DNA of 64,000 nucleotides from an archaeon. Lineage in GTDB: Archaea; Nanobdellota; Nanobdellia; Woesearchaeales; GW2011-AR9. The position numbers and the translations under genes were made by a program. Below the pieces are notes generated by a model. It saw only the letters and a list, made by a program, of their open reading frames with translations, was not told the DNA's origin and made no database searches. Every line of letters begins with the position of its first letter. The stretch's first letter is position 1. This document shows positions 1 to 64,000 of the stretch, piece by piece. The stretch lies in assembly GCA_018696395.1 (NCBI GenBank), contig JABHQR010000017.1, positions 103,094 through 167,093 of the forward strand. The letters are read 5' to 3'.

Positions 1-951
1 GTTCAACACCATAACAATGTGGCTGAGGATGTCTTGAAGCAAGCATTTGACAAATCAGGTATGGGTTGGAAGGATGTCAGATTGGTGGCTTATTCAGCTG
101 GTCCTGGGCTTGATCCTGCGTTGTGGGCAGGTTATCATATAGTAAAGAAATGGGCTGAAACTAATGGTAAAAAATTAATTCCTACTAATCATTGTGCTGC
201 TCATTTGAGTATTGGTAAAGTTGTTAATCAACTAAAAGAAGATCCAGTTTATCTTTATGTTTCTGGTGTCAATACACAAATTATTGTTTTTGATGGTGGG
301 AAGTATCGGGTAGTGGGTGAAACTTTAGATTTAGGATTAGGAAACATGTTAGATAAATTTGGTCGTTTTATTGGGTTAGGTTTTCCTGCAGGTCCAGAAA
401 TTGAACAATTATCTAAGGTGGGAAATTATGTGACATTACCATACATAGTAAAAGGTATGGATGTAAGTTTTTCTGGAATTTTAACTAAATGTCAACAATT
501 GTTTGAAAGTAAAATTTCTAAAAAAGAGTTATTAAAAAAGCAGGGAAAAAATGTTGAGTTGCCAGATTATATTAGTAAAGAAGATCTAATAATACTTCAA
601 AAAATGCAGAAACAACTTGATCAACCAATTTCTAAGGAAGATTTATGTTTTTCTATTCAAGAAACTTGTTTTGCAATGTTAACGGAAGTAGTTGAAAGAG
701 CGTTAGCACATGTTAATAAGGGTTCTTTAGTTTTAGTGGGCGGGGTGGGAGCAAATAAAAGGTTCTGTGAAATGTTAAACAAAATGTGTCGAGCACGTGG
801 TGCAAATTTCTATAATGTGCCAATGAGTTTGGCTGGTGACCAAGGCGCAATGATTGCATGGGAAGGTTTTTTAAGAAAAGATGAGTTTGGTCCTGATTGT
901 AAAGGAAAAGAAATTGAAGTATTACCTCATTGGCGTGCAGACGAAGTTTGA
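1..951 (+). CDS. kae1: tRNA N6-threonylcarbamoyladenosine transferase Kae1/TsaD (5' partial)
   Basis: The frame is open from base 1, so the start codon lies outside the window; roughly 30-45 N-terminal residues are missing. The first codons read VQHHNN, matching the conserved HH stretch of the family. The metal-binding motif NHCAAH is at bases 187-204, and the C-terminal SLAGDQGAM near base 840 supplies the Asp ligand. Known family role: with Bud32, Cgi121 and Pcc1 (KEOPS), Kae1 transfers the threonylcarbamoyl group to A37 of tRNAs reading ANN codons. The gene ends without the Bud32 kinase fusion found in some archaea. The next gene follows after about 110 bases. Identification is secure; only the N-terminus is missing. 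Confidence 0.95.
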   Translation, partial: VQHHNNVAEDVLKQAFDKSGMGWKDVRLVAYSAGPGLDPALWAGYHIVKKWAETNGKKLIPTNHCAAHLSIGKVVNQLKEDPVYLYVSGVNTQIIVFDGGKYRVVGETLDLGLGNMLDKFGRFIGLGFPAGPEIEQLSKVGNYVTLPYIVKGMDVSFSGILTKCQQLFESKISKKELLKKQGKNVELPDYISKEDLIILQKMQKQLDQPISKEDLCFSIQETCFAMLTEVVERALAHVNKGSLVLVGGVGANKRFCEMLNKMCRARGANFYNVPMSLAGDQGAMIAWEGFLRKDEFGPDCKGKEIEVLPHWRADEV

Positions 952-1064
952 AGTTGTAAGTTAGTTAAATTATATTTATTTTTTCGGTAGAATTATATAT
1001 CAGTTCTAATTTTTGTAGTATAAATTCCACGTTAATGTTATGTTTAACCAAAAGGGGTATTGTA

Positions 1065-1568
1065 ATGAAAATTAGGGTTGCGGATGATAAAGATGTTGAA
1101 ATGTTAATTTCTACTATCAATGATGTTGTTATAGTAAATTCATCTTATCTCGGTGATAATTGGTTCAAGAAAAGAATTTTAGGAAATAAATCAGTTTATG
1201 TTCTGGAAGATGAAGGGGTTGGATTTATAGGTCTCTTAGTGGCTTATAATAAGAAATATTTAGGTAAAGTAAAATTACTTGATAATAAAGTCATTAATTA
1301 TATCCTTAAAAAATATCCTGGTGATTTTTATTATTTAGATTTCTTAGCAATAAAAAAATCTGAATTAAATAAAGGTATGGAAAAGATTTTAATTAGTTCA
1401 ATATTAGATGATGCTAAGAAAAAAATGGTGTATACTGGTGTTAATCTTAATTCTGATTTAAGTGATGAACAGTACTTAAAAGAGCTTGATTTTTTTGATT
1501 TCAGTACTGTTGAAAAAATTCCAAATGAAGAAAATCCTGAGTTTGAGATTTATGAAAAAGAAGCTTGA
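1065..1568 (+). CDS. GNAT-like acetyltransferase family protein
   Basis: A protein of 167 residues from ATG 1065. This start follows AAGGGG with good spacing, whereas the in-frame ATG at 1035 has no such signal. The pattern fits the GNAT fold: an N-terminal MKIRVADDKDVEMLISTIND resembling the first strand and helix, a GVGFIGLLVAYN strand pair in the middle, and FYYLDFLAIKKSELNKGMEKIL at the place of the acetyl-CoA loop. The usual Q/RxxGxG/A motif is not clear, so substrate and even activity are uncertain. It could be a degenerate acetyltransferase. It sits alone between kae1 and gyrB. Confidence 0.6.
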   Translation: MKIRVADDKDVEMLISTINDVVIVNSSYLGDNWFKKRILGNKSVYVLEDEGVGFIGLLVAYNKKYLGKVKLLDNKVINYILKKYPGDFYYLDFLAIKKSELNKGMEKILISSILDDAKKKMVYTGVNLNSDLSDEQYLKELDFFDFSTVEKIPNEENPEFEIYEKEA

Positions 1569-1678
1569 TTTTCATATCATTTTTGGTGGTCTTTTGTCTT
1601 TTGATTTAAAATCAATGGCGTGTGTCAATTTTCTTTCTAAAATGCAAACCTTTATAAAGGTAAAACAGTTGTAATTAA

Positions 1679-3733
<2,055 letters not shown>

Positions 3734-3734
3734 A

Positions 3735-3765
3735 TTTTTTGAAGTTCTTTTTTTACTTCAAAAAA
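3735..3765. terminator. Bidirectional hairpin terminator
   Basis: TTTTTTGAAGT (3735-3745) and ACTTCAAAAAA (3755-3765) form a perfect 11-bp inverted repeat around a T-rich loop. It lies two bases after the gyrB stop and overlaps the last codons of the convergent gene, so it offers a T-tract terminator in both directions. Confidence 0.6.
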
Positions 3766-4138
3766 AGGCATCTCTTACTTTATTTTCTATTCCTTGTTGG
3801 ATTTTAATCTCTTTTTCTGTACAGTATTCTTTAATTATTTCTAAGCTTTGATTTGTACATACATACAGATAAGAATGTAATTGTTTATTTGGGAGAACTT
3901 CAATAACGCGATCCTTTCTTTGATGGACTCCTCTTATATAAACATGTTTTAAACAATCACCATATTTTTTTGGGGCAATTTTATCTGCTAAAGTTTTGAA
4001 ATAATTTCTAGTTTCCCATTCAATTGGCCCTAGTGCTTGATATCCATTTAAACCGCCAAACTGAATTCTTTCTGCTTGTAAGATCACCTCAAAAGTATCT
4101 TCTTCTTTTTGTTGATAAAATAGTTTTAAATTTTTCAT
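3758..4138 (-). CDS. Hypothetical protein, 126 aa
   Basis: I do not recognise this protein. It is soluble-looking, without membrane segments, with mixed alpha/beta patterning and segments such as TFEVILQAERIQFGG and KHVYIRGVHQRKDRVIEVLP. It has two cysteines and no metal motif. It is convergent to gyrB, and the stop codon lies inside the shared terminator hairpin. Its stand-alone position gives no functional clue. Coding looks real because of its length and normal codon use in a very AT-rich region. Confidence 0.75.
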   Translation of the reverse strand: MKNLKLFYQQKEEDTFEVILQAERIQFGGLNGYQALGPIEWETRNYFKTLADKIAPKKYGDCLKHVYIRGVHQRKDRVIEVLPNKQLHSYLYVCTNQSLEIIKEYCTEKEIKIQQGIENKVRDAFF

Positions 4139-4290
4139 ATTGTTATATAGGATTTCTTTGTCTTGTTTTTAAAGCTTTATGAAAATAAAAACATTATCAG
4201 GTACAATTAAAATTGATTTATATCTGATTCGCACGATAATTGTATTTTATTACACAATCTTTTTAAATTTCAAACATATTCTTCAATTTG

Positions 4291-4545
4291 ATGAAATTAG
4301 AAACTTTCTTAAGTTTGAGTTTACTTTATAGTTGTGCGCATGTCAAAGATTTTCAACAAAATGCTGAATTTTTGCCTGTGACAGAACCTGGTTGTGAATC
4401 TTGGACTGTGATTAAATACAAAGGGAAATGTTGGATTGACATTGAACAAGATCCTATGGGTAAACAGTTGGTTGAAAAGTGGGATTTTCCAGAACCAGAT
4501 TATTTTAAACTAATAAAAGCATATCAAGATTATTGTGTGGAATAA
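4291..4545 (+). CDS. Small hypothetical protein, 84 aa
   Basis: Unrecognised. ATG 4291 is about 26 bases after a TATA-like CTTTTTAAATTT (4259-4270), so a leaderless start is likely; the in-frame TTG three bases earlier is less plausible. Four cysteines are spread along the chain (SCAHV, GCESW, GKCWID, DYCVE) without a CxxC pair. The moderately hydrophobic N-terminus (TFLSLSLLYSC) is too weak for a confident signal peptide. Only seven bases separate it from the next gene, so the two are probably co-transcribed. Confidence 0.65.
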   Translation: MKLETFLSLSLLYSCAHVKDFQQNAEFLPVTEPGCESWTVIKYKGKCWIDIEQDPMGKQLVEKWDFPEPDYFKLIKAYQDYCVE

Positions 4546-4552
4546 ATTACCA

Positions 4553-5020
4553 ATGAAAAAGACAAGAATTAAATCGAAAGATTTGAATAAAGAATTAGAA
4601 TATTTTGGTTTTAATATTGAATATTCCAAAAAAGATAAAATTGAATCTTTGGAAAGTAAAGATAAAGAACTGAAAGGTTTTGCTGTCAATGACCAATTAT
4701 CATTTTTTTATTCTGAGAATAAATTAATTCCTAATTTGAAAATTTTACAAGATCAGCCTAACTTGTTAAAACAGATTACTATTGACATGGGTGCAATAAA
4801 GTTCATAATTAATGGTGCAGACATAATGAGACCAGGGATAGTTGAGATCGAAGAAGGAATAAATAAAGATTCTTTTATTGTAATAGTTGATGTTAATAAT
4901 AAAAAACCTTTAGCAGTAGGTATTGCTTTATTTTCTTCTGAAGAAATGAAAGATATGGATTCTGGTAAAGTCATTAAAAATATTCATTATGTTGGTGATG
5001 ATGTGTGGGAAAGGAGTTGA
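4553..5020 (+). CDS. PUA-domain RNA-binding protein
   Basis: A protein of 155 residues from ATG 4553; the in-frame GTG at 4535 would overlap the preceding gene. The C-terminal 85 residues match the PUA fold: IDMGAIKFIINGADIMRPGIVE, then a strand-rich part ending KPLAVGIALFSSEEM. PUA domains bind structured RNA and occur in tRNA/rRNA modification enzymes and the MCT-1/Tma20 translation factors. The N-terminal 70 residues resemble the pre-PUA region of archaeal MCT-1-like proteins. A role in translation or RNA modification is inferred; no catalytic domain is present. Confidence 0.85.
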   Translation: MKKTRIKSKDLNKELEYFGFNIEYSKKDKIESLESKDKELKGFAVNDQLSFFYSENKLIPNLKILQDQPNLLKQITIDMGAIKFIINGADIMRPGIVEIEEGINKDSFIVIVDVNNKKPLAVGIALFSSEEMKDMDSGKVIKNIHYVGDDVWERS

Positions 5021-5118
5021 TGCATGCGTGGTTAAGTTAAGATTAACATGATCAAAGCCTTTTCTTATAGTAATCTTTTTAAACCTTAGAATATTCATAC
5101 TTGATTAGAGGTTGATGT

Positions 5119-5487
5119 ATGAAGAGTAAAATTAGTAATAAGAATCATGTTAAGGTTAGTAATCAAGTTAATCATAAAAGTGTGAAATCTAACCAAAAAT
5201 TTGTATTTGCTTCTGTATTTATTGCTGTGGTTGTTATTGCGTTAGGTTTATTTTATGTTCTTAGCATTGAAAAATGTGATACTGGAAATTCTTTACAAGG
5301 TATGGCAATTGCAAAATCTACTTTAGATCAAAATCCAACTGGATATTCCACCAATGAGTTAGAAAAAATTGAAGATAGGGATATTTGGTCAGAAGGAGAA
5401 TTGTTTAACTTGTTTGATAGAAATAAAGATGGATACTTGTCTTATTCTGAATTTGAGATGGCTATTGGAACAATAGTTGAAGAGTAA
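5119..5487 (+). CDS. Membrane-anchored single EF-hand protein
   Basis: A protein of 122 residues: a basic cytosolic tail (1-27), one membrane helix (about 28-49), a short linker, then an EF-hand near the C-terminus. The loop at residues 100-111 is DRNKDGYLSYSE and has all canonical calcium ligands (D100, N102, D104, Y106, S108, E111), with helical flanks. With the positive N-terminus inside, the EF-hand would face outward. A single EF-hand may pair by dimerisation, as in other one-hand proteins. A Shine-Dalgarno-like GAGGTTGATG precedes ATG 5119. The partner and role are unknown. Confidence 0.8.
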   Translation: MKSKISNKNHVKVSNQVNHKSVKSNQKFVFASVFIAVVVIALGLFYVLSIEKCDTGNSLQGMAIAKSTLDQNPTGYSTNELEKIEDRDIWSEGELFNLFDRNKDGYLSYSEFEMAIGTIVEE

Positions 5488-5603
5488 ATTTTGTATGTAT
5501 TTAAATTGAAATTGTTTATTCTAAAGTTAAAATAATTACTAAATAGTTATAGCAGATTAATAATCATAAATATAGAAATAAAATAAAAAAATTACAAAAA
5601 CTC

Positions 5604-6800
5604 TTAATCCATATAATCAATGCCTAACTCACTTTGCATGGCATCTTTCTTTTGACCAAAATAAGTTCGATCTTCACCAAAAATTTGTTCAGAACTAACC
5701 CCTGTTACAATAATTAATGTTCGAATAGTTTTTTCTAAATCTTTGTAAATTTGTGCTCCCCAAATAATTTTTGCACGATCACTTAATTTGTCTGCAACAG
5801 TTTCAACTATTTTTCTGGACTCTTCTAATGTTAAACTATCTCCACCAGAAATATTGATCAATGCGCCGGTTGCATTAGAAATATCAACATCAATTAAAGG
5901 ATTTTCTAAAGCTTTTTGAACAGATTCGTTTGCTCTATCTTCAGAATCAGATTCACCAACTCCAATCATAGCAACTCCACCTTCACTCATAATAGCTTTA
6001 ACATCAGCAAAGTCAAGATTAACTAATCCTGTTTTAGTTACCAGTTCTGCAATACCTTTTACTGCATTAGTTAGAATCTCGTCAGCTACTTTGAACGCTG
6101 TATGTAATGGTAAGTGTGGTGCTAAATCTAACAATTTTTCGTTAGGAATAACAATTAATGTGTTAATACTTTGTTCTAGTTTTTCTAAACCAATCATGGC
6201 ATTTTCAAATCGGTGGTTACCTTCCATTGTAAATGGAATGGTTACAATGCCAACAGTAAGAATGCCTAACTTTTTGGCTAAAGCTGCAATTGCTGGGGCT
6301 GAACCTGTTCCAGTACCTCCACCTAACCCGCAAGTAATGAATACCATGTCAGACCCATCAATCAATTTTTTAAGCTCATGTTCACTTTCTTTAGCTGACT
6401 CTTCACCAATTTTTGGGTTTGATCCTGCACCTAATCCTTTAGTTAATTCTTTACCAATTAACAATTTTTTATCGCAAGAAGTGTAAAGTAAATCTTGTGC
6501 ATCTGTGTTAATGGCGATAGTTTGAATACCTTTAACACCAACTTCAGAAATTCTGTTAATTGTGTTATTTCCTGCACCACCACATCCAATAACTTTAATC
6601 CTGGTAGTGTTTTGTCTAATAAGTTCTTGAAGTTCTTCATCTACATCCATATTAGCAACTTTATGTGACACTTCCTGTGCTCTGATTTGTGGTCTTGGCG
6701 CTGGTTGTGGTGCTGGACGTGGAGAATTTTGTTGATTATAATTTTGATTAGCTTGTTGAGATGCTTGATTTTGACTATTTTGATTAATATAATCTTCCAT
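5604..6800 (-). CDS. ftsZ: Cell division GTPase FtsZ
   Basis: Tubulin-family GTPase of 398 residues that polymerises into the division ring. A Gln/Asn/Pro-rich N-terminal tail of about 45 residues precedes the GTPase core. Core motifs include IGCGGAGNN (about 71-79), the tubulin signature [12 protein letters not shown] (about 157-168), NTDAQDL, and the synergy-loop stretch [11 protein letters not shown], which is intact, so it should polymerise. The C-terminus ends ELGIDYMD, a short tail like archaeal FtsZ. GAGGTAGG lies just before ATG 6800. It is the last gene of a minus-strand run with FKBP, cmk and a TrmB-like regulator. Confidence 0.98.
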
Positions 6801-6958
6801 TTTCTACCTACCTCTTTCTTTTATCCCCTCAAAGAATATTATAAATGAAATCTATCTTTAACTCTATATAAATATTATTGTGGTGGATTATTTATACCTG
6901 TGATTATAATGTTGGGTATATGGAAATATATAGAAAATAAATAAAATTAAAGAATAAT

Positions 6959-7666
6959 TTAAACCCTCGGTTGAGAGTTCTGGTCAACTTGCTTAGTCAT
7001 GTCAATTTCTTTCTTTTTGAATTCAATCTTTTTTAGTTTGATTAATTCTAATATTTTTTTAATTGCTGGTTTTGTGAATTGTTCAGGTAATTCGAAAGGA
7101 ATTTCTACAATCCCAATTTCATCCTTTACATCAACTTTAATCATTTCTTTAGGTAACTGCATGGCTTTAACAATATAAGACTCTAATTGTATTTTTAAGT
7201 CAGTTACTTTCTTAATAATTTTAAATTCGTAAACTAAAGATCTTCCTGCTAATGGGTGATTAAAATTTACCATCACTCTTCCACCAGAAACTCTCATTAC
7301 TGTCCCCATTTTCCCATCAAAATCTACTTGTAATCCAGGATATGGTTGTAATTCATTTTCTTTGAAAGTTGATAATGGTACTAACTGTACTTTTTTAACA
7401 TCCTTTTTACCGAACCCTTCTTCAGCACTAAATTCAGTTTTATAATCTTTGGTTATTTCTTTTCCTACAAGTTCTTTATCTAATCCTGGTAAAACTTGTT
7501 TTTCACCAACACAAATAATTACTGGGATGTAAGGTACTTTAGGGTTAAACAAATTATTTTCTTTTGCAACCTTTTCATTATTAGTATCAAATACAGAATT
7601 ATCTTGAGCTAATCTTCCTGTAAATTCAAGTTCAATAAAATCTTTTTCTTTAATTGTTTCAGTCAT
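6959..7666 (-). CDS. FKBP/SlyD-type peptidyl-prolyl isomerase
   Basis: A protein of 235 residues. The FKBP fold is split by an insert-in-flap domain as in SlyD: IKEKDFIELEFTGRL starts the fold, EKQVLPGLDKELVGKE is the typical turn, the chaperone insert follows, and SGGRVMVNFNHPLAGRSLVYEFKI closes it. About 80 further residues form a C-terminal alpha/beta and Lys-rich domain seen in archaeal long-type FKBPs. Known role: proline isomerisation and folding of nascent proteins in the cytosol. No His-rich metal tail is present. It lies 158 bases upstream of ftsZ on the same strand. Confidence 0.93.
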   Translation of the reverse strand: MTETIKEKDFIELEFTGRLAQDNSVFDTNNEKVAKENNLFNPKVPYIPVIICVGEKQVLPGLDKELVGKEITKDYKTEFSAEEGFGKKDVKKVQLVPLSTFKENELQPYPGLQVDFDGKMGTVMRVSGGRVMVNFNHPLAGRSLVYEFKIIKKVTDLKIQLESYIVKAMQLPKEMIKVDVKDEIGIVEIPFELPEQFTKPAIKKILELIKLKKIEFKKKEIDMTKQVDQNSQPRV

Positions 7667-7746
7667 TGTTAAACACCTTTATTTAATTATACATAAAAAT
7701 TCCTGATAATATTTTAGTATTAGGTAATTATTAGTTCTTTTTTAAA

Positions 7747-8328
7747 TTATTCTTCTTTCTTTAATGATTTTAAATAATCAATCACTTTTTGAGCACTTTC
7801 TTCTGCTGATGTAAATGTAGTATCTACAATTAAATCATACTGTTCTTCTTTTCGATGGTCGACACCATATAATTTTAAGTATCTTTCAGCATCTTTTGTT
7901 TCACGTACTTCATTATTGTTAATCATCTCTTGTAAATTAGCAACCATCTCTTGATTTCTTTGTTGAGCAGTTTCTTCATCATTTAAATCTTTAAAAATTC
8001 TTCTTGCACCTTCTTCTGGGCCAACTTTAACATAAATTTTAATTGATTCTGGTATCAAATGAAATTGAACTCTGCCTTCTACGATAACATCTTTGCCTTG
8101 TTCAGCTATTTTTTTTGCTTCTTCTCCAACTCTATGATCAATTTGTTTTTCTAAATTTTGGTCAGACTTAAGTTTGTAAAGAAATTCTTCAAATGTAATT
8201 CCTTGTTCTTTAGACATATCTCTAATTATACCACCAGCATAAACTCTTTCAAAATCTAATTTTTTAATAAGAATTTTTGCGACAGTACTTTTTCCACTTC
8301 CTGGGTTTCCGGATAATGTGATTATCAT
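7747..8328 (-). CDS. cmk: Cytidylate kinase, archaeal type
   Basis: A 193-residue P-loop kinase converting CMP/dCMP to the diphosphates. The Walker A loop GNPGSGKST is at residues 7-15. YAGGIIRDM, DHRVGEEAKK and VIVEGRVQFHL follow the archaeal (d)CMP kinase pattern, and DDxYDLIVDTT-like EEQYDLIVDTT is at the end. It is shorter than bacterial Cmk, as expected for archaea. It lies 40 bases downstream of the TrmB-like gene and 80 bases upstream of the FKBP gene on the same strand, so it is probably in the same transcription unit. Confidence 0.95.
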   Translation of the reverse strand: MIITLSGNPGSGKSTVAKILIKKLDFERVYAGGIIRDMSKEQGITFEEFLYKLKSDQNLEKQIDHRVGEEAKKIAEQGKDVIVEGRVQFHLIPESIKIYVKVGPEEGARRIFKDLNDEETAQQRNQEMVANLQEMINNNEVRETKDAERYLKLYGVDHRKEEQYDLIVDTTFTSAEESAQKVIDYLKSLKKEE

Positions 8329-8368
8329 GAATTAAAAAGAAATAGGTGGTATTTTAAAAGTTTGTGTT

Positions 8369-9085
8369 CTACTTAGCAAATTTCCATAATAACTCAAATT
8401 GTTTAAGGTAAGTATTAGCAACACTTTTGTTTTTTATAGTTATCAAATAATAAGGGTGGCCTAAAATAAATAAAAATACTTTATCTTGATAGATTATAGT
8501 TGTTGTATCTCCAATATATTTGTTGTCAAGTTCTTTATATTCTAAATATTTTTCTTTTAGTTTTTTATTACCTTTAGAAATAATTATCTTTTCAATTACT
8601 TTTTTATCTTTGATGATGTTAAGATATTGTTTTAGGTATATCGGTTCTACTGTTTCTAAAATCTCTTCATTGACCCCTAGTAGATAAATCGTAGTATCTT
8701 TTTTTAAGTTAGAAATCAAATCTTTAATCATGGTTCTGTAAACATGTTTTCCTTTATGTAACTCAACGTTTGTTTCATTTGAATTAGCTTGAAATAATCC
8801 ATATAATTGAGGGAGTATATCATTAATTTTTTTAAGTTTTAATTCATATGATTCTTTTAAAATTTTAGGGTCAACGGCTTGATAATTCTTTTTCTTAGCA
8901 ATTAAAATTGTATTTACAATGCCTTTTTCTAATAATCTTTCTAATGTATCGTAAATGTAAGATCTGTGAAGGCCAGTTTTCTCAGCTAATTTAGTCGGAT
9001 TTAAGATTCCATATTCTAATAGGGTAGAATAAATTTTAGCTTCATTTTTAGTAAGTCCCAACTCCTTAAGTTCTTCTTCATACAT
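8369..9085 (-). CDS. TrmB-family transcriptional regulator
   Basis: A protein of 238 residues with an N-terminal winged helix (about 8-75: LGLTKNEAKIYSTLLEYG, then KLAEKTGLHRSYIYDTLERL as recognition helix) and a C-terminal alpha/beta effector domain with TTIYLLGVNEEILETVEP. This is the TrmB architecture, in which sugars or other small ligands change DNA binding in many archaea. It is divergent from the gene at 9215; two inverted repeats lie in the 129-base gap and could be its operators. It may also control the cmk-FKBP-ftsZ run that follows it. The ligand is unknown. Confidence 0.9.
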   Translation of the reverse strand: MYEEELKELGLTKNEAKIYSTLLEYGILNPTKLAEKTGLHRSYIYDTLERLLEKGIVNTILIAKKKNYQAVDPKILKESYELKLKKINDILPQLYGLFQANSNETNVELHKGKHVYRTMIKDLISNLKKDTTIYLLGVNEEILETVEPIYLKQYLNIIKDKKVIEKIIISKGNKKLKEKYLEYKELDNKYIGDTTTIIYQDKVFLFILGHPYYLITIKNKSVANTYLKQFELLWKFAK

Positions 9086-9120
9086 TGTTAAAGTGGTTAG
9101 TTTATTTCTTTTTAAATTTA

Positions 9121-9170
9121 TCGTAAGGTTTATTACGACATAACTTTAAATGAGTTGGCGTTACTACTCA
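9121..9170. promoter_or_regulatory. Two inverted repeats in the divergent promoter region
   Basis: TCGTAA (9121-9126) and TTACGA (9133-9138) form a perfect 6-bp inverted repeat with 6 bases between. TGAGT (9151-9155) and ACTCA (9166-9170) form a second one. Both lie between the TrmB-like regulator gene and the divergent gene at 9215, the usual place for autoregulatory operators. Binding by this regulator is inferred from position only. Confidence 0.45.
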
Positions 9171-9214
9171 CTTATAACAAAATAATTTATTTTGTTTTGA
9201 AAGGAGGTAAAAAA

Positions 9215-10171
9215 ATGGATAAAAGAATAGAAGGATATAAAACAAGTGATTTGGGGGAATTTATCAGTTCATTAAAGGAAGGTAAACCAATTGTAATTTA
9301 TGATGGTTATCTTTGTGGGTGTAGGTCCGGTATTAGGGGTAGGAAAGATGAAGTAGATGTAGTGATAGCTTCTTCAGAGTCTAAGATTATTGGTGGATTC
9401 TATTGTGGTTCTGAAATAAAAGAAAGAAGTATTTTAAGAGAAAAAGGTAAACTTTTTGTTAGTGGTGGGTGTAAGACTGTTGATGAAATGGTTACAGAGT
9501 TAACAAGAGACTATCAAAGAGAATTAGCTTGTGAGATTTTTGAATATATTTTTGGTTATTGTTCAGATGAATTAAGTGAAAGTTGTCCTTTTGTTGATAT
9601 GTTTGTTGATTCAAGTGATGTTTCAGAAAGTGAGAAAAGACTAATCTATATTGGTGGTAGTATGCGCCCAGAAGTAGATTATCATAAATTATTATTAAAG
9701 ATGGATGAAGCTTTTTCTGAAGGAAGAATAATGTTGCTAGATGAACTGAGTTGGTACTTTCGTAAAGGTGAAGGTGAAGATAGAAGAATTTACCTTTCTA
9801 CAAGTCACCATAAAGTTAAAGGTGGATATTGTTTAAGAGGTGATGTTGTTGCAGGTAGGGCCGTGAGTGAAGAAAGGTTTCCTTTTTGGCATTTTGATGA
9901 AGAATTTCTAAAACCTATTGGGGAACATGGTTTAGGTATTCAAGGTGGGGTGATGACTTATCACATTGATGCGAAAGTAGATCAAGAATATGTTGATTCA
10001 GGTCTTAAAAGAACAGTATATACTTTAAAAGATAGTACTGAATTTTCTTTACATGGGGATACGAAAAGAACTCTTGAATATTATGGTGGTATCAAAGTTA
10101 AGGTTAAAGAAGCATTGTCAATACGAAGCTATTATGAAGAATTAATTAGGGGTATTTTGAGTGATTCTTAA
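9215..10171 (+). CDS. Hypothetical protein, 318 aa
   Basis: Unrecognised. ATG 9215 is chosen because a near-perfect Shine-Dalgarno AAAGGAGGT ends eight bases before it; the frame is open further upstream. The protein looks soluble, acidic and globular, with no membrane segment. Seven cysteines, five of them in the first half (YLCGCRSG, YCGSEI, GGCKTV, LACEIF, YCSDELSESC), may hint at metal binding or redox sensitivity but form no standard motif. Towards the C-terminus lie short segments such as HLHGDTKR-like SLHGDTKRTLEYYGG. It is divergent from a TrmB-like regulator, which may control it. Confidence 0.8.
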   Translation: MDKRIEGYKTSDLGEFISSLKEGKPIVIYDGYLCGCRSGIRGRKDEVDVVIASSESKIIGGFYCGSEIKERSILREKGKLFVSGGCKTVDEMVTELTRDYQRELACEIFEYIFGYCSDELSESCPFVDMFVDSSDVSESEKRLIYIGGSMRPEVDYHKLLLKMDEAFSEGRIMLLDELSWYFRKGEGEDRRIYLSTSHHKVKGGYCLRGDVVAGRAVSEERFPFWHFDEEFLKPIGEHGLGIQGGVMTYHIDAKVDQEYVDSGLKRTVYTLKDSTEFSLHGDTKRTLEYYGGIKVKVKEALSIRSYYEELIRGILSDS

Positions 10172-10201
10172 ATTTATTTTTTATTTTTTTAAATTATTTC
10201 T

Positions 10202-10936
10202 TCACCTTATTTTCTCATAATCAGTTTTCTCAAGTTTACCAGTAATTGTTAAAAAGTGTTGTTTTGTCCAGAAATATGCTGCTTTAACAATCCCCCATTG
10301 GTCAAACCTTCGCATAGAAGTTGTAACATAAGAATCAATACAAATATATCTCCCTTTTTGTTTAAGTTTTTGAATAAGTTCTTTATTCTCTCGAACAGTT
10401 AATTTTTCATTAAAACCACCAATCAGTTCAAAATCATTTTTTCTACAAACTATTATTCCTGAACTACCATGATATATGTTGTTAGTATGGTTAAAGTTTT
10501 TTAAGTTCATTAAGAAATTAAATTTGATTTTGTTAATATCTGGTTTTACTTTACATGATGCAACAGAATGTAGTTTAGTGAATTGTGATTCAATTTTGTT
10601 AAGTGATTTTTCTTCTAATAATGTGTCTGCATCTAAAAATATTAATATTTTCCCTTTAGAATATTTAGCACCAACATTTCTTGCTTTTCCTACATTAGCA
10701 TGTTCACAATTAACTTTTTTGACTATATGTTGGAAAGGAGTTTCTTCAATAAAAGAATTAACTTTTTGTTCTGTATTATCTTCACAAGCATTGACAACTA
10801 TGATAGTTTCAAAATCATTTCTATCTTGGCCTAATGTAGAAAGTACAGTTTTAATAATATAATCCTCTTCGTTATGGGCCGGAATGATTATAGAAAATTT
10901 TGGTATATCATTAACTGAACTTAATTCTTGTTTCAT
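10202..10936 (-). CDS. Family 2 glycosyltransferase
   Basis: A protein of 244 residues with the GT-A fold: FSIIIPAHNEEDYI (14-27) at the nucleotide-sugar site, NVGKARNVGAKYSKGK, and the metal-binding DAD at 102-104 within ILIFLDADTLLEEK. A middle part FELIGGFNEKLTVRENKEL matches the acceptor-side helix with its acidic residue. No membrane segment is present, so it is a cytosolic or peripheral inverting transferase. The donor and acceptor cannot be told; envelope glycan or glycoprotein synthesis is likely given the many N-glycosylation sequons in surface proteins of this window. It is convergent with the gene at 9215. Confidence 0.9.
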   Translation of the reverse strand: MKQELSSVNDIPKFSIIIPAHNEEDYIIKTVLSTLGQDRNDFETIIVVNACEDNTEQKVNSFIEETPFQHIVKKVNCEHANVGKARNVGAKYSKGKILIFLDADTLLEEKSLNKIESQFTKLHSVASCKVKPDINKIKFNFLMNLKNFNHTNNIYHGSSGIIVCRKNDFELIGGFNEKLTVRENKELIQKLKQKGRYICIDSYVTTSMRRFDQWGIVKAAYFWTKQHFLTITGKLEKTDYEKIR

Positions 10937-11032
10937 GCAGACTTATTTTAATTATTTTTTTATAAATTTATATGTGGGTGTGTAGTTATTTTAATCTATT
11001 TAGAACCTTTTTATTGAATTAACAAGTTTATC

Positions 11033-11096
11033 CACCCTCAGACTACTTCGATTATTCCAGATTGGAACTACTCATAGGGTTCTTCACTGGGTGCTA
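11033..11096 (-). ncRNA. Candidate structured RNA, H/ACA-guide-like
   Basis: Bases 11020-11096 have clearly higher G+C (33 of 77 by hand count) than the surrounding spacer and no reading frame. On the minus strand CACCC near 11088 can pair with GGGTG near 11033, enclosing an inner hairpin TTCCA-ATC-TGGAA. Short CTA/TAG pairing and opposed TGAG/GAAG could form a kink-turn. ATA follows the outer stem, as an ANA box would. These are features of archaeal H/ACA pseudouridylation guides. No target was assigned; it could also be another small RNA. It lies just downstream of tRNA-Arg. Confidence 0.3.
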
Positions 11097-11124
11097 GACC
11101 TTGTTTTTGGTAATTGTGATAAAG

Positions 11125-11239
11125 CGGACCTGGGAGGATTTGAACCCCCGATCCACTGCTCTCTCATCCAAAAAGGATTAGGAGGCAGTTGCCCGATTTG
11201 TCCCATGATATATTCATGTCCAGACTAGGCCACAGGTCC
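11125..11239 (-). tRNA. tRNA-Arg(CCT) with two introns
   Basis: Read on the minus strand, the acceptor GGACCTG (11239-11233) pairs with CAGGTCC, followed by G73; no CCA is encoded. The anticodon stem ACTGC/GCAGT flanks loop CTCCTAA, giving anticodon CCT for AGG codons. The T arm is GGGGG-TTCAAAT-CCTCC. Two introns interrupt the gene: 22 bases at 11198-11219 in the D loop after G19, and 18 bases at 11161-11178 at the canonical 37/38 site. Both fit bulge-helix-bulge folding (GTCT/GGAC and CTCC/TGAG central helices). Removing them leaves 75 bases. A D-loop intron is unusual and needs a splicing endonuclease of broad specificity. Confidence 0.92.
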
Positions 11240-11377
11240 TTAACGTGTTTAAATAAGGTATTCTTTTTTAAGTTTTGCTCTTAGTATGAAATTAAATTAA
11301 ATGTTAAAAAGTTAGTAATATAAAGCATAGTTAGTAAAACATAAATTTTTTTAAATTTAAATTAAACATAAAATCTG

Positions 11378-11761
11378 ATGGTGGAATCAGATTCAATAAT
11401 TTCAGGAATAGATTTAGTACAATTAATGGATGTTGAAGTAAGTACTTATGACTCCATAAAAATTCCAAAATATGCAGAACATGCATTTTTGTATCCAAGA
11501 AATCTTTTTGTAGATAGTTATGAAATTACAAACTTTCCTGAAAGAGTTATGAAAGTTATTGAAGGAGAATATAAAACTGGTGAAATCTGGAAAGATACAT
11601 ATTATGATGTGATTTACCTATACGTAGGGAAATTTAATGAAGAAAAAGATGTTGTAATTAATTTAGGTGGTGATACTGGGAGAATGGGGTGTCTTGAACA
11701 AGGTGTTATAAATTCTGGAGATGAAGGTAGAATATTTTTTGATAAAAAATTATTTCCTTAA
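11378..11761 (+). CDS. Hypothetical protein, 127 aa
   Basis: Unrecognised acidic protein. A TATA-like TTTTTTTAAATTTAAATT at about 11346-11363 lies the right distance before ATG 11378 for a leaderless transcript. The chain appears mostly beta with segments such as YYDVIYLYVGKFNEEKDVVINLGG and an ending RIFFDKKLFP. It has no membrane segment or metal motif, and one cysteine. It converges on the nuclease-like gene 11 bases away; any functional tie is not evident. Confidence 0.7.
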   Translation: MVESDSIISGIDLVQLMDVEVSTYDSIKIPKYAEHAFLYPRNLFVDSYEITNFPERVMKVIEGEYKTGEIWKDTYYDVIYLYVGKFNEEKDVVINLGGDTGRMGCLEQGVINSGDEGRIFFDKKLFP

Positions 11762-11771
11762 TTTTTATTTT

Positions 11772-12209
11772 TTAATACCTTAACTTTCTAACATAAAGAG
11801 GTGAATCTTCTTCAGGCCTATCTAATTCATAATAATGAAAATTATCTTTTGCCCATTCGTTTCTGTACACACCAAACATTCTTGGTCCAATATTGAAATT
11901 TTCTTTAAAGAAATCGTAACCTTTTCTTAACTGGCCATTGATTAAATTTCTAATCTCAGAATATTTTTTTCCCCTGGAAACTTTTGCTTCTATTAAAATA
12001 ACTTCTAAATCGGTAGGAATTACTAAATCCACTCTTCCAATTTCGTTATTACTATTTTGATTAAGTAAACTCACTTCACGATAAATTTTACCATAATTTC
12101 TTCCTGCAATAATAACTGCTCTATTAGTAACATCATTAAGTAATGATTTATGTTTACGTTCTTCTTTGTAAACTACTTGATTATTTTCTAAATATTGAAA
12201 TATATGCAT
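11772..12209 (-). CDS. PD-(D/E)XK nuclease-fold protein
   Basis: A protein of 145 residues with a single-domain restriction-endonuclease-like core: GRVDLVIPTDLEVILIEAKV places D61, E74 and K76 in the D-Xn-E-x-K catalytic pattern, with an upstream acidic helix and a following basic helix (GQLRKGYDFF). All catalytic residues are present, so nuclease activity is plausible. Similar small proteins act in repair or as homing or defence nucleases. No methylase or partner is nearby, so a repair role or a stand-alone function is as likely as defence. It is convergent with the preceding gene. Confidence 0.75.
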   Translation of the reverse strand: MHIFQYLENNQVVYKEERKHKSLLNDVTNRAVIIAGRNYGKIYREVSLLNQNSNNEIGRVDLVIPTDLEVILIEAKVSRGKKYSEIRNLINGQLRKGYDFFKENFNIGPRMFGVYRNEWAKDNFHYYELDRPEEDSPLYVRKLRY

Positions 12210-12285
12210 GTTTATGTTTAGAGTAAGGCAGTTATAAAAATATTAACTAATTTTGATGAAATTTCAAAAATGTTAGAATCTATTC

Positions 12286-12732
12286 TTAATGTATTACTAT
12301 CAATGACTGGGTTTTATCAATACCTTCTATCATTTGTATTTTACCTAACAGAACTTTATCATACTCTTGGACATCTTTAACTCTGATTGTAGCTACTAAG
12401 TCAGTTCCACCTGATACAATGTCTACTTTTTCTACAAATTCAAATTTACGTAAATCTTTAGCTAAATCATATTGACTTTTTTTCTTTTGTTTAAGTGTGG
12501 GTAAACTAGCGGAAATTAAAATGTAAACTAACAAACCTTTGTCAACTTTTGGGTGATCTAATTCAACTGTAAACTTTTTGATAATTTTTTCTTTTTTAAG
12601 TTTTTGAATTCTGTTATGTATTGTTGTGATGGGGAATAAAGTTTTTTTAGCAATTTGTCTAGTGCTATAATTAGCATGATCTTTTAATATTTCTAATATC
12701 TTTTTATCTTTTTTGTCGAGTTTATAACTCAT
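12286..12732 (-). CDS. Lrp/AsnC-family transcriptional regulator
   Basis: A protein of 148 residues with an N-terminal helix-turn-helix (LDKKDKKILEILKDHANYST, RQIAKKTLFPITTIHNRIQKL) and a C-terminal RAM ligand-binding domain (LLVYILISASLP, VEKVDIVSGGTDLVATIRV, IEGIDKTQSLIVI). Members bind amino acids and assemble as dimers to octamers. It is divergent from asnA, the same arrangement as bacterial asnC-asnA, so asparagine-responsive control of asnA is a reasonable inference. A palindrome overlaps its own 5' end. Confidence 0.93.
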   Translation of the reverse strand: MSYKLDKKDKKILEILKDHANYSTRQIAKKTLFPITTIHNRIQKLKKEKIIKKFTVELDHPKVDKGLLVYILISASLPTLKQKKKSQYDLAKDLRKFEFVEKVDIVSGGTDLVATIRVKDVQEYDKVLLGKIQMIEGIDKTQSLIVIH

Positions 12733-12737
12733 AATGA

Positions 12738-12747
12738 AACATATGTT
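12738..12747. promoter_or_regulatory. Palindromic operator candidate at the lrp 5' end
   Basis: AACATATGTT is a perfect 10-bp palindrome, extended imperfectly to GAAACATATGTTCC (12736-12749). It lies six bases before the start codon of the Lrp/AsnC-like gene, where autorepression sites of this family are often found. Regulator and site are paired by position only. Confidence 0.45.
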
Positions 12748-12872
12748 CCATTTATTATTTAAATCTTCCTATTTTTTGCAATAATTTCCAATTTTTTTGG
12801 ACTATTTATTTAAATTAGTTCTGTTATCAAGTATGGTAGGGAGAATGGTTGAAAGTAGGTGATGGGGGAAAA

Positions 12873-12956
12873 ATGGTAGTAGCAAGTTATATGGATTACA
12901 TAAAGACAAAATATCAAAAAAAATTTGAAAAGGATATTGAGGTATTAGAAGAATGA
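12873..12956 (+). CDS. Putative 27-aa leader peptide of asnA
   Basis: A short frame starts at ATG 12873 after GATGGGGGAAAA and encodes 27 residues (MVVASYMDYIKTKYQKKFEK and seven more, mostly acidic). Its stop TGA overlaps the asnA start in ATGA, the classic geometry of translational coupling. It contains no asparagine codon, so asparagine attenuation by codon stalling is not supported. It may simply deliver ribosomes to asnA, or may be chance. Confidence 0.35.
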   Translation: MVVASYMDYIKTKYQKKFEKDIEVLEE

Positions 12957-13948
12957 AACAATACCAACCAAAATTAGATTATTTCAAAACACAGAAAGCA
13001 ATTAAGTTTGCTAAGGACACTTTTGAAAGGAAACTTGCTGAAAAGTTAAGTTTGATTAGAGTTAGTGCCCCTAGGTTTTTGCATGTTAGTAAAGAAGTCG
13101 ATAAGGGATTACAAGATGATTTGGCTGGAACACAAATGCCTGTTTCATTTAGCACAAAATTTTCAGATTGTGTAGAAATTGTACATAGTTTAGCTAAATG
13201 GAAAAGGTTCACTTTAGGTAAGTATGGTTTTACTGTTGGAACTGGACTTTATACTGATATGGACGCAATCAGGAAAGATGAGGATGTTTCTGAGATACAT
13301 AGCATTTATGTTGATCAATGGGACTGGGAAAAAGTAATTAGTAAGGATCAAAGAAGGATTGATTTTTTAAAATATAAAGTTGAATTAATTTATGAAGCTT
13401 TGTTAGAAACTGAACAATTAGTTCAAGAAAAGTTTGGTTTAACTAAAAGATTGCCTCCAAAGATTAGTTTTGTAACAACACAGAAATTGGAAGATCGATT
13501 TCCTTCACTAACACCAAAAGAAAGGGAACACGCTATATCTCAAGAATTAGGGGCTGTATTTTTGATTGGAATTGGTCATGAACTTAAATCAGGTAAAATT
13601 CATGATTTAAGGGCAGCAGATTATGATGATTGGAAATTATGTGGTGATATCGTTGTTTGGGATGATATCAGAAAAAAATCTTTAGAACTATCTTCAATGG
13701 GTATTAGGGTAGATTCTGAATCTTTGAGAAAACAATTAAAGTTTTTGGGTTTGGAAAGTAGGGAACAATTAGAATTCCATCAAGGAATTATTGAAGATAC
13801 TATCCCCTTATCTATCGGTGGGGGAATAGGCCAGTCCAGAATTTGTATGTTCCTTTTACATAAAGCACATATTGGCGAAGTTCAGGCAAGTGTTTGGCCA
13901 GAAGAGTTTGTACAACAATGTAAAACCTGTAAAATAGAATTATTGTAA
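12953..13948 (+). CDS. asnA: Aspartate-ammonia ligase (asparagine synthetase A)
   Basis: A protein of 331 residues, the length of bacterial AsnA. It makes asparagine from aspartate, ammonia and ATP through an aspartyl-adenylate; the fold derives from class II aspartyl-tRNA synthetase. Recognisable stretches are VHSLAKWKRFTLGKYGF (77-93), GLYTDMDAIRKDED, SIYVDQWDWEKV, GAVFLIGIGHEL, ELSSMGIRVD and the C-terminal GGGIGQSRICM with the motif-3 Arg. It is followed 82 bases later by asnS and faced by an Lrp/AsnC regulator. The cell could thus make free asparagine and charge it directly. Confidence 0.97.
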   Translation: MKQYQPKLDYFKTQKAIKFAKDTFERKLAEKLSLIRVSAPRFLHVSKEVDKGLQDDLAGTQMPVSFSTKFSDCVEIVHSLAKWKRFTLGKYGFTVGTGLYTDMDAIRKDEDVSEIHSIYVDQWDWEKVISKDQRRIDFLKYKVELIYEALLETEQLVQEKFGLTKRLPPKISFVTTQKLEDRFPSLTPKEREHAISQELGAVFLIGIGHELKSGKIHDLRAADYDDWKLCGDIVVWDDIRKKSLELSSMGIRVDSESLRKQLKFLGLESREQLEFHQGIIEDTIPLSIGGGIGQSRICMFLLHKAHIGEVQASVWPEEFVQQCKTCKIELL

Positions 13949-14000
13949 GTTGTTTGAAATCTTAAATAATTTCAATTTTTCTTTTTTTCAATAGGTAATT

Positions 14001-14010
14001 TTTTATATAA
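14001..14010 (+). promoter_or_regulatory. TATA box of asnS
   Basis: TTTTATATAA centred near 14006 is 25 bases before ATG 14031, which implies a leaderless asnS transcript. This favours ATG 14031 over the in-frame GTG at 14022 and shows that asnS can be transcribed separately from asnA. Confidence 0.55.
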
Positions 14011-14030
14011 AATGTGAATTAGTGAAGAAA

Positions 14031-15326
14031 ATGGTAGAATACAAAAGTATACAGGAAGCAATGGACCAAGGTGAAGGTAAAATTGCCATTCGAGGATGGG
14101 TCCATCGAGAAAGAGGTAGCAACAAATTAAAATTTATAGTTCTTAGAGATAGTTCCAATACTATTCAATGTGTATTAAAAAAAGATAATTTTGAAAATAG
14201 TTGGGATGATATTGATCATGTTCAAATTGAAACTTCTATGAGATTAGAAGGTACAATCAAAAAAGATGATCGTGCACCTACTGGTTATGAAATTCAAGTA
14301 GAAAAGTATGAAATTGTTGGTGAAAGTGATAGTTATCCTATTACTAAAGACCAAAGTAAAGAATTTTTAGCAGATAACAGACATCTTTGGTTAAGGAGTA
14401 GAAGAATGACTTCTATTCTGAAAATTAGAAGTACATATGTTCAAGCTAGAGATGAATTTTTTCGTTTGAAAAAGTTTTTTCGTTTTGATTCTCCGATTTT
14501 ACAACCAAGTCAATGTGAAGGTGGAAGTACTTTGTTTGAAGTTAAGTATTACAAAGATAAATTGTATTTAGCTCAATCTTGGCAATTATATGCTGAAGCA
14601 GCAGTATTTTCATTAGAGAAAATATACAATATGGGGCCAACTTTTAGAGCAGAGAAATCTCGTACTTCAAGACATTTATGTGAATTTTGGATGGCTGAAG
14701 CAGAAGTTGCATGGGCTGATTTAAATGAAATTACTGAATTAGCAAAAGAAGAATTGAAATTTTGTATTAAAAAAGTAATTGGGGAAAGATCTGAAGAATT
14801 AAAATTTTTAGGAAGAGATCCAGAAATTTTAAAACTTGTAGTTGAAAAAGATTGGCCAACAATTAAGTACCGAGAAGCTTTGAAAGTTTTGAAAGAAAAG
14901 TGTGGTATGGATGTTCCTTTCGGAAAAGATCTTAGAACTGTAGAAGAAGAAGAGTTAATGAAACATTTTGACGTTCCTGTTGTTGTAACACATTATCCTA
15001 CTAAAGTTATGGCATTTTACAAGCCAGCAGATGAAGAAGTTAAAGATGAAGCGTTATGTTTCGATATGTTAGCTCCTGAAGGTTATGGTGAAATTGTTGG
15101 TGGAAGTCAAAGAAGTACTGACATTAAGGAAATGACTAAGAAATTAGAAGCTGAAGGGGAAGATATCAAAAACTATGAATGGTATTTTGATTTAAGAAAA
15201 TATGGTTCAGTTCCGCATTCTGGTTATGGTGTTGGTGTAGAAAGAGTAGTTAAGTGGATGTGTGGGTTAGATAGTATCAAAGATGTAATACCTTTCCCAA
15301 GAACACCTGATAGGTTTATACCTTAA
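14031..15326 (+). CDS. asnS: Asparaginyl-tRNA synthetase
   Basis: A class IIb synthetase of 431 residues. The N-terminal OB fold (IAIRGWVHRERGSNKLKFIV) binds the anticodon; the catalytic core shows motif 2 NMGPTFRAEKSRTSRHLCEF and motif 3 GYGVGVERVVKWMCGL. EVVGGSQRS-like EIVGGSQRSTDIKEM matches AsnRS rather than archaeal AspRS. Having AsnRS means Asn-tRNA can be made without the amidotransferase route, and the neighbouring asnA supplies asparagine. The TATA element and leaderless start are listed separately. Confidence 0.93.
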   Translation: MVEYKSIQEAMDQGEGKIAIRGWVHRERGSNKLKFIVLRDSSNTIQCVLKKDNFENSWDDIDHVQIETSMRLEGTIKKDDRAPTGYEIQVEKYEIVGESDSYPITKDQSKEFLADNRHLWLRSRRMTSILKIRSTYVQARDEFFRLKKFFRFDSPILQPSQCEGGSTLFEVKYYKDKLYLAQSWQLYAEAAVFSLEKIYNMGPTFRAEKSRTSRHLCEFWMAEAEVAWADLNEITELAKEELKFCIKKVIGERSEELKFLGRDPEILKLVVEKDWPTIKYREALKVLKEKCGMDVPFGKDLRTVEEEELMKHFDVPVVVTHYPTKVMAFYKPADEEVKDEALCFDMLAPEGYGEIVGGSQRSTDIKEMTKKLEAEGEDIKNYEWYFDLRKYGSVPHSGYGVGVERVVKWMCGLDSIKDVIPFPRTPDRFIP

Positions 15327-15435
15327 TTTTTTTCTTTAAATTTATAATATTTCTTTTTTTAGTTGCAAAATAGTTATAAACATTAAAACTTTCTTTAAGT
15401 AAATTAAGTTTAATTAATTAAAGGGGTAATAGATA

Positions 15436-16413
15436 ATGAACAAAACAGAATTGAAAGAAGTTAAGAAAGAATTAGAAACATTATACCAATATTTAATTAG
15501 GGAATTCTATGAATTTAGAAGTTTGTTTGAGATGGTTGAACATGCAAACAAATCAGAAAAAGATAAAAAAACAATTAAAATTTTTGCAAATCATGCACTT
15601 AGAACTTTGAAAGGTGTTTTTGGAGAAGAAAGAGTTTTGAGAAAAGCAGAAAGATCTTATAATAAATTTACTGAACATTTTAACAAGATCTCTCAAGAAG
15701 TAACTAAAATTAAACCTGAAGAAACAGAAAAATTCAAAAAATGGCTAGAACAAGTTAATGTATATAATGCATTTCTGGTGAAGTATGGTTCTCGTGGTGG
15801 TGAATTAGAAAAAGCCCTTACTGATTTAAAGAGGAACCCTGAATCTCAGTCTAAACTAGACTTAGTAGTAAAAGAAATTAACGGGTTTATGAAAAAAGTT
15901 CCTGCATTTCAAGAAGTAATAAAAGAACTTAAGACAGAATATGGTGGTGTTGAGGAATGGGTTTGGGAATATGTTGAAAGTAAAAGGCCTAAGATGGTTA
16001 AAGAGATAAACTCTATTACAAAAGCATTGAATGAAAGTGATAAATATAAATTTGAAGATGGCTCTTATGCTTCTAGGTTTGTTGATAAAAAAACTAATAA
16101 ATTAGATGCTGAAGGTCAAGCTGTGCTTAAAGAATTAAATAAAACATTTAAGTCTGCTCTTGAAGCTAAATTTGGTGATATCTCTTTTAAAGAAGCTGAA
16201 ACAGATGAACAAGGAAATGTTACTTTTGAGATATATTATAAAATTAATCTGTATCTTGGGAGTTATATTGTGTCATACCATATGGCGTCAGTTGAAAGGA
16301 ATAGGAGGGATGCAATTGATCATAAATTTATGGTAAGTTACCAAGATGATATACCTGGAGAATGGGAACCAACTGTTCCACCAAGACATTATAATCGGAA
16401 AGAAAATAATTAA
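15436..16413 (+). CDS. Hypothetical helical protein, 325 aa
   Basis: Unrecognised. AAAGGGG lies nine bases before ATG 15436, and a TATA-like region precedes it. The first 200 residues are strongly helical and charged, probably coiled coil (KELETLYQYLIREFYEFRSL; KPEETEKFKKWLEQVN). The last 110 residues look beta-rich (NVTFEIYYKINLYLGSYIVS) and end in a Pro-rich tail. There is no signal peptide or membrane segment. The following gene may be co-transcribed. Function unknown; a structural or scaffold role is possible. Confidence 0.8.
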   Translation: MNKTELKEVKKELETLYQYLIREFYEFRSLFEMVEHANKSEKDKKTIKIFANHALRTLKGVFGEERVLRKAERSYNKFTEHFNKISQEVTKIKPEETEKFKKWLEQVNVYNAFLVKYGSRGGELEKALTDLKRNPESQSKLDLVVKEINGFMKKVPAFQEVIKELKTEYGGVEEWVWEYVESKRPKMVKEINSITKALNESDKYKFEDGSYASRFVDKKTNKLDAEGQAVLKELNKTFKSALEAKFGDISFKEAETDEQGNVTFEIYYKINLYLGSYIVSYHMASVERNRRDAIDHKFMVSYQDDIPGEWEPTVPPRHYNRKENN

Positions 16414-16500
16414 TTTTTTTTTTAATTATCAAACAGGTTATAAATAACAAATACTTTATTTAACAAGTAATTTTAATTTAAAATAATGTAGGTGATGATT

Positions 16501-16651
16501 ATGGGCTTATTTAAAAGAATTTTTTTTAAAAATCGTACTATCCAAAATGCTGAGACTTATGCTCAACATTTTAGAGGTTCTAAAAGAGGAGGAAGATCCT
16601 TCTCGTCGTGCTCGTATAACTCGTCTTTATGGGGATAAAAGAGCAAAGTAA
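16501..16651 (+). pseudogene. Small ORF, apparently frameshifted
   Basis: A strong AGGTGATGATT ribosome site precedes ATG 16501. The frame starts MGLFKRIFFKNRTIQNAETY and runs to TAA 16636-16638 (45 codons), but its last part is a Ser/Arg run unlike coding sequence. In the +1 frame the same region reads EEEDPSRRARITRLYGDKRA to TAA 16649-16651, which looks protein-like. The simplest reading is one gene of about 50 residues broken by a 1-base indel in the purine tract around 16582-16594. It could also be a sequencing error or a short real protein. Confidence 0.4.
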
Positions 16652-16671
16652 GAATATTTTTTTATTTTTGT

Positions 16672-18117
16672 TTAAATTCTTTCAAATTTAAACAAAGCGT
16701 TATACACATTGCCAACATTTCTTTTAAACACTTCTTGACTTGTTGTGCATAGTTCATTGTAAGGATAAACTTTCCAAGAATCTATCAATAATGAATCTAT
16801 CTCTGTATGGTTAGGCGTTGAATTAGTTAATCCATCTTTATCAGTGTGGTCTAACACTAAAGTTCTATGTTCAAAAATATCTAATAAATCTAAAGTTTTT
16901 TTAAGTGGTAAAAGGAATGGTGAATGTTCAATAACTTTTTTATGTTTAGTTTCTTTGTAATCATTATTCACTGTTGTAATTAAACTTAAATACGCTGCAA
17001 TTGCATGTTTAGTAAACAAAATATCTTCCCTGCCTTTATGTGCTTCTTCTCGATAATGTCTACTTCTGTATCTGAAATCTTTTGAACCACATTCAGTTGC
17101 TAAATTCCAAATCTCACTAATAGATTTAAGGTCTCCTTCTTCAAATAAAGGAATGTTAAATAATTCAATATCGTAAGACATTCTTTGATGTAATTGTTTT
17201 CCTTTTGGAAATTTGAATCCTCTTGGTCTTTCTATTGGCCTAGTCATAGATGGAACTTCCATAACTCTTCTAGTACCTCTATCAGTTTCATAATGCGTTT
17301 CAATAAAATCCCAAATGCTACAATCTAATTTATCCAAAATTGGTTTTAAATGTCTTTCAGCTGGTTGATATCTTTTTAATTTTTCTTTTCTATTTTGTAA
17401 TTGTTCTTCATTTAATGGTTGTCCATTTCTTAACCTAGTTTTATTTCTAAGTTCTTTTCTTAGAATGTTCTCTCCAATTTTGAAATAAGCTAAATTTTGA
17501 AATGCTCTAATTCTTGTTCCTAGAATGTCTCGATAAAATGATGCAACTCTTCTTCTTTTGTCTTTACCACGCCAAGATCTAGCAACAAAAGTTTGGTTGT
17601 GCAATTTTTCATTTTCGTTTAAATAATTAAACAAAACTTCATAAACACGTTCTGGTGCCCATTGGAATCTTTCAATAACTTGATTTTCATCATCAGACCA
17701 ACCTCTTCCTTGCTTTCTTTTTGCAGATAACATTTGTCCTGAAGGGATTTCTTGATCAATAATTCTTCTTCTCAAATGCATAGAATCTAAATTTAATAAT
17801 CCTTTTGTTGAATATACTAACTCTCTTCTTGCTTTTGGAGATGGGATTTTATATTCTTCTGGGAGAACTAATAAACTGTTTTCATCCATCTCTTCTATGA
17901 TTTTTTTAATAACGTGAACTCTATCTAATGTATAATCTCCTTCAAGTAAACCTTCCAATTTTCCTTCTTTTGTTCCAACTACTAATCTTTGTTGAGAAGA
18001 AAGTTCTTGAAGTACAGTTTTGGTATGTTTTCCTGATAAGTCAAAATGTTTTAATACGTCTAGGCTTTGCCAGTCTCTGAAATATTCTTCCCTTTGTTTA
18101 GATAGGTTGATTATCAT
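16672..18117 (-). CDS. Hypothetical protein, 481 aa
   Basis: Unrecognised. A large soluble, Arg- and Lys-rich protein without membrane segments. Helical repeats of charged residues occur throughout (RRELVYSTKGLLNLDSMHLR; KELRNKTRLRNGQPLNEEQL), suggesting nucleic-acid contact, but no catalytic or zinc motif is visible. ATG 18117 is preceded by a T/A-rich spacer without a Shine-Dalgarno match. It is convergent with the small ORF at 16501. It is long enough and typical enough in codon use to be real. Confidence 0.75.
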   Translation of the reverse strand: MIINLSKQREEYFRDWQSLDVLKHFDLSGKHTKTVLQELSSQQRLVVGTKEGKLEGLLEGDYTLDRVHVIKKIIEEMDENSLLVLPEEYKIPSPKARRELVYSTKGLLNLDSMHLRRRIIDQEIPSGQMLSAKRKQGRGWSDDENQVIERFQWAPERVYEVLFNYLNENEKLHNQTFVARSWRGKDKRRRVASFYRDILGTRIRAFQNLAYFKIGENILRKELRNKTRLRNGQPLNEEQLQNRKEKLKRYQPAERHLKPILDKLDCSIWDFIETHYETDRGTRRVMEVPSMTRPIERPRGFKFPKGKQLHQRMSYDIELFNIPLFEEGDLKSISEIWNLATECGSKDFRYRSRHYREEAHKGREDILFTKHAIAAYLSLITTVNNDYKETKHKKVIEHSPFLLPLKKTLDLLDIFEHRTLVLDHTDKDGLTNSTPNHTEIDSLLIDSWKVYPYNELCTTSQEVFKRNVGNVYNALFKFERI

Positions 18118-18219
18118 TATAGTTTCACCTGAATTATTTTATTTATTAATCTTTTGCGTTGTAACTACTTCTTAATTGTCATATATTTAAATTTTTGTAG
18201 TTGTGTGTCATAATTTGGT

Positions 18220-19191
18220 TTATAACAAAGCTAAAGTTATAACATATAACAAAAATAAAAAATACATTATAATTAAAGTAATTGCTTGTCTTTTGTTTAA
18301 AGTGTGATCTTCAGCAAAGAAGTATAAAACAAGTATAGTTGAACCTAATAAACCTAAAATGATCTCTAAATTTACAAAATCAATTAACACTGGGCCTTTG
18401 AAAAGAGTGTAAATTAGAAGTGGAAGTCCAATTCCAACTAATATGTCAAATATATTTGATCCAAACACGTTAGAAGTTGCATCGTCAATATCTCCTTTTT
18501 TTGCATTGATAACAGATATGACCGTGTCAGGGACAGAAGTTGCTGCAGCAATTATGGTGAAGGCGATAATTATTGGAGATATTCCTAATGCGTATGATAA
18601 ATTAATTGCAGAATTTGTTAAAAAGAATGTAAATATTCCAATGATTAACATTAATACCAAAAATATTGAAATCTCTTTTACAAATCTAATCTCATTTTGT
18701 TTATTTTGTTTAAAGTTTTTTTTGTGAAGTTTTGTATGGGTTATTATTTCTTTTAAGTAAACTAAGTAAATTAATAAGAGTAATATTGAAATAATTAATC
18801 CCCATTCTTTGAAATAAATAATCAGAATAATCAAAGTAAAAATTGAAATCAAATAAAATAATGCATCTCTGCTAATAACTTTTTTCGAGACTTTGAATGT
18901 GACTGGGGCAACAAAAACACAAATGCTCGGAATAATTAACAAATTAAACAATGCTGAACCTGCAATAGTTCCAATACCCACTTCAAACTGTTTAAAGATA
19001 ATTACTGAATATAATGCTACTAATAGTTCAGGTAATGAACTTGAAATTGCATCAAAAGTTGCACCTTTAACATCCCTTGGTAATTTAAAGTGGTCTCCTA
19101 TTTTGGAAGAACTTTCTGCAAACTTATTTCCTGCTAAATAAATGATTAAACTAGAAAAGATAATTATTGCAATTTCAATTAAAATATCCAT
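18220..19191 (-). CDS. Sodium/calcium antiporter, CaCA family
   Basis: A membrane protein of 323 residues with about ten helices, exchanging Na+ (or H+) for Ca2+ or a similar cation. The two inverted alpha repeats are clear: GATFDAISSSLPELLVALYS plus GTIAGSALFNLL (alpha-1), and IAAATSVPDTVISVINAKKG plus GSNIFDILVG (alpha-2), with acidic/polar ligands in place. The start is set at ATG 19191; the frame extends 24 codons upstream into low-complexity sequence without a better start. It is divergent from truD across about 100 bases. Confidence 0.93.
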   Translation of the reverse strand: MDILIEIAIIIFSSLIIYLAGNKFAESSSKIGDHFKLPRDVKGATFDAISSSLPELLVALYSVIIFKQFEVGIGTIAGSALFNLLIIPSICVFVAPVTFKVSKKVISRDALFYLISIFTLIILIIYFKEWGLIISILLLLIYLVYLKEIITHTKLHKKNFKQNKQNEIRFVKEISIFLVLMLIIGIFTFFLTNSAINLSYALGISPIIIAFTIIAAATSVPDTVISVINAKKGDIDDATSNVFGSNIFDILVGIGLPLLIYTLFKGPVLIDFVNLEIILGLLGSTILVLYFFAEDHTLNKRQAITLIIMYFLFLLYVITLALL

Positions 19192-19291
19192 ATTAAGAAT
19201 AATAATTATGGTTTTTAAAAGATTATTGTTTTGATGGTTAATTTTAATATTAATCAAAATCATTATAAAAATGAACCTAAATTGTTAATTT

Positions 19292-20317
19292 ATGTACAAC
19301 CTTAAACAAATACCAGGAGATTTTATTGTAAAGGAAGTTAAGAAGTTAGATCTTAAAGAAAGTGGGAAATATGCTTATGTTAAAATAACTAAGAATGGGT
19401 TTAACACTTTAGATATTGTCAATAAATTATCTAAATTATTACATATCAATAAAAAACAGATCGGTTTTGCAGGAAACAAAGATAAAAATGCGGTTACTGA
19501 ACAATACTTTTCTTTAGAAAATGTTGGCCAGAATAAAATTTTAAGTTTAGATCTTGGAAACAATATTGATATTGAATTTTTAGGTTTTTGTAATGAAAAA
19601 ATAAGTTTAGGTGATTTGGAAGGTAACAAATTTGAAATTGTAATCAGAAATCTTGATGGCAATATTAAATTATTTAAGGTTAAATATTTTCCAAACTATT
19701 TTGATGAACAAAGATTTTCTAAAAATAATGTTGAAATCGGAAGGGACCTTATTAACAAAGATTTTAAACTTGCAGTAGAAAAAATTAATAGTTTTATCTG
19801 TGAAGAACATCTAAAAGAACATCTTAATGATTATGTGGTGGCTTTGAAAAAATTATCTTTAAAATTGTTAAAAATTTATGTTCATGCATATCAATCATAT
19901 CTCTGGAATAAAATTTTAGCAGATTATTTGGATAATAATTGTGATATTAATAGGAAAATTAAATATTCTCAAGGAGAATTTGTGTTTGTAAATTATCCTG
20001 ACCAATTTTTATGTTTAGAACTTCCTTTAATTGGTTTTCATACAGATGATTGGAAAGGAAATCAAGAAATAAAACTTTTAATTAACAAAGTTATGCGTAA
20101 AGAAAAATTAGATTATGAAGATTTTATAATTAAACAGATACCAGAGTTAAGCGCTGAAGGAGATATTAGAAAAGCAATTGTTGAAACTAAAAATTTAGTT
20201 TTGGGAAAAATTGAAGAAGATGATTTAAATCCTGATATGAAAAAAGTAAAAGTCAGTTTTGAGTTAAATAAGGGAAGTTATGCTACAATGGCTATAAGGG
20301 CAATTGTAGGAAATTGA
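19292..20317 (+). CDS. truD: tRNA pseudouridine(13) synthase TruD
   Basis: A protein of 341 residues converting U13 of tRNA to pseudouridine. The catalytic motif IGFAGNKDKNAVTEQYFS has Asp 64. The family motif around NYFDEQRFSKNNVEIGRDLI and the C-terminal FELNKGSYATMAIRAI are present. The TRUD insertion domain is present, but the protein is shorter than the common archaeal length of about 400. ATG 19292 seems leaderless-like. An intron-bearing tRNA-Ser gene follows 53 bases downstream. Confidence 0.95.
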   Translation: MYNLKQIPGDFIVKEVKKLDLKESGKYAYVKITKNGFNTLDIVNKLSKLLHINKKQIGFAGNKDKNAVTEQYFSLENVGQNKILSLDLGNNIDIEFLGFCNEKISLGDLEGNKFEIVIRNLDGNIKLFKVKYFPNYFDEQRFSKNNVEIGRDLINKDFKLAVEKINSFICEEHLKEHLNDYVVALKKLSLKLLKIYVHAYQSYLWNKILADYLDNNCDINRKIKYSQGEFVFVNYPDQFLCLELPLIGFHTDDWKGNQEIKLLINKVMRKEKLDYEDFIIKQIPELSAEGDIRKAIVETKNLVLGKIEEDDLNPDMKKVKVSFELNKGSYATMAIRAIVGN

Positions 20318-20370
20318 AACTAAAATTTTATAAATCAATTGTTAATTTCAATATTCTAAGAACAAAACTT

Positions 20371-20478
20371 GCCGACGTGGCACAATCTGGTACTGCGCTG
20401 GTCTTGAACTTAATCATTAATTGAGAACAAGCGAACCAGTTTCCTTTGGATATCCCGGTTCAAATCCGGGCGTCGGCG
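20371..20478 (+). tRNA. tRNA-Ser(TGA) with intron
   Basis: Acceptor GCCGACG (20371-20377) pairs with CGTCGGC (20471-20477), then G73; no CCA is encoded. The anticodon stem is CTGGT/ACCAG with loop CTTGAA-A, anticodon TGA. The variable region forms a TCC-TTT-GGA arm, as expected for type II tRNA-Ser. The T arm is CCCGG-TTCAAAT-CCGGG. A 25-base intron (20409-20433) sits at 37/38 and fits a bulge-helix-bulge fold with a perfect CTTG/CAAG central helix. The mature tRNA has 83 bases. Confidence 0.95.
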
Positions 20479-20483
20479 TTCAT

Positions 20484-20510
20484 GCTCAGGTGTAAAGCCT
20501 GAGCTTCTTT
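20484..20510 (+). terminator. Hairpin after tRNA-Ser
   Basis: GCTCAGG (20484-20490) and CCTGAGC (20498-20504) form a perfect 7-bp GC-rich stem with a 7-base loop, followed by TTCTTT. It lies six bases after the tRNA-Ser discriminator. Stem plus T-run resembles an intrinsic terminator. Archaea usually need only the T-run, so the stem may also protect or process the 3' end. Confidence 0.5.
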
Positions 20511-20588
20511 ATATTACTACTAATTTTTTAATTAAATAAGTGATTTTAAGTAAAATATTTAAATATAAAAATTAACTTTAATTTAATA

Positions 20589-21551
20589 ATGGTTTTAGAT
20601 GTACATTTTTTGTTACCCTATATACAAGCTAAATTAAAAACTGAAAGTATTGATTTATTTTTACATTCTGGGGTTTCGGAACTTGGAAAAGGTGCTTACA
20701 GTAAAACTTATCTTGTTAAATCTAGTGTGGGTAAACTAGTAATTCATGTTGTACAGGATTCACATACAATAGAACAATTTCAAAATGCTGAAAGAAGATT
20801 TTTTTTATCACAATTTCTTAAACATCACCCTAAAGTTCCAACTGCATTAATGATAACTTATGGTCAAGTTGAAGATACTGTTTATACAGTTCAAGAATAT
20901 ATGCCTGGAAAAGAGATTAAACATGTTAAAGATGAAATTGAACACTTGCAACATTTAGCAGAAATAATCTCCTATTTACATAACGTTAATTTAAGGGGCG
21001 GAGGATATCTTAAATTTAATGGTGATAAACCTGAAGGTATACATACAAACTGGTATCTATTTTTAAGAAGATTTACATTTTTTTGGTTTAAATCAATATA
21101 TCAGTATGTTACAAAGGAAAATATTTCAGAATCCTTATCATCTGAAAGTTATGTTAGGATACAATCAAAATTAAAAAAATATTTCAGAAAATATAAGACT
21201 TACTTTGAAGGATTAAGATGTAACTTATTGCATGGAGATCTTTCATTGGGGAATATTTTGATTGATGGAAAACGTGTAAGTGCTTTAATTGATTTAGATT
21301 TTTCAATGGTGGGTGATCCAGCATGGGATTTTGCTTTTAGAGATCATTTACATAAAAATTTACTTCCTTTATACTTTTCTGAAATGAGGGGGTTGGGAGT
21401 TGATATTGATGAAGATCATTTTAGGTTTAGGATCTCTTTATATGAACCTATCATAAAACTAGCAATAACAAATTCATTAAAAAGAAAACCTAACATAAAC
21501 ATAAAAAAAGATCTAGCCCATATTGAATCTATGATTGATAATTTAGTCTAA
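20589..21551 (+). CDS. APH/choline-kinase-fold phosphotransferase
   Basis: A protein of 320 residues with the aminoglycoside-phosphotransferase fold: a Gly-rich LGKGAYSKTYLVKSSVGKLV at about 32-51, the hinge VQEYMPGKEI, the catalytic loop LLHGDLSLGNILI (His 215, Asp 217, Asn 222) and the metal-binding LIDLDFSMVGDPAWDFAF. The full catalytic set is present, so it should transfer phosphate from ATP to a small molecule such as a sugar, amino alcohol or nucleoside. The substrate cannot be deduced; antibiotic resistance is not implied. It stands alone after tRNA-Ser. Confidence 0.88.
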   Translation: MVLDVHFLLPYIQAKLKTESIDLFLHSGVSELGKGAYSKTYLVKSSVGKLVIHVVQDSHTIEQFQNAERRFFLSQFLKHHPKVPTALMITYGQVEDTVYTVQEYMPGKEIKHVKDEIEHLQHLAEIISYLHNVNLRGGGYLKFNGDKPEGIHTNWYLFLRRFTFFWFKSIYQYVTKENISESLSSESYVRIQSKLKKYFRKYKTYFEGLRCNLLHGDLSLGNILIDGKRVSALIDLDFSMVGDPAWDFAFRDHLHKNLLPLYFSEMRGLGVDIDEDHFRFRISLYEPIIKLAITNSLKRKPNINIKKDLAHIESMIDNLV

Positions 21552-21657
21552 TTTGATGCTAAACTTTTATCTATCTTGTTCATATGATCAAATGGCCATA
21601 CTTTTAATATTTCTTAATACCGAAAATAATATAAACCTTTTAAACTTAGTTTAAGTT

Positions 21658-21990
21658 ATGCATATTTTTCATAAAATTCATTTTGAAAGGCTTCATGAAG
21701 CAATTGAAGCAGGAGATAAAAGAGAAATTGAAGTTTCTCTGAATCTTCTGGATGGTTCTTTAAAAAAATCTAAAACTAAATCTGAAGAATTGTTTCATGA
21801 ATTAGTTAATAAAATGACTATATATTCTTATACTTTGGAAAAAATACAAAGTCAATCTGAAAAAGAAAAAATGAATAGTAGAGTACTTGAAGATTTAGCA
21901 AATCAATTAGAAGAATTATCTAAGGAAATAAGATCTATTCTTAAAAAATTAATCAAATATGAAAAATTTGAAATTTCTATTTTAGAATAA
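21658..21990 (+). CDS. Small helical hypothetical protein, 110 aa
   Basis: Unrecognised. Almost entirely helical and highly charged, with heptad-like spacing (ERLHEAIEAGDKREIEVSLN; RVLEDLANQLEELSKEIRSI), suggesting a coiled coil or a four-helix bundle. No cysteine, no membrane segment. A TATA-like TATAAACCTTTTAAAC sits just upstream and suggests a short leader. Convergent with the membrane-anchored protein at 22029. Confidence 0.7.
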   Translation: MHIFHKIHFERLHEAIEAGDKREIEVSLNLLDGSLKKSKTKSEELFHELVNKMTIYSYTLEKIQSQSEKEKMNSRVLEDLANQLEELSKEIRSILKKLIKYEKFEISILE

Positions 21991-22028
21991 AATAATTTTT
22001 TATTAACAATTTGGGCTTAATTATTTTT

Positions 22029-22403
22029 TTATCTATATCTGCTATTATAAAGTTTATCTGGTGCTATTGCCTTAGTTGCATCTAAAATCTCTTGAAGGTT
22101 TGTTCCTTTTGGAAGGGTGCTATTATCGTTATTGTTGTATATGAAATCTCCCTCAAAATCTCTGATTCTTCCAACACTTCCATTATCTAAAGTAACTTTT
22201 AGAATTGTTCCATCATATTTTAAACAACTGTAACTCATACATGGATCAACAACTCTTTTTAAATCAATATGTTTGATTCCTTGAACATCAATGGGTCCTT
22301 CATAAACTTCACCCATTTTTTCAAATATTGGTCCTAATGGGGTAGTTAGGACAGCAGCTCCACCTATGATAACACCAGCATAAAGAATTGGTTTTAGTTC
22401 CAT
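22029..22403 (-). CDS. Membrane-anchored hypothetical protein, 124 aa
   Basis: Unrecognised. One hydrophobic N-terminal segment (residues 5-22, ILYAGVIIGGAAVLTT) would serve as an anchor or uncleaved signal. The rest is a small mostly beta domain with a Cys pair in DPCMSYSCLKYDG that could form a disulphide if exported, and an Asn-rich turn (YNNNDNSTLP). It follows the 22456 gene on the same strand with a 52-base gap. Function unknown. Confidence 0.7.
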   Translation of the reverse strand: MELKPILYAGVIIGGAAVLTTPLGPIFEKMGEVYEGPIDVQGIKHIDLKRVVDPCMSYSCLKYDGTILKVTLDNGSVGRIRDFEGDFIYNNNDNSTLPKGTNLQEILDATKAIAPDKLYNSRYR

Positions 22404-22455
22404 AAAATTAAGAATTTGATTAGAGTATAAAATAATTTAGGTATTCTACTAAATC

Positions 22456-23196
22456 TTACCTTAACACTTCGTATATTCTAAAATTGTTTCTTGTTCGGTA
22501 AAATAGTCCTGCTTTAACAACTTCTTGAGTTTCAGGATTATGTAACTGGTACATTACTTTACCATAGTCAGATGGGCTTGGAAAATGTATTAACCTTAAG
22601 TCGGTATCATGAATTGAATTAATTCGTGGTGTTGTTTGAATTGAACAAGAAACAATGTGATCTAATCTTAATCTTAAATTACCTCTTTTTTTATCTCTTA
22701 TTTTAAGTAACCCTTGGTCTAGGTACAAACTGTATAAACCTAATGGTTTAATTCCTTTTTGAGACAAATAATTCTTCACAAGATCTTTTTTGAGCCTTTG
22801 ATTAATTTCTCTAAGAAATAAAGGACTATTTTTTATTTCACTTAAATTGTGTCCTGTTGTTGTTAATGGATTTAATACTAAACTTCTTAAGTCAATTAAG
22901 TAATTGTTTAATACTATACAAGCATTTTTATCATTTTGACTTAAATAACTTGTTGTATTTCTTCTGATAACTTTAACTTCGTTTGTATTTCTTTCTTGAG
23001 GGTGCTTTTTTGTTTGACCCATATGATTAACAATTGTTGATATAGATTGGGCGACTTCAGCATTTGATCTTTCTTCAGGATCTATTTCGTCTTGTTTTTC
23101 TAATTTTCTCCGATTAGGCCAAAAATTACTAAAGTCAAGACTACCATCTGGTCTCCTGAATCTGTTGTGCTTTAGTGGATTTCTATTGTATGACAT
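22456..23196 (-). CDS. Hypothetical protein, 246 aa
   Basis: Unrecognised. The N-terminal 80 residues are polar and probably disordered (Asn/Arg-rich, HNRFRRPDGSLDFSNFWPNR). A compact second half has HYDROPHOBIC-strand patterning such as LGLYSLYLDQGLLKIRDK and DLRLIHFPSPSDYGKVMYQL. No membrane segment; two cysteines. It lies upstream of the membrane-anchored gene at 22029 on the same strand and may be co-transcribed with it. Confidence 0.7.
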   Translation of the reverse strand: MSYNRNPLKHNRFRRPDGSLDFSNFWPNRRKLEKQDEIDPEERSNAEVAQSISTIVNHMGQTKKHPQERNTNEVKVIRRNTTSYLSQNDKNACIVLNNYLIDLRSLVLNPLTTTGHNLSEIKNSPLFLREINQRLKKDLVKNYLSQKGIKPLGLYSLYLDQGLLKIRDKKRGNLRLRLDHIVSCSIQTTPRINSIHDTDLRLIHFPSPSDYGKVMYQLHNPETQEVVKAGLFYRTRNNFRIYEVLR

Positions 23197-23314
23197 TTTT
23201 TCAAACCAAATTAGAATACTTAGAATAAGTAAATGTTTATAATTTATATACTTTTTCCTTTCAAGTAGTTATTGTGAAATATCTGTTTGAATTTTGTTGT
23301 TAACTTCTTCAATT

Positions 23315-23908
23315 TTAATCTAAATGTTTATTACAATTAATTATTTTAAAGTTAATATTATCATTATTAATATTAATAACAGATATTGCTGTATTTTCTG
23401 GTAAGTATTTTCCAAACTCTTCAATTTTTTTCTTGTGCAAATGTGTTAAAATACAAGCGATAGGTCCGCCATGACTTACAATTAAAACATTTTTATCATT
23501 GTAATTTTGTTTAATCTTTTCAATTAAGTGATTAACATTATTCCATACATCAATTAATCTTTCTCCATTTTCTGGGTGCCATAAATGAAATGGTTTTTTA
23601 TCATTTTTAAATAATTCATTTCTTTCTTTATGTGTTCTTCCTTCAAAAATTCCTTTACTTTGTTCTCTTAGAATTTGTGTTTTAATTATTTTAATATTAT
23701 CGTGATATTTTAAAATTTCTTTACAAGTGTTAAGAGATCTGTCTAAATCACTGGAATATGCAATATCAATTTTAATCCCTTTTAATCTTTTAGCAACATT
23801 CTTAGCTTGTTCAATACCTTTTAGAGTTAGTTGAGAATTCATATGTCCCTGTGATATACCTTTTGTATTCTCAAAAGTTTCTCCATGCCTAACTATTATA
23901 AGTTTCAT
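23315..23908 (-). CDS. Histidine phosphatase (phosphoglycerate mutase-like) protein
   Basis: A protein of 197 residues. The catalytic RHGE is at 7-10 (LIIVRHGETFENTKGISQGH); SSDLDRSLNTC supplies the second Arg and NVLIVSHGGPI (about 140-150) the second His. This is the cofactor-independent branch-1 histidine phosphatase pattern (PhoE/CobC/GpmB-like), which removes phosphate from a small substrate. The start codon overlaps the stop of the Nudix gene (ATGA), so the two are translationally coupled and may act in one clean-up or salvage pathway. Confidence 0.93.
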   Translation of the reverse strand: MKLIIVRHGETFENTKGISQGHMNSQLTLKGIEQAKNVAKRLKGIKIDIAYSSDLDRSLNTCKEILKYHDNIKIIKTQILREQSKGIFEGRTHKERNELFKNDKKPFHLWHPENGERLIDVWNNVNHLIEKIKQNYNDKNVLIVSHGGPIACILTHLHKKKIEEFGKYLPENTAISVININNDNINFKIINCNKHLD

Positions 23909-24402
23909 TCTATAATATTTTTAAACTTTTTAAGAAATATTAAATCTCTTTTTTGAATAAATGTGCCTTCATAACCTTCTGGTTTATCATTTTCAATTTG
24001 TAAAATTGCTTCATCAATTTTTAACCAGACTATTTTGAAACCTTGACTTGCTTCTTTTTCAGTAAAATTAGGTTCTCCCTTAGAAATGATTTTACCTTGA
24101 TAACAATAAGATGTCTGTTTTAAATTCCATTTAGAACGAAATTCTTCGATTTTACCAATCTCACCAGTAACTTTAATTTCACAACCTACTTCTTCAAGAC
24201 ATTCCCTATCTAAAGCTTTTGCTTTATTTTCTCCTTTATCAATACCTCCTCCTGGAAGTTTATGATAATTCTTTTTTGAAACGAATAATAAAGGTATTAA
24301 GTTATTTTCATCTAATAACACTGCTCTAGAAGCTTCTCTTATTTTTAAGATTGATTCATCTTCTGGGTATTCTTTATCTTTGATTTCTTTTAGTAATTCC
24401 AT
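23905..24402 (-). CDS. Nudix hydrolase
   Basis: A protein of 165 residues hydrolysing a nucleoside diphosphate linked to another moiety. The Nudix box is complete: GGIDKGENKAKALDRECLEE with Gly 52, Glu 58, Arg 66, Glu 67, Glu 70, Glu 71 and Gly 73. The substrate is not deducible. It is the first gene of a two-gene unit and overlaps the histidine phosphatase gene by four bases, suggesting that its product or a related phosphate ester is the phosphatase substrate. Confidence 0.93.
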   Translation of the reverse strand: MELLKEIKDKEYPEDESILKIREASRAVLLDENNLIPLLFVSKKNYHKLPGGGIDKGENKAKALDRECLEEVGCEIKVTGEIGKIEEFRSKWNLKQTSYCYQGKIISKGEPNFTEKEASQGFKIVWLKIDEAILQIENDKPEGYEGTFIQKRDLIFLKKFKNIIE

Positions 24403-24515
24403 AAATTATTGCGTTTTTTAATTTTATTTAAATATTTGTAGTAATTACTGTGGGTTTCCTTTAGAGTAGTAACAAACCTAAAATTTTATAAACTAAGTTG
24501 TGTCTTAATAATAAA

Positions 24516-26672
24516 ATGGTTACTTCAACTAGGAGACAATTTTTGCAAGGAAGTTTAGCATCATTAGTTTTAACTCAAGTACCTTTAAGTTTAAGTGCTT
24601 GTAAGGAAGAACTATATCAAAGAAAATTATTATCATTAGATTTGGATTTTATTGGTTTAAATGGTGAACTTAATGAAGCATACAAAGAGTTTGCTAACCA
24701 TGATTTTAGAGTCTGGATGAGATTTATGGAAGGTTTTCATAAATTGAAAAGAAAAGATGAAAGTGGAAAAATCATTGAAATAGCTTCTTTTATGTCAAGA
24801 GACGATAAATCTTTAGAAGAATTTATTGAGGATAAAAATAATCTCAAAATTGTTAAAAAAAGAAAATTTAGGGAATTTTGTAATCATATTTTTGATGGAA
24901 GCAATCCAGCAATCTTTGTGCCAACTGTAAGAAGTATTGTTCAAGCATATAGGGAGGGAATTAGATTAAAAGATTTGAAAGTTATGGATGAAGTAAGTTA
25001 TAATTATAAGTTAGGTATGCATGAGTTTTTGAATTCTCATCATGATCTTTTTGATATGATGCCAACATTGAAACATTTCCTTAAAAAATCTGATTTTTAT
25101 GCTGTTGCTAAAGTTAATATTCCTGGACAAAGAAAAAATGATTTTTATTTTAGAAATTTAATTAGGGAATATGAAGAGGGGGATTTTCCAACTGTAAAAG
25201 ATTTAAATAATTTAATCAGTTGTGGTTATAGGGATATGTCAGGTAGTAGTTTTAGTTTAATATCAGAGTCAATTAAAAAAGCTAATGAAGGAGATTATTT
25301 CTATGATATTTTTGAAGTTGAAAAAACTGGGCAAGATTCTATCAATAAATTAATAGAAATTAACAAAGGAGAAATCAAAGTTGTAGTTAACGATGGGGCT
25401 TATACTAAATTGAATAATTTCTTAGAACATTCTCCTGAAACTTATCTTCAAGATGAAATATTTCAATCATTAGTTCAAATAGTTTGTGGGACAAATTTTG
25501 TTGATATTGACTTTATTGATTTGTTAATTAATTCTTATCAATCTGGTTATAAAGCTAATGATAATTCTTTTGTTAATCAAGCTAAACGATTATATGGCCT
25601 GTTCTTTAACCCACCAAAAAAAAACCCAGATGAAATTAATCATAAGAGAAATGAGAAAAGTGAATTACAATCATTTGCAGAAACTTTATCTAATCAAGGA
25701 TTTGATGGGTCTTATACTGCTCAGTTAGCTAAACGAGCAAGAAAAATAACCAGTTTTGGAATAGAAGAAGGAATTAAACAAGATAAAATTAGAACTGGTG
25801 AAATAAATAAATCTCATGTTGAAATTAAGGGAATTCTTTTCCCAGATACATTCTCAAAATCAAAATTAGGTAGTTATATTATTGCAGATAAAAAAGGGCA
25901 CTTTTTTGATTATATTAGATCTTTTAATAATGCTGATGCTTATTCGGAAGCTGTAAAATTGTATTTACAACATTTTTCAAATCAAGAAAAACAAATTTTT
26001 AATGCAGTTTATGTTGCAGGTGGTAATCATGTTTCTCCTTTAGAAATTGGATTACAGTTATTAGAACAAACAAATGTTAATGAAGCTAATTATGTTTATA
26101 CTGATGTTGATGAAGATTTAATGCAAGAATTTACTGAAGCTTTAGCTTTGTTAACTGATAGAGGTTTATTTCAAAATTTAGAATTTAAAGATCAAAATAT
26201 TGAAGAAGGGAGAGAAAGAAAAATTAGTTTAAGTTATCAAACTGATTCAGGGATAAATAAAAGTCTTAACATTACTTATGCTTTATGTATGACAGGTCCC
26301 AGGACAATTAGTTCACGTTACACTTCTAATGCAGACATGTTGATTGATCACGATTCTGGTTTTATTGGTGAGACTGGTACAGAATTTTTTCGGATTGCTG
26401 AATTTATGTTAGAATTCTGGAAATCTAAAAATCCAAACATGTTATTTTTAATGGAAAATGATGAAATTGTTAATGATAGAATTAATGGTTTTAAAATTGC
26501 ATCTTCAGCTTGTTCTTATGGGTGTAGGTCAGATAATGCTTTGTATGATAAACAAGGAGACCATTTGGGGTTTGAAACTAGTCACGTCCAAGGATTCTTA
26601 TTAATTAAACCTGAAGACAATTATTTAGGAATGACTAAGAGGGAAGTTTTAGATTCAGTGAGAAAAGTTTAA
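24516..26672 (+). CDS. Tat-exported lipoprotein of unknown function, 718 aa
   Basis: From ATG 24516 the chain begins MVTSTRRQFLQGSLASLVLT and shows a twin-arginine signal (Arg 6, Arg 7, then QFL) followed by a lipobox LSAC with Cys 29. Tat substrates are exported folded; the Cys suggests lipid anchoring outside. The in-frame ATG 18 bases earlier would lengthen the signal needlessly. The mature part has a helical N-terminal half and a C-terminal alpha/beta region: FNAVYVAGGNHVSPLEIGLQ, then NYVYTDVDEDLM, resembling a Rossmann-type nucleotide or SAM site. Enzyme and substrate are unknown. Confidence 0.8.
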   Translation: MVTSTRRQFLQGSLASLVLTQVPLSLSACKEELYQRKLLSLDLDFIGLNGELNEAYKEFANHDFRVWMRFMEGFHKLKRKDESGKIIEIASFMSRDDKSLEEFIEDKNNLKIVKKRKFREFCNHIFDGSNPAIFVPTVRSIVQAYREGIRLKDLKVMDEVSYNYKLGMHEFLNSHHDLFDMMPTLKHFLKKSDFYAVAKVNIPGQRKNDFYFRNLIREYEEGDFPTVKDLNNLISCGYRDMSGSSFSLISESIKKANEGDYFYDIFEVEKTGQDSINKLIEINKGEIKVVVNDGAYTKLNNFLEHSPETYLQDEIFQSLVQIVCGTNFVDIDFIDLLINSYQSGYKANDNSFVNQAKRLYGLFFNPPKKNPDEINHKRNEKSELQSFAETLSNQGFDGSYTAQLAKRARKITSFGIEEGIKQDKIRTGEINKSHVEIKGILFPDTFSKSKLGSYIIADKKGHFFDYIRSFNNADAYSEAVKLYLQHFSNQEKQIFNAVYVAGGNHVSPLEIGLQLLEQTNVNEANYVYTDVDEDLMQEFTEALALLTDRGLFQNLEFKDQNIEEGRERKISLSYQTDSGINKSLNITYALCMTGPRTISSRYTSNADMLIDHDSGFIGETGTEFFRIAEFMLEFWKSKNPNMLFLMENDEIVNDRINGFKIASSACSYGCRSDNALYDKQGDHLGFETSHVQGFLLIKPEDNYLGMTKREVLDSVRKV

Positions 26673-26691
26673 TGTGGTCTTTTAGGGATTT

Positions 26692-27123
26692 TTATCTTGA
26701 ATTATTTTTCAATTCTTTATACAATGTCTCTTCTAATTCAGTACTAATCGATGTTCCAACCTTTTTTACATTTTTTTCTTTAAGAATTTGATATTTTAAT
26801 TTAACATAATTCTCCCAGGGAATTTGGTAATGGGTTCCTTCAATTCTATGTGTAATTACAGAACTTATTTTTGTATTGAAACTAAAAGAAACTTTATCTT
26901 CATCCATATAAATACAAGATGATCCATTCATGATACCTTTAGTTAAAGAATCAACTGTTCCTGGTAATGTAACCCAGCCTTCTTTTAATTGTAATTTTTG
27001 TCTTGCTTGTTCAATTGAATATTTATTTTGCTCAAATTGTTGGATCATATCTCCAATACGAAAAGAACCAGTATACTTATATTCGGTAACTTCTACTGCA
27101 CAAATTTGATTGATTGAATACAT
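26692..27123 (-). CDS. Hypothetical protein, 143 aa
   Basis: Unrecognised. It looks soluble and mixed alpha/beta, with strand-like VEVTEYKYTGSFRIGDM and KVSFSFNTKISSVITHRIEG and a charged helical C-terminus. Two cysteines. It follows the membrane glycosyltransferase on the same strand with a 36-base gap and is convergent with the Tat lipoprotein gene, so it could belong to an envelope-related unit. No motif supports a function. Confidence 0.7.
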   Translation of the reverse strand: MYSINQICAVEVTEYKYTGSFRIGDMIQQFEQNKYSIEQARQKLQLKEGWVTLPGTVDSLTKGIMNGSSCIYMDEDKVSFSFNTKISSVITHRIEGTHYQIPWENYVKLKYQILKEKNVKKVGTSISTELEETLYKELKNNSR

Positions 27124-27159
27124 GATATTTTATTTTAACTGCCAATTTATAAAAATTTC

Positions 27160-28422
27160 TTAATAAAATTTTATTTTTCTACCTTTCCAAGTGACTGTTC
27201 CTTGAAAATTTTTAATCATAGAACTTATCGCTAAATAAATTATGGTGCTAATAATCAATGGATGAATTAATGTGATAAACTGGGAATACTTAAACCTGTG
27301 ATTAGAAATAATCCAAGTTAACGAGGTAATTAATATTGATATTAATGCTAAATAGAAATTTAATGTTGGTATGTTAAATATTGGCATTATCAAATTAACG
27401 CTGAATTGATTAATAAAATTAGTTAAGATTATTTCTAAACCATATAACAATGATATTATCCAAGGGGCAATAAAAGTAAATGATAAAAATAATATTGAAA
27501 TGCTAAAATAAAAAATATTGTTTTTGAAAACAGGATAAATTGATCTTGTTAATCCTTCAAATATGTCTTTAAAATTTCTGTACATTCTACAATGGACATA
27601 CCTTTTCCCATCAAATATTCTCCATTTTAATCCAAAAGATTTTATTTTTCTTCCAAAGGTAACATCATCTAATACTTTATCTCTTATTGCAGAATAACCT
27701 CCAATATAGTGATAAGATCTTTTTTTGAATAACATGAATTGGCCAATTGTAGCAGACAATGCTGGTCGTTTAGATCTTTTGGCAATAGCTAAAGGCATGA
27801 ACGTTTGTAAACTCCATGGGATTAATGGCATTGACAATTCTTCAGCGAAAGTGTTAGCTTCTTCTTTTGGCAAAACAGTGACAAAATCTACATTTTCACT
27901 TAATAAAGCATTAACAGCAACTTTAAGGGTATCTGGATGGTGCCAAGTATCTGCATCAATAAATAATAATAATCTCCCGTTAGATTTTTGTTCAAGTTGA
28001 TGACAAGCCCAATGTTTACCTAACCAATCTTGGGGTAATTTAGTTCCATTAAAATAATTAAATTTTTTATCTTTGTAATTAGAATTAATTTTAATTTCTT
28101 TTTCAATTTTTTTCAAAATATTTTCAGTTTCATCTGTGGAATTATCATTAAGAACTAAAACTTCATAATTGGGATAATTTTGGTTTAACAATGATTTAAC
28201 ACATTTTTTAATGTTAAGTTCTTCATCTCTGGCTGGGATCAGAACTGAAATCATTGGATAATCTTTATCTTTTGTAAGGTTAGGAAATTCTTCTAATTTT
28301 CTTAATGCCCATAAATTAGAAATTGAAAATGTAAGAAATACTAACAATGTTAATAATGATAAATACTGTAACAAAGTAAAGATACTTATTAAGTTAATAC
28401 TAATTGAACTAATACTAATCAT
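27160..28422 (-). CDS. Membrane family 2 glycosyltransferase
   Basis: A protein of 420 residues: an N-terminal membrane segment (about 13-36), a cytosolic GT-A domain and three or four C-terminal membrane helices. Motifs include MISVLIPARDEELNIKKCVK, LVLNDNSTDET, the PQDWLGKHWACHQL element typical of HpnB/CrtQ-like enzymes, DADTW (metal site) and IGGYSAIRDKVLDDVTFGRK with the catalytic Asp region. Such enzymes glycosylate isoprenoid or other lipid acceptors at the membrane. One base separates it from the Rossmann-fold gene upstream, so they are co-transcribed and may modify the same lipid. Confidence 0.9.
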   Translation of the reverse strand: MISISSISINLISIFTLLQYLSLLTLLVFLTFSISNLWALRKLEEFPNLTKDKDYPMISVLIPARDEELNIKKCVKSLLNQNYPNYEVLVLNDNSTDETENILKKIEKEIKINSNYKDKKFNYFNGTKLPQDWLGKHWACHQLEQKSNGRLLLFIDADTWHHPDTLKVAVNALLSENVDFVTVLPKEEANTFAEELSMPLIPWSLQTFMPLAIAKRSKRPALSATIGQFMLFKKRSYHYIGGYSAIRDKVLDDVTFGRKIKSFGLKWRIFDGKRYVHCRMYRNFKDIFEGLTRSIYPVFKNNIFYFSISILFLSFTFIAPWIISLLYGLEIILTNFINQFSVNLIMPIFNIPTLNFYLALISILITSLTWIISNHRFKYSQFITLIHPLIISTIIYLAISSMIKNFQGTVTWKGRKIKFY

Positions 28423-28423
28423 T

Positions 28424-29128
28424 TTAGATCTTTGAATTGTTGTTTGTTTTTGAACTTTTCTGTGCTAAAACCATTTCATGGTATGAACTAAATTCTTTTG
28501 GAATGTTAAAGTAGATTAAATTTTTGCCTAAAAAACCAGAATCTGAAATGATAAATCCATCTTTTTTTAATTTTGAAACAACTAAATCTTCAAAATCTAA
28601 ACAGTCATCTTTCATAATTCTAAACGATTTTTCAAAGTAAATGTCAAAAGGTTCAATATCTTCAATTTTTTGAAAAGCATTATCAACTAAATGGTTGAGT
28701 TTAATTAATTGATTTTTCCAATAAAAAGAGATTTGTTTGTTTTTTTTAAAATTTTGATTATCTGTTTTATTTTTTTCTTCAAATGAAATTCCAACATCAT
28801 CAAGAATAGTTTTAATCTGGGCTAAATGATTCGAAGTATCAATAAGGATAAATTGAAATTTGTTAATTTCGGGGAACAGTTTTTCCATATAAATAAGTGG
28901 GGTTAAGATGTCTGTACCAGAACCAGGATAAAATAATGTGACTTTTTCTTTACTATTTTGTTGATTTAATGAAATTTTATCTTTATTTTTAATATGGCCT
29001 AATTGTGCCAGTTTTTCATAATCCCCTCGAAAAAAAAGTTCTTTAACCTTGTTTTCATTGATAATTTGATCTTTGTTCATTCCTTTTGGTTTTACAATTC
29101 TGCTTCTGAGAACAATCAAATTTGGCAT
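28424..29128 (-). CDS. Rossmann-fold protein, possible methyltransferase
   Basis: A protein of 234 residues from ATG 29128; the longer frame would overlap the divergent gene at 29183. A motif-I-like VTLFYPGSGTDILTPLIY (63-80) followed by FQFILIDTSNHLAQ resembles SAM-dependent methyltransferases, though the Gly pattern is not classic. A later strand GFIISDSG fits the same fold. It ends one base before the membrane glycosyltransferase start (TAAaATG), so a role in lipid or glycan modification is plausible. Catalysis is not proven. Confidence 0.65.
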   Translation of the reverse strand: MPNLIVLRSRIVKPKGMNKDQIINENKVKELFFRGDYEKLAQLGHIKNKDKISLNQQNSKEKVTLFYPGSGTDILTPLIYMEKLFPEINKFQFILIDTSNHLAQIKTILDDVGISFEEKNKTDNQNFKKNKQISFYWKNQLIKLNHLVDNAFQKIEDIEPFDIYFEKSFRIMKDDCLDFEDLVVSKLKKDGFIISDSGFLGKNLIYFNIPKEFSSYHEMVLAQKSSKTNNNSKI

Positions 29129-29182
29129 ATTAAGCAAATAAACTAGAAAAATTAATAAATACTTGCTTAAAAATGATGTTAT

Positions 29183-29401
29183 ATGGCAAAAGTACATACT
29201 AGGATGAAAAGAAAACTTTGTATTAGTTCAAATACAAATTATAAAATCAATTTTAATAAGAGTGTTCATAAGACTAGACCTAAGACTTTCAAGTCAGAAG
29301 AAGCTGCACAAGCTTGGGCAAAAGCGCAAGGTATTGAGAAGTATGAACTTGTAAATTTAAGGTTAAGTGATTCTGCTAAAAAGATTAAAGTTGTTTATTA
29401 A
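29183..29401 (+). CDS. Small basic protein, 72 aa
   Basis: A very Lys/Arg-rich protein with an extended N-terminus (MAKVHTRMKRKLCISSNTNY) and a small helix-strand C-terminal part (SEEAAQAWAKAQGIEKYELV). Size and charge resemble ribosomal or ribosome-associated proteins, and similar short proteins appear common in DPANN genomes to my recollection, but I cannot assign it to a numbered ribosomal protein. It is divergent from the Rossmann-fold gene. Confidence in coding is high; function is uncertain. Confidence 0.75.
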   Translation: MAKVHTRMKRKLCISSNTNYKINFNKSVHKTRPKTFKSEEAAQAWAKAQGIEKYELVNLRLSDSAKKIKVVY

Positions 29402-29452
29402 TTTTTTTTGATTTTCTAATTTTGGATAAATAAAAAAAATAATTTAAAAAAA

Positions 29453-30514
29453 TTAACATTGTGCTTTAATTATTTCTGTGATTAATTTTAATGCATCAAT
29501 TGCTTTTTGTTTATCACTTGTATTAATTCCACCAACAGAATCTCTTCCACCACCATTAGTAATTCCTAGTTTTTCTTTAACTTCAGTAATAATATTTCCA
29601 ATATTTAAATGAGCATTAACTCTGCTTCTTTTAATAAATAATTGATAGGGTTCTGGGTGGTTATTTTTTACTACTTTGATTAATTTTTCATCAAATTCAT
29701 AATTTCTTGCTCTAAATCCAATAATAACATAAGCACCCATATTCACTCTTTCACATTCTTTTTCATAATGTTGGTTAACATATGGGAGAACGTGGGCAAA
29801 GAAATCATTATCTGTTATTTTGAATATTTTTTCTAAGAAAATACCTTCGTGAGTTGGAGAATGAACTAACTTGACAAGTGGCTTACCCTCTTTTATAATG
29901 TCTTCAACTACAATTCTATAATTAATTTTCATCTTTTCTTCATAACCTTCTGGGGTGTCTCCTAAATTTTCAATAGCGAAACCTTTTTCCATAAAACTAA
30001 GAAGTTTATCCTTGAATATTTCATAATCAAGATAATCACTTGATTTAAATCGATGAGAATCATTAACTAAAATTTTATGGATTGTATGATTATCCATTGT
30101 AAATTTTGAGAAAACATTTTTTTGACCTGAATCGGCTTTATCCATCTCATCTAGAACTTGCCTGTTGATTTTAATCCCTAGGTAATGCGCAACTAAAGAT
30201 ACTGCACTTTTATAACTTGGATCCAATATTATTCCCTCTCTTTTAAGATATTCTTCATCTTCACCAGAGGAATGGTGGTCAATTCTTACATCTTCATCTT
30301 TATTTCTTGACCTGCAATCAACAAAAACATCTAAATCAATTCCTTTTGGTTTTTCAGATTTAGGGAAGTTTTGGAACGGACAGGGTACAAATTTGATGAT
30401 TTTAGCTCCAGAAAATAATTGGATTAAATTTGCTGAGATTGTTCCATCTAAGTCAGTATGAAAAAACAATCTTATTTTTTTGTTTTTTAATATCTTTTTA
30501 ATATTTACCATCAT
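29453..30514 (-). CDS. DHH-family phosphoesterase
   Basis: A protein of 353 residues. DHH motifs: FFHTDLDGTISA (His 19, Asp 21, Asp 23), VFVDCRSR (Asp 66), RIDHHSSG (79-81), and the C-terminal DHHA1 motif GGGRDSVGGI. This superfamily contains RecJ-like exonucleases, nanoRNases and cyclic-dinucleotide phosphodiesterases. The arrangement is that of the archaeal RecJ/NrnA-like group, so Mn-dependent hydrolysis of a short nucleic acid or dinucleotide is likely. Two consecutive ATGs (30514, 30511) are possible starts. The zinc-ribbon gene lies upstream on the same strand. Confidence 0.9.
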   Translation of the reverse strand: MMVNIKKILKNKKIRLFFHTDLDGTISANLIQLFSGAKIIKFVPCPFQNFPKSEKPKGIDLDVFVDCRSRNKDEDVRIDHHSSGEDEEYLKREGIILDPSYKSAVSLVAHYLGIKINRQVLDEMDKADSGQKNVFSKFTMDNHTIHKILVNDSHRFKSSDYLDYEIFKDKLLSFMEKGFAIENLGDTPEGYEEKMKINYRIVVEDIIKEGKPLVKLVHSPTHEGIFLEKIFKITDNDFFAHVLPYVNQHYEKECERVNMGAYVIIGFRARNYEFDEKLIKVVKNNHPEPYQLFIKRSRVNAHLNIGNIITEVKEKLGITNGGGRDSVGGINTSDKQKAIDALKLITEIIKAQC

Positions 30515-30587
30515 GAATAATAAATTTCACATGTTATTTATATTTTATGTTAAAGAAATATGTGTATTTGAAGTAATAAATTTAATT

Positions 30588-30878
30588 TTACAACAAATCA
30601 ACAACTCTGATGTTCCTTTCTGCTAATCTGTCAGCTTTACCACAGTAAGGGCAAACTCTTTTCCTAGAACTAAAGGTATACTTACAATAACCACAAAAAT
30701 ATTCTACTTTGTTTGGTTTATCATTTCTTTTAGCAAGAGGACTACTTCTATCATCTTTGAAACAAGAATAACATTCAAACTCTTTTACTCTTGCTAATGG
30801 GTCTATCAATCGAGTTGCGGTTTTTGGAACTAATTGGCCACACTTTGAACAATGGACCCTTTTTTGAAATACTGCCAT
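30588..30878 (-). CDS. Zinc-ribbon protein with four CxxC pairs
   Basis: A protein of 96 residues from ATG 30878. Cys pairs at 10/13 (CSKC), 36/39 (CYSC), 62/65 (CGYC) and 76/79 (CPYC) make two zinc ribbons separated by a basic linker. No enzyme domain. It shares layout with the zinc-ribbon gene at 33133: same pair order, a central charged linker and a final CPYC. They look like paralogues. Nucleic-acid or ribosome binding is likely but inferred. Confidence 0.88.
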   Translation of the reverse strand: MAVFQKRVHCSKCGQLVPKTATRLIDPLARVKEFECYSCFKDDRSSPLAKRNDKPNKVEYFCGYCKYTFSSRKRVCPYCGKADRLAERNIRVVDLL

Positions 30879-31053
30879 AATCAAGTTGTAATATCAACAT
30901 CTATAAAAATCCTTGTCACCCCTATTTATGAATAAAATTAATATGGGTAAATTTATAAAAGTGATAATAAATATAGTATAACATTATGATTAGAGAATAT
31001 AATTAACATGTTAGGTTAATAAATAATCTTAATAAATTATATCTATTAAAAAA

Positions 31054-32355
31054 ATGAGTAAATTCAATCAAACTCAAGTTGAAAGAGAACAAGTTTATAA
31101 AAAGGTATTAAAGAAAATTAATCCTAACTCTAAAGAATCTAGTGAGTTAAATAAACTGGTAAAAAATGTTCTTACCAAACTTAACAAAAACTTATCTAAA
31201 TTTTATGCTCAAGCTATAGTTGGTGGGAGTACTGCTAAAAATACTTGGTTAAGTAACAATAAGGAAGTTGACATTTTTGTTCAGTTTGATTATGTTAAGT
31301 ATAAATACAAATCCGATTACATTTCAGAACTTTTACAAGAAGTATTAAAACAAACATTTAAAGAAAAAATTGAACGAGTTCATGGTAGCAGAGATTATTT
31401 TCAAGTAAAACTAAATAAAATTACTTTTGAATTTGTACCAATACTTAATATTAAAAATGCTAGTCAAGCAATTAATATTACCGATGTTTCTCCTTTACAT
31501 GCTGAATGGGTTAATAAAAGTACAGAAAAAATTAAAGATGAAATTAAATTAGCAAAAAGATTTTGTAAAGCAAACAAACTTTATGGTGCTGAGTCTTATT
31601 TAAGTGCATTTTCAGGTTATGTTCTAGAAATTTTAGTAGTAAATTATGGTTCTTTTGATAATTTGCTACAAGAATCAATAAAATGGAAAGATAAAACTGT
31701 GATTGATATTGAAAATTATCATAAAACTAAACATATGGTTATGTTTAACTTGAACAATTCTAAACTTAATTCTCCATTAGTGGTTGTTGATCCTGTTGAT
31801 AAGAACAGAAATGCAGCAGCAGCGTTTTCTAAAGGTAAGTTTAACTTATTCAAGAAAATTGCAAAAAAATTCTTAGAATTTCCGGATGAAACATATTTTG
31901 AAACAAAAGAATTAAAATATTCCAAATTACTAAAGTTAGTTGAGGAAAGGAAAGGTTATTTATGTTATTTTGAGTTGGAAGCGATTGATAATAAAAGAGA
32001 TGTGGCAGGAGCTAAATTATTGAAAGTTTACGATTATGTTAATAAAAAATTGAATGATTATAAAATATTAAGTTCAGATTGGGATTGGAAACAAGGGGAA
32101 AATGCTAAATTTTATTTTATTGTTAAGAAAAAGAAATTACCGGTCTATCAATTAAGAAAAGGCCCACCTTTAGAATTTAAGGAACATGTTAAACAATTTA
32201 AAGAAATTAACCTGGAAAATTATGATAAAGAAGGTTTTGTGTATGCTAAGATTAAAGTGGATTATCCTAAATTGGATGATTTTATAACCAACATTTTGAA
32301 AAATAATTATCTTAAAGATAAATATTCTCAGTTAGGGAAAGTTAAGTTTAATTAA
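31054..32355 (+). CDS. cca: CCA-adding enzyme, archaeal class I
   Basis: A nucleotidyltransferase of 433 residues that adds or repairs the 3' CCA of tRNAs without a nucleic-acid template. The active site is AIVGGSTAKNTWLSNNKEVDIFV (split as GGS at 57-59, Glu 71, Asp 73), with a third carboxylate in ITFEFVPIL. The central and C-terminal parts (LAKRFCKANKLYGAESYLSA; GKFNLFKKIAKKFL) fit archaeal Cca. This activity is needed here since none of the four tRNA genes in the window encodes CCA. Confidence 0.96.
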   Translation: MSKFNQTQVEREQVYKKVLKKINPNSKESSELNKLVKNVLTKLNKNLSKFYAQAIVGGSTAKNTWLSNNKEVDIFVQFDYVKYKYKSDYISELLQEVLKQTFKEKIERVHGSRDYFQVKLNKITFEFVPILNIKNASQAINITDVSPLHAEWVNKSTEKIKDEIKLAKRFCKANKLYGAESYLSAFSGYVLEILVVNYGSFDNLLQESIKWKDKTVIDIENYHKTKHMVMFNLNNSKLNSPLVVVDPVDKNRNAAAAFSKGKFNLFKKIAKKFLEFPDETYFETKELKYSKLLKLVEERKGYLCYFELEAIDNKRDVAGAKLLKVYDYVNKKLNDYKILSSDWDWKQGENAKFYFIVKKKKLPVYQLRKGPPLEFKEHVKQFKEINLENYDKEGFVYAKIKVDYPKLDDFITNILKNNYLKDKYSQLGKVKFN

Positions 32356-32399
32356 GCTATTATTTTAAATTACTTATTAGGCTCAATAAAATTAAATGT

Positions 32400-32963
32400 T
32401 TACCAATATTTATTCTCTTTTGCATAATCAAGAATCTGCTCAAAAATCCCCATAATTTCTGGAAATTCTTTGAAGTATTTTTCTTTGTTATTTCTAAGAA
32501 TTTTTTCATTAAAACCATTTTTTTGCCAGATTTTTTTACCATAAAGATTATGAAAAACAGGGTCAAGTTTATCAATTGCTTTACAAAATCTGGATTCAAT
32601 TGTTTTCATTTCTTCAAATTCAAAGAAAAGTTTTTCAAAATATTTAGACATATTCAAAGGAATTTGATTTTTAAGTTTTTTTAACGATTCTTTTTCTTTT
32701 AACTCTTGTTCTTTTGAGTTTTCATCATTGTGTTCAAGATTAAATGTGTCTCCAGATTCAATTTCAATAACGTCATGGAATAAAAGCATATTCATAACTT
32801 TAAGATGGTCTATTGGTTGTTTTATCTTATCTAAAAAGTATTTTGCAAGAATCAAACAACTATATGTATGTTCAGCAGATGTTTCATGACGTCCATTAAT
32901 CTCTCCTTTTCTTTCTACTTCTTTTAATTCATATAATCTTTTTATCTTGAAAATTTCTTCCAT
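32400..32963 (-). CDS. HD-domain phosphohydrolase
   Basis: A protein of 187 residues of the YfbR/HDDC2-like HD group. Metal ligands: RHETSAEHTYS (His 32), LLFHDVIEIESGD (His 63, Asp 64) and KAIDKLDPV (second Asp). These proteins hydrolyse 5'-deoxyribonucleoside monophosphates or related nucleotides. It is convergent with cca. The frame is uninterrupted and of family length. The substrate is inferred from family only. Confidence 0.9.
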   Translation of the reverse strand: MEEIFKIKRLYELKEVERKGEINGRHETSAEHTYSCLILAKYFLDKIKQPIDHLKVMNMLLFHDVIEIESGDTFNLEHNDENSKEQELKEKESLKKLKNQIPLNMSKYFEKLFFEFEEMKTIESRFCKAIDKLDPVFHNLYGKKIWQKNGFNEKILRNNKEKYFKEFPEIMGIFEQILDYAKENKYW

Positions 32964-33132
32964 AACAAAATTATAAAAATTATATTTTAAAAATATTTCT
33001 ATCTCTTTTTGTTATAATTTGTATTGTGATCATTGAAATCATCTAAAAAATGTTTTTTAATCTTTTAACTAATTAATATATTTCCTCTACAATCTAAAGA
33101 TATAAATATGAGAAATATTTCCTTATATCTAT

Positions 33133-33540
33133 ATGATGATTAAACCAGGTGAAGTTACAGCAGTATGTAAAAATTGTGGTGGGAAAGCTCCAGCAAGTTC
33201 TTTTAAACTTGATTATAAAGCTAGGTTAATGGTATGTCCAAATTGTTTTAGTGGAAAGAAAAATTCTATTCAAAAAATGTTTGAGAAACGTGAATCTCCA
33301 AAGAGAGAAAAACCTCCTGGTTGGGACAAAGAAGATGAATTGTTAGAACAATTAACAAGGTCTAAAAGGGCAGACCCTAACAGACCGAGAATTGAAAGAA
33401 TACCCGGATCAATATTTGTAAAAATGGTATGTTCTAATTGTAATTATAAATTTAAGTTTCATCCACTTAATAATATCCCTAGGAATTGTCCTTATTGTGA
33501 TAAAGAAAATCCGAAAGTTAAAATGCGTGGAGTATTATAA
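33133..33540 (+). CDS. Zinc-ribbon protein with four CxxC pairs
   Basis: A protein of 135 residues. The first ribbon is AVCKNCGG and MVCPNCFS (Cys 12/15 and 35/38); the second is MVCSNCNYKFK and RNCPYCDKEN near the C-terminus, separated by a Lys/Arg/Pro-rich linker of about 65 residues. It resembles the protein at 30588 in layout, so the two may be paralogues. ATG 33133 and 33136 are adjacent alternatives. RNA or protein binding is likely. Confidence 0.85.
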   Translation: MMIKPGEVTAVCKNCGGKAPASSFKLDYKARLMVCPNCFSGKKNSIQKMFEKRESPKREKPPGWDKEDELLEQLTRSKRADPNRPRIERIPGSIFVKMVCSNCNYKFKFHPLNNIPRNCPYCDKENPKVKMRGVL

Positions 33541-33560
33541 TTTTAAATTAATAAAAAAAA

Positions 33561-33737
33561 TTAACGCTTTTTCTTAGTACTGGTTGCTTTTTTTCTTGTA
33601 ACTTTCTTCCTTGTTTTTCTAACTTTTTGAGGAACTTTCTCTTCTTGGTCATCAAACAATTGTTCAAAAAGAACCATGCCGATTACTACTGTGATTGTAA
33701 CTTGAGCTGTAACTAATACGTATGTCCAGAAACCCAT
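33561..33737 (-). CDS. Small membrane protein, 58 aa
   Basis: Start ATG 33737, preceded by GAGGAGG inside the end of the upstream small gene. An N-terminal membrane helix (WTYVLVTAQVTITVVIGMVL) is followed by an acidic stretch and a strongly basic tail (TRKKVTRKKATSTKKK). With the basic tail inside, the N-terminus faces out. The tail could bind nucleic acid, a ribosome or acidic lipids. Three bases separate it from the companion gene, so the two are surely co-translated. Too short for family assignment. Confidence 0.7.
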   Translation of the reverse strand: MGFWTYVLVTAQVTITVVIGMVLFEQLFDDQEEKVPQKVRKTRKKVTRKKATSTKKKR

Positions 33738-33740
33738 TTT

Positions 33741-33875
33741 CTATAAATCCTCCTCTTTTGATGCAAGCTCACCTTTAGCATTATTAAGATATCTATCGTA
33801 AGCAAAAATGACTCCAATAACCATCACATAAATAATAACCCCTATTTGGATATAAAATGCTGCTGAGTACGCCAT
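33741..33875 (-). CDS. Small membrane protein, 44 aa
   Basis: Start ATG 33875. One hydrophobic helix (FYIQIGVIIYVMVIGVIFAY), then a short polar tail ending KEEDL. It is the first of two tiny membrane protein genes in tandem, the second starting three bases after its stop; its last codons contain the ribosome site of the second. Like subunits of small membrane complexes, the pair may form a heteromer. Function unknown. Confidence 0.65.
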   Translation of the reverse strand: MAYSAAFYIQIGVIIYVMVIGVIFAYDRYLNNAKGELASKEEDL

Positions 33876-34066
33876 AGTTTTAGAATTATTTTTTAGTATA
33901 TAAATGTTATTGTATGATTGAATGTGTCAATTGGTAGTTTACAATTAAAATTATGGTGTATAAATTAGAATAAATTTAAATAACTTAAGTTATTTTACAT
34001 AATATAATTTATAATTAGTTTTTATAATTTGTACTAATCTTAAATAATCTAAAGAAGGTGATGTTA

Positions 34067-35602
34067 ATGGTTAAAGATAAACATAAATCAATTGTTGATA
34101 ATGCAGTAAAATGGCTTGCTTCTGAATTTAATTACTTTAAAGATCTTCAAGGAGATTTAAATGCTTTAAGGAAAGCTATTGGTGGGAAATATTGGAAAAA
34201 AGGACAAGCTTCTAAACAAGTAAAATCTGCAATGCATGATTATTTATATGCTGCAAGAAGTGAAAGAAAATTTGAAAGAAACCTTAAACTTATTAAAGAA
34301 TTTAAATTTAGTGAAAATTATCAATTGCCTAATGATTACTTCAATTCAATTATACAAAGTAATGTGGGTGATTTAGGTGCAAAATTACAACAGGCTCAAG
34401 AAGAAGTTAAAGAGATTCAACATAGGTTAGATATTGAAGGTAATCATTTAGTATTTGCTGCATCTTATTTTAGGGGGGAAATAAGAATAAAATTAAATGA
34501 AATCAAAGAATTAATATTTCAAGATGAAAAGATTAGGTTAAATAAAGATGAGTGGGACATATCTGATAAAGAAGAAGAAGATTTATTAAACCTTGAGAAA
34601 AGTCTTACTTTAAAAGTAAATGAATTATTAAATGTTATTTTAGAAGCTGTTAAATGGTTAAATGCTTTATCTTCTGATTTAGGTGTTGCAAAGAAAATAT
34701 TTAACCAACATCAAGCAAAAAGAGAAATCACTCCTCAATTCATTAGAGCAAGTTTTGGCATACAAATTGAAGCTTTAAATTCTTCAAATAAAAATGTTAA
34801 TTCTTATAAGAAACAACTTACTATTTTAAGCCAATTTTTAAATCCTAAATTGAGAGGAGGTTTACCAAAAAGTGCATTAGTAGAAATTAAAAGGTTGATG
34901 GGGATAGTTGTAAGTCGTTCAAAAATATTACATAATGGGGGTGTAAGAGATATTATTTTTTATGCTGGTCAGGTTTATTATGATAATGGTTTAATCACTT
35001 CAGCACAAAAAGTTTGGGCTAAAGGAGGGGATTATTTAATTGATGTAAGGGATTGGTCCACTGCAGCAGCAAAGTGTTATGAAAAAGCAAAATTATGGAA
35101 AAAAGCTGCTAAAGCTTATGAAAAAGATAATAATTCACTTCATGATGCAGCTAGGTGTTATCAGAAAAGTGGGATTGATGGTTATCGTAAAATTGGAATG
35201 AGTTTAATGCGTTTAGCGGTCAATTATGGGAAAAGCGGTTACAATGAAACTGTGGGGCGTTACTTTGACCAGGCAGGAAGAATATTTCATGATGGTAGAT
35301 TATTTGATTTAGCAGGAAAATGTTATGAAATGAAAGCAGACCTAATTGTAAAGCAAAGAAAAGGTAACCAGTACGAATATTATGATTGGAGTTTTGCATT
35401 TCATGATTATAAATGGGCATTTAAAGAATATAAAGAAGCAGGCAACCAGGGCAAATTAAATGAATTATTGCCTAAGATCAGATATGCTGAAGAATGTAAT
35501 TGTCGTGTTAGAAATAATGATAGAAATTTTTTAAAGCAACATAGTACTGATGGAAATTTTCCCAATGTGGCATATCCCAAATTTAATCCGGGTAGGCTAT
35601 AA
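34067..35602 (+). CDS. Helical protein with TPR-like repeats, 511 aa
   Basis: ATG 34067 is chosen because AAGGTGATG ends five bases before it. The first 250 residues are highly helical and charged (coiled coil, KLQQAQEEVKEIQHRLDIEG). From about 305 the chain has TPR/SNAP-like helical pairs: GQVYYDNGLITSAQKVWAKG, AAAKCYEKAKLWKKAAKAYE, DAARCYQKSGIDGYRKIG, FDLAGKCYEMKADLIVKQ. Such repeats bind proteins or peptides. No membrane segment. Scaffold function is inferred; the partner is unknown. Confidence 0.8.
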   Translation: MVKDKHKSIVDNAVKWLASEFNYFKDLQGDLNALRKAIGGKYWKKGQASKQVKSAMHDYLYAARSERKFERNLKLIKEFKFSENYQLPNDYFNSIIQSNVGDLGAKLQQAQEEVKEIQHRLDIEGNHLVFAASYFRGEIRIKLNEIKELIFQDEKIRLNKDEWDISDKEEEDLLNLEKSLTLKVNELLNVILEAVKWLNALSSDLGVAKKIFNQHQAKREITPQFIRASFGIQIEALNSSNKNVNSYKKQLTILSQFLNPKLRGGLPKSALVEIKRLMGIVVSRSKILHNGGVRDIIFYAGQVYYDNGLITSAQKVWAKGGDYLIDVRDWSTAAAKCYEKAKLWKKAAKAYEKDNNSLHDAARCYQKSGIDGYRKIGMSLMRLAVNYGKSGYNETVGRYFDQAGRIFHDGRLFDLAGKCYEMKADLIVKQRKGNQYEYYDWSFAFHDYKWAFKEYKEAGNQGKLNELLPKIRYAEECNCRVRNNDRNFLKQHSTDGNFPNVAYPKFNPGRL

Positions 35603-35611
35603 ATAAAATAA

Positions 35612-36445
35612 TTATTTTTCTTTTTTATCTTTTTTAATTTCGGCTCCACCTGATGGTAGGAATTTTGTAATATCATCTAAATCTGCTCCTTTAAGTTTAG
35701 CTCTTATTTTTTTGGCAGTAACAGACTTTTTTTCTCTTCCAGGGATCACAACTACAAAATTTTCAGTTTGTTTTTTGATGGATTCAATCGGTCCACCAAT
35801 AATCTCAGAAGATTCAATGTTTGAACCATCTTCATTTTTCTTCACTATATTAACTAATCCAATGGCATATTTTAAATTTGGCCTTAGATAATTTGTCTTC
35901 CCTGTAATCATGAAACTTCCTTTAGCTAAGAATTCTCCTGATTGAGCTTCTTTACTTACTTGTTCTGGTTTAACATAAAATACATCCACTGTACCATGAC
36001 CTAATTTCCATGCTTTAGAATAAACTGCTACTGCTTGTGCACATTCATTGATAGTATTTTCTCCTGCTTTCTGGCCATCTTTGATTATGAAAAAAGGACT
36101 TCCTGCCATATCTGTATGAAAAACTAAATCTTCTTTATCTAAATGTTTTTTAACAATTATCTCATTAGAAGTGGCATCTTTACCGCCAATGCAAAGAAAT
36201 CTTTCTGTTGAAAAGAACCAATGAAATTTTTCATACCACTCTTTTTTTCTGTCTCGCTTTAGTGCTTTCTTTTCTTCTTCTTCAATGAATTTTGATTCTT
36301 CTTGTAATAACTGGTCTAATTTAGTCTTGCTTTCTTCTAATGCTTTTCTTGCGCCTTCTAATTTAGCTTTAGCTTTTTTAGCTTTCTCAAAGTATAATCC
36401 TGCATTTTCATCTACTGACTTATCTAAGAAGATTTCTATTTCCAT
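35612..36445 (-). CDS. NFACT-R (DUF814) protein lacking the N-terminal domain
   Basis: A protein of 277 residues: a short start, a coiled coil (about 15-75, KAKKAKAKLEGARKALEESK), then the NFACT-R domain with WFFSTERFLCIGGKDATSNE, KHLDKEDLVFHTDMAGSPFF and the GHGTVDVFYVKPEQVSKEAQ region. In RqcH/NEMF/Tae2 this domain follows an NFACT-N domain and HhH; together they bind stalled large subunits and add Ala or Thr tails. Here only coiled coil plus NFACT-R exist, with a clear ATG and no upstream remnant of NFACT-N. The N-terminal half may be encoded elsewhere or be missing. Confidence 0.9.
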   Translation of the reverse strand: MEIEIFLDKSVDENAGLYFEKAKKAKAKLEGARKALEESKTKLDQLLQEESKFIEEEEKKALKRDRKKEWYEKFHWFFSTERFLCIGGKDATSNEIIVKKHLDKEDLVFHTDMAGSPFFIIKDGQKAGENTINECAQAVAVYSKAWKLGHGTVDVFYVKPEQVSKEAQSGEFLAKGSFMITGKTNYLRPNLKYAIGLVNIVKKNEDGSNIESSEIIGGPIESIKKQTENFVVVIPGREKKSVTAKKIRAKLKGADLDDITKFLPSGGAEIKKDKKEK

Positions 36446-36517
36446 AAATTTTGTTTAACTTATTACTTAATTAAAGTTTTCTATTCCAAATTAATAATTT
36501 TGAAGAAAACAATTGTT

Positions 36518-36955
36518 TTATTGCCGTTGAACATAAAACTCTATTTTAATTTCGCTAGAAAAATGTCCTGGTTTCAATTTTATCATGTAATTAGTATCTA
36601 ATGAATCATAAGCTAACATTGCGCCATTTAATCTTTCATAATGAACTGGATTAGAAGCGCCATCATGATCTAAATGTGCTACTGCTTGACTGATTAGTAT
36701 TTCAATAGTACTTTCTAAACCTTTTATGTTTGGATTATTATCTCTTTCAGACTTATTGTCAAATCCATTTTTTCTATAAACTTCAAAACAGTAATCTGTT
36801 CTTGCAGAATCTTTCTTTTTATAGGGGATTAAACATACATTTTCTCTAACTAAATCAAATTCTCGGATATTTTTACTTAAATAATTTAATCCATCAAATT
36901 CGTAGACCTTATTAAATCCATTATGTTCTAACAATTTTGCAATATTGTTTGTCAT
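36518..36955 (-). CDS. Hypothetical protein, 145 aa
   Basis: Unrecognised. The ATG at 36955 avoids the overlap with the radical SAM gene that the start at 37012 would need. Strand-helix patterning (KVYEFDGLNYLSKNIREFDL; YCFEVYRKNGFDNKSERDN) and an ending of alternating strands (MIKLKPGHFSSEIKIEFYVQ) suggest a small alpha/beta domain. It follows the radical SAM gene directly on the same strand and may be its partner or substrate. No signal peptide. Confidence 0.65.
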   Translation of the reverse strand: MTNNIAKLLEHNGFNKVYEFDGLNYLSKNIREFDLVRENVCLIPYKKKDSARTDYCFEVYRKNGFDNKSERDNNPNIKGLESTIEILISQAVAHLDHDGASNPVHYERLNGAMLAYDSLDTNYMIKLKPGHFSSEIKIEFYVQRQ

Positions 36956-36981
36956 TTTTTGGTTGTTACTAAGAGGTAGTT

Positions 36982-37806
36982 TTAAATGTTTTGTTTGTTT
37001 CGGTATGCACAACTGAAACCATAATCTCTTAATTGTTGAACTTTAAGTGTTATTTCTTTATTTGGCATATTATATAAATTTTCTTTTTTAGTGAAATCAG
37101 TTTCATCAACATAAGAAATTTTTATAAACACTTTTTCTGTATCAAATAGTTGTTTGATTTTTTCTGTATCAAATTCAAACCCTTTAAATGGAACATATGT
37201 TAACGTAACTTTTGAATTTCCATCATACCAATCATTAATTATGTTTGAAATCTCTTGGTTAGTTAACATTTTTAGTTTTGGACTTAAAATTTTCTTTTCT
37301 AAATCAGAGGTTGTATGGCAGGAAAATTGTAACCTTATATTAGCTCCTTCATCATGGACCTTTTTTAACTCTTCAAAAAGGTTGTAATTACGAACTCCTG
37401 CAGTTGAAACAACGTATAATATATCATCATATTTTGATTTTAATTTTCTAATGGAATCACATAAATTTTTATGGTTACAGGCAGGATCTCCCATCTCCTT
37501 GAATTCAATTTTAGTTTGATCAAAACTGTATTGTGAATGTTCAGGTAAATTGTAAACAAATTCTACTTGCTCAACAATTTCATCAACTGATAATTTTTTG
37601 AAATGATTAAAGTGGTTAGTAAAACAGTAAATACAATTTACATTACAACCCGATGTTAAACTTACACCAATTTTCCATTTTGATAAATTCTCTTCTTTAT
37701 CTTCTAAGGTTGTATCACTAACAAAGACAGGTAAATTTTCGGGAGTTTTAAATATATAACCATGCCCATTAGGAATAATAAGTTTATCTATTAATTCAAG
37801 ATCCAT
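36982..37806 (-). CDS. Radical SAM protein, RlmN-like
   Basis: A protein of 274 residues with the cluster motif SGCNVNCIYCF (Cys 54, 58, 61; CX3CX2C) in the first strand of a partial TIM barrel. Later stretches resemble the RlmN/Cfr group: EFKEMGDPACNHKNLCDSI, VVSTAGVRNYN, RLQFSCHTTSDLEKKILSP and TLTYVPFKGFEFD. The C-terminus YGFSCAYRNK has a Cys where RlmN carries its methylated Cys, but the usual flanking motif is not kept. RNA methylation is possible; another radical reaction is equally open. The N-terminal RlmN domain is absent. Confidence 0.75.
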   Translation of the reverse strand: MDLELIDKLIIPNGHGYIFKTPENLPVFVSDTTLEDKEENLSKWKIGVSLTSGCNVNCIYCFTNHFNHFKKLSVDEIVEQVEFVYNLPEHSQYSFDQTKIEFKEMGDPACNHKNLCDSIRKLKSKYDDILYVVSTAGVRNYNLFEELKKVHDEGANIRLQFSCHTTSDLEKKILSPKLKMLTNQEISNIINDWYDGNSKVTLTYVPFKGFEFDTEKIKQLFDTEKVFIKISYVDETDFTKKENLYNMPNKEITLKVQQLRDYGFSCAYRNKQNI

Positions 37807-37869
37807 TTTTTTATTTGATCATATTTGATTTTTTTAATTAAATTATAATTAAAAATTAAAATAAAAAAA

Positions 37870-39009
37870 TTAAGGTATTAGTTTAGTACTTTTCTTCGAA
37901 TTTGGTAAAGCTCTTACTGACATTGCTGGTGATGCTGCTAATTGTTCAAGAGAAAATGTTGCCTTCAACTGTTTTTGTTGGGCAGTAAATGATTTCTGAT
38001 TTTCTCTTCGCAACTTTTCAAGGAAAATGTTATGTAAAAACCTTGTTGAGGTGTAGGCACTTTCAAGTGCTCCAAAGCTAGTACTTTCTAAATTTCCAAT
38101 CTGATTAGCTTCAGATTCTGTCATCCCTAAAAATTTTGTTGCAAAGTCAAGGCCTGTTTTATGTTGTTGGGCAGCATACTTACTTTTTGTTGTTTGTAAG
38201 TAAAAATGGCTTGTTACATGAACCACTCTACCTTCGCCTACTGGAAACTTTACAGCAATTGGCATATCAAGATATTTAGACTTCATTTCTTCACTACCTA
38301 ACAAGATATCAACATTTTCGTTCCTTAATAAGTGGATTGGATAACTAGACCCTTCTAACCACCAAATTGGTTTTAGTGAACCATTTCCTAAACCCCTAGT
38401 ATAAGGTGATCCGGATGCTACTAAGTCAACTTCTACTAAATCATTTCCAGTATTTCTTTTACCTCTTTCAATATATCCAGGGAATGCTTTCATTACCACT
38501 TCACTCAATGCCCAGTCTGTTGTTATTACAAATCCCCCATCTTCAGTAAAATTTCTTAATGCGTCAGTTCCTGTTTTCCCTTTGTACCTTAATCGGTGAT
38601 TGCCCCCTGGGCAGTTGAACATTACTATCTGTTTTGGATCTAGTTCAACATAGTTTGTGTTCATTCTATAAGGTCTTCCTGATGCAGCTAAAACTTTTTC
38701 AACAGAATCATACTGTCCTGGTACAACTAACAAGTCTGTTTCAGTTAATCTACTGATTAAATCTTTTTCACTAGGTTCAAGGATGTTGTTCAATATTCTT
38801 GTTGACATTTTATATGCTTGATCCATGTTTTGTGAAAGCTTACTTTTTTTAGAACCACATGAACAACTTCCTGTACAACCGCAGGCATAACCTTTGTCAG
38901 TATCATACTTTGCTTTTGCAGATGCGTAACTGAATCCACCTCCTTCACTGTTACTATTACTAGAATTACCCCAACTTGCACTGGTATCATTTCCCCAACT
39001 ATATGACAT
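37870..39009 (-). CDS. Cys-rich, amidotransferase-like protein of the kinase cluster
   Basis: A protein of 379 residues from ATG 39009, preceded by GGAGGTTAAAAAA that also ends the PK-like gene. The N-terminal 60 residues hold Trp/Gly/Asn repeats (YSWGND, SWGNSS) and a metal-binding-like CGCTGSCSC (Cys 43, 45, 49, 51). The next 200 residues resemble a class I glutamine-amidotransferase/ThuA-like fold: DLLVVPGQYDSVEKVLA, IVMFNCPGGNHRLRYKG, FTEDGGFVITTDWALSEVVM, GRVVHVTSHFYLQ. Cys in FNCPGG might be a nucleophile. It is the last gene of a three-gene unit with a PK-like protein and a J-domain kinase. Substrate unknown. Confidence 0.7.
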   Translation of the reverse strand: MSYSWGNDTSASWGNSSNSNSEGGGFSYASAKAKYDTDKGYACGCTGSCSCGSKKSKLSQNMDQAYKMSTRILNNILEPSEKDLISRLTETDLLVVPGQYDSVEKVLAASGRPYRMNTNYVELDPKQIVMFNCPGGNHRLRYKGKTGTDALRNFTEDGGFVITTDWALSEVVMKAFPGYIERGKRNTGNDLVEVDLVASGSPYTRGLGNGSLKPIWWLEGSSYPIHLLRNENVDILLGSEEMKSKYLDMPIAVKFPVGEGRVVHVTSHFYLQTTKSKYAAQQHKTGLDFATKFLGMTESEANQIGNLESTSFGALESAYTSTRFLHNIFLEKLRRENQKSFTAQQKQLKATFSLEQLAASPAMSVRALPNSKKSTKLIP

Positions 39010-39013
39010 TTTT

Positions 39014-40087
39014 TTAACCTCCAATTATTTTTTTTATTTTTCCTAACTGTGTTATTTTAGGAATTTGAGTTGAATAATTATCTGGAACATAATCTTTATT
39101 GATTGCTTGAAGTAAATTTAAAGCAGAGAATAAAGATTCTTTTTTGAAACAGATGTCATCACCAACCATAATATGTTTATATCCTATCTCTCGTAAGAAA
39201 CCAATGTCACTAATGTCTGTACATGATGGCATATAACTATCACGTAAAGATGTAAATATTCTTGAAGCAGATATTGCTTGTGAGTCTGCCCTAACTATTT
39301 GCCTAGTAGCATTTAGTATTTTGTGAGGGCGAGAAACTTCTACATAAAGGTCTCCTCTTGCAGCCATTAAACCTACATAATTTTTTATTGCAGGATAATC
39401 ATATTTTACAAAATCAAGGCCACGTTCTGACTCTATTTTAGCAACTATCTTAGCATTTGGGTCTAGTTTTAATAAATCAGAAATATCTTTTGATTCTTCA
39501 ACATAAGATAACATGTATGTATGGATTCCAACTTTTTTTGCAGCTTCAATATATCTCTTATCATTATCAGTTAAGTAACCTTTAATTCGTAAACTGGGAT
39601 CTAAAATGTTGATTGATTCTCCACCACCAATAATTCTTTGTGGCCCATCAAGCATTATTAAACGATTGCCATCAACTTTTGCAATGTAAGCTGTTTGATA
39701 GCCATCGTTAAGGTAACACTTAACTGGTTTGGTAGTGTCAAGCTCAATTTCATGGTCAAGTTCTACTATTGACCAAGGTGGTGTTCTTAATTCACCATAA
39801 GCTTTTGGATTACTAGGGTCGAGGACAACTTTTTTTCCTTCAACTTCGATTACAGTTGGTTCTTTAGGTGCATTGAAATATGCTCCTCTAGAAACTCTTA
39901 ATTGTCTACATTTTAAGTCTAACCAGATTGGTTTTTTTCCAGCAATCGATTTTAGTCTTGATAACATTTCTTCTAATGGTTCTTTAATTGGCATTACTGT
40001 GTTTAATCTTAGGCCTTCAACAATTGGGTGTTGCACAATATCTTCAAGATAAGGTGCGTATGGTGGTATTGTAGTTATTGCTTTCAT
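39014..40087 (-). CDS. Pyruvate-kinase-like protein, no C-terminal domain
   Basis: A protein of 357 residues that matches the A and B domains of pyruvate kinase at low identity. PIWLDLKCRQLRV stands where PK has the LDTKGPEIR strand. CYLNDGYQTAYIAKVDGNRL and GGGESINILDPSLRIKGYLT match the B-domain and its return. NAKIVAKIESERGLDFV matches KIE; GLMAARGDLYVEV matches the ARGDLG metal site. The regulatory C domain is absent. It may be a PK-related enzyme on another enol or phosphate substrate, or a non-catalytic sensor. It is sandwiched between the kinase and the Cys-rich gene with 4-5 base gaps. Confidence 0.75.
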   Translation of the reverse strand: MKAITTIPPYAPYLEDIVQHPIVEGLRLNTVMPIKEPLEEMLSRLKSIAGKKPIWLDLKCRQLRVSRGAYFNAPKEPTVIEVEGKKVVLDPSNPKAYGELRTPPWSIVELDHEIELDTTKPVKCYLNDGYQTAYIAKVDGNRLIMLDGPQRIIGGGESINILDPSLRIKGYLTDNDKRYIEAAKKVGIHTYMLSYVEESKDISDLLKLDPNAKIVAKIESERGLDFVKYDYPAIKNYVGLMAARGDLYVEVSRPHKILNATRQIVRADSQAISASRIFTSLRDSYMPSCTDISDIGFLREIGYKHIMVGDDICFKKESLFSALNLLQAINKDYVPDNYSTQIPKITQLGKIKKIIGG

Positions 40088-40092
40088 TTTTT

Positions 40093-41097
40093 TTATACCC
40101 TCATTTCTTTATTTGACTGTTTACGACCAAAAATTTGTTGACGTAAATCAGAAAGTTCTTTGACTAAATCTTTATCCTCCCAAGATGGTCTTGCTAAGGG
40201 ATGGTCATGCATAAATTGGTTGAAGAAAGTCTTAATTTTCTCTGGTGTATTTGTTGGATAACTTTTATCAATTGGATTTCCTCCTAATGCATAAATCATG
40301 GTTGCTGCTAATGAATATAGGTCGGTGTGTGGCATTGGTGGTTTAAGGTCAATAAGTTCTGGTGCAGCAAATGCTAGTGTATAACCTGTTGGTTTGGTGT
40401 AACTTCTAGGTTTTATTGAAGAGAATCCATAATCTACTAATACTGCATTGTGTTCCTGTGGTTTAACAATTATATTGTTTGGTTTAACATCACAGTGAAC
40501 AACTCCATTAAAGTGTAAATAATTAAGAGCGTTTAATAGTCTTTGAGTCATCCAACAAACATGTTCAGGGTCTATTCCTCCATGTTTTTCAACAATTTTA
40601 TCAATAGTTGGGCCTTCAATGTAAGTCATGGCAAAAACACAACTTCCATCATCAAGTTTAAAATAATCTCTTAATGTTGGTAAAGAATAATGATGTAATT
40701 TCCATAATAATTTGGCTTCATGAGCCATAACTATGGTATCTTCAGGACTAATGTTAATATTCTGCTTTAAACAAGCAAATTCATTAAGTAATACATGATT
40801 TGCTTTGTAAGTAACACCCATGCTTCCTTGACTAATTTGGCTTATGACTTGATAATTTCCTATCATTTTTTGTTGACTTTCCCGTAATTGTTGGTCGTAT
40901 GAAGAACGTTTTTGTGGATCTAATATGATCTCTTTTGCTTGATTAACTAAACTTGATAAATTTCCACTGTTAGAAATATCTGGGTGATACTTACGTTGCA
41001 ATGCCCTATAAGATGCTTTGATGACCTCTTGACAAGCATTAGGTTGTACTTGTAAAATTTCATATAAATTGTTTAATCCAGTGAAGTTTTCATTCAT
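40093..41097 (-). CDS. J-domain/Ser-Thr protein kinase fusion
   Basis: A protein of 334 residues. Residues 9-70 form a J domain with the HPD motif at 38-40 (QRKYHPDIS), which activates Hsp70. Residues 82-330 form an eukaryotic-type kinase: Gly-rich loop ISQGSMGVTY, Lys 111 (ACLKQ), HCDVKPNN with Asp 203 and Asn 208, VDYG at 221-224 (DFG variant), APE at 245-247 and HTDLYSL. All catalytic residues are intact, so it should be active. GGGGG lies before ATG 41097. First gene of a tight three-gene unit, divergent from the AbrB-PhoU gene. Confidence 0.93.
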   Translation of the reverse strand: MNENFTGLNNLYEILQVQPNACQEVIKASYRALQRKYHPDISNSGNLSSLVNQAKEIILDPQKRSSYDQQLRESQQKMIGNYQVISQISQGSMGVTYKANHVLLNEFACLKQNINISPEDTIVMAHEAKLLWKLHHYSLPTLRDYFKLDDGSCVFAMTYIEGPTIDKIVEKHGGIDPEHVCWMTQRLLNALNYLHFNGVVHCDVKPNNIIVKPQEHNAVLVDYGFSSIKPRSYTKPTGYTLAFAAPELIDLKPPMPHTDLYSLAATMIYALGGNPIDKSYPTNTPEKIKTFFNQFMHDHPLARPSWEDKDLVKELSDLRQQIFGRKQSNKEMRV

Positions 41098-41161
41098 TTT
41101 GTTCCCCCTTTTTCTTTTTTACTATTTACTAAGCGAAAGAATTATATATACTTGAAGCAAC

Positions 41162-41175
41162 CAGTATATATACTG
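41162..41175. promoter_or_regulatory. Palindrome between divergent kinase and PhoU-like genes
   Basis: CAGTATATATACTG is a perfect 14-bp palindrome in the 171-base gap between the kinase cluster and the AbrB-PhoU gene. A TATA-like ATTATATATA at 41141-41150 is correctly placed for the minus-strand kinase gene, so the palindrome would lie just upstream of that promoter. AT-rich palindromes arise easily by chance, which lowers confidence. Confidence 0.4.
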
Positions 41176-41268
41176 ATTATATTGTGGTTATAATCTATAT
41201 TAATCATTAACAAATGTCAACTCGTTTAATAAAAAAGAAATTAAAAATAAAATTATCAAAATAATAAA

Positions 41269-42177
41269 ATGAAAAGAAAAGTTGTAAAACATGGGCCTTC
41301 ATCATTAACTATGTCTTTACCAATGAATTGGGTTAAGAAACAACATATTCATAGTGGTGATGAGTTAGAAGTAACTGAACAAGGGAACAATCTGTTAGTT
41401 TCTGGTGAAGGGAAAAAAGATTCTAAATCAATAGATATTTCAATTAGTGGTGATAAGATGTTTGTTCGTAGGTTGTTTAACATGCCTTACTTAAGGGGTT
41501 ATGATGTGATGAACATTACTTTTGATTCTTATAACGTTATGGAAGATATTCAAAAAAATATTACTGCTTGGCGAGGTTTTGAGATTGTTGAGCAAAGAGA
41601 TAAATTTTGTAAAATTAAATGTATCGCAGAATCTAAACCTGAAGAAGTTGATCAAATGATAGTTAGGATGTTTAATATTTGTTCAACTTTATTTGATGAA
41701 ATTTTATGTTATATTAAAACAGAAAATGAAGATTGTTTGAAAAGAATGTTATTAATTGATATTAACATGACTAGAATTGATCTTTTCTGTAGGAGGGTTC
41801 TTAATGTTGGTAAAGGAATTGAAGTTGGAAAAATTGGAAGTATGTATGCAATTGTTAGAACCTTAGAAGAGATTAGTGATTTAGCGAAAGACGTTGCAAA
41901 AAGTAAACCTAAAATAAGGAGTGTGAAGAAAAAATTATTTGTAAAAATTTTAGGGGAATTAATTAAATCATTTAATTTATTACGTGCTATTAAACATAAG
42001 AAAGAGATTGAACCAATTTATGAATATAAAGAGATTAAATGTTCTTTAAGAAAAATGTTTGAGAAAGATTATCAATTAAATAAAGATGAAATGTTCATGT
42101 TCTTGACTTTACGACACTTGATTTATGAATTTCATGATTTGTCTGAAGAAGTTATTTTATGGGTTGACCCTAAATAA
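41269..42177 (+). CDS. AbrB-PhoU-type phosphate uptake regulator
   Basis: A protein of 302 residues. An N-terminal SpoVT/AbrB swapped-hairpin DNA-binding domain (about 1-45, VKHGPSSLTMSLPMNWVKK) is joined to a PhoU-type helical bundle in two parts (VDQMIVRMFNICSTLFDEIL; YAIVRTLEEISDLAKDVAKS). This fusion is typical of archaea and is thought to link phosphate transport or signalling to transcription. No pst genes are in the window. It is divergent from the kinase cluster and followed 75 bases later by a membrane protein and the CinA-NadD pair. Confidence 0.92.
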   Translation: MKRKVVKHGPSSLTMSLPMNWVKKQHIHSGDELEVTEQGNNLLVSGEGKKDSKSIDISISGDKMFVRRLFNMPYLRGYDVMNITFDSYNVMEDIQKNITAWRGFEIVEQRDKFCKIKCIAESKPEEVDQMIVRMFNICSTLFDEILCYIKTENEDCLKRMLLIDINMTRIDLFCRRVLNVGKGIEVGKIGSMYAIVRTLEEISDLAKDVAKSKPKIRSVKKKLFVKILGELIKSFNLLRAIKHKKEIEPIYEYKEIKCSLRKMFEKDYQLNKDEMFMFLTLRHLIYEFHDLSEEVILWVDPK

Positions 42178-42252
42178 TCATTTTATTTTTACTACTTTCA
42201 AGTACTTCTGATGTGCAAAATTTTATAAAAAACCCTTATTTCTAGTTAACAA

Positions 42253-43428
42253 ATGGCATTAGACGATACAATTAATGAAAATCTTAGGAAAGAATTAGCG
42301 AAAAAACCTATCACTTCACCATCAAATCCTTTTATTGAGCAATTTAAATCATTAGGTTATGGTGAGGGATTAGCTTTTGGATTTAACTTAGCAGGAACAT
42401 TAATAGCTCAATCTTTGGGTTTAAATCCTTGGGTTGTTTCACTTGCTGGCCCAATATTGGAAAAACCAGCTTTCTATGTTGTAAATGGATGTAAGGGAGC
42501 ATATGATTATTTTGAAACTCCTAAACGATTAAGAGGAGATCTTAAGAAACATGTTAAAAATGCAATTAGTGAAGGAAATGAAGATTTATTTTTAGACATT
42601 GTTTTTCATGATACTACTTATACTTTATTGATGAGAGGTTTGATGGAAATGTATTCTGAAGTTCCAGTTGGTTTTTTAGTTCCTTTTGCGTTTGGAACCG
42701 GTTTGGTTGTTGCAACTGCTGGTGGTGTAGCACTTGAAGAAGGAAAATATAAATTGTTCAGAAAGGGCTTAAGAAAAGCTGGATTTGAAGAAGAGAAATA
42801 TTTGGAGTCAAGGTTCTATATTAGTGCAGATAAAAATCCACAAGATGTTTTAGATTCGGTAGTTAATAGATTTGGCTTAACTGGAAATCAAGGTTCTATG
42901 GAATATTATGATCGGTATTTTCCTCAGCCTGATGTTAAAGAATATTCTGGAAGAAAACCTAAATTTAGGTTAAGGAAAAGGCGATTAGAAGATGGTAATT
43001 GGATGCAAACTGCCCAATTAGTATTTACTAATACTGGTAGAATAAAAAATAAAGCAGTTGAACAGTTTAATTATTTTCCACAAGAGAAATTAAAAATTTA
43101 TCACTTGTTGAATAATCAAGAAATGCCGCAAGATGTTGATCAAGTTCAAGATGAAATATCTAGGAAAGTTATGAAAAAGATTAGAGGCAGAGAACAAGGT
43201 TTAGATATTAATTTTATTAGGTCTTTTGCAACAAATGGAAAAGAGGGTTTGTTTGTATCAACAGACAAGGTTTTAGGAGTTCAAGATAGGTCATTTTATG
43301 TTGTTGAATTAAAAGTTTACAATGATAAAAAACTTCTGAAAGATGCGATGGGTTATGTTATGGCTGAATTTCCAGTGATGCAAGTAAGTCATGGGAAAGA
43401 TCATTTAGTTGCTTTGAATGGGAGTTAG
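42253..43428 (+). CDS. Hypothetical membrane protein, 391 aa
   Basis: Unrecognised. Two hydrophobic regions (about 36-68, LAFGFNLAGTLIAQSLGLNP; and about 137-162, VGFLVPFAFGTGLVVATAGG) suggest a membrane hairpin pair near the N-terminus. The remaining 220 residues are soluble and basic with strands such as WMQTAQLVFTNTGRIKN and DRSFYVVELKVYNDKKLL. It starts a probable operon: 32 bases to the CinA-like gene, which overlaps the NadD-like gene. A role in transport or membrane-associated cofactor metabolism is possible but not shown. Confidence 0.75.
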   Translation: MALDDTINENLRKELAKKPITSPSNPFIEQFKSLGYGEGLAFGFNLAGTLIAQSLGLNPWVVSLAGPILEKPAFYVVNGCKGAYDYFETPKRLRGDLKKHVKNAISEGNEDLFLDIVFHDTTYTLLMRGLMEMYSEVPVGFLVPFAFGTGLVVATAGGVALEEGKYKLFRKGLRKAGFEEEKYLESRFYISADKNPQDVLDSVVNRFGLTGNQGSMEYYDRYFPQPDVKEYSGRKPKFRLRKRRLEDGNWMQTAQLVFTNTGRIKNKAVEQFNYFPQEKLKIYHLLNNQEMPQDVDQVQDEISRKVMKKIRGREQGLDINFIRSFATNGKEGLFVSTDKVLGVQDRSFYVVELKVYNDKKLLKDAMGYVMAEFPVMQVSHGKDHLVALNGS

Positions 43429-43460
43429 ATGACGATAAACTTTATTTAAGGTATCTGAAG

Positions 43461-44207
43461 ATGAAAAAACCAGCTGAAATATTTGAGAAACATAATAATA
43501 AACTTCGATTGATGTTTGAAACTAGAAAATCATTATTAATTCGTCGGGGCGATTGGAAATCTAAGGTTGAAGAAGCAGAAGCAAGTTTGGAAGAATGGTC
43601 AATTTCTGGAAGAAAACAAAATTATGATTCTGAAGAATTAGCTGATGCAAAGTTGTTTCGGCATATCGCAAATCTTTATGAATTTGCTAATAATCTTGAA
43701 TTAAATATTGCTGATGCATTACACCAAGCTCATATTTCTGAATATCTCTTATCGAGTGGATTAAATAAAATATTAATTAGTGAAGGAAAAAAAGGGATGA
43801 AATTAGGTGTGTTAGAATTAAGTGCAAGATTAATGCCAATTTTAACTTTTCCTTGTTCATCTTCGTATTTTGAAGTGGGAGTTATTCCTTATTCTAAAGA
43901 GTCAAGAGAGATTTTAGGTGAAAATGTTCAAAGAAGTTTTGTGAATTCAAAAGTTGCATTAGAAAGTGCAACAAATATTGCAAATAAATTTGGAGTTCAT
44001 TATTCTTTAGCAGAAACTTCTGCTGCTCCAAGAACAGACGTTCCTAGGTCTGGAAGAAAACCTGGACTTTATATCTGTGGAATTATTGGAGATGAAGTTA
44101 AACTAGACGAAAGCTATGTTATTGATACTCCTTTTAGATCTGAATTTAATGCTATTGTACGTAAACATATGTATGGTGCTTTGAAAAAAATGTATGGTAC
44201 TGTATAA
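43461..44207 (+). CDS. CinA/PncC-like NMN deamidase
   Basis: A protein of 248 residues. After about 100 helical residues comes a domain similar to the CinA C-terminal fold: KLGVLELSARLMPILTFPCS, SYFEVGVIPYSKESREILG, NSKVALESATNIANKFGVHY and SLAETSAAPRTDVPRSGRKP. In bacteria PncC hydrolyses nicotinamide mononucleotide to nicotinate mononucleotide. Overlap with the next gene (TAATG) and that gene's NMN/NaMN adenylyltransferase motifs support this role. The N-terminal helical part is unusual. Activity is inferred from fold and context. Confidence 0.72.
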   Translation: MKKPAEIFEKHNNKLRLMFETRKSLLIRRGDWKSKVEEAEASLEEWSISGRKQNYDSEELADAKLFRHIANLYEFANNLELNIADALHQAHISEYLLSSGLNKILISEGKKGMKLGVLELSARLMPILTFPCSSSYFEVGVIPYSKESREILGENVQRSFVNSKVALESATNIANKFGVHYSLAETSAAPRTDVPRSGRKPGLYICGIIGDEVKLDESYVIDTPFRSEFNAIVRKHMYGALKKMYGTV

Positions 44208-45229
44208 TGAATGGACATTTAGATATATCTGAAGTTGCTCGTAGTTTACAATTGTTTAATCTTGGATTAAAATTGCAAGAAGAAGCTAAGTTAGGAAAAA
44301 ATATTTTAGAACATGTTAGAGAATCATATTCACGTGATAGGAACGATGTCAGTAATTTAGTTGTAGCGTTAGGTTCTTATGACCCTTTAAGTATTGCTCA
44401 TGAATCTTTGTTCTTAAGGGGGTTAAATTTAGTTAAAGAAAAGTCTTTAAGATTTAATGAACTTTCTTTAAATGAATTATTAATAGTAACTTCAACTTTA
44501 CATTTTAATAAAAAAGTTGATTTTAGAAAAAATTCTGCAATATATGACCGAATTCATTCATTAGAAGGATTTGCAAGTTGTTATGAAAATGTTGGTCTAG
44601 CTTTATTTAATAAACCTTTGTTTGTAGACTTAGCTGATGCAATTGAACAAAAATATTATCCTGGTATTAACATTTACTTTTTAGTTGGTTCTGATGTTAT
44701 GGAGAAAGTTATCGATCCTTTGGGATATGCATCAAGAGGGCTTGATTCTGAAGAAATTTTTTCAAAATTGTTTAAACACCACTTTATTGTCTCAGAAAGA
44801 AAAATGAAAACAAATGATGGTGAAAAAGTTGTTAGTTTGAGTGATTTATTAGATTTGTATGGTGGTGTATCTAAGTATGAACATAAAATGATTCATATGG
44901 AATTGCAAGATAGTTATGAGGTATTGGAAATTCCAATAGAAGATGTAAGTTCAACATTAATTAGGAATAGGAGAAGTAAAAGATTTAATACTAGGGAATT
45001 GGAAGCTGTAGGAATAAGTGATTTTATTGATAAGAGGGGATTATATCTTAAAGATGATTTGCAATATGCTGCATTTACTTGTGCTAGGGAAAGATTTGCA
45101 ATTGAAAATAGGGGTAAGCCAATTGCTACTTATATTCGACAATTAATGAATCATTTAGAAGAAATGAATTATAATAAAAATCTCCAAGATAAAGAGTTAA
45201 GAATTTATGAAGAAAGAAGTCAAAAGTAA
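44207..45229 (+). CDS. Nicotinate/nicotinamide-nucleotide adenylyltransferase-like protein
   Basis: A protein of 340 residues. The cytidylyltransferase-like fold shows ALGSYDPLSIAHESLF (Gly 56, His 65, matching GxFxPxHxxH-type motifs), IYFLVGSDVMEKV and SSTLIRNRR (about 248-256), which matches ISSTxIR of NadD/NMNAT. It is longer than usual, with about 50 extra N-terminal residues and a helical C-terminal extension. It starts within the stop of the CinA-like gene, so the two enzymes should act together: deamidate NMN, then adenylate it to the NAD precursor. No NadE is in this window. Confidence 0.8.
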   Translation: MNGHLDISEVARSLQLFNLGLKLQEEAKLGKNILEHVRESYSRDRNDVSNLVVALGSYDPLSIAHESLFLRGLNLVKEKSLRFNELSLNELLIVTSTLHFNKKVDFRKNSAIYDRIHSLEGFASCYENVGLALFNKPLFVDLADAIEQKYYPGINIYFLVGSDVMEKVIDPLGYASRGLDSEEIFSKLFKHHFIVSERKMKTNDGEKVVSLSDLLDLYGGVSKYEHKMIHMELQDSYEVLEIPIEDVSSTLIRNRRSKRFNTRELEAVGISDFIDKRGLYLKDDLQYAAFTCARERFAIENRGKPIATYIRQLMNHLEEMNYNKNLQDKELRIYEERSQK

Positions 45230-45234
45230 AATCT

Positions 45235-45696
45235 CTAACATTCCCTTACTTCTTCAACAACAAGGGCTTGGTCAGTACAAATTTCTTTTTCTTCAAATGG
45301 TTTGATAATTGGGATGATTTTAAGTTGTTTGATTTCTCCACTAAGCTCTTCGTTATATCCTATGTGGGTCATGTAATTCCCAGCTTTGAACATGGAAGCA
45401 TCTTCTAAATTATATGATTCTGCTCGTTCTGTTCCAATTATGTTCACGACCACTCCTTCAACTTCAGTGTTAATGCCATTTTCTATTACAAAATATATGT
45501 CGTTCTTTTCTGTATCAATACAAATCTCTTCAATACTATTAATTTTAGAAAATTCTAAACCAATATCTATTGGACATTGGGCTTCTAGGTCAAGTTGGGC
45601 ACGACCAAAATTCATGATAACTAAACCTAGGGCTACTGCGAAAGAAATAAGTAACAATGTTGCTACTATCGGTGCCATACCTCTTTTTAGTTGCAT
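45235..45696 (-). CDS. Archaeal type IV pilin-like protein
   Basis: A protein of 153 residues from ATG 45696. The start MQLKRGMAPIVATLLLISFA has the class III signal form: short basic leader, then a hydrophobic pilin helix (7-28) that would be cut by a PibD-like peptidase near KRG/M. The rest is a compact beta domain with three or four cysteines (QCPID, EICIDT, EICTDQ, VREC). The longer frame would overlap rpsB, so it is rejected. Convergent with the NadD-like gene over five bases. Likely a minor pilin or adhesin. Confidence 0.82.
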   Translation of the reverse strand: MQLKRGMAPIVATLLLISFAVALGLVIMNFGRAQLDLEAQCPIDIGLEFSKINSIEEICIDTEKNDIYFVIENGINTEVEGVVVNIIGTERAESYNLEDASMFKAGNYMTHIGYNEELSGEIKQLKIIPIIKPFEEKEICTDQALVVEEVREC

Positions 45697-45781
45697 ATGA
45701 TTAAATAATACTATCTGTGTATATAAATTTTTGGGAATTAAGAAATAAATGTTAATAATAAAAAAATAAAAAAGAACAATT

Positions 45782-46384
45782 TTATTCTTCAGTAAATTCT
45801 TCAAGAGAGATTGGTAAATCTTCTTCAGTTCTTAGAATTCCTTTATTTCGCATAAATTCTCTTGCAAATAAATAAACTACTAAACCTACTGATTTTTTAC
45901 CTTTGTTATTTGCAGGGACAACTAAATCTAAATTGTTAGATTCATTGTTAGTGTCGCATAAAGCAATTATTGGGATTCCTGCCTTTGAAGCGTCTTGGAC
46001 AGCATTTTTATCTGGCCAAGGGTCACATACAATTAACAATTTTGGTTCAATAAAAGTTTCTAAGTTAGTGTTAGTTAAAATTCCTGGTGGGTACCTTCCA
46101 CAAATTACGTTAATTCCAGTAAGTTTTTTTAATAATTTCAAAGCTTTCCAACCATTTTCTCTTCTACTGATAAATAAAATGTCTTTAGCTTCATATTGTG
46201 AAATCATTTTAGCAGCAACTCTAATCCTTTCATCAATTTTTTTCAAATTTAAAACACTTAATCCATCTGGTCTAGTTTTGTAGATGAATTCTTTCATGTA
46301 TTTAGTTTTAAATTTAGTTCCAATATGAATCCCTGATTTTAAGTATTCATTGGAATCAATTAATAATTCTTCTTGTTCACTCAT
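45782..46384 (-). CDS. rps2: Small-subunit ribosomal protein uS2
   Basis: A protein of 200 residues, typical archaeal length. YLKSGIHIGTKFKTKYMKEF is the conserved N-terminal signature; LNLKKIDERIRVAAKMI, VICGRYPPGILTN, EPKLLIVCDPWPDKNAVQDA and IPIIALCDTNNESNNLDLVVP follow the family. AAGGAG lies eight bases before ATG 46384. It binds the small-subunit head/platform. A perfect 9-bp inverted repeat lies 45 bases upstream. Confidence 0.97.
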   Translation of the reverse strand: MSEQEELLIDSNEYLKSGIHIGTKFKTKYMKEFIYKTRPDGLSVLNLKKIDERIRVAAKMISQYEAKDILFISRRENGWKALKLLKKLTGINVICGRYPPGILTNTNLETFIEPKLLIVCDPWPDKNAVQDASKAGIPIIALCDTNNESNNLDLVVPANNKGKKSVGLVVYLFAREFMRNKGILRTEEDLPISLEEFTEE

Positions 46385-46428
46385 TTTTTTAATCTCCTTA
46401 TTTTTCTTATTAAATCTTTAAACTTTTG

Positions 46429-46449
46429 AGTAGAATTAACAATTCTACT
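46429..46449. repeat. Inverted repeat upstream of rps2
   Basis: AGTAGAATT (46429-46437), loop AAC, AATTCTACT (46441-46449): a perfect 9-bp stem. It lies between the stop of the giant surface protein and the rps2 start on the same strand. It could end transcription of the surface gene, be an RNA leader hairpin of rps2, or bind a regulator. No long T-tract directly follows, so a terminator role is uncertain. Confidence 0.45.
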
Positions 46450-46574
46450 GCAATTTCTTTTGCCTCATGCAGCTTTGCTATAATCTATTATGATCACGCG
46501 TTGGCTTTAATATCTCAGAACAATGATTCATTTATAAATCTTATCTGCGTCTTTAAACAATTACAAAAAATAAT

Positions 46575-49500
46575 TTATAATTTCATTTTCATTAATCTGT
46601 CTCTTTCATCTTCATAAACTTCTTTATCCGCTACAAAGAAATCATGTCTTAATTTAAACCCATTAGGACATTCCACACCAATTTCTACTTGGTATATTAA
46701 TTCTTGTAATCCTAAATTTTTATCTATTAAAGTATTTTCATTACATGTCTTTCCTGCTGAAATAATCTCTATATCTAATACTTTTGACCTATCTAATAAT
46801 ATCTTTCTATGGCAATGTTTGTAATAATAAGCTAATCCAAAACTTCCAAATAATATTATGATAGTTAAAAGTGAATATAATATCTTAAACTTGTGTGTAA
46901 TGATTCCTCCCCCTACTGAAAATGCCCAACCTGCAATGTTGCTTCTAGGTTTTTCAATAATTTTAGGTTCTTCAATCTCTTTTTCAATTTTGATGATAGT
47001 TTCATTTGTTGTATTAATAATTACATATTCAGTATTATTGATTATTATTGTGTTTTCTACTTCTTTTATTATTTCTGTAACTTCTGGGATCCTAATAACT
47101 GTTTCTGTTTCATCATCATCTGTTTTTGACCTACATCCTGGGTCATCAGGATAATCTATTTTTCCATCTCCATCATTATCTTTACGATCATTACATTCAG
47201 TTCTACTACTTCCTCCTCCTCCTCCCGATGAACTGGATGAAGAACTAGAGGAAGATGAAGTACTTGAACTAGGTGTTTGATAATTAACAGTTAATGTGCT
47301 GTTTGGGCTTGCCCAGCTTGAATCATTATTTTCATTATAAGCTAAACAATTCCAAGTATAATTTCCATTTGGTAAACTTAGGGTCCAATTACCTGAACTG
47401 TTCATTCCAGTTAAATTTGAGGTTTGATTTAAATTGAAATCTAAATTACTTGAATTAGTGATATGCATACTTATGTTTGTTAAATTATAATTTGGGTCAT
47501 ATGCTGAACAATTAAAATTAACATTTGTAGGGTTAGTATCTGTGTAACTTGTTCCAGAACTAGGGCTGTTTAAAGTTACAGAAAAAATTGGTGAAAATGT
47601 AGCATTAACGTAATGGGAATCAGATCCAATAGTGTAATTTTCATTACCACCATAACTACAATTAACTAAATAATTTCCTTCTGAACTGTAATATTCTATT
47701 TGATTACTTAATGGTGAATCTCCAGTGGCAATTATATCTCCATTTTCTTTGAGGGTTAATGAACCTGAATTTGGTTCAATTAAGTTACAGTTTATGGATG
47801 TATTAAATGTTATATTCTGAACATAATCTTGATTTGAACCATTAATTGTTAAATTTACAATACTTAATGTTTGACTAATTGTATAACTGCTAGAATTGGT
47901 TCCAGATGTCCAACCATCAGTTTCACTAACGTTACAAGTATAATTATAACTTCCTGCAGCCAAGGTGACATTCGTGTCAAGTTCATTTGTCACATTAACA
48001 TTGTTACGATATAATTGGGCGGTAGCTTCATTATTTGTACAACTACAGCTTGCGTTGATTGCAGTACTATAATTTTGTGGTGAAGTAGGATCAAAACTTA
48101 AACTACAAGTTGTAATGTTTTTATCTGTAATCTCTAAATCTTGTGAAGTTTCAAATGCAGAATAATTTTGTGTTAAACTATTATTACAAGTATAATCGTA
48201 AATTCCTGGTACAAGTGTTGTAATATCATAAACTGTATCGCCTATACTTGAATTTACATAAGTTCCATTTCTCCAAAGTGTGGCATTAACTTCATTATTG
48301 TCTGCTGAACAACTGACGTTAGTTTCGGTTCCATTGTAAACTGAAGTTGAAGGATTTATATTTAACATTAAAGTTGTATTTTTTCTTGATACGTTTGCAA
48401 AATAATTGATTGATGATGAACTGTAATTTTGTGTCTCATCATATGTTAAAGTATAGTTCCATAATCCTGCTGATAATAAAATATTTTCATAAGGTGTTTG
48501 ACTACTACTAATTAAAGTTCCATTACGATATAATGTTAAATTACCCTCACTAATATCTTTCCAACTAGTCACATTAGTGTTATTTTCATAAATGTAAGAT
48601 CTATTGCCTTCTGTCCCATTTAATGCTAAATGTATCTGGGAACTACTTATAGCTTTATTTAGTACATATGTACTCTCATTATTTCCTAAACTCCAACTAA
48701 GTGTTTCACTAACATTACATACATAATTGTAACTTCCTGCTGCAAGTAATATATCATTTCCAATTTCATCAGTTATATTTGTTCCATTTCTGTAAAGGTT
48801 AGCACCAGTTTCAGTGTTTGTACAACTACAGCTTGCATTGATTGCAGTACTATAATTTTGTGGTGAATATTGTTCAAAACTTAAACTACAAACTGAGATA
48901 TTCTTACCAGTAACTGTTAATGTTTGGTTCTCATTAGATGCAGAATAATTTTGTGTTGCACTATTATTACAAACATAACTATATGTTCCAACTGCAAATG
49001 TATTAACATCATTGATAGTCCCACCAATGCTATTTCCAATTAAAGTATTATTTCTCCATAATGTGACATTAATTTCATTATTGTCTGCTGAACAACTTAT
49101 GTTAGTTTGTGTTTGATTATAAACTGTAAAACTAGGGTCTGATTGTAATGTAATAACTGTACTATTTGGATTAACAGTTGCAAAATAAGTTGTACTTCCA
49201 GAAGTATAATTTTGTGTTGAAGGATAGCTTAATGTGTAATTATATGTTGCTGCAGGAAGAACATTATTTTCTATTGGTGTTGTACCATTATCAACTAATG
49301 AACCATCTCGATAAAGTTCTAAAATTCCTTCAGAAACGTCTTTCCAACTTGTTACATTAACACTATTTCCATAAGTATAATTTTTATTATTTTCTAGCCC
49401 ATTTAATGCTAAATGTATCTGGTCGGTTGATTGGTCTTTGATAACCTCATAAAATAATTGGTCTGTTAAATTCCAATTTCCACTACTGTCATTAGCATAT

Positions 49501-51269
49501 GAACGCCAACTATAATTTCCTACTGCAATATTTGCATAATTGTAATAATATTCTGAACCACTATTGCCTGATGTGGTATAGTTAGTTAGGGTTCCAGTAA
49601 AATTGTGTTCAAATAAAACAGTGTCAACCTCAATATTGTCTGTCCAAGTAACATTAAATTGATGTGAATTGATGTATTCTGACCCACTTATTGGTGAACT
49701 ATTATTATTTGACCAAGTTGGTGCAGTAATATCATTAACTGTGAAATTTGTAGTTGAGGTGCTGTTAATATTTCCTGAGGTATCGTTAGTTACCAATTGT
49801 ACGTTATAAATTCCAGGGGGATAACTTATTCCTGGTGTAAATTCATAATACCAAACATCATTTTGTTCACTTGTGTTAACCATACTATAATATAATATTG
49901 TATTATTAGGGTATGTTATTTTTGATCTTGCAGTATCAATTCCATTAAAATCTGTAATTGTTGCAGTTATATTTGTAGTAAAAGTTTGGTTAATTGTTGA
50001 GGGTGTTGCAATAAAAGCAGTTGCACTAGGATTTGTTCCATCAAGGATTGTTAAATCGATGTGTAAACTTTCATTTTCCATTCCACCATTATCAGTTGTA
50101 TTATAAATAGTATAAAATTCCCTAGTGATACTAATATTCCCAGTAGCATTAACCCACCAAGTGGTATTACAAGAATCTCCTGCTTGCATGTTTTCAAGAC
50201 AAGCAAAATCACTGGAATTAGCAGGATTAGTACTGTTAGTCCAGAATGGGTCAGTGGGGGTAGTAGGGACTAAATAGCCAGTTGCCATTCCAGTGATCAA
50301 ATTGCCTGAAAAGAGAGTTTTGAAAAAAGTAATCATATTTGTCCAAAAAGTACTTGTTGTTACAACATTATTTTTGGTTGGGGTGTGAACTAAACTTGGA
50401 TCTATTGGGTCAAGATAGGCAATGATATTTCCACATTTTCCTCCAACACAATTAACTTCTGAAGTAAATTCAAAATATTTGTCCTGTAAAACATTGCCAT
50501 TTGAATCAGGGGTGATTAAGGTAACCTCTAAATGTCCTATCTTAGAAACATTCAATATTTTTGATGAACTAGGTGCTTCATTGCTTGATGAATCTGTACA
50601 ATTGATTGACCAATTATAAATTCCATCAGCCATGGTTGTTAAGTTAAAAGTCTGGTTAACATTTTTAGTAATTGAATTGTCTGTTGAATTAATTGTCCCA
50701 TTGAATATTAATGAACAACTGTTGATTTCAGATTCATCCGTTACATTGTAAATAAAAGCTACATCTCCTGTTGTTGAATCTGTTCCAATTGGTGGTAAGA
50801 TTGATGTTACTATTGGGTTTGTAAGGTCTGGACCAGCAGCAAGAGTTGCATTTGAAAGATATTGTAATCCTGTGCCTAAACTTATTGTATCCCCATTAGT
50901 TGAACCATTACCTTGGATTGGATTAATACTAGTGCCATTCATTTCTGCCCATATCGGGTCGTTTGTTGCCCAAAAACCTGAACAATCAAGTCCATTATCT
51001 GCTCTTTTCAAATTACCCAGGTTTGTAGAATAACTTCCATCACTTCCACTTAAAACTGAGGGGGAAGTATAACAAGGATTTAAAGATCCAAAAGTTGTGT
51101 TAACATAAACTATCACTGTGGCATTTTCAGCCATGTCACCATTAGTTAAGTTAACATAACCTGCAATAGGTTTTGATGCGGCAAGAACAATTGACATAGT
51201 AAAAAGGAATACTATTAAGAATAATGTGACCTTAAGTACAGTTTTTTTTGTATTGTTATATCTATTCAT
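46575..51269 (-). CDS. Giant surface protein with Ig-like repeats, 1564 aa
   Basis: Signal peptide (1-31, ending VLA-A), a carboxypeptidase-regulatory-like domain starting SKPIAGYVNLTNG, many Ig/PKD-like beta domains, two copies of a 261-residue unit (about 616-1137), a Ser/Gly linker near 1343, a calcium-binding-like CNDRKDNDGDGKIDYPDDPG, then a C-terminal membrane helix (about 1460-1485) and an 80-residue inner domain with five cysteines overall. N-X-S/T sequons are extremely frequent, pointing to heavy N-glycosylation. Probably a cell-wall or contact protein. The start overlaps the stop of a small HTH gene by eight bases. Confidence 0.92.
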   Translation of the reverse strand: MNRYNNTKKTVLKVTLFLIVFLFTMSIVLAASKPIAGYVNLTNGDMAENATVIVYVNTTFGSLNPCYTSPSVLSGSDGSYSTNLGNLKRADNGLDCSGFWATNDPIWAEMNGTSINPIQGNGSTNGDTISLGTGLQYLSNATLAAGPDLTNPIVTSILPPIGTDSTTGDVAFIYNVTDESEINSCSLIFNGTINSTDNSITKNVNQTFNLTTMADGIYNWSINCTDSSSNEAPSSSKILNVSKIGHLEVTLITPDSNGNVLQDKYFEFTSEVNCVGGKCGNIIAYLDPIDPSLVHTPTKNNVVTTSTFWTNMITFFKTLFSGNLITGMATGYLVPTTPTDPFWTNSTNPANSSDFACLENMQAGDSCNTTWWVNATGNISITREFYTIYNTTDNGGMENESLHIDLTILDGTNPSATAFIATPSTINQTFTTNITATITDFNGIDTARSKITYPNNTILYYSMVNTSEQNDVWYYEFTPGISYPPGIYNVQLVTNDTSGNINSTSTTNFTVNDITAPTWSNNNSSPISGSEYINSHQFNVTWTDNIEVDTVLFEHNFTGTLTNYTTSGNSGSEYYYNYANIAVGNYSWRSYANDSSGNWNLTDQLFYEVIKDQSTDQIHLALNGLENNKNYTYGNSVNVTSWKDVSEGILELYRDGSLVDNGTTPIENNVLPAATYNYTLSYPSTQNYTSGSTTYFATVNPNSTVITLQSDPSFTVYNQTQTNISCSADNNEINVTLWRNNTLIGNSIGGTINDVNTFAVGTYSYVCNNSATQNYSASNENQTLTVTGKNISVCSLSFEQYSPQNYSTAINASCSCTNTETGANLYRNGTNITDEIGNDILLAAGSYNYVCNVSETLSWSLGNNESTYVLNKAISSSQIHLALNGTEGNRSYIYENNTNVTSWKDISEGNLTLYRNGTLISSSQTPYENILLSAGLWNYTLTYDETQNYSSSSINYFANVSRKNTTLMLNINPSTSVYNGTETNVSCSADNNEVNATLWRNGTYVNSSIGDTVYDITTLVPGIYDYTCNNSLTQNYSAFETSQDLEITDKNITTCSLSFDPTSPQNYSTAINASCSCTNNEATAQLYRNNVNVTNELDTNVTLAAGSYNYTCNVSETDGWTSGTNSSSYTISQTLSIVNLTINGSNQDYVQNITFNTSINCNLIEPNSGSLTLKENGDIIATGDSPLSNQIEYYSSEGNYLVNCSYGGNENYTIGSDSHYVNATFSPIFSVTLNSPSSGTSYTDTNPTNVNFNCSAYDPNYNLTNISMHITNSSNLDFNLNQTSNLTGMNSSGNWTLSLPNGNYTWNCLAYNENNDSSWASPNSTLTVNYQTPSSSTSSSSSSSSSSSGGGGGSSRTECNDRKDNDGDGKIDYPDDPGCRSKTDDDETETVIRIPEVTEIIKEVENTIIINNTEYVIINTTNETIIKIEKEIEEPKIIEKPRSNIAGWAFSVGGGIITHKFKILYSLLTIIILFGSFGLAYYYKHCHRKILLDRSKVLDIEIISAGKTCNENTLIDKNLGLQELIYQVEIGVECPNGFKLRHDFFVADKEVYEDERDRLMKMKL
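47859..49424 (-). repeat. Two tandem 783-bp repeats within the surface protein gene
   Basis: Copies span about 49424-48642 and 48641-47859. The period is exact: matching landmarks such as the QIHLALNG coding segment and the STAINASCSC coding segment are 783 bases apart. Each unit encodes three Ig-like modules (261 residues). A third, degenerate first module follows. High DNA similarity indicates recent duplication or homogenisation. Confidence 0.85.
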
Positions 51270-51537
51270 CTTTTTTTAATTTAGTAAGGATTAATTTTTT
51301 AATCTGGTTTGATTTATTATTCTTTGAAAATTGATATAATTTTGTTTTTCCAATTCTTATCTCTTTAATAAATTTACTTTTACACAACTTTTTAACAATT
51401 CTAAAAGTAGAACTAATTGACACTTTTGATTGGGTTGAAAGATAATTTAAATTATAAATCTGGTTTTGATTATTAGAAAGAGTTTTCAAAATAGCTAATG
51501 TTTTCTTTTCTACAAGGCCATCTAACAAATTAGGCAT
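51262..51537 (-). CDS. Winged-helix regulator coupled to the surface protein gene
   Basis: A protein of 91 residues with a winged helix-turn-helix: VEKKTLAILKTLSNNQNQIY, then YLSTQSKVSISSTFRIVKKL as recognition helix and a wing (FIKEIRIGKTKLYQFSK). No ligand domain. It overlaps the 1564-residue surface gene by eight bases, so both are made from one mRNA. A palindrome sits 61 bases upstream. An autoregulator that meters surface protein output is a natural inference. Confidence 0.85.
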   Translation of the reverse strand: MPNLLDGLVEKKTLAILKTLSNNQNQIYNLNYLSTQSKVSISSTFRIVKKLCKSKFIKEIRIGKTKLYQFSKNNKSNQIKKLILTKLKKDE

Positions 51538-51597
51538 AGTTTTGTTATTATTTTAGTCTTTTTAAATGTTTCTAATTATGAAATATTGTTTTAAGTT

Positions 51598-51615
51598 ATG
51601 AAATAATTATTTCAT
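51598..51615. promoter_or_regulatory. 18-bp palindrome upstream of the HTH-surface operon
   Basis: ATGAAATAATTATTTCAT is a perfect 18-bp palindrome. A related half-site ATGAAATA lies at 51578-51585 and GAAATTATTT follows it. A TATA-like TTTAAAAAG region near 51556-51566 is placed for the HTH gene at 51537. The cluster could be its operator region. Confidence 0.5.
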
Positions 51616-51688
51616 TTTTGAAATTATTTTCAAATAGAAAAAAATCTAAAAACAAACAGTCAATAAGAAATATTGAATGAAAAATAAA

Positions 51689-52780
51689 TTAAAAATCTCT
51701 ATTTTCTCTTCTTTTTAAAATGATTAATATAATTGCTACTACTATTATCAGGATTGAGGTTATGTATAATGTCAAACTAACATTATTCATTTCATAGGGT
51801 ATTTCAATTCTGGAAAAGAATGTGGTTTCTTCAATGAAATCTGTTTTTATGTAAAAATTTTCCCCATTAGATATTGAAGCTAATGTTTCGGTATCATTGG
51901 TATTAATGTAAATAAATGATCTTATTCTATACCAACCATCTTCTAATGTGGTTGAATTAAATAAATGTTCTATTTGGTATTCTGTAGTTTTGTTAGTTTT
52001 ATAATCAAATTTATTAATTATTTCATTATTGGGTTGTTCAAAAAGTATGATATAAATATTATAACTTGATTCAATACTTAAGTTTTGAATTAATATGTTT
52101 GATTTTGTAGGGTTGTCTTGGTTATCAATCGTTAAATTTACTTTTATATTTGACCAAAAAGGATTTTGATAATTACCTAGGTCTATTACATCGTCTGTTT
52201 TTTTAATTGTATCTTCATTAATCTTGTCTTCTTCACTTTCTGGCGTTGTTGTGCTTCCACCTGATGAACTACCTCTTGATTCACTTCCTCCTCCACCTCC
52301 TGATGAGCTTGATGATGAACTACTTGAACTTGATGATGGGGCTGAGCTTGGACTTTCATCTTCTGGTGTGTCTTGTTCAATTAAAATAGATGATAAATAT
52401 TGTAGTCCTGTTCCTAATTCTATAGTTTCTTTATCTAAGGTAAATATCTCTTCATTATAATTGATTTCATACCAAATCGGGTTTCCTTCTTGCCAGAAAC
52501 CATTACAATCCATTGTCGGAAAGTTTATGAAGACCAAATTATCTAAATTCGAACTAAAACTTCCATCTCCTCCACTGTTAATAAGTGGATTAATTTGGCA
52601 AATTTCCTTCCCTTCTTGAAATGGTGAATCAATTTCTACAAAGATAGTCACTTCTGTAGTCTCAATTGAATCTGTAAAGTTAATAATCCCTGCAATGGGT
52701 TTCGACATGGAATTTACAGTCAAACTTAATAATATGATCATTAAAGTACAAATCAATATTTTAGTTAGTTTATTTTTCAT
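51689..52780 (-). CDS. Anchored surface protein, paralogous to the giant protein
   Basis: A protein of 363 residues from ATG 52780: signal peptide (about 1-25), a domain beginning SKPIAGIINFTDS that parallels the start of the 1564-residue protein (also PIWYEIN, LGTGLQYLSS), a Ser/Gly linker (SSSSSSSSSSGGGGG type), a Thr/Ser-rich stretch, a beta domain with N-X-S/T sequons, a membrane helix near the C-terminus (LYITSILIIVVAIILIIL) and a short basic tail. The same domain and linker arrangement suggests a shared export and anchoring route. In the same direction as the neighbouring surface genes. Confidence 0.88.
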   Translation of the reverse strand: MKNKLTKILICTLMIILLSLTVNSMSKPIAGIINFTDSIETTEVTIFVEIDSPFQEGKEICQINPLINSGGDGSFSSNLDNLVFINFPTMDCNGFWQEGNPIWYEINYNEEIFTLDKETIELGTGLQYLSSILIEQDTPEDESPSSAPSSSSSSSSSSSSGGGGGSESRGSSSGGSTTTPESEEDKINEDTIKKTDDVIDLGNYQNPFWSNIKVNLTIDNQDNPTKSNILIQNLSIESSYNIYIILFEQPNNEIINKFDYKTNKTTEYQIEHLFNSTTLEDGWYRIRSFIYINTNDTETLASISNGENFYIKTDFIEETTFFSRIEIPYEMNNVSLTLYITSILIIVVAIILIILKRRENRDF

Positions 52781-52824
52781 ATTTTTTTTCAAGTAAATTT
52801 TGTTTAATTTATATTTTATTTCAT

Positions 52825-54237
52825 TTATTCAAAACAGGCACTATTATTAATACATTGTGTGTGGTTATATGCTGAATCAACAGTAATGGAATAAGCAATA
52901 CCTAAGTTCATGTTGAAATCATTTCCATCACTTAACCCTCTTACGTGGGTAGTTAAATATTCTCCTGATCCATCTGATTTGTCTAATCTTGAAATGGTTG
53001 GATTTAAATTTCCTGGGATCTCTTGTAAAAAACTTTCTGCAGTATATATCTTGTTGACATCGAAAATACCTTTCCAATTACTTGCCAATGTGCCGTATGT
53101 TGAATTTGGTGCTGTATAATTTAATCTGTACTCAGGAGAATAAACTTTTCCAACAATTGACTGATTAAAATAATTGTCTACTGTTATTTGATAACCTCTT
53201 GAGATATCAAGATTGTAATTATTTCCATCACTTAATCCTCTGACATGAGTTGTAAAATATTCTCCATTATTAAATGATTTATCCATTCTAGTGATGGTTG
53301 GATTTAGGCTACCTGGTATCTCTTGCAAAAATTCTTCTGCAGTATAACTCTTGTTTAAGTAAATTGAAATCCTGTTTGATGCAAGGGTACCATATGTTCC
53401 AGAGACTGGGGCAGTGTAATAATAAGTAAACTTTCCAACTGGTATGTCTTGACATAAACCTTCATTATTTCCTTCTACTGAACTAACAGTATAATACTTT
53501 TTTTGAACTTCGCTAGCATTATAATCCGTCCAATTAGTTGCACTGACATTAATTATTTTAGTTACTGTTGGTGGTATTGAATCCAAATTTAATGTCATGA
53601 TCTCTGAAATGTTTTCTGAATAATAAATGTTGTAATAATCTGCATCATTTACAAAACTCCAATTAAGATCTGTACTTTCATTATCTTCGTTTAAAGTTCC
53701 TGTTAAAAATTCAGGGCCTAAATATTCTGAACTGATTGTTAGTTCAAAACTTTCTGAATCTGGGTCAAATGCGGCCTTATCACAATAAACATAAATATCG
53801 TATGTTCCTCCTTGTCCTTCTACTGGTGTAAAAATTATTTGTCCTGTACTCGTATTAATAAAAAATGAGCTTAATGTAGGGATTGTTAAATAATAAAATT
53901 CTAACTCTTCATTACAATGTTGTGAACAATTAACTGAATAATTAAATAATCTTCCAATACTTGCTTGTTGGTTTGAGATTGATGAAATTACTGGTTCTCC
54001 TAAAATGCACATAGAAACATTACCACCTTCATTTTCCTGACTAGCCATTCCAGTAAGCTTTGCCATTTCATAAACACCAATTACATTTGATATGATTAGT
54101 ATAATTGTGAAAACAAGAATTAATTTTGGTGTAAAATTATTTGTTTTACTATGTACACTTTTATTATCTTTTGATTTACTAATAGTTTGTTCTTTTTTAT
54201 GGTTACTTTTCCTTTTTGATTTCTTTATAACTTTCAT
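52825..54237 (-). CDS. Membrane-anchored surface protein, 470 aa
   Basis: A basic cytosolic tail (1-37), one anchor helix (about 38-58), then an extracellular part: a cadherin/putative-Ig-like domain (PVISSISNQQASIGRLFNYS), a fibronectin-III-like domain (LNWSFVNDADYYNIYYSENI) and two 100-residue repeats (SGTYGTLASN, FLQEIPGSLNPTITRMDK and matching copies). Cysteines suggest disulphides. It starts immediately after the stop of a small HTH gene (TAAATG), so translation is coupled. Probably an adhesin or envelope component. Confidence 0.88.
   Translation of the reverse strand: MKVIKKSKRKSNHKKEQTISKSKDNKSVHSKTNNFTPKLILVFTIILIISNVIGVYEMAKLTGMASQENEGGNVSMCILGEPVISSISNQQASIGRLFNYSVNCSQHCNEELEFYYLTIPTLSSFFINTSTGQIIFTPVEGQGGTYDIYVYCDKAAFDPDSESFELTISSEYLGPEFLTGTLNEDNESTDLNWSFVNDADYYNIYYSENISEIMTLNLDSIPPTVTKIINVSATNWTDYNASEVQKKYYTVSSVEGNNEGLCQDIPVGKFTYYYTAPVSGTYGTLASNRISIYLNKSYTAEEFLQEIPGSLNPTITRMDKSFNNGEYFTTHVRGLSDGNNYNLDISRGYQITVDNYFNQSIVGKVYSPEYRLNYTAPNSTYGTLASNWKGIFDVNKIYTAESFLQEIPGNLNPTISRLDKSDGSGEYLTTHVRGLSDGNDFNMNLGIAYSITVDSAYNHTQCINNSACFE
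52830..53430 (-). repeat. Two tandem 300-bp repeats in the surface gene
   Basis: The 3' part of the gene has two copies with a period of exactly 300 bases, for example the AGTATAACTCTTGTT segment at 53341 and AGTATATATCTTGTT at 53041. Each encodes 100 residues with conserved YGTLASN, FLQEIPG and THVRGLSDGN elements. Limits are approximate. Confidence 0.8.
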
Positions 54238-54447
54238 TTATCTCTTATTTTTTTTCTTCAAAGTCCTATTATAAGCAGTCCAAATTGTTCTATCATTACG
54301 ATTTAATAATCTGGCAATTTGAGCATAAGTCATTTTTTTATTTTCTTTTAAGTGGACGACAATTGCTTCAAGAATACTTAATTTACGATTTTTAAAAATA
54401 GACGTGGGAATAGCTAATGATGATTTTTCAAATATTCTGGTCTCCAT
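54238..54447 (-). CDS. Small HTH regulator coupled to the surface protein gene
   Basis: A protein of 69 residues. The C-terminal half is a helix-turn-helix: ILEAIVVHLKENKKMTYAQI then ARLLNRNDRTIWTAYNRTLK, similar to the Trp-repressor/sigma-like type. Its stop abuts the start of the 470-residue surface gene. Three ACTTACATTGT sites lie upstream, the nearest between a TATA box and the start, so autorepression is a strong inference. It differs in type from the regulator at 51262 although the arrangement is the same. Confidence 0.85.
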   Translation of the reverse strand: METRIFEKSSLAIPTSIFKNRKLSILEAIVVHLKENKKMTYAQIARLLNRNDRTIWTAYNRTLKKKNKR

Positions 54448-54467
54448 TTTAAGTATTAATATCTTAT

Positions 54468-54550
54468 ACTTACATTGTGGTGTTATATAAACTTTTCCAA
54501 TTGACTAACAATACTTACATTGTAGTGGTCTATTTTTTTACTTACATTGT
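54468..54550. promoter_or_regulatory. Three ACTTACATTGT operator-like sites with TATA box
   Basis: ACTTACATTGT occurs at 54468-54478, 54513-54523 and 54540-54550; the third extends to ACTTACATTGTAAGT, an inverted repeat of ACTTAC around ATT. A TATA-like element on the minus strand (TTATATAA, about 54483-54490) lies between sites one and two, with expected transcription start near 54460. Site one would sit between TATA and start, a classic repressor position. The rest of the 54448-54750 spacer shows nothing else beyond an AT-rich promoter for the plus-strand gene. Confidence 0.65.
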
Positions 54551-54750
54551 AAGTGAAATAATATTTTAATTTAATATCATTTTAATGTGATGTTTAGTTG
54601 TAATCAATTCATTTGAAATAAAAGTTAAATTTTACAATTTTACAATTAATTTATAAGAAAATATTATAAACTAAGAGTTTTTAATAAATCCTATAATAAT
54701 TTAAATTAATAATAAAATTAACTTGGTTGATTATATGAAGAGGTGTTAAG

Positions 54751-56061
54751 ATGATTAAATCTAAATTGAATATTTTAATAATTGTACTTTTAATTTCTAT
54801 TTTTTGTTTAATTAACGTTGAAAATGTTAACTCAATTAACATGATGGGTGCTAGGACTGAAATAAGTTATTCTCCTGGGAATGTTGAAACGTTAGATTAT
54901 TACATCTCAAACGTAGATAGTTTAAAAGTTACTACTGAAGGTGCTTTAGCAGTGGGAGCTGTAGTTTTAGATGAAGAATATAATGAAGAAGAAAATTCTT
55001 GGAGGATTGATTGTGATGGTGATTGCACTGTTAGAATTGAATTAACAATCCCTGATATGGGTAGTTCTCCTGGTTGGCATGATTTTATAGTTTTATTTGA
55101 GGAAGCTCCTGAAGAAGTTTATGGTAAAGCAATGATGGCAGCTACTGCTGCAATTAGATCTAGAGTGAAAATGATAGTCCCTTATCCTGGTAAGTATTTA
55201 GAAGCAAGTTTTAGTGTGGAAGAAGCAGATAGGAATGTGATGCAAGGTGAAAAGAAATATTTTACTGTTAATGCTCATTCATATGGTTCCGAAATAATTA
55301 ATTATGTGGGTGGTAATATTACAATTACAGATTCTTCTGATGGTTTAAGTGATAATAATTGGGTTGTAGATTTAACTGAAGCTTCTAGTTTAACTGAAAG
55401 TCAGAGTGCTAGTCTTTATGCAGAATGGGATACTTCTGATATTGAAATTGGATCTTATTATGCTTATGGTGATGTTTTTTATGATGATAATTCTACTACT
55501 GCTAGTATATATTATTTTAATGTTGGGTCAGAATATGTTGAAGTAGATAGGGTAGACCCTCTAGAATTGATAACTGGAGGAATTAATAAAATCTCTTTAA
55601 GGTATTTTAATCATTGGGCTTCAAATTTAGATACTCATTCATATTTAAGTTTGAAAAATAAAAACTCTTCTGAAGAATTAGCTTACGTAACAACTTCTAC
55701 AGGGAATGTTGTTGGACAAAATTATGGTGCAACTGAAGGTTATTTAGATTTAACTAATGTTAGTGTTGGTGAATATAATTTAGATATTGAGACCTTTTAT
55801 GGAAGTTCTTCAAATGTAATATCGTTTAATGTTTCTGTTGTTGAAGGTCAAATTGAAGAGATAATTGAAGAGGTTATTGTAGAAAATGAACCTGTAGGCA
55901 TTAATGCTTATTTATTGTACGGGGTTATCATATTAGTGACTTTATTAACTTTAGGTGCTTTGATTTTCTTGTTTATGAAATCTAGGGATAAGGGTGATGA
56001 AGATGAGTTTGCAGAATATGGTGATGACTTTGGTGGTTCTGGTGGAGGTAGTGACTTTTAG
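54751..56061 (+). CDS. Secreted, C-terminally anchored surface protein, 436 aa
   Basis: Signal peptide (1-28, IIVLLISIFCLINVENVNS), a mostly beta extracellular part with several N-X-S/T sequons, an Ile/Glu/Val-rich stalk (IEEIIEEVIVENE), one membrane helix (about 386-410) and an acidic Gly/Ser tail (EYGDDFGGSGGGSDF). DCDGDC may form a disulphide loop. GAAGAGGTG precedes ATG 54751. It resembles anchored chaperone or usher-like surface proteins of unknown function, but I cannot name a family. Divergent from the HTH-surface operon. Confidence 0.85.
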   Translation: MIKSKLNILIIVLLISIFCLINVENVNSINMMGARTEISYSPGNVETLDYYISNVDSLKVTTEGALAVGAVVLDEEYNEEENSWRIDCDGDCTVRIELTIPDMGSSPGWHDFIVLFEEAPEEVYGKAMMAATAAIRSRVKMIVPYPGKYLEASFSVEEADRNVMQGEKKYFTVNAHSYGSEIINYVGGNITITDSSDGLSDNNWVVDLTEASSLTESQSASLYAEWDTSDIEIGSYYAYGDVFYDDNSTTASIYYFNVGSEYVEVDRVDPLELITGGINKISLRYFNHWASNLDTHSYLSLKNKNSSEELAYVTTSTGNVVGQNYGATEGYLDLTNVSVGEYNLDIETFYGSSSNVISFNVSVVEGQIEEIIEEVIVENEPVGINAYLLYGVIILVTLLTLGALIFLFMKSRDKGDEDEFAEYGDDFGGSGGGSDF

Positions 56062-56140
56062 TAACTTATTTTTCTTTTTTTATATCTGTAATAAAAGTTT
56101 TAACTAAAGTTATATAATGTAATGGGGTTCTGTGATAATT

Positions 56141-57154
56141 ATGGTTAAAATTGAAGAGATTTACAATCATAAAAATAATATTTTTGTAGATGTAAGATCT
56201 CCAAAAGAATTTGAAGAAGATACAATCCCTGGTGCTATAAATATCCCTTTATTTCTTGATGATGAAAGGGCAATTGTTGGGAAGATCTACAAACAAGAAT
56301 CAAGGGAAAAAGCAATTAAAGTGGGGATGGGATTTTTTTCTGCAAGATTAAATGACATTTTTGAACAATATTCTGAATTAAGTTGTAAATTTAATAAACC
56401 AATTGTAATTTTTTGTTGGCGGGGTGGTATGAGGTCTGGTAGTGTTTATTCATTGCTTAAATCTTTGGGTCTTAATGTTTTGAAATTAGATGGGGGTTAT
56501 AAGGATTATCGAAGATTTGTTCGTGAAAAATTAGAGAAAATTAAATTACCTCAATCATTGGTTTTGTTTGGGTTAACTGGTTCTGGAAAAACTGAAATTA
56601 TTAAAAAATTATCGAATGGGTTAGATTTAGAAGGTTTGGCTCAACATAGGGGTTCAATATTGGGTGATATTGGTTTGAAACAAAATGGTCAAAAGAAGTT
56701 TGAAAGTCTTTTACTTAAAAAAATAGAAGAATTAAAAGATCAAAAATTTATTGTAATTGAATGTGAATCTAGAAAAATTGGTAAAGTTGAAATTCCAAAA
56801 AATATATTTAAAAAAATAAAACAGCCTTGGAAAGCAGTACTATTAGATAAAAAATTAAATGAAAGAATTAAAATTCTTAAAGAGACTTATTTTAAAGAAG
56901 TTAAAATTATTGATGTTAAAAATAAATTGGATTTAATTAAAAAACATTTAGGTAAAGAAAAACTAGAAAAATTAAATTTTTTATTAGATTCTGAGAAGAT
57001 TGATGAATTCATTGAAGAGATGTTATTAAATTATTATGATGGCCATTATGAAAGATCATTTCAAAAATTTGATTATGTCGTAAAGTCAGATGGGGATTTT
57101 TTTGAATTAATTAATGATTTAATGAAAAATGAACAGTATTGCATTTTAAATTGA
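56141..57154 (+). CDS. selU: tRNA 2-selenouridine synthase (fused rhodanese and P-loop domains)
   Basis: A protein of 337 residues from ATG 56141. The rhodanese domain (FVDVRSPKEFEEDTIPGAIN; catalytic Cys 92 in IFCWRGGMRSG) is joined to a P-loop domain (LFGLTGSGKTEII, 142-154) with the family hallmarks GLAQHRGSILGDIG and IECESRKIGKV. SelU/MnmH replaces sulphur of 2-thiouridine at tRNA position 34 by selenium through a geranylated intermediate, using selenophosphate. In known methanogens the two domains are separate proteins; here they are one, as in bacteria, suggesting transfer. No selD is in the window. Confidence 0.93.
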   Translation: MVKIEEIYNHKNNIFVDVRSPKEFEEDTIPGAINIPLFLDDERAIVGKIYKQESREKAIKVGMGFFSARLNDIFEQYSELSCKFNKPIVIFCWRGGMRSGSVYSLLKSLGLNVLKLDGGYKDYRRFVREKLEKIKLPQSLVLFGLTGSGKTEIIKKLSNGLDLEGLAQHRGSILGDIGLKQNGQKKFESLLLKKIEELKDQKFIVIECESRKIGKVEIPKNIFKKIKQPWKAVLLDKKLNERIKILKETYFKEVKIIDVKNKLDLIKKHLGKEKLEKLNFLLDSEKIDEFIEEMLLNYYDGHYERSFQKFDYVVKSDGDFFELINDLMKNEQYCILN

Positions 57155-57161
57155 GTTTAAA

Positions 57162-57211
57162 ACAGTACTTAAGAACCTTTTTAAAGTATATCTTAAAAAA
57201 TACAGTACTGT
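57162..57211. promoter_or_regulatory. ACAGTACT repeat and palindrome before thioredoxin gene
   Basis: ACAGTACT lies at 57162-57169 and the perfect palindrome ACAGTACTGT at 57202-57211. A TATA-like AGTATATCTTAAA at about 57185-57197 lies between them. The second site would cover the transcription start of the thioredoxin gene. The HTH gene just downstream could be the binding protein; this is inference. Confidence 0.4.
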
Positions 57212-57262
57212 GAACAAAAAAAAGTCTTATTTTTTGACTTTGTGATAGGGAGGACATTAAAA

Positions 57263-57595
57263 ATGGCAGTAGAGAAATTAAATAAAGAAAATTTTGAAAT
57301 TTTATTTGATGGTGATGGTTTAAAAATTATTGATTTTTGGGCTAGTTGGTGTGGTCCTTGTAAAATGATGGGCCCAGTGTTTGAAGAATTAAGTGGGGAT
57401 TCTGAGTTTGAAAATAAGTTGAAATTTTTGAAATTAAGTACTGAAGAAGAATCGGAATTGGCAAGTAAGTTTTCAATTCAAGGAATACCTACTTTAGTTG
57501 TATTTAATGGTAAAGAAGAAATTGGAAGAACTGTTGGTTTTTTACCAAAAGATGCTTTAAAATCTAAAATTAAAGAGATCATTTCAAAAGCATAA
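57263..57595 (+). CDS. trx: Thioredoxin
   Basis: A protein of 110 residues from ATG 57263 after GGGAGGAC. The active site is WASWCGPCKMMGP (Cys 30, Cys 33), followed by the family cis-Pro in IQGIPTLVVFNG. It reduces disulphides in cytosolic proteins; the electron donor is not in the window. A small HTH gene follows 78 bases later, and selU precedes. Thioredoxin could serve the rhodanese chemistry of SelU, but this is only proximity. Confidence 0.95.
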   Translation: MAVEKLNKENFEILFDGDGLKIIDFWASWCGPCKMMGPVFEELSGDSEFENKLKFLKLSTEEESELASKFSIQGIPTLVVFNGKEEIGRTVGFLPKDALKSKIKEIISKA

Positions 57596-57673
57596 TCTTT
57601 TTAATTTTGATTAAGTCAAGTTCAATTAAATTGATTATTAAAATATTTTATCTTAAAATTGGAGGTATGTAAT

Positions 57674-58021
57674 ATGTTAGATTTTGCTTGTAAACGTTTT
57701 AGTCTTGATGAAGTAATTCGTTGTGGTTTGGCTTTAACTAAATCAGAATGCAAATTATTACGTTTTATGTTAAAGAATAGTGTTGATTGGTACACTACTG
57801 AAGAATTATCTAAACAATTAGATCTTAATTTAAGTACTATCCAACGTTCTGTAAAAAATTTGCATAGTAAGGAAGTTATAGAAAGGTCACAAAATAATTT
57901 AGAATCAGGGGGATATGTTTTCTTATATAAAATTAAAAAGAAAAGAGAACTTCGAGAGATGCTAATCGGGATAGTCAAAAGTTGGTCTGAAAGAGTTGAG
58001 AAAGAATTGAAAAAATGGTGA
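57674..58021 (+). CDS. Winged-helix (TrmB/MarR-like) regulator, 115 aa
   Basis: ATG 57674 follows GGAGG with good spacing. TKSECKLLRFMLKNSVDWYT, then EELSKQLDLNLSTIQRSVKN as recognition helix, and a wing-like SGGYVFLYKI form a winged helix; the end is a charged helix for dimerisation. Cys 6, 17 and 26 lie near the DNA-binding domain, which would suit redox sensing next to thioredoxin. The family resembles short archaeal TrmB/MarR-type regulators. Targets unknown. Confidence 0.85.
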   Translation: MLDFACKRFSLDEVIRCGLALTKSECKLLRFMLKNSVDWYTTEELSKQLDLNLSTIQRSVKNLHSKEVIERSQNNLESGGYVFLYKIKKKRELREMLIGIVKSWSERVEKELKKW

Positions 58022-58039
58022 AAGTAGGTTTTATTAGAT

Positions 58040-58090
58040 ATGTTGAAAAAAGTATATGGTCAAGTTGTTGATATGAGGCTAGTTAAATGA
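58040..58090 (+). CDS. Putative 16-aa leader peptide
   Basis: A frame of 16 codons (MLKKVYGQVVDMRLVK) starts at ATG 58040 after AAGTAGG and ends in TGA that overlaps the next start codon as ATGA. The same geometry occurs before asnA in this window. This may be a translation-coupling leader or coincidence. Confidence 0.25.
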   Translation: MLKKVYGQVVDMRLVK

Positions 58091-58428
58091 TTAAACATAA
58101 ATCTTGGTTATGGTGGTTAACAATATTTGCAAGTCCTAATGTTACAACAACTATTTATCCTCACATTTATGTTTCTAATAATTTTTATAACTTTTCTAAA
58201 ACTTCTCAAAATCGGATCATAAAGCATGAAAATATTCACCTTGAACAACAGGGAAAAGTAGGATTAATTAAATTTTTATTTTTGTACATTTTTTGTTTTC
58301 CAATATTGTATAACTCTTGGAGGTATTGTTGGGAATATGAAGCTTACATAGGTTCTGGAACTTCTAAAAAAAAGACCCAAGAATATCTCAAGTCATGGCA
58401 ATATGGTTGGATAAAAAATAATCCTTGA
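58087..58428 (+). CDS. Small membrane protein with HExxH motif
   Basis: A protein of 113 residues. NRIIKHENIHLEQQGK contains HENIH (His 47, Glu 48, His 51), the zinc-metallopeptidase signature; a downstream WEYEAYIGS may give the third ligand. The middle (LIKFLFLYIFCFPILYNSW) is one or two membrane helices. Similar short proteins occur in bacteria and phages and are usually of unknown role. Activity is possible but not shown. It precedes a GT-C glycosyltransferase. Confidence 0.7.
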   Translation: MIKHKSWLWWLTIFASPNVTTTIYPHIYVSNNFYNFSKTSQNRIIKHENIHLEQQGKVGLIKFLFLYIFCFPILYNSWRYCWEYEAYIGSGTSKKKTQEYLKSWQYGWIKNNP

Positions 58429-58497
58429 TTAATATAGTTCTTGTTATTAGCTATTTCTATTTAGAAATATTAATTAACTACCTTTTAAATTTCTTCA

Positions 58498-60003
58498 ATG
58501 ATGGTCTTTAATACATGTTGGGTAAAAATTAAAAGTATTAAATTAGAATTTAAAATTTTACTAGCTTGCTTAATCATTTTATTCTCACTTCAATTAATAT
58601 TTTTTCATCATACTATTGATGATTCATTTATCAGTTTTCGTTATTCTGAAAATTTAGTAAATCATGGGGAACTTAATTGGAATGTTGGTGAAAATCCAGT
58701 AGAAGGATATTCCAATTTTTTATGGGTTATTTTGGCAACATTACCTTTAATCTTTGGATTGAATATTTATCTGTTTATGAAAATTGTTGGCATGATTTTT
58801 GGATTGATGTCTGTAATTGCTATTTATAAACTTAGTAAAGAATTATCTCCTAATTTAAATTGGTATCCACCTCTTTTTCTTTCTTTATCTTATCCTTTTG
58901 CATTATGGTCTGTTTCAGCAATGGAAACCTCATTTTTCACATTTTTATTAATAATTTCAATATATTACTTTGTTGTTGAATTAAGATTTGGTAAAGGATA
59001 TAAATCTTCAATCTTGTTTTTATGTTTAGCTTTAACTAGGTCTGAGGGAGTTATTTTGTTTATTATATCTTTATCATTTAGATTATTTTACATTTATATG
59101 TGCGAAAGAAATAAATTACAGAAAACAAAAGGTTTAATTTATAAATTAATAAATACTTTAAAGAAAAATATTGTTTGGATTTTAATTTTTGTTATCCCTT
59201 ACTTAATTTACTTTTTTTGGAGGTGGAATTATTACGGTTTTTTCTTTCCAAATACGTATTATGTAAAAAACATGCCTTTTGGTGGTTTAAATTACATTAT
59301 TGGTACTGTGTTAATATTTTCTCCATTTATATTAATTGGGTTATTTTATTTTATGAAAAATAAAAACTGGAAATGGACTTATATTTTTATGATTCAATTT
59401 TTCTTTTTTTTAACTTTTCTTAATATAAACCCGATCATGGGTAATATCTTGAGATATGTTATTCCTATCTTGCCTTTTTTTGCATTACCAATACCTTTCA
59501 TTTTTGGAGAAAGTATTGTTAGAAAAAATAAGTTATTGAAAATGTTTTTTCTGATCTTTTGTGTATGTATATTAGGTGTCAATTTCATCAACTTTTCTAA
59601 TAATTATGAAATAACTAAAACTTATGTTTTAAATATAGAAAATGTAAATATCCCTCTTGGGATTTCTTTTAGTGACAAAAATCTAACTGTGGCATTAGGT
59701 GATTGTGGGATAATCCCTTTTTACTCAAAATCTTCTGTGATTGACCTTTTAGCTTTGAATAATGAATTTCTTGCCCATAATGGGTTCAGTTCAGAATATG
59801 TCATTAATGAGCGACCTGATGTAATTATACTTAGGGTAGCTAGTGATGATAAAGAAATATTTTTTCCTTTTGATTCGGTAAGTGCTTTAATTTATGAAAA
59901 TGATTTATTACATGAATTCTATGAACTTAATCAAATAATCCCCATGTTTAAACAAGTAGAAGGAAATGAATATTGGTATTGGGTTTATTATTCAAAGTAC
60001 TGA
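58498..60003 (+). CDS. GT-C membrane glycosyltransferase
   Basis: A protein of 501 residues with about ten membrane helices. The first outer loop carries TIDDSFISFRYSENLVNHGE followed by PVEGYSNFLW, with the catalytic-type Asp pair of GT-C enzymes; LTRSEG and FFFPNTYYVKN are also typical of the AftB-like/PMT-like group. These use lipid-phosphate sugars to glycosylate acceptors on the outer face. The soluble C-terminal domain ends WYWVYYSKY. It may feed the heavily glycosylated surface proteins next door. ATG 58498 and 58501 are adjacent. Confidence 0.88.
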   Translation: MMVFNTCWVKIKSIKLEFKILLACLIILFSLQLIFFHHTIDDSFISFRYSENLVNHGELNWNVGENPVEGYSNFLWVILATLPLIFGLNIYLFMKIVGMIFGLMSVIAIYKLSKELSPNLNWYPPLFLSLSYPFALWSVSAMETSFFTFLLIISIYYFVVELRFGKGYKSSILFLCLALTRSEGVILFIISLSFRLFYIYMCERNKLQKTKGLIYKLINTLKKNIVWILIFVIPYLIYFFWRWNYYGFFFPNTYYVKNMPFGGLNYIIGTVLIFSPFILIGLFYFMKNKNWKWTYIFMIQFFFFLTFLNINPIMGNILRYVIPILPFFALPIPFIFGESIVRKNKLLKMFFLIFCVCILGVNFINFSNNYEITKTYVLNIENVNIPLGISFSDKNLTVALGDCGIIPFYSKSSVIDLLALNNEFLAHNGFSSEYVINERPDVIILRVASDDKEIFFPFDSVSALIYENDLLHEFYELNQIIPMFKQVEGNEYWYWVYYSKY

Positions 60004-60038
60004 TTGATAAATTTTTGGTGTTAATATAATAAAAAAAG

Positions 60039-60154
60039 AGCCTCAGGGGGGAGTTGAACCCCCGACCTCTTGATATCTTATTGTGCTGTTAAGTCCATTG
60101 GGAACACAACAGATAATTACAAGTCAAGTGCTCCAGCCACTGAGCTACTGAGGC
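60039..60154 (-). tRNA. tRNA-Thr(TGT) with intron
   Basis: On the minus strand GCCTCAG (60154-60148) pairs with CTGAGGC, then T73, as in archaeal tRNA-Thr. The D arm GCTC/GAGC, anticodon stem CTTGA/TCAAG with loop CTTGTA-A (anticodon TGT) and T arm GGGGG-TTCAACT-CCCCC are intact. A 43-base intron (60075-60117) lies at 37/38; the central helix CTTG/TAAG fits a bulge-helix-bulge. The mature length is 73 bases. No CCA encoded. Confidence 0.95.
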
Positions 60155-60233
60155 AAAATATTTATTTATTACAATTAAATAAATTAACAAAAACTCAAAA
60201 CTAGAAGTTGATTTATTAAGTTTTCTATCATTT

Positions 60234-60270
60234 AATTGATGATGTAAGGAAATTATTGTTTTCATCAATT
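60234..60270. repeat. Inverted repeat in spacer
   Basis: AATTGATGA (60234-60242) and TCATCAATT (60262-60270) form a perfect 9-bp stem with a 19-base loop. It lies between the 3' end of the gene at 60333 and tRNA-Thr. It may be a 3' hairpin of that gene's mRNA. The remaining part of this 178-base spacer shows only AT-rich sequence. Confidence 0.4.
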
Positions 60271-60332
60271 ACATGTTGAGGTGCATTTTTTTAAATAAAT
60301 AATTATCATTGTTACTATTATCTTTCATTAAT

Positions 60333-60962
60333 TTAACTTTTAAGGTGTGATGGCCATGCTTGTGATGGGTGAAATGATTTTGCTTCTTCGTAAGGTAAAT
60401 ATCTCTTTAATTTGAACCATTGTTTGATGAAATTTTGTAAAACATAAATCTCTTGATATAACTCTTTTTTACTTTCTGATAAATAACCATCATAAATTCT
60501 TTTAGTAAAAAAAGATTTTATCATTCCTAATAATTTGTCTTCTTCAAATTCCTTTTCATATAATTTTTCAATAGATCCAAAAATTTTCAACTCAACTTCT
60601 CCTTTATTTGTTTTAATTTTTTGTCCATCTCTAATTATTTCTGCTGACCCTAAAGCGATACAATGAAAATTCATGTCAATATAATACTTTAATTTTGTTG
60701 ATCCAGGTGCTTGTTTAGCTAACCTCCACCAAATTCTTACTTCTTTAACACTACCAGTGTGACGTTCTGAGTAATATTTTTCGAACCATTCATTACTTGG
60801 AGAATTTTTGAAGTCATCAGTCCAACCATACTCATGTAACCAAAATTTTAAAGCAGTATAAAATTCTTTCATATCAAAAATATCTTTATACTTAACAGTA
60901 GCTGGGGAGAAAGTATCAAATATCTGTATTAATCTATCACTTGGAACTTTTTTAGTTGGCAC
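60333..60962 (-). CDS. Hypothetical protein, 209 aa
   Basis: Unrecognised family. The start is GTG 60962: a TATA-like TTTATATACT on the minus strand (centre about 60988) is 26 bases upstream, giving a leaderless transcript, and no in-frame ATG fits. The protein is soluble with many aromatic residues: FWLHEYGWTDDF, EVRIWWRLAKQAPGSTKLKY, YIDMNFHCIALGSAEI, and a C-terminal helix. It may be a conserved DPANN protein, but I cannot assign a function. Confidence 0.78.
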   Translation of the reverse strand: MPTKKVPSDRLIQIFDTFSPATVKYKDIFDMKEFYTALKFWLHEYGWTDDFKNSPSNEWFEKYYSERHTGSVKEVRIWWRLAKQAPGSTKLKYYIDMNFHCIALGSAEIIRDGQKIKTNKGEVELKIFGSIEKLYEKEFEEDKLLGMIKSFFTKRIYDGYLSESKKELYQEIYVLQNFIKQWFKLKRYLPYEEAKSFHPSQAWPSHLKS

Positions 60963-61017
60963 AGGTCATAAAAGAGTTTTTTAGTATATAAAACTTTAGA
61001 TTTTTTAAATAAATTTT

Positions 61018-61713
61018 TTATTCACTTAACATTGTTCTCAACTTTGATTTTATGATTCTAAAAGTAATATACAGGACTTTCATGGTACTGATCGGTTTTG
61101 ATATGATTTTTATATCTCCACTTTTTATTGTAGAAAATAAAGAATTGATATTTTTATCACAATTGATTAAAGAAAATGTATTGCCCAAATCTTTGATAGT
61201 GTGCACGTCTGAATTTCCAACTAATGGTTTGTTAAATTTTTTAGATAATTTTTTTGTTTTTTTGTTTGGGTTCCATAATGCATGATAAAAAAAAGAAATT
61301 TCCCATGCGTCAAATAAATCAATCTCTTCAATTATCTTTTCTTTTAAACAACAATTGTCCCCGTGGAACGGGTGTGGGGCAATTATTAAAATTGGTTCAT
61401 TTTTTTCAAGTTTACTTTTTTTAAGAATTTTTAAATCTTCAAATCTTTTAATATTTTTTATATCTTCGTTAGTTACATTATAAATTAAAACATCTTTATT
61501 TTCAATAGATAATTCTGTTCCCGGAATTAACAATATTCCTTTATCTTTTGCGTAATTTTCTAATTCACTAGTATGGGTTACTTTGTGATGGCAAGTAATT
61601 GCTAAAACGTCAAAATTTAGTTCTTTAGCTTTATCAATTAATTCTTTTGCACTATGAATTAAATTGTCTTTTGGGTCTAAGTTACAATGGGTATGAAGTT
61701 CTACTTTGAGCAT
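61018..61713 (-). CDS. PHP-domain phosphoesterase
   Basis: A protein of 231 residues. PHP metal ligands: VELHTHCN (His 7, His 9), DVLAITCHHKVTHTSEL (histidines), IPGTELS (Glu), IIAPHPFHGDN (His) and VGNSDVHTIKDLG (Asp, His). This is the polymerase-and-histidinol-phosphatase fold with three metal ions; relatives hydrolyse phosphoesters such as histidinol phosphate or nucleoside phosphates. No biosynthetic context is present, so the substrate stays open. Divergent from the tRNA-Val-like gene's direction is not seen; both are on the minus strand. Confidence 0.9.
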   Translation of the reverse strand: MLKVELHTHCNLDPKDNLIHSAKELIDKAKELNFDVLAITCHHKVTHTSELENYAKDKGILLIPGTELSIENKDVLIYNVTNEDIKNIKRFEDLKILKKSKLEKNEPILIIAPHPFHGDNCCLKEKIIEEIDLFDAWEISFFYHALWNPNKKTKKLSKKFNKPLVGNSDVHTIKDLGNTFSLINCDKNINSLFSTIKSGDIKIISKPISTMKVLYITFRIIKSKLRTMLSE

Positions 61714-61768
61714 AACTTGGTTGTTTAATTGATATTTTATTAATTTTTCTAGTCATGTAGAAATAAAT

Positions 61769-61863
61769 AGGCCTGCCTGGATTTGCACTGGGGATCTCCC
61801 GCATTCTAAAGGAAGCAAAGCTTTTTAGTCAGGCGGAAGTTATAGCTACTAGGCCACAAGCCC
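61769..61863 (-). tRNA. tRNA-Val(GAC)-like gene with intron, degenerate arms
   Basis: On the minus strand a tRNA-like sequence starts GGGCTTGTGGCCTAG and resembles archaeal tRNA-Val. The anticodon stem TCCGC/GCGGG and loop CTGACT-T give anticodon GAC, with a predicted 23-base intron (61804-61826; central helix CTGA/TTAG). But the D stem (GCCT/ATAAC region), G19, T55 and the T stem (CCCAG/CCAGG) deviate, and the acceptor pairs best when shifted by one base (GGCTTGT/GCAGGCC). The discriminator would be T. It may be a diverged functional tRNA or a decaying copy; boundaries are approximate. Confidence 0.6.
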
Positions 61864-62011
61864 AAACTTTTAAAAAAAGTACTAACAAATCAATGATTTT
61901 TTGTACCATAAAAAAGATTATTTCTTTTTTCTAGATTTGATCAAAATAATTATTTTCTCAACTCTAGAGTATAGGGAAAAACTTATATTCTTATATAGTT
62001 TTTCTTATATC

Positions 62012-63145
62012 ATGTTACAGGGTCATCATCACCATTTTTGGTGGAAATTAATTCCTGGAAAGGAAATGAACCAAATATATCTTTCAGTAGCTTTAAGATC
62101 TTTTGCTTTATCTTTAATTTCTTTGTTTGTTCCTATGTATCTTTATAGTGAATTGGGATATTCCTTACAAGAGACTTTAGCATTTTATATCATTTTTTCA
62201 GTAACTTTGGCAGTAACATCACCATTTGCTGCAAAGTTTGCTTCTAAATTTGGTCTTAAACATAGTATCTTGTTAAGTGTTCCATTTCAAGTAGCTTACT
62301 TTTATTTATTGTACCAATTAGCATCTGTTAGTATCCCTTTGGGTTTAATTGCAACATTGGAGGGTTTTGCTTTAGCATTTTTTTGGATGGGAATGCACCT
62401 TGAATTTAGAAAAATTAGTCATAGGGGGCACCGTGGAGAAGAAGTTGGTAAAAGACAAGCAGTTATGATTTTAGCAACTTTAGTTGGACCTTTGGTAGGT
62501 GGGACAATGATAAAATTTGTAGGGTTTGGTGTAGTGTTTATAATTGCAAGTATTGCACTTTTAATTTCAGCAGTGTTTCTTTTTGCAAGTAAGGAAAGGC
62601 ATGTAAAATATCATTTTTCAGTAAAATCACTTTGGTCTGAAAGTTATTTTAAGAATTCATTATTTTTTACTTATCGGGGAATTTGGGTTATGGCAAATGC
62701 TGTGCTTTGGCCACTTTTCATATTTATAACTTTAAACGATTATCTCTCATTGGGTGTTATTGGAACAATCGCAGGATTAGCATCAGCAATATTAAGTTTA
62801 GTAATGGGGAAAGTTAGTGATACTAAAATTAATAAGCGGGGTATAATCAGGTTTGTAGCTCCAATAGAGGCAATTACTTGGTTTTTTAGGGGATTTTTAA
62901 CAACATTTATGGGTTTTTTGGGTATTTCAGTACTTCAATCAATTGTTTATGGTGCTAGGGCGGCTCCAATGGGTGCTTTGGTTTATGATCAAGCTAAAGG
63001 AAATCCAGTTGAATTTTTTATTACACGGGAAATTTTTATTTCTCTTGGAAGGGTATTTGTTTTATCTGTGATATTGATTAGTGTAAATTATATCCCCGCA
63101 TTTATCTTAGTTGGTTTATCCAGTTTTGCAGTGTTTTTGTTTTAA
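62012..63145 (+). CDS. MFS-type transporter
   Basis: A protein of 377 residues from ATG 62012; the longer frame upstream has no membrane or start support. A TATA-like TTATATAG (61991-61998) gives a near-leaderless start. About 11 membrane helices are visible, with loop motifs AAKFASKFGLKHSILLS (MFS loop 2-3-like GxxxDRxGR variant) and MGKVSDTKINKRGI between the halves. The N-terminus has a His run (MLQGHHHHFWW). Substrate unknown; drug or metabolite efflux is common in the family. Confidence 0.82.
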   Translation: MLQGHHHHFWWKLIPGKEMNQIYLSVALRSFALSLISLFVPMYLYSELGYSLQETLAFYIIFSVTLAVTSPFAAKFASKFGLKHSILLSVPFQVAYFYLLYQLASVSIPLGLIATLEGFALAFFWMGMHLEFRKISHRGHRGEEVGKRQAVMILATLVGPLVGGTMIKFVGFGVVFIIASIALLISAVFLFASKERHVKYHFSVKSLWSESYFKNSLFFTYRGIWVMANAVLWPLFIFITLNDYLSLGVIGTIAGLASAILSLVMGKVSDTKINKRGIIRFVAPIEAITWFFRGFLTTFMGFLGISVLQSIVYGARAAPMGALVYDQAKGNPVEFFITREIFISLGRVFVLSVILISVNYIPAFILVGLSSFAVFLF

Positions 63146-63253
63146 ATTATTATCTATTATCTCTGTTAAATGTACTTTTTAATGTTTTAACAAGTTAAGA
63201 AGGTTTATATATTTAAACTATTTTTATTAATTAATTATAAGAGGTGATTTTAG

Positions 63254-63925
63254 ATGAATAATAAAACAATTGTTGCTTTACTTGCAGTAGCACTAGTGAT
63301 TTCTTTAACTGGGACAATCATGAGTGTGAATGAAATAAGTGAACTTGGTGGGAAGTGGATGGTTATAAGTGGTGCAGTAACATCAAGTGCAACTGATACA
63401 GGTAACACTACTTTAGAAGTTCTGGCTAATGTGGGTTTGAATTTAGATGATAATGCTATTGATCTAGGAGCGGGTTATGTAGATGGTATTTCTTCGACAG
63501 GAATAATCACAACTGATGGTACTGTGGTTAGTTGGAAAAATTCAACTGGTGGCACTCCTACTATTAGTGATAAACATACTTTAAATAATACTGGTTCAAC
63601 AACTGTTAATGTTACTGTTTCTATGGATAAGGATGATTCAGAACATTGGTTATGTGGTGCAAGTGGTTCAACTTGTCCAGGTGATAATGCTCAAGTTGAT
63701 GTGAAAATGACTGAAAGTGCTGGAGATTCTTGTATTAGTGGTGAACAAACAGGTTATGTGGTTTTAGCTAATACTACTAGTAAAAATACAGTTAAATTAT
63801 GTGATAGTTTTAAACCTACTGATGGGACTGACACTTTTGATGTTCATTTCGGGTTGACTATTCCGCAGGAAGCCCCAACAGGTACAAAAACTGCAATATT
63901 TACTTATATCGCAGAAGCACAGTAA
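63254..63925 (+). CDS. Secreted surface protein with N-terminal helix, 223 aa
   Basis: AAGAGGTGAT precedes ATG 63254. The N-terminal helix (KTIVALLAVALVISLTGTIM) is a signal or pilin-like anchor; the remainder is a Thr/Ser/Gly-rich beta domain with three N-X-S/T sequons and paired cysteines (LCGASGSTC, SCISG, LCDSF). Composition resembles surface layer or filament subunits. The strong ribosome site suggests high expression. The last 75 bases of the window after it show only AT-rich sequence. Confidence 0.82.
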   Translation: MNNKTIVALLAVALVISLTGTIMSVNEISELGGKWMVISGAVTSSATDTGNTTLEVLANVGLNLDDNAIDLGAGYVDGISSTGIITTDGTVVSWKNSTGGTPTISDKHTLNNTGSTTVNVTVSMDKDDSEHWLCGASGSTCPGDNAQVDVKMTESAGDSCISGEQTGYVVLANTTSKNTVKLCDSFKPTDGTDTFDVHFGLTIPQEAPTGTKTAIFTYIAEAQ

Positions 63926-64000
63926 TTTTTTCTTTTTTTTCTTAAATTTTTATAATATATCACATTAAATTTTTATTAAATTAAACTTTTATAAGTTTAA

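Follow-up and report, generated by a model that had tools for sequence, protein, structure and literature searches.

An archaeal J-domain kinase operon related to kinase-vWA-PKL cassettes of NAD operons and phages

Reportedly, the TerY-P groups are made up of a vWA protein, a kinase and a PP2C. DnaJ fusions are known in the GAP1-N2 systems (PMC7159879), and in the vWA-MoxR ternary systems the vWA protein is a predicted peptide-binding co-chaperone (Kaur et al. 2020, PMC7159879). For the ARG-centred systems neither a kinase nor a pyruvate-kinase-like protein is reported (PMC9503650, section 3.8), and in the ArnA-ArnB-ArnC/D system of Sulfolobus the vWA protein ArnB is phosphorylated at its C terminus by archaeal kinases and bound by an FHA protein (PMC6509490). 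Regarding the operon analysed here, located in a window of 64,000 nucleotides of archaeal DNA (Table 1), no described system with its gene set was found in the open-access literature, as had been anticipated, and the kinase-vWA-PKL cassette to which it is related, whose kinase often has a J domain, is apparently undescribed so far.

The window operon consists of co-directional minus-strand genes encoding a J-domain kinase, a pyruvate-kinase-like protein (PKL), a third protein (GAT) and, as fourth gene, a radical SAM protein. The original prediction comprised the first three genes, and their strand, order and coordinates were borne out, with intergenic gaps of 5 and 4 bases, as were the ribosome sites proposed at the preceding stops, a GGAGG overlapping that of PKL and a GAGGG in front of that of the kinase. 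For GAT, the ATG at 39009 is the likeliest start, in preference to the TTG upstream of it at 39024. The exact gene set was found in one other genome, G116, among 371 genomes of the phylum. An ORF of 164 aa after the radical SAM gene is without a counterpart in G116 and was left out of the core. The AbrB/PhoU family of the divergent neighbour is present in 10 loci, with relatives close to several kinase-vWA-PKL loci, and this neighbour is a possible regulator of the operon, although the link is weak.

Table 1. Features of the window operon and its divergent neighbour, in window positions.
Feature	Position	Strand	Basis or remark
RlmN-like radical SAM protein (CNVNCIYC), 274 aa	36982..37806	-	PF04055; fourth gene of the operon
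Third protein GAT, 379 aa from ATG 39009; possible GATase1-like core, vWA-type N- and C-terminal tails	37870..39009	-	
GAT C-terminal tail KKSTKLIP	37873..37896	-	[S/T]-x-x-L type, common to vWA and GAT proteins
CGCTGSCSC cluster	38857..38883	-	Not conserved in relatives
GAT N-terminal tail MSYSWGNDTSASW...GGGFSYASAKAKY	38896..39009	-	Homologous to N-tail of the family's vWA proteins
PKL, 357 aa, A and B domains only	39014..40087	-	PF00224; PDB profile; Foldseek; alignments
J-domain Ser/Thr protein kinase, 334 aa	40093..41097	-	PF00226 and PF00069 over cut-off
Kinase domain within kinase gene	about 40210-40854	-	
J domain within kinase gene	about 40894-41070	-	
Divergent intergenic region with AGTATATATACT palindrome	41098..41268	.	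Separates operon from AbrB/PhoU gene; sequence
AbrB/MazE and PhoU-like protein, divergent neighbour	41269..42177	+	PF04014 over cut-off, PF01895 below

J domains recruit Hsp70, and the predicted fusion of a J domain to a kinase with a full catalytic set was recovered in the first gene. Its J domain scored 51.9 bits against PF00226 (cut-off 27.8) with HPD at residues 38-40, and its kinase domain, of the non-RD type, scored 107.7 bits against PF00069 with K111, E127, HCDVKPNN, DYG and APE present, thus including the invariant K, E, D, N and D. Some bacterial or phage kinases are pseudokinases, so that kinase activity is not universal. A convergent origin of the J-kinase fusion is not claimed, because a single clade was not rejected (p-AU 0.55 and 0.31). 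HPD is retained in 4/6 archaeal and 14/17 viral J-kinases, and the window's genome encodes one Hsp70 (at C6:9484) and a DnaJ, all of which would suit the originally proposed model of a general stress response with PKL under the control of the J-kinase via Hsp70. However, HPD is replaced by HED in G116 and by RPE in G133 and the kinases of the NAD operons described below have no J domain, hence Hsp70 cannot be essential everywhere, and the conserved neighbourhood is without stress genes; that model is very unlikely. Recruitment of Hsp70 via the J domain is a possible option, and where HPD is intact the J domain would bring it in.

Regarding PKL, the pyruvate-kinase A and B domain motifs and the missing C domain noticed at the outset were also found in profile searches and alignments. 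The protein matched PF00224 with 48 bits, pyruvate kinase in the profile search of the PDB with 3.6e-23, spanning the A and B domains, and pyruvate kinases by structure (Foldseek prob 1.00). It resembles pyruvate kinase (PF00224) in these two domains and in the PEP/Mg side of the active site (R27, N29, D57, R64, K217, E219, G245 and D246), keeping the catalytic Lys, the Mg-binding Glu/Asp and the PEP-site Arg, but differs in having no C domain and in its K+/ATP-site residues, with S/H of NFSHG changed to V/M, TQ to SR and the Lys of KGVN to Glu. The K+ and ATP-side residues are missing from nearly all PKL members, while K59, Q62, S275 and R276 are invariant in 24/24 PKLs, and an insertion of ~40 residues near residues 66-108 is common to the window and G116 only. 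The PKL profile gave 190-524 bits for the family vs 112 or less for canonical pyruvate kinases, and, judged by sequence, PKL is a family separate from canonical pyruvate kinase. It is extremely improbable that PKL is the plain pyruvate kinase of this organism and the kinase a chance neighbour; although the PKL profile search detected no canonical pyruvate kinase in the genome, as such an explanation would have it, both PKLs of the genome sit inside cassettes, the losses on the K+ and ATP side extend to nearly all of the family, and the linkage of kinase and PKL is kept from archaea to phages. Counted by eye, the presence of canonical pyruvate kinase does not appear to follow that of PKL.

Whole-genome surveys covered the window's phylum, Spirochaetota and the 28-genome group of L013, and one further contig scan used short exact patterns as queries. 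In the window's phylum, 23 PKL loci were detected in 16/371 genomes, with a vWA gene next to PKL at 19 of the 23 and a kinase at 18. The genes are kept together rather than scattered, as kinase and/or vWA adjoins PKL at every intact archaeal locus off contig ends, and the anatomy of the cassette is solid. At 12 loci, within NAD(P)-salvage operons, the gene encoding NMN-adenylyltransferase lies directly upstream of the kinase, with six 4-base overlaps, and other flanking genes at archaeal loci encode NadE, NAPRT, nicotinamidase, NADK, Nudix and, at 5 loci, ADP-ribosylglycohydrolase. The window's own genome has a second, NAD-operon copy of the cassette 65 kb from the window operon. The window copy has no adjoining NAD gene; the protein encoded at 44207-45229 is only weakly NadD-like (28.8 bits), and no ADP-ribosylglycohydrolase was seen among the ORFs at 34000-46000. 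The groups in the kinase tree and the PKL tree match, with window, NAD and spirochaete sequences in one and phage and archaeal type II sequences in the other; an AAA_3 gene, about 3.5 kb off and on the opposite strand, was seen at the spirochaete locus only. Of the signalling or stress module first envisaged, the co-inherited kinase and PKL partners stand, but the usual third partner is vWA and the context is NAD/ADP-ribose, not general stress. By gene context the cassette is probably a new control system tied to NAD, and for the window operon we favour, with confidence just short of even, its being a derived kinase-vWA-PKL member, phosphorylation-controlled and tied through that context to NAD/ADP-ribose metabolism.

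The vWA gene present in relatives was not found in the window operon. The N-terminal tail of GAT aligned with the vWA family (hhalign) at 59% identity over 34 columns, the tail only, with an E of 8.5e-6, and the [S/T]-x-x-L tail motif was detected in 15/21 vWA and 6/6 GAT proteins vs 6/292 other proteins. At the level of sequence, GAT with its vWA-family tails occupies the vWA slot in the window. The amidotransferase/ThuA core suggested for GAT drew no support from Pfam, NCBIfam or PDB profile searches; the single-sequence AlphaFold model of GAT had a pLDDT of 35, and the vWA profile gave chance matches only against the PDB. The Cys cluster is present in the window as described but is missing from L015 and all other members, including the GAT of G116 (55% identity to that of the window), and being private to the window it does not make 'Cys-rich' a definition of the family. 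A relative of GAT that stands alone carries a fused FHA phospho-reader. On the analogy of the ArnB C terminus, the vWA and GAT tails may be kinase docking or phosphorylation sites.

Outside archaea, J-kinase-vWA pairs were detected on 18 viral contigs of up to 485 kb, 17 of which carry PKL; the kinase is in 18/18 viral loci examined and the neighbours beyond the cassette are otherwise varied. These loci were recovered with type II and mixed profiles; clade I profiles gave no viral hits. A PurA-like protein can replace PKL as partner of the vWA clade, and relatives of the vWA gene occur in 208 phage records, of which about 190 are from mycobacteriophages. The matches to PKL on plasmids look like ordinary pyruvate kinases, most of them annotated pyk and with 23-29% identity. 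It is possible, though rather unlikely, that the cassette is used in conflicts between phage and host over NAD/ADP-ribosylation, as phage counter-defence and archaeal defence. Kinase, J domain and vWA would then form a phosphorylation-gated chaperone for modified proteins, and the damage would be repaired by ADP-ribosylglycohydrolase, Nudix and NAD synthesis. Carriage by the viral contigs, huge phages, mycobacteriophages and plasmids, the patchy archaeal occurrence, the ADP-ribosylglycohydrolase near the huge-phage triad and in a second phage group as well as at the archaeal loci, and the likeness to ARG-centred systems with vWA chaperones (PMC9503650) all argue for such a role; yet PADLOC gave no match to known anti-phage defence systems beyond generic kinases, no nuclease, TIR, SIR2 or other toxic effector was recognised among the annotated neighbours of the archaeal loci, and the stable place in housekeeping NAD operons looks metabolic.

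The window-type radical SAM protein was detected solely in the window and in G116, with a score of about 560 bits against 138 bits for the next match, and its nearest relative lies within a NAD operon in G314. Its place in the operon, the PurA-like enzyme filling the PKL slot elsewhere and the conservation of the altered PKL site in 24/24 members, which argues for new chemistry and not decay, are consistent with a biosynthetic pathway, in which PKL, GAT and the radical SAM enzyme would make a small molecule, for example a metabolite derived from NAD or PEP, and the kinase, together with vWA or GAT, would only regulate or scaffold, a role reportedly proposed for Ter biosynthetic modules. This is unlikely, as no complete pathway is visible and most cassette loci are without GAT and radical SAM.

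If the operon is instead a derived member of the NAD-linked cassette, as favoured here, PKL would bind Mg2+ together with a ligand resembling PEP or pyruvate and might act as a modified phosphotransferase or metabolic sensor, and the cassette proteins would jointly tune NAD or ADP-ribose turnover to the energy state; in the window, GAT would stand in for vWA as the partner with the tails, and a modification would come from the radical SAM enzyme. A broader proposal, which we regard as doubtful, is an unrecognised system of (J-)kinase, vWA and exapted enzyme that couples phosphorylation and Hsp70 to control of NAD+/ADP-ribose. It would extend over archaea, bacteria, plasmids and giant phages, the enzyme would have gained a new reaction and would be PurA-like in bacteria and mycobacteriophages, and, as part of the same joint claim, the tails would serve as movable docking tags exchanged among partners, the window being an instance. 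The cassette brings together four themes rarely combined, namely protein phosphorylation, J-domain/Hsp70, vWA peptide binding and NAD metabolism, is small and moves among archaea, bacteria and giant phages, and would account for genes now labelled hypothetical in many records. With a relative in the lab-tractable mycobacteriophage I3 (genes 270, 271 and 273), its function is open to test now.

Among the known systems, ArnA-ArnB-ArnC/D (PMC6509490) differs in controlling motility and in lacking PKL, a J domain and NAD genes. The vWA-MoxR ternary systems similarly have a vWA protein within a multi-gene cassette, but no MoxR recurs among the archaeal or viral neighbour clusters here. The ARG-centred anti-ADP-ribosylation systems (Iyer et al. 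2022, PMC9503650) likewise unite ADP-ribosylglycohydrolase, Nudix and a vWA chaperone, whereas ARG is optional in the present cassette and NAD synthesis genes dominate. The TerY-P type vWA-kinase-PP2C groups and the GAP1-N2 systems (PMC7159879) share with it a MIDAS vWA adjoining a Hanks-type kinase; PP2C is absent from the mapped cassette loci, the PP2C genes of the window's genome being on contigs C24 and C5, and in place of PP2C the cassette has a pyruvate-kinase-like or PurA-like enzyme and the setting of an NAD operon.

The three ORFs of the original prediction are all present in the window as described, with gaps of 5 and 4 bases and a ribosome-binding sequence at the stop codons of the preceding gene, and a radical SAM gene is the fourth gene of the operon. 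As proposed, the J domain of the first gene product (PF00226, 51.9 bits) is fused to a kinase domain (PF00069, 107.7 bits); both scores exceed the cut-off, and HPD at residues 38-40 and the catalytic motifs HCDVKPNN, DYG and APE were found. For the third gene, ATG 39009 is the most likely start; the CGCTGSCSC cluster reported in its product is real but private to this protein. The genome G116, from another family of the same class, repeats the order kinase, pyruvate-kinase-like protein (PKL), third protein (GAT), radical SAM, with identities of 53, 66, 53 and 54%, respectively, and both PKLs have a common insertion of ~40 residues. Among 371 genomes of the phylum, the radical SAM subfamily reaches ~560 bits in these two, and no other score exceeds 138 bits. 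The window also encodes an NFACT-R domain protein that has just the last part of the N-terminal region of NFACT and is a short relative of Rqc2, a ribosome quality control factor.

Coordinates of the genes discussed
Feature	Location	Strand
J-domain kinase	window 40093..41097	-
PKL	window 39014..40087	-
GAT	window 37870..39009	-
Radical SAM	window 36982..37806	-
NFACT-R domain protein	window 35612-36445	
Adenylyltransferase-like protein	window 44207-45229	
GAT-like protein with FHA domain (G084)	L019:9747-10949	
Radical SAM relative (G314)	L118:7955-8770	
157-aa spirochaete protein	L012:6924-7397	

Sixteen of the 371 genomes contain hits above 190 bits to the PKL profile, at 23 loci in all; canonical pyruvate kinases reach at most 112 bits on this profile. 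According to gene maps, a vWA protein adjoins PKL at 19 of these loci and a kinase at 18, and the MIDAS motif DxTGS is invariant in the vWA proteins of this cassette. The loci that deviate are those at contig ends, one with a PKL fragment, two in which vWA-PKL adjoins a HAM1-type gene, and the operons of the window and of G116, which lack the vWA gene. A complete copy (NMNAT, kinase, vWA, GAT, PKL) lies 65 kb away in the window's own genome. At L055 and L062, the vWA and PKL genes have as neighbours a gene for a HAM1-type pyrophosphatase and a set of six conserved, uncharacterised genes with products of up to 749 aa, which may represent a different system.

The vWA proteins carry an N-terminal tail (YSWGxD...Y-x-[FY]-xx-A[RK]-xx-Y), the sole part common to the GAT and vWA families (34 columns, 59% identity; hhalign), and end in [S/T]-x-x-L. 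The latter motif occurs in 15 of 21 vWA and 6 of 6 GAT proteins vs. 6 of 292 other proteins, a contrast that is only descriptive because the motif was defined on the sequences counted, and in 13 of 15 viral vWA proteins. Given both shared tails, the window's third protein looks like a GAT bearing vWA tails. A stand-alone GAT-like relative in genome G084 is fused to an FHA domain, which is compatible with phospho-signalling; in Sulfolobus, kinases phosphorylate ArnB, a vWA protein, at its C terminus, and ArnB binds the FHA protein ArnA (PMC6509490).

Resemblance of the second gene to pyruvate kinase was borne out: the PKL family profile aligned with E. coli PykF over domains A and B (3.6e-23), and in Foldseek a structure model from four sequences (pLDDT 67, pTM 0.69) retrieved pyruvate kinases with a probability of 1.00, a best E of 3e-15 and a TM-score to query of ~0.6. 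One rival reading is that PKL is a plain pyruvate kinase. In an alignment of 24 PKLs with 14 canonical enzymes, R27, N29, D57, R64, K217, E219, G245 and D246 are common to the PKLs and the canonical enzymes, the NFSHG serine is replaced by V, A or T in the PKLs and the histidine by M in 21 of the 24, the KGVN position is E157, and K59, Q62, S275 and R276 are invariant among the PKLs; viral PKLs mostly retain the same set. With residue roles that we take from general knowledge of pyruvate kinase, the PEP/Mg side of the site appears to be retained and the K+/ATP side altered, and therefore ordinary pyruvate kinase activity is unlikely, as is decay.

An adenylyltransferase gene lies directly upstream of the kinase at 12 loci, overlapping it by 4 bases at six, and matches archaeal NMN adenylyltransferase at 75 bits, short of the equivalog cut-off of 181 bits. 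Among the families that flank the cassette are NAD synthase (PF02540), nicotinamidase-like isochorismatase (PF00857), nicotinate phosphoribosyltransferase, NAD kinase (PF01513), Nudix, PRPP synthetase and ADP-ribosylglycohydrolase (PF03747). The NAD association is one of gene context, not function. In genome G314, the protein most closely related to the window's radical SAM is encoded between NadE and the adenylyltransferase (neighbours read from sequence) in an NAD salvage operon containing no kinase, vWA or PKL. In the window, a 340-aa protein weakly similar to nicotinate-nucleotide adenylyltransferase (28.8 bits) is encoded in a divergent operon after AbrB/PhoU.

The original prediction inferred a signalling or stress module in which the kinase controls the PK-like enzyme, perhaps through Hsp70; this Hsp70 stress model is a rival reading. 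The window's genome has one Hsp70, and the J-kinase fusion recurs at four other archaeal loci and most viral loci. HPD is present in 4 of the 6 archaeal J-kinases and in 14 of the 17 viral ones, and lost in the rest. In kinase trees, the window kinase pairs with G116 and the members within NAD(P)-salvage operons, while viral J-kinases group with those of a second archaeal group (type II); the PKL tree has the same split, and a single J-kinase clade was not rejected by the tree test.

In IMG/VR, type II and mixed profiles detected kinase and vWA together on 18 distinct viral contigs, of which 17 also carry PKL; the neighbours otherwise vary. In phage LR745208 (485 kb), a gene for an ADP-ribosylglycohydrolase lies ~4 kb beyond those for J-kinase, vWA and PKL. 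A phage-host conflict system is a rival reading of the cassette. Two spirochaete contigs also have kinase-vWA-PKL, or as much of it as the contig reaches. HPD-containing proteins with a mere trace of kinase similarity precede the viral vWA in L162, L163, L170, L171, L176, L179 and L184, and a 157-aa protein of no known family directly follows the spirochaete PKL gene in L012 and is present in L011. Other spirochaetes (L100, L101, L103) have vWA and a PurA-like protein (PF00709), usually with the kinase. A Rhodococcus plasmid (L120) encodes an HPD-containing pseudokinase, vWA, PurA-like and Nudix proteins, a second (L122) has the same order by annotation, the sole source for its enzyme, and a Variovorax plasmid (L121) has pseudokinase, vWA and a PurA-like ORF. 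A vWA relative occurs in 208 phage records; in mycobacteriophage I3 (L123), the one examined, genes 270, 271 and 273 encode an HPD-containing kinase-like protein, vWA and PurA-like protein in order. Kinase or pseudokinase, vWA and PurA-like adenylosuccinate synthetase form a sister arrangement with another enzyme in the PKL slot.

We propose that the kinase would act on the tail-bearing vWA or GAT, that PKL would report or convert a PEP-like ligand, and that NAD/ADP-ribose would be the target of the output, with J-Hsp70 as a putative optional chaperone arm. That the cassette serves a biosynthetic pathway is a further rival reading. No description of the kinase, vWA and PK-like combination was found in the open-access literature; its novelty is provisional because the 2012 Ter-system paper lies outside this comparison. 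The closest published systems are those of PMC7159879, PMC9503650 and PMC6509490.
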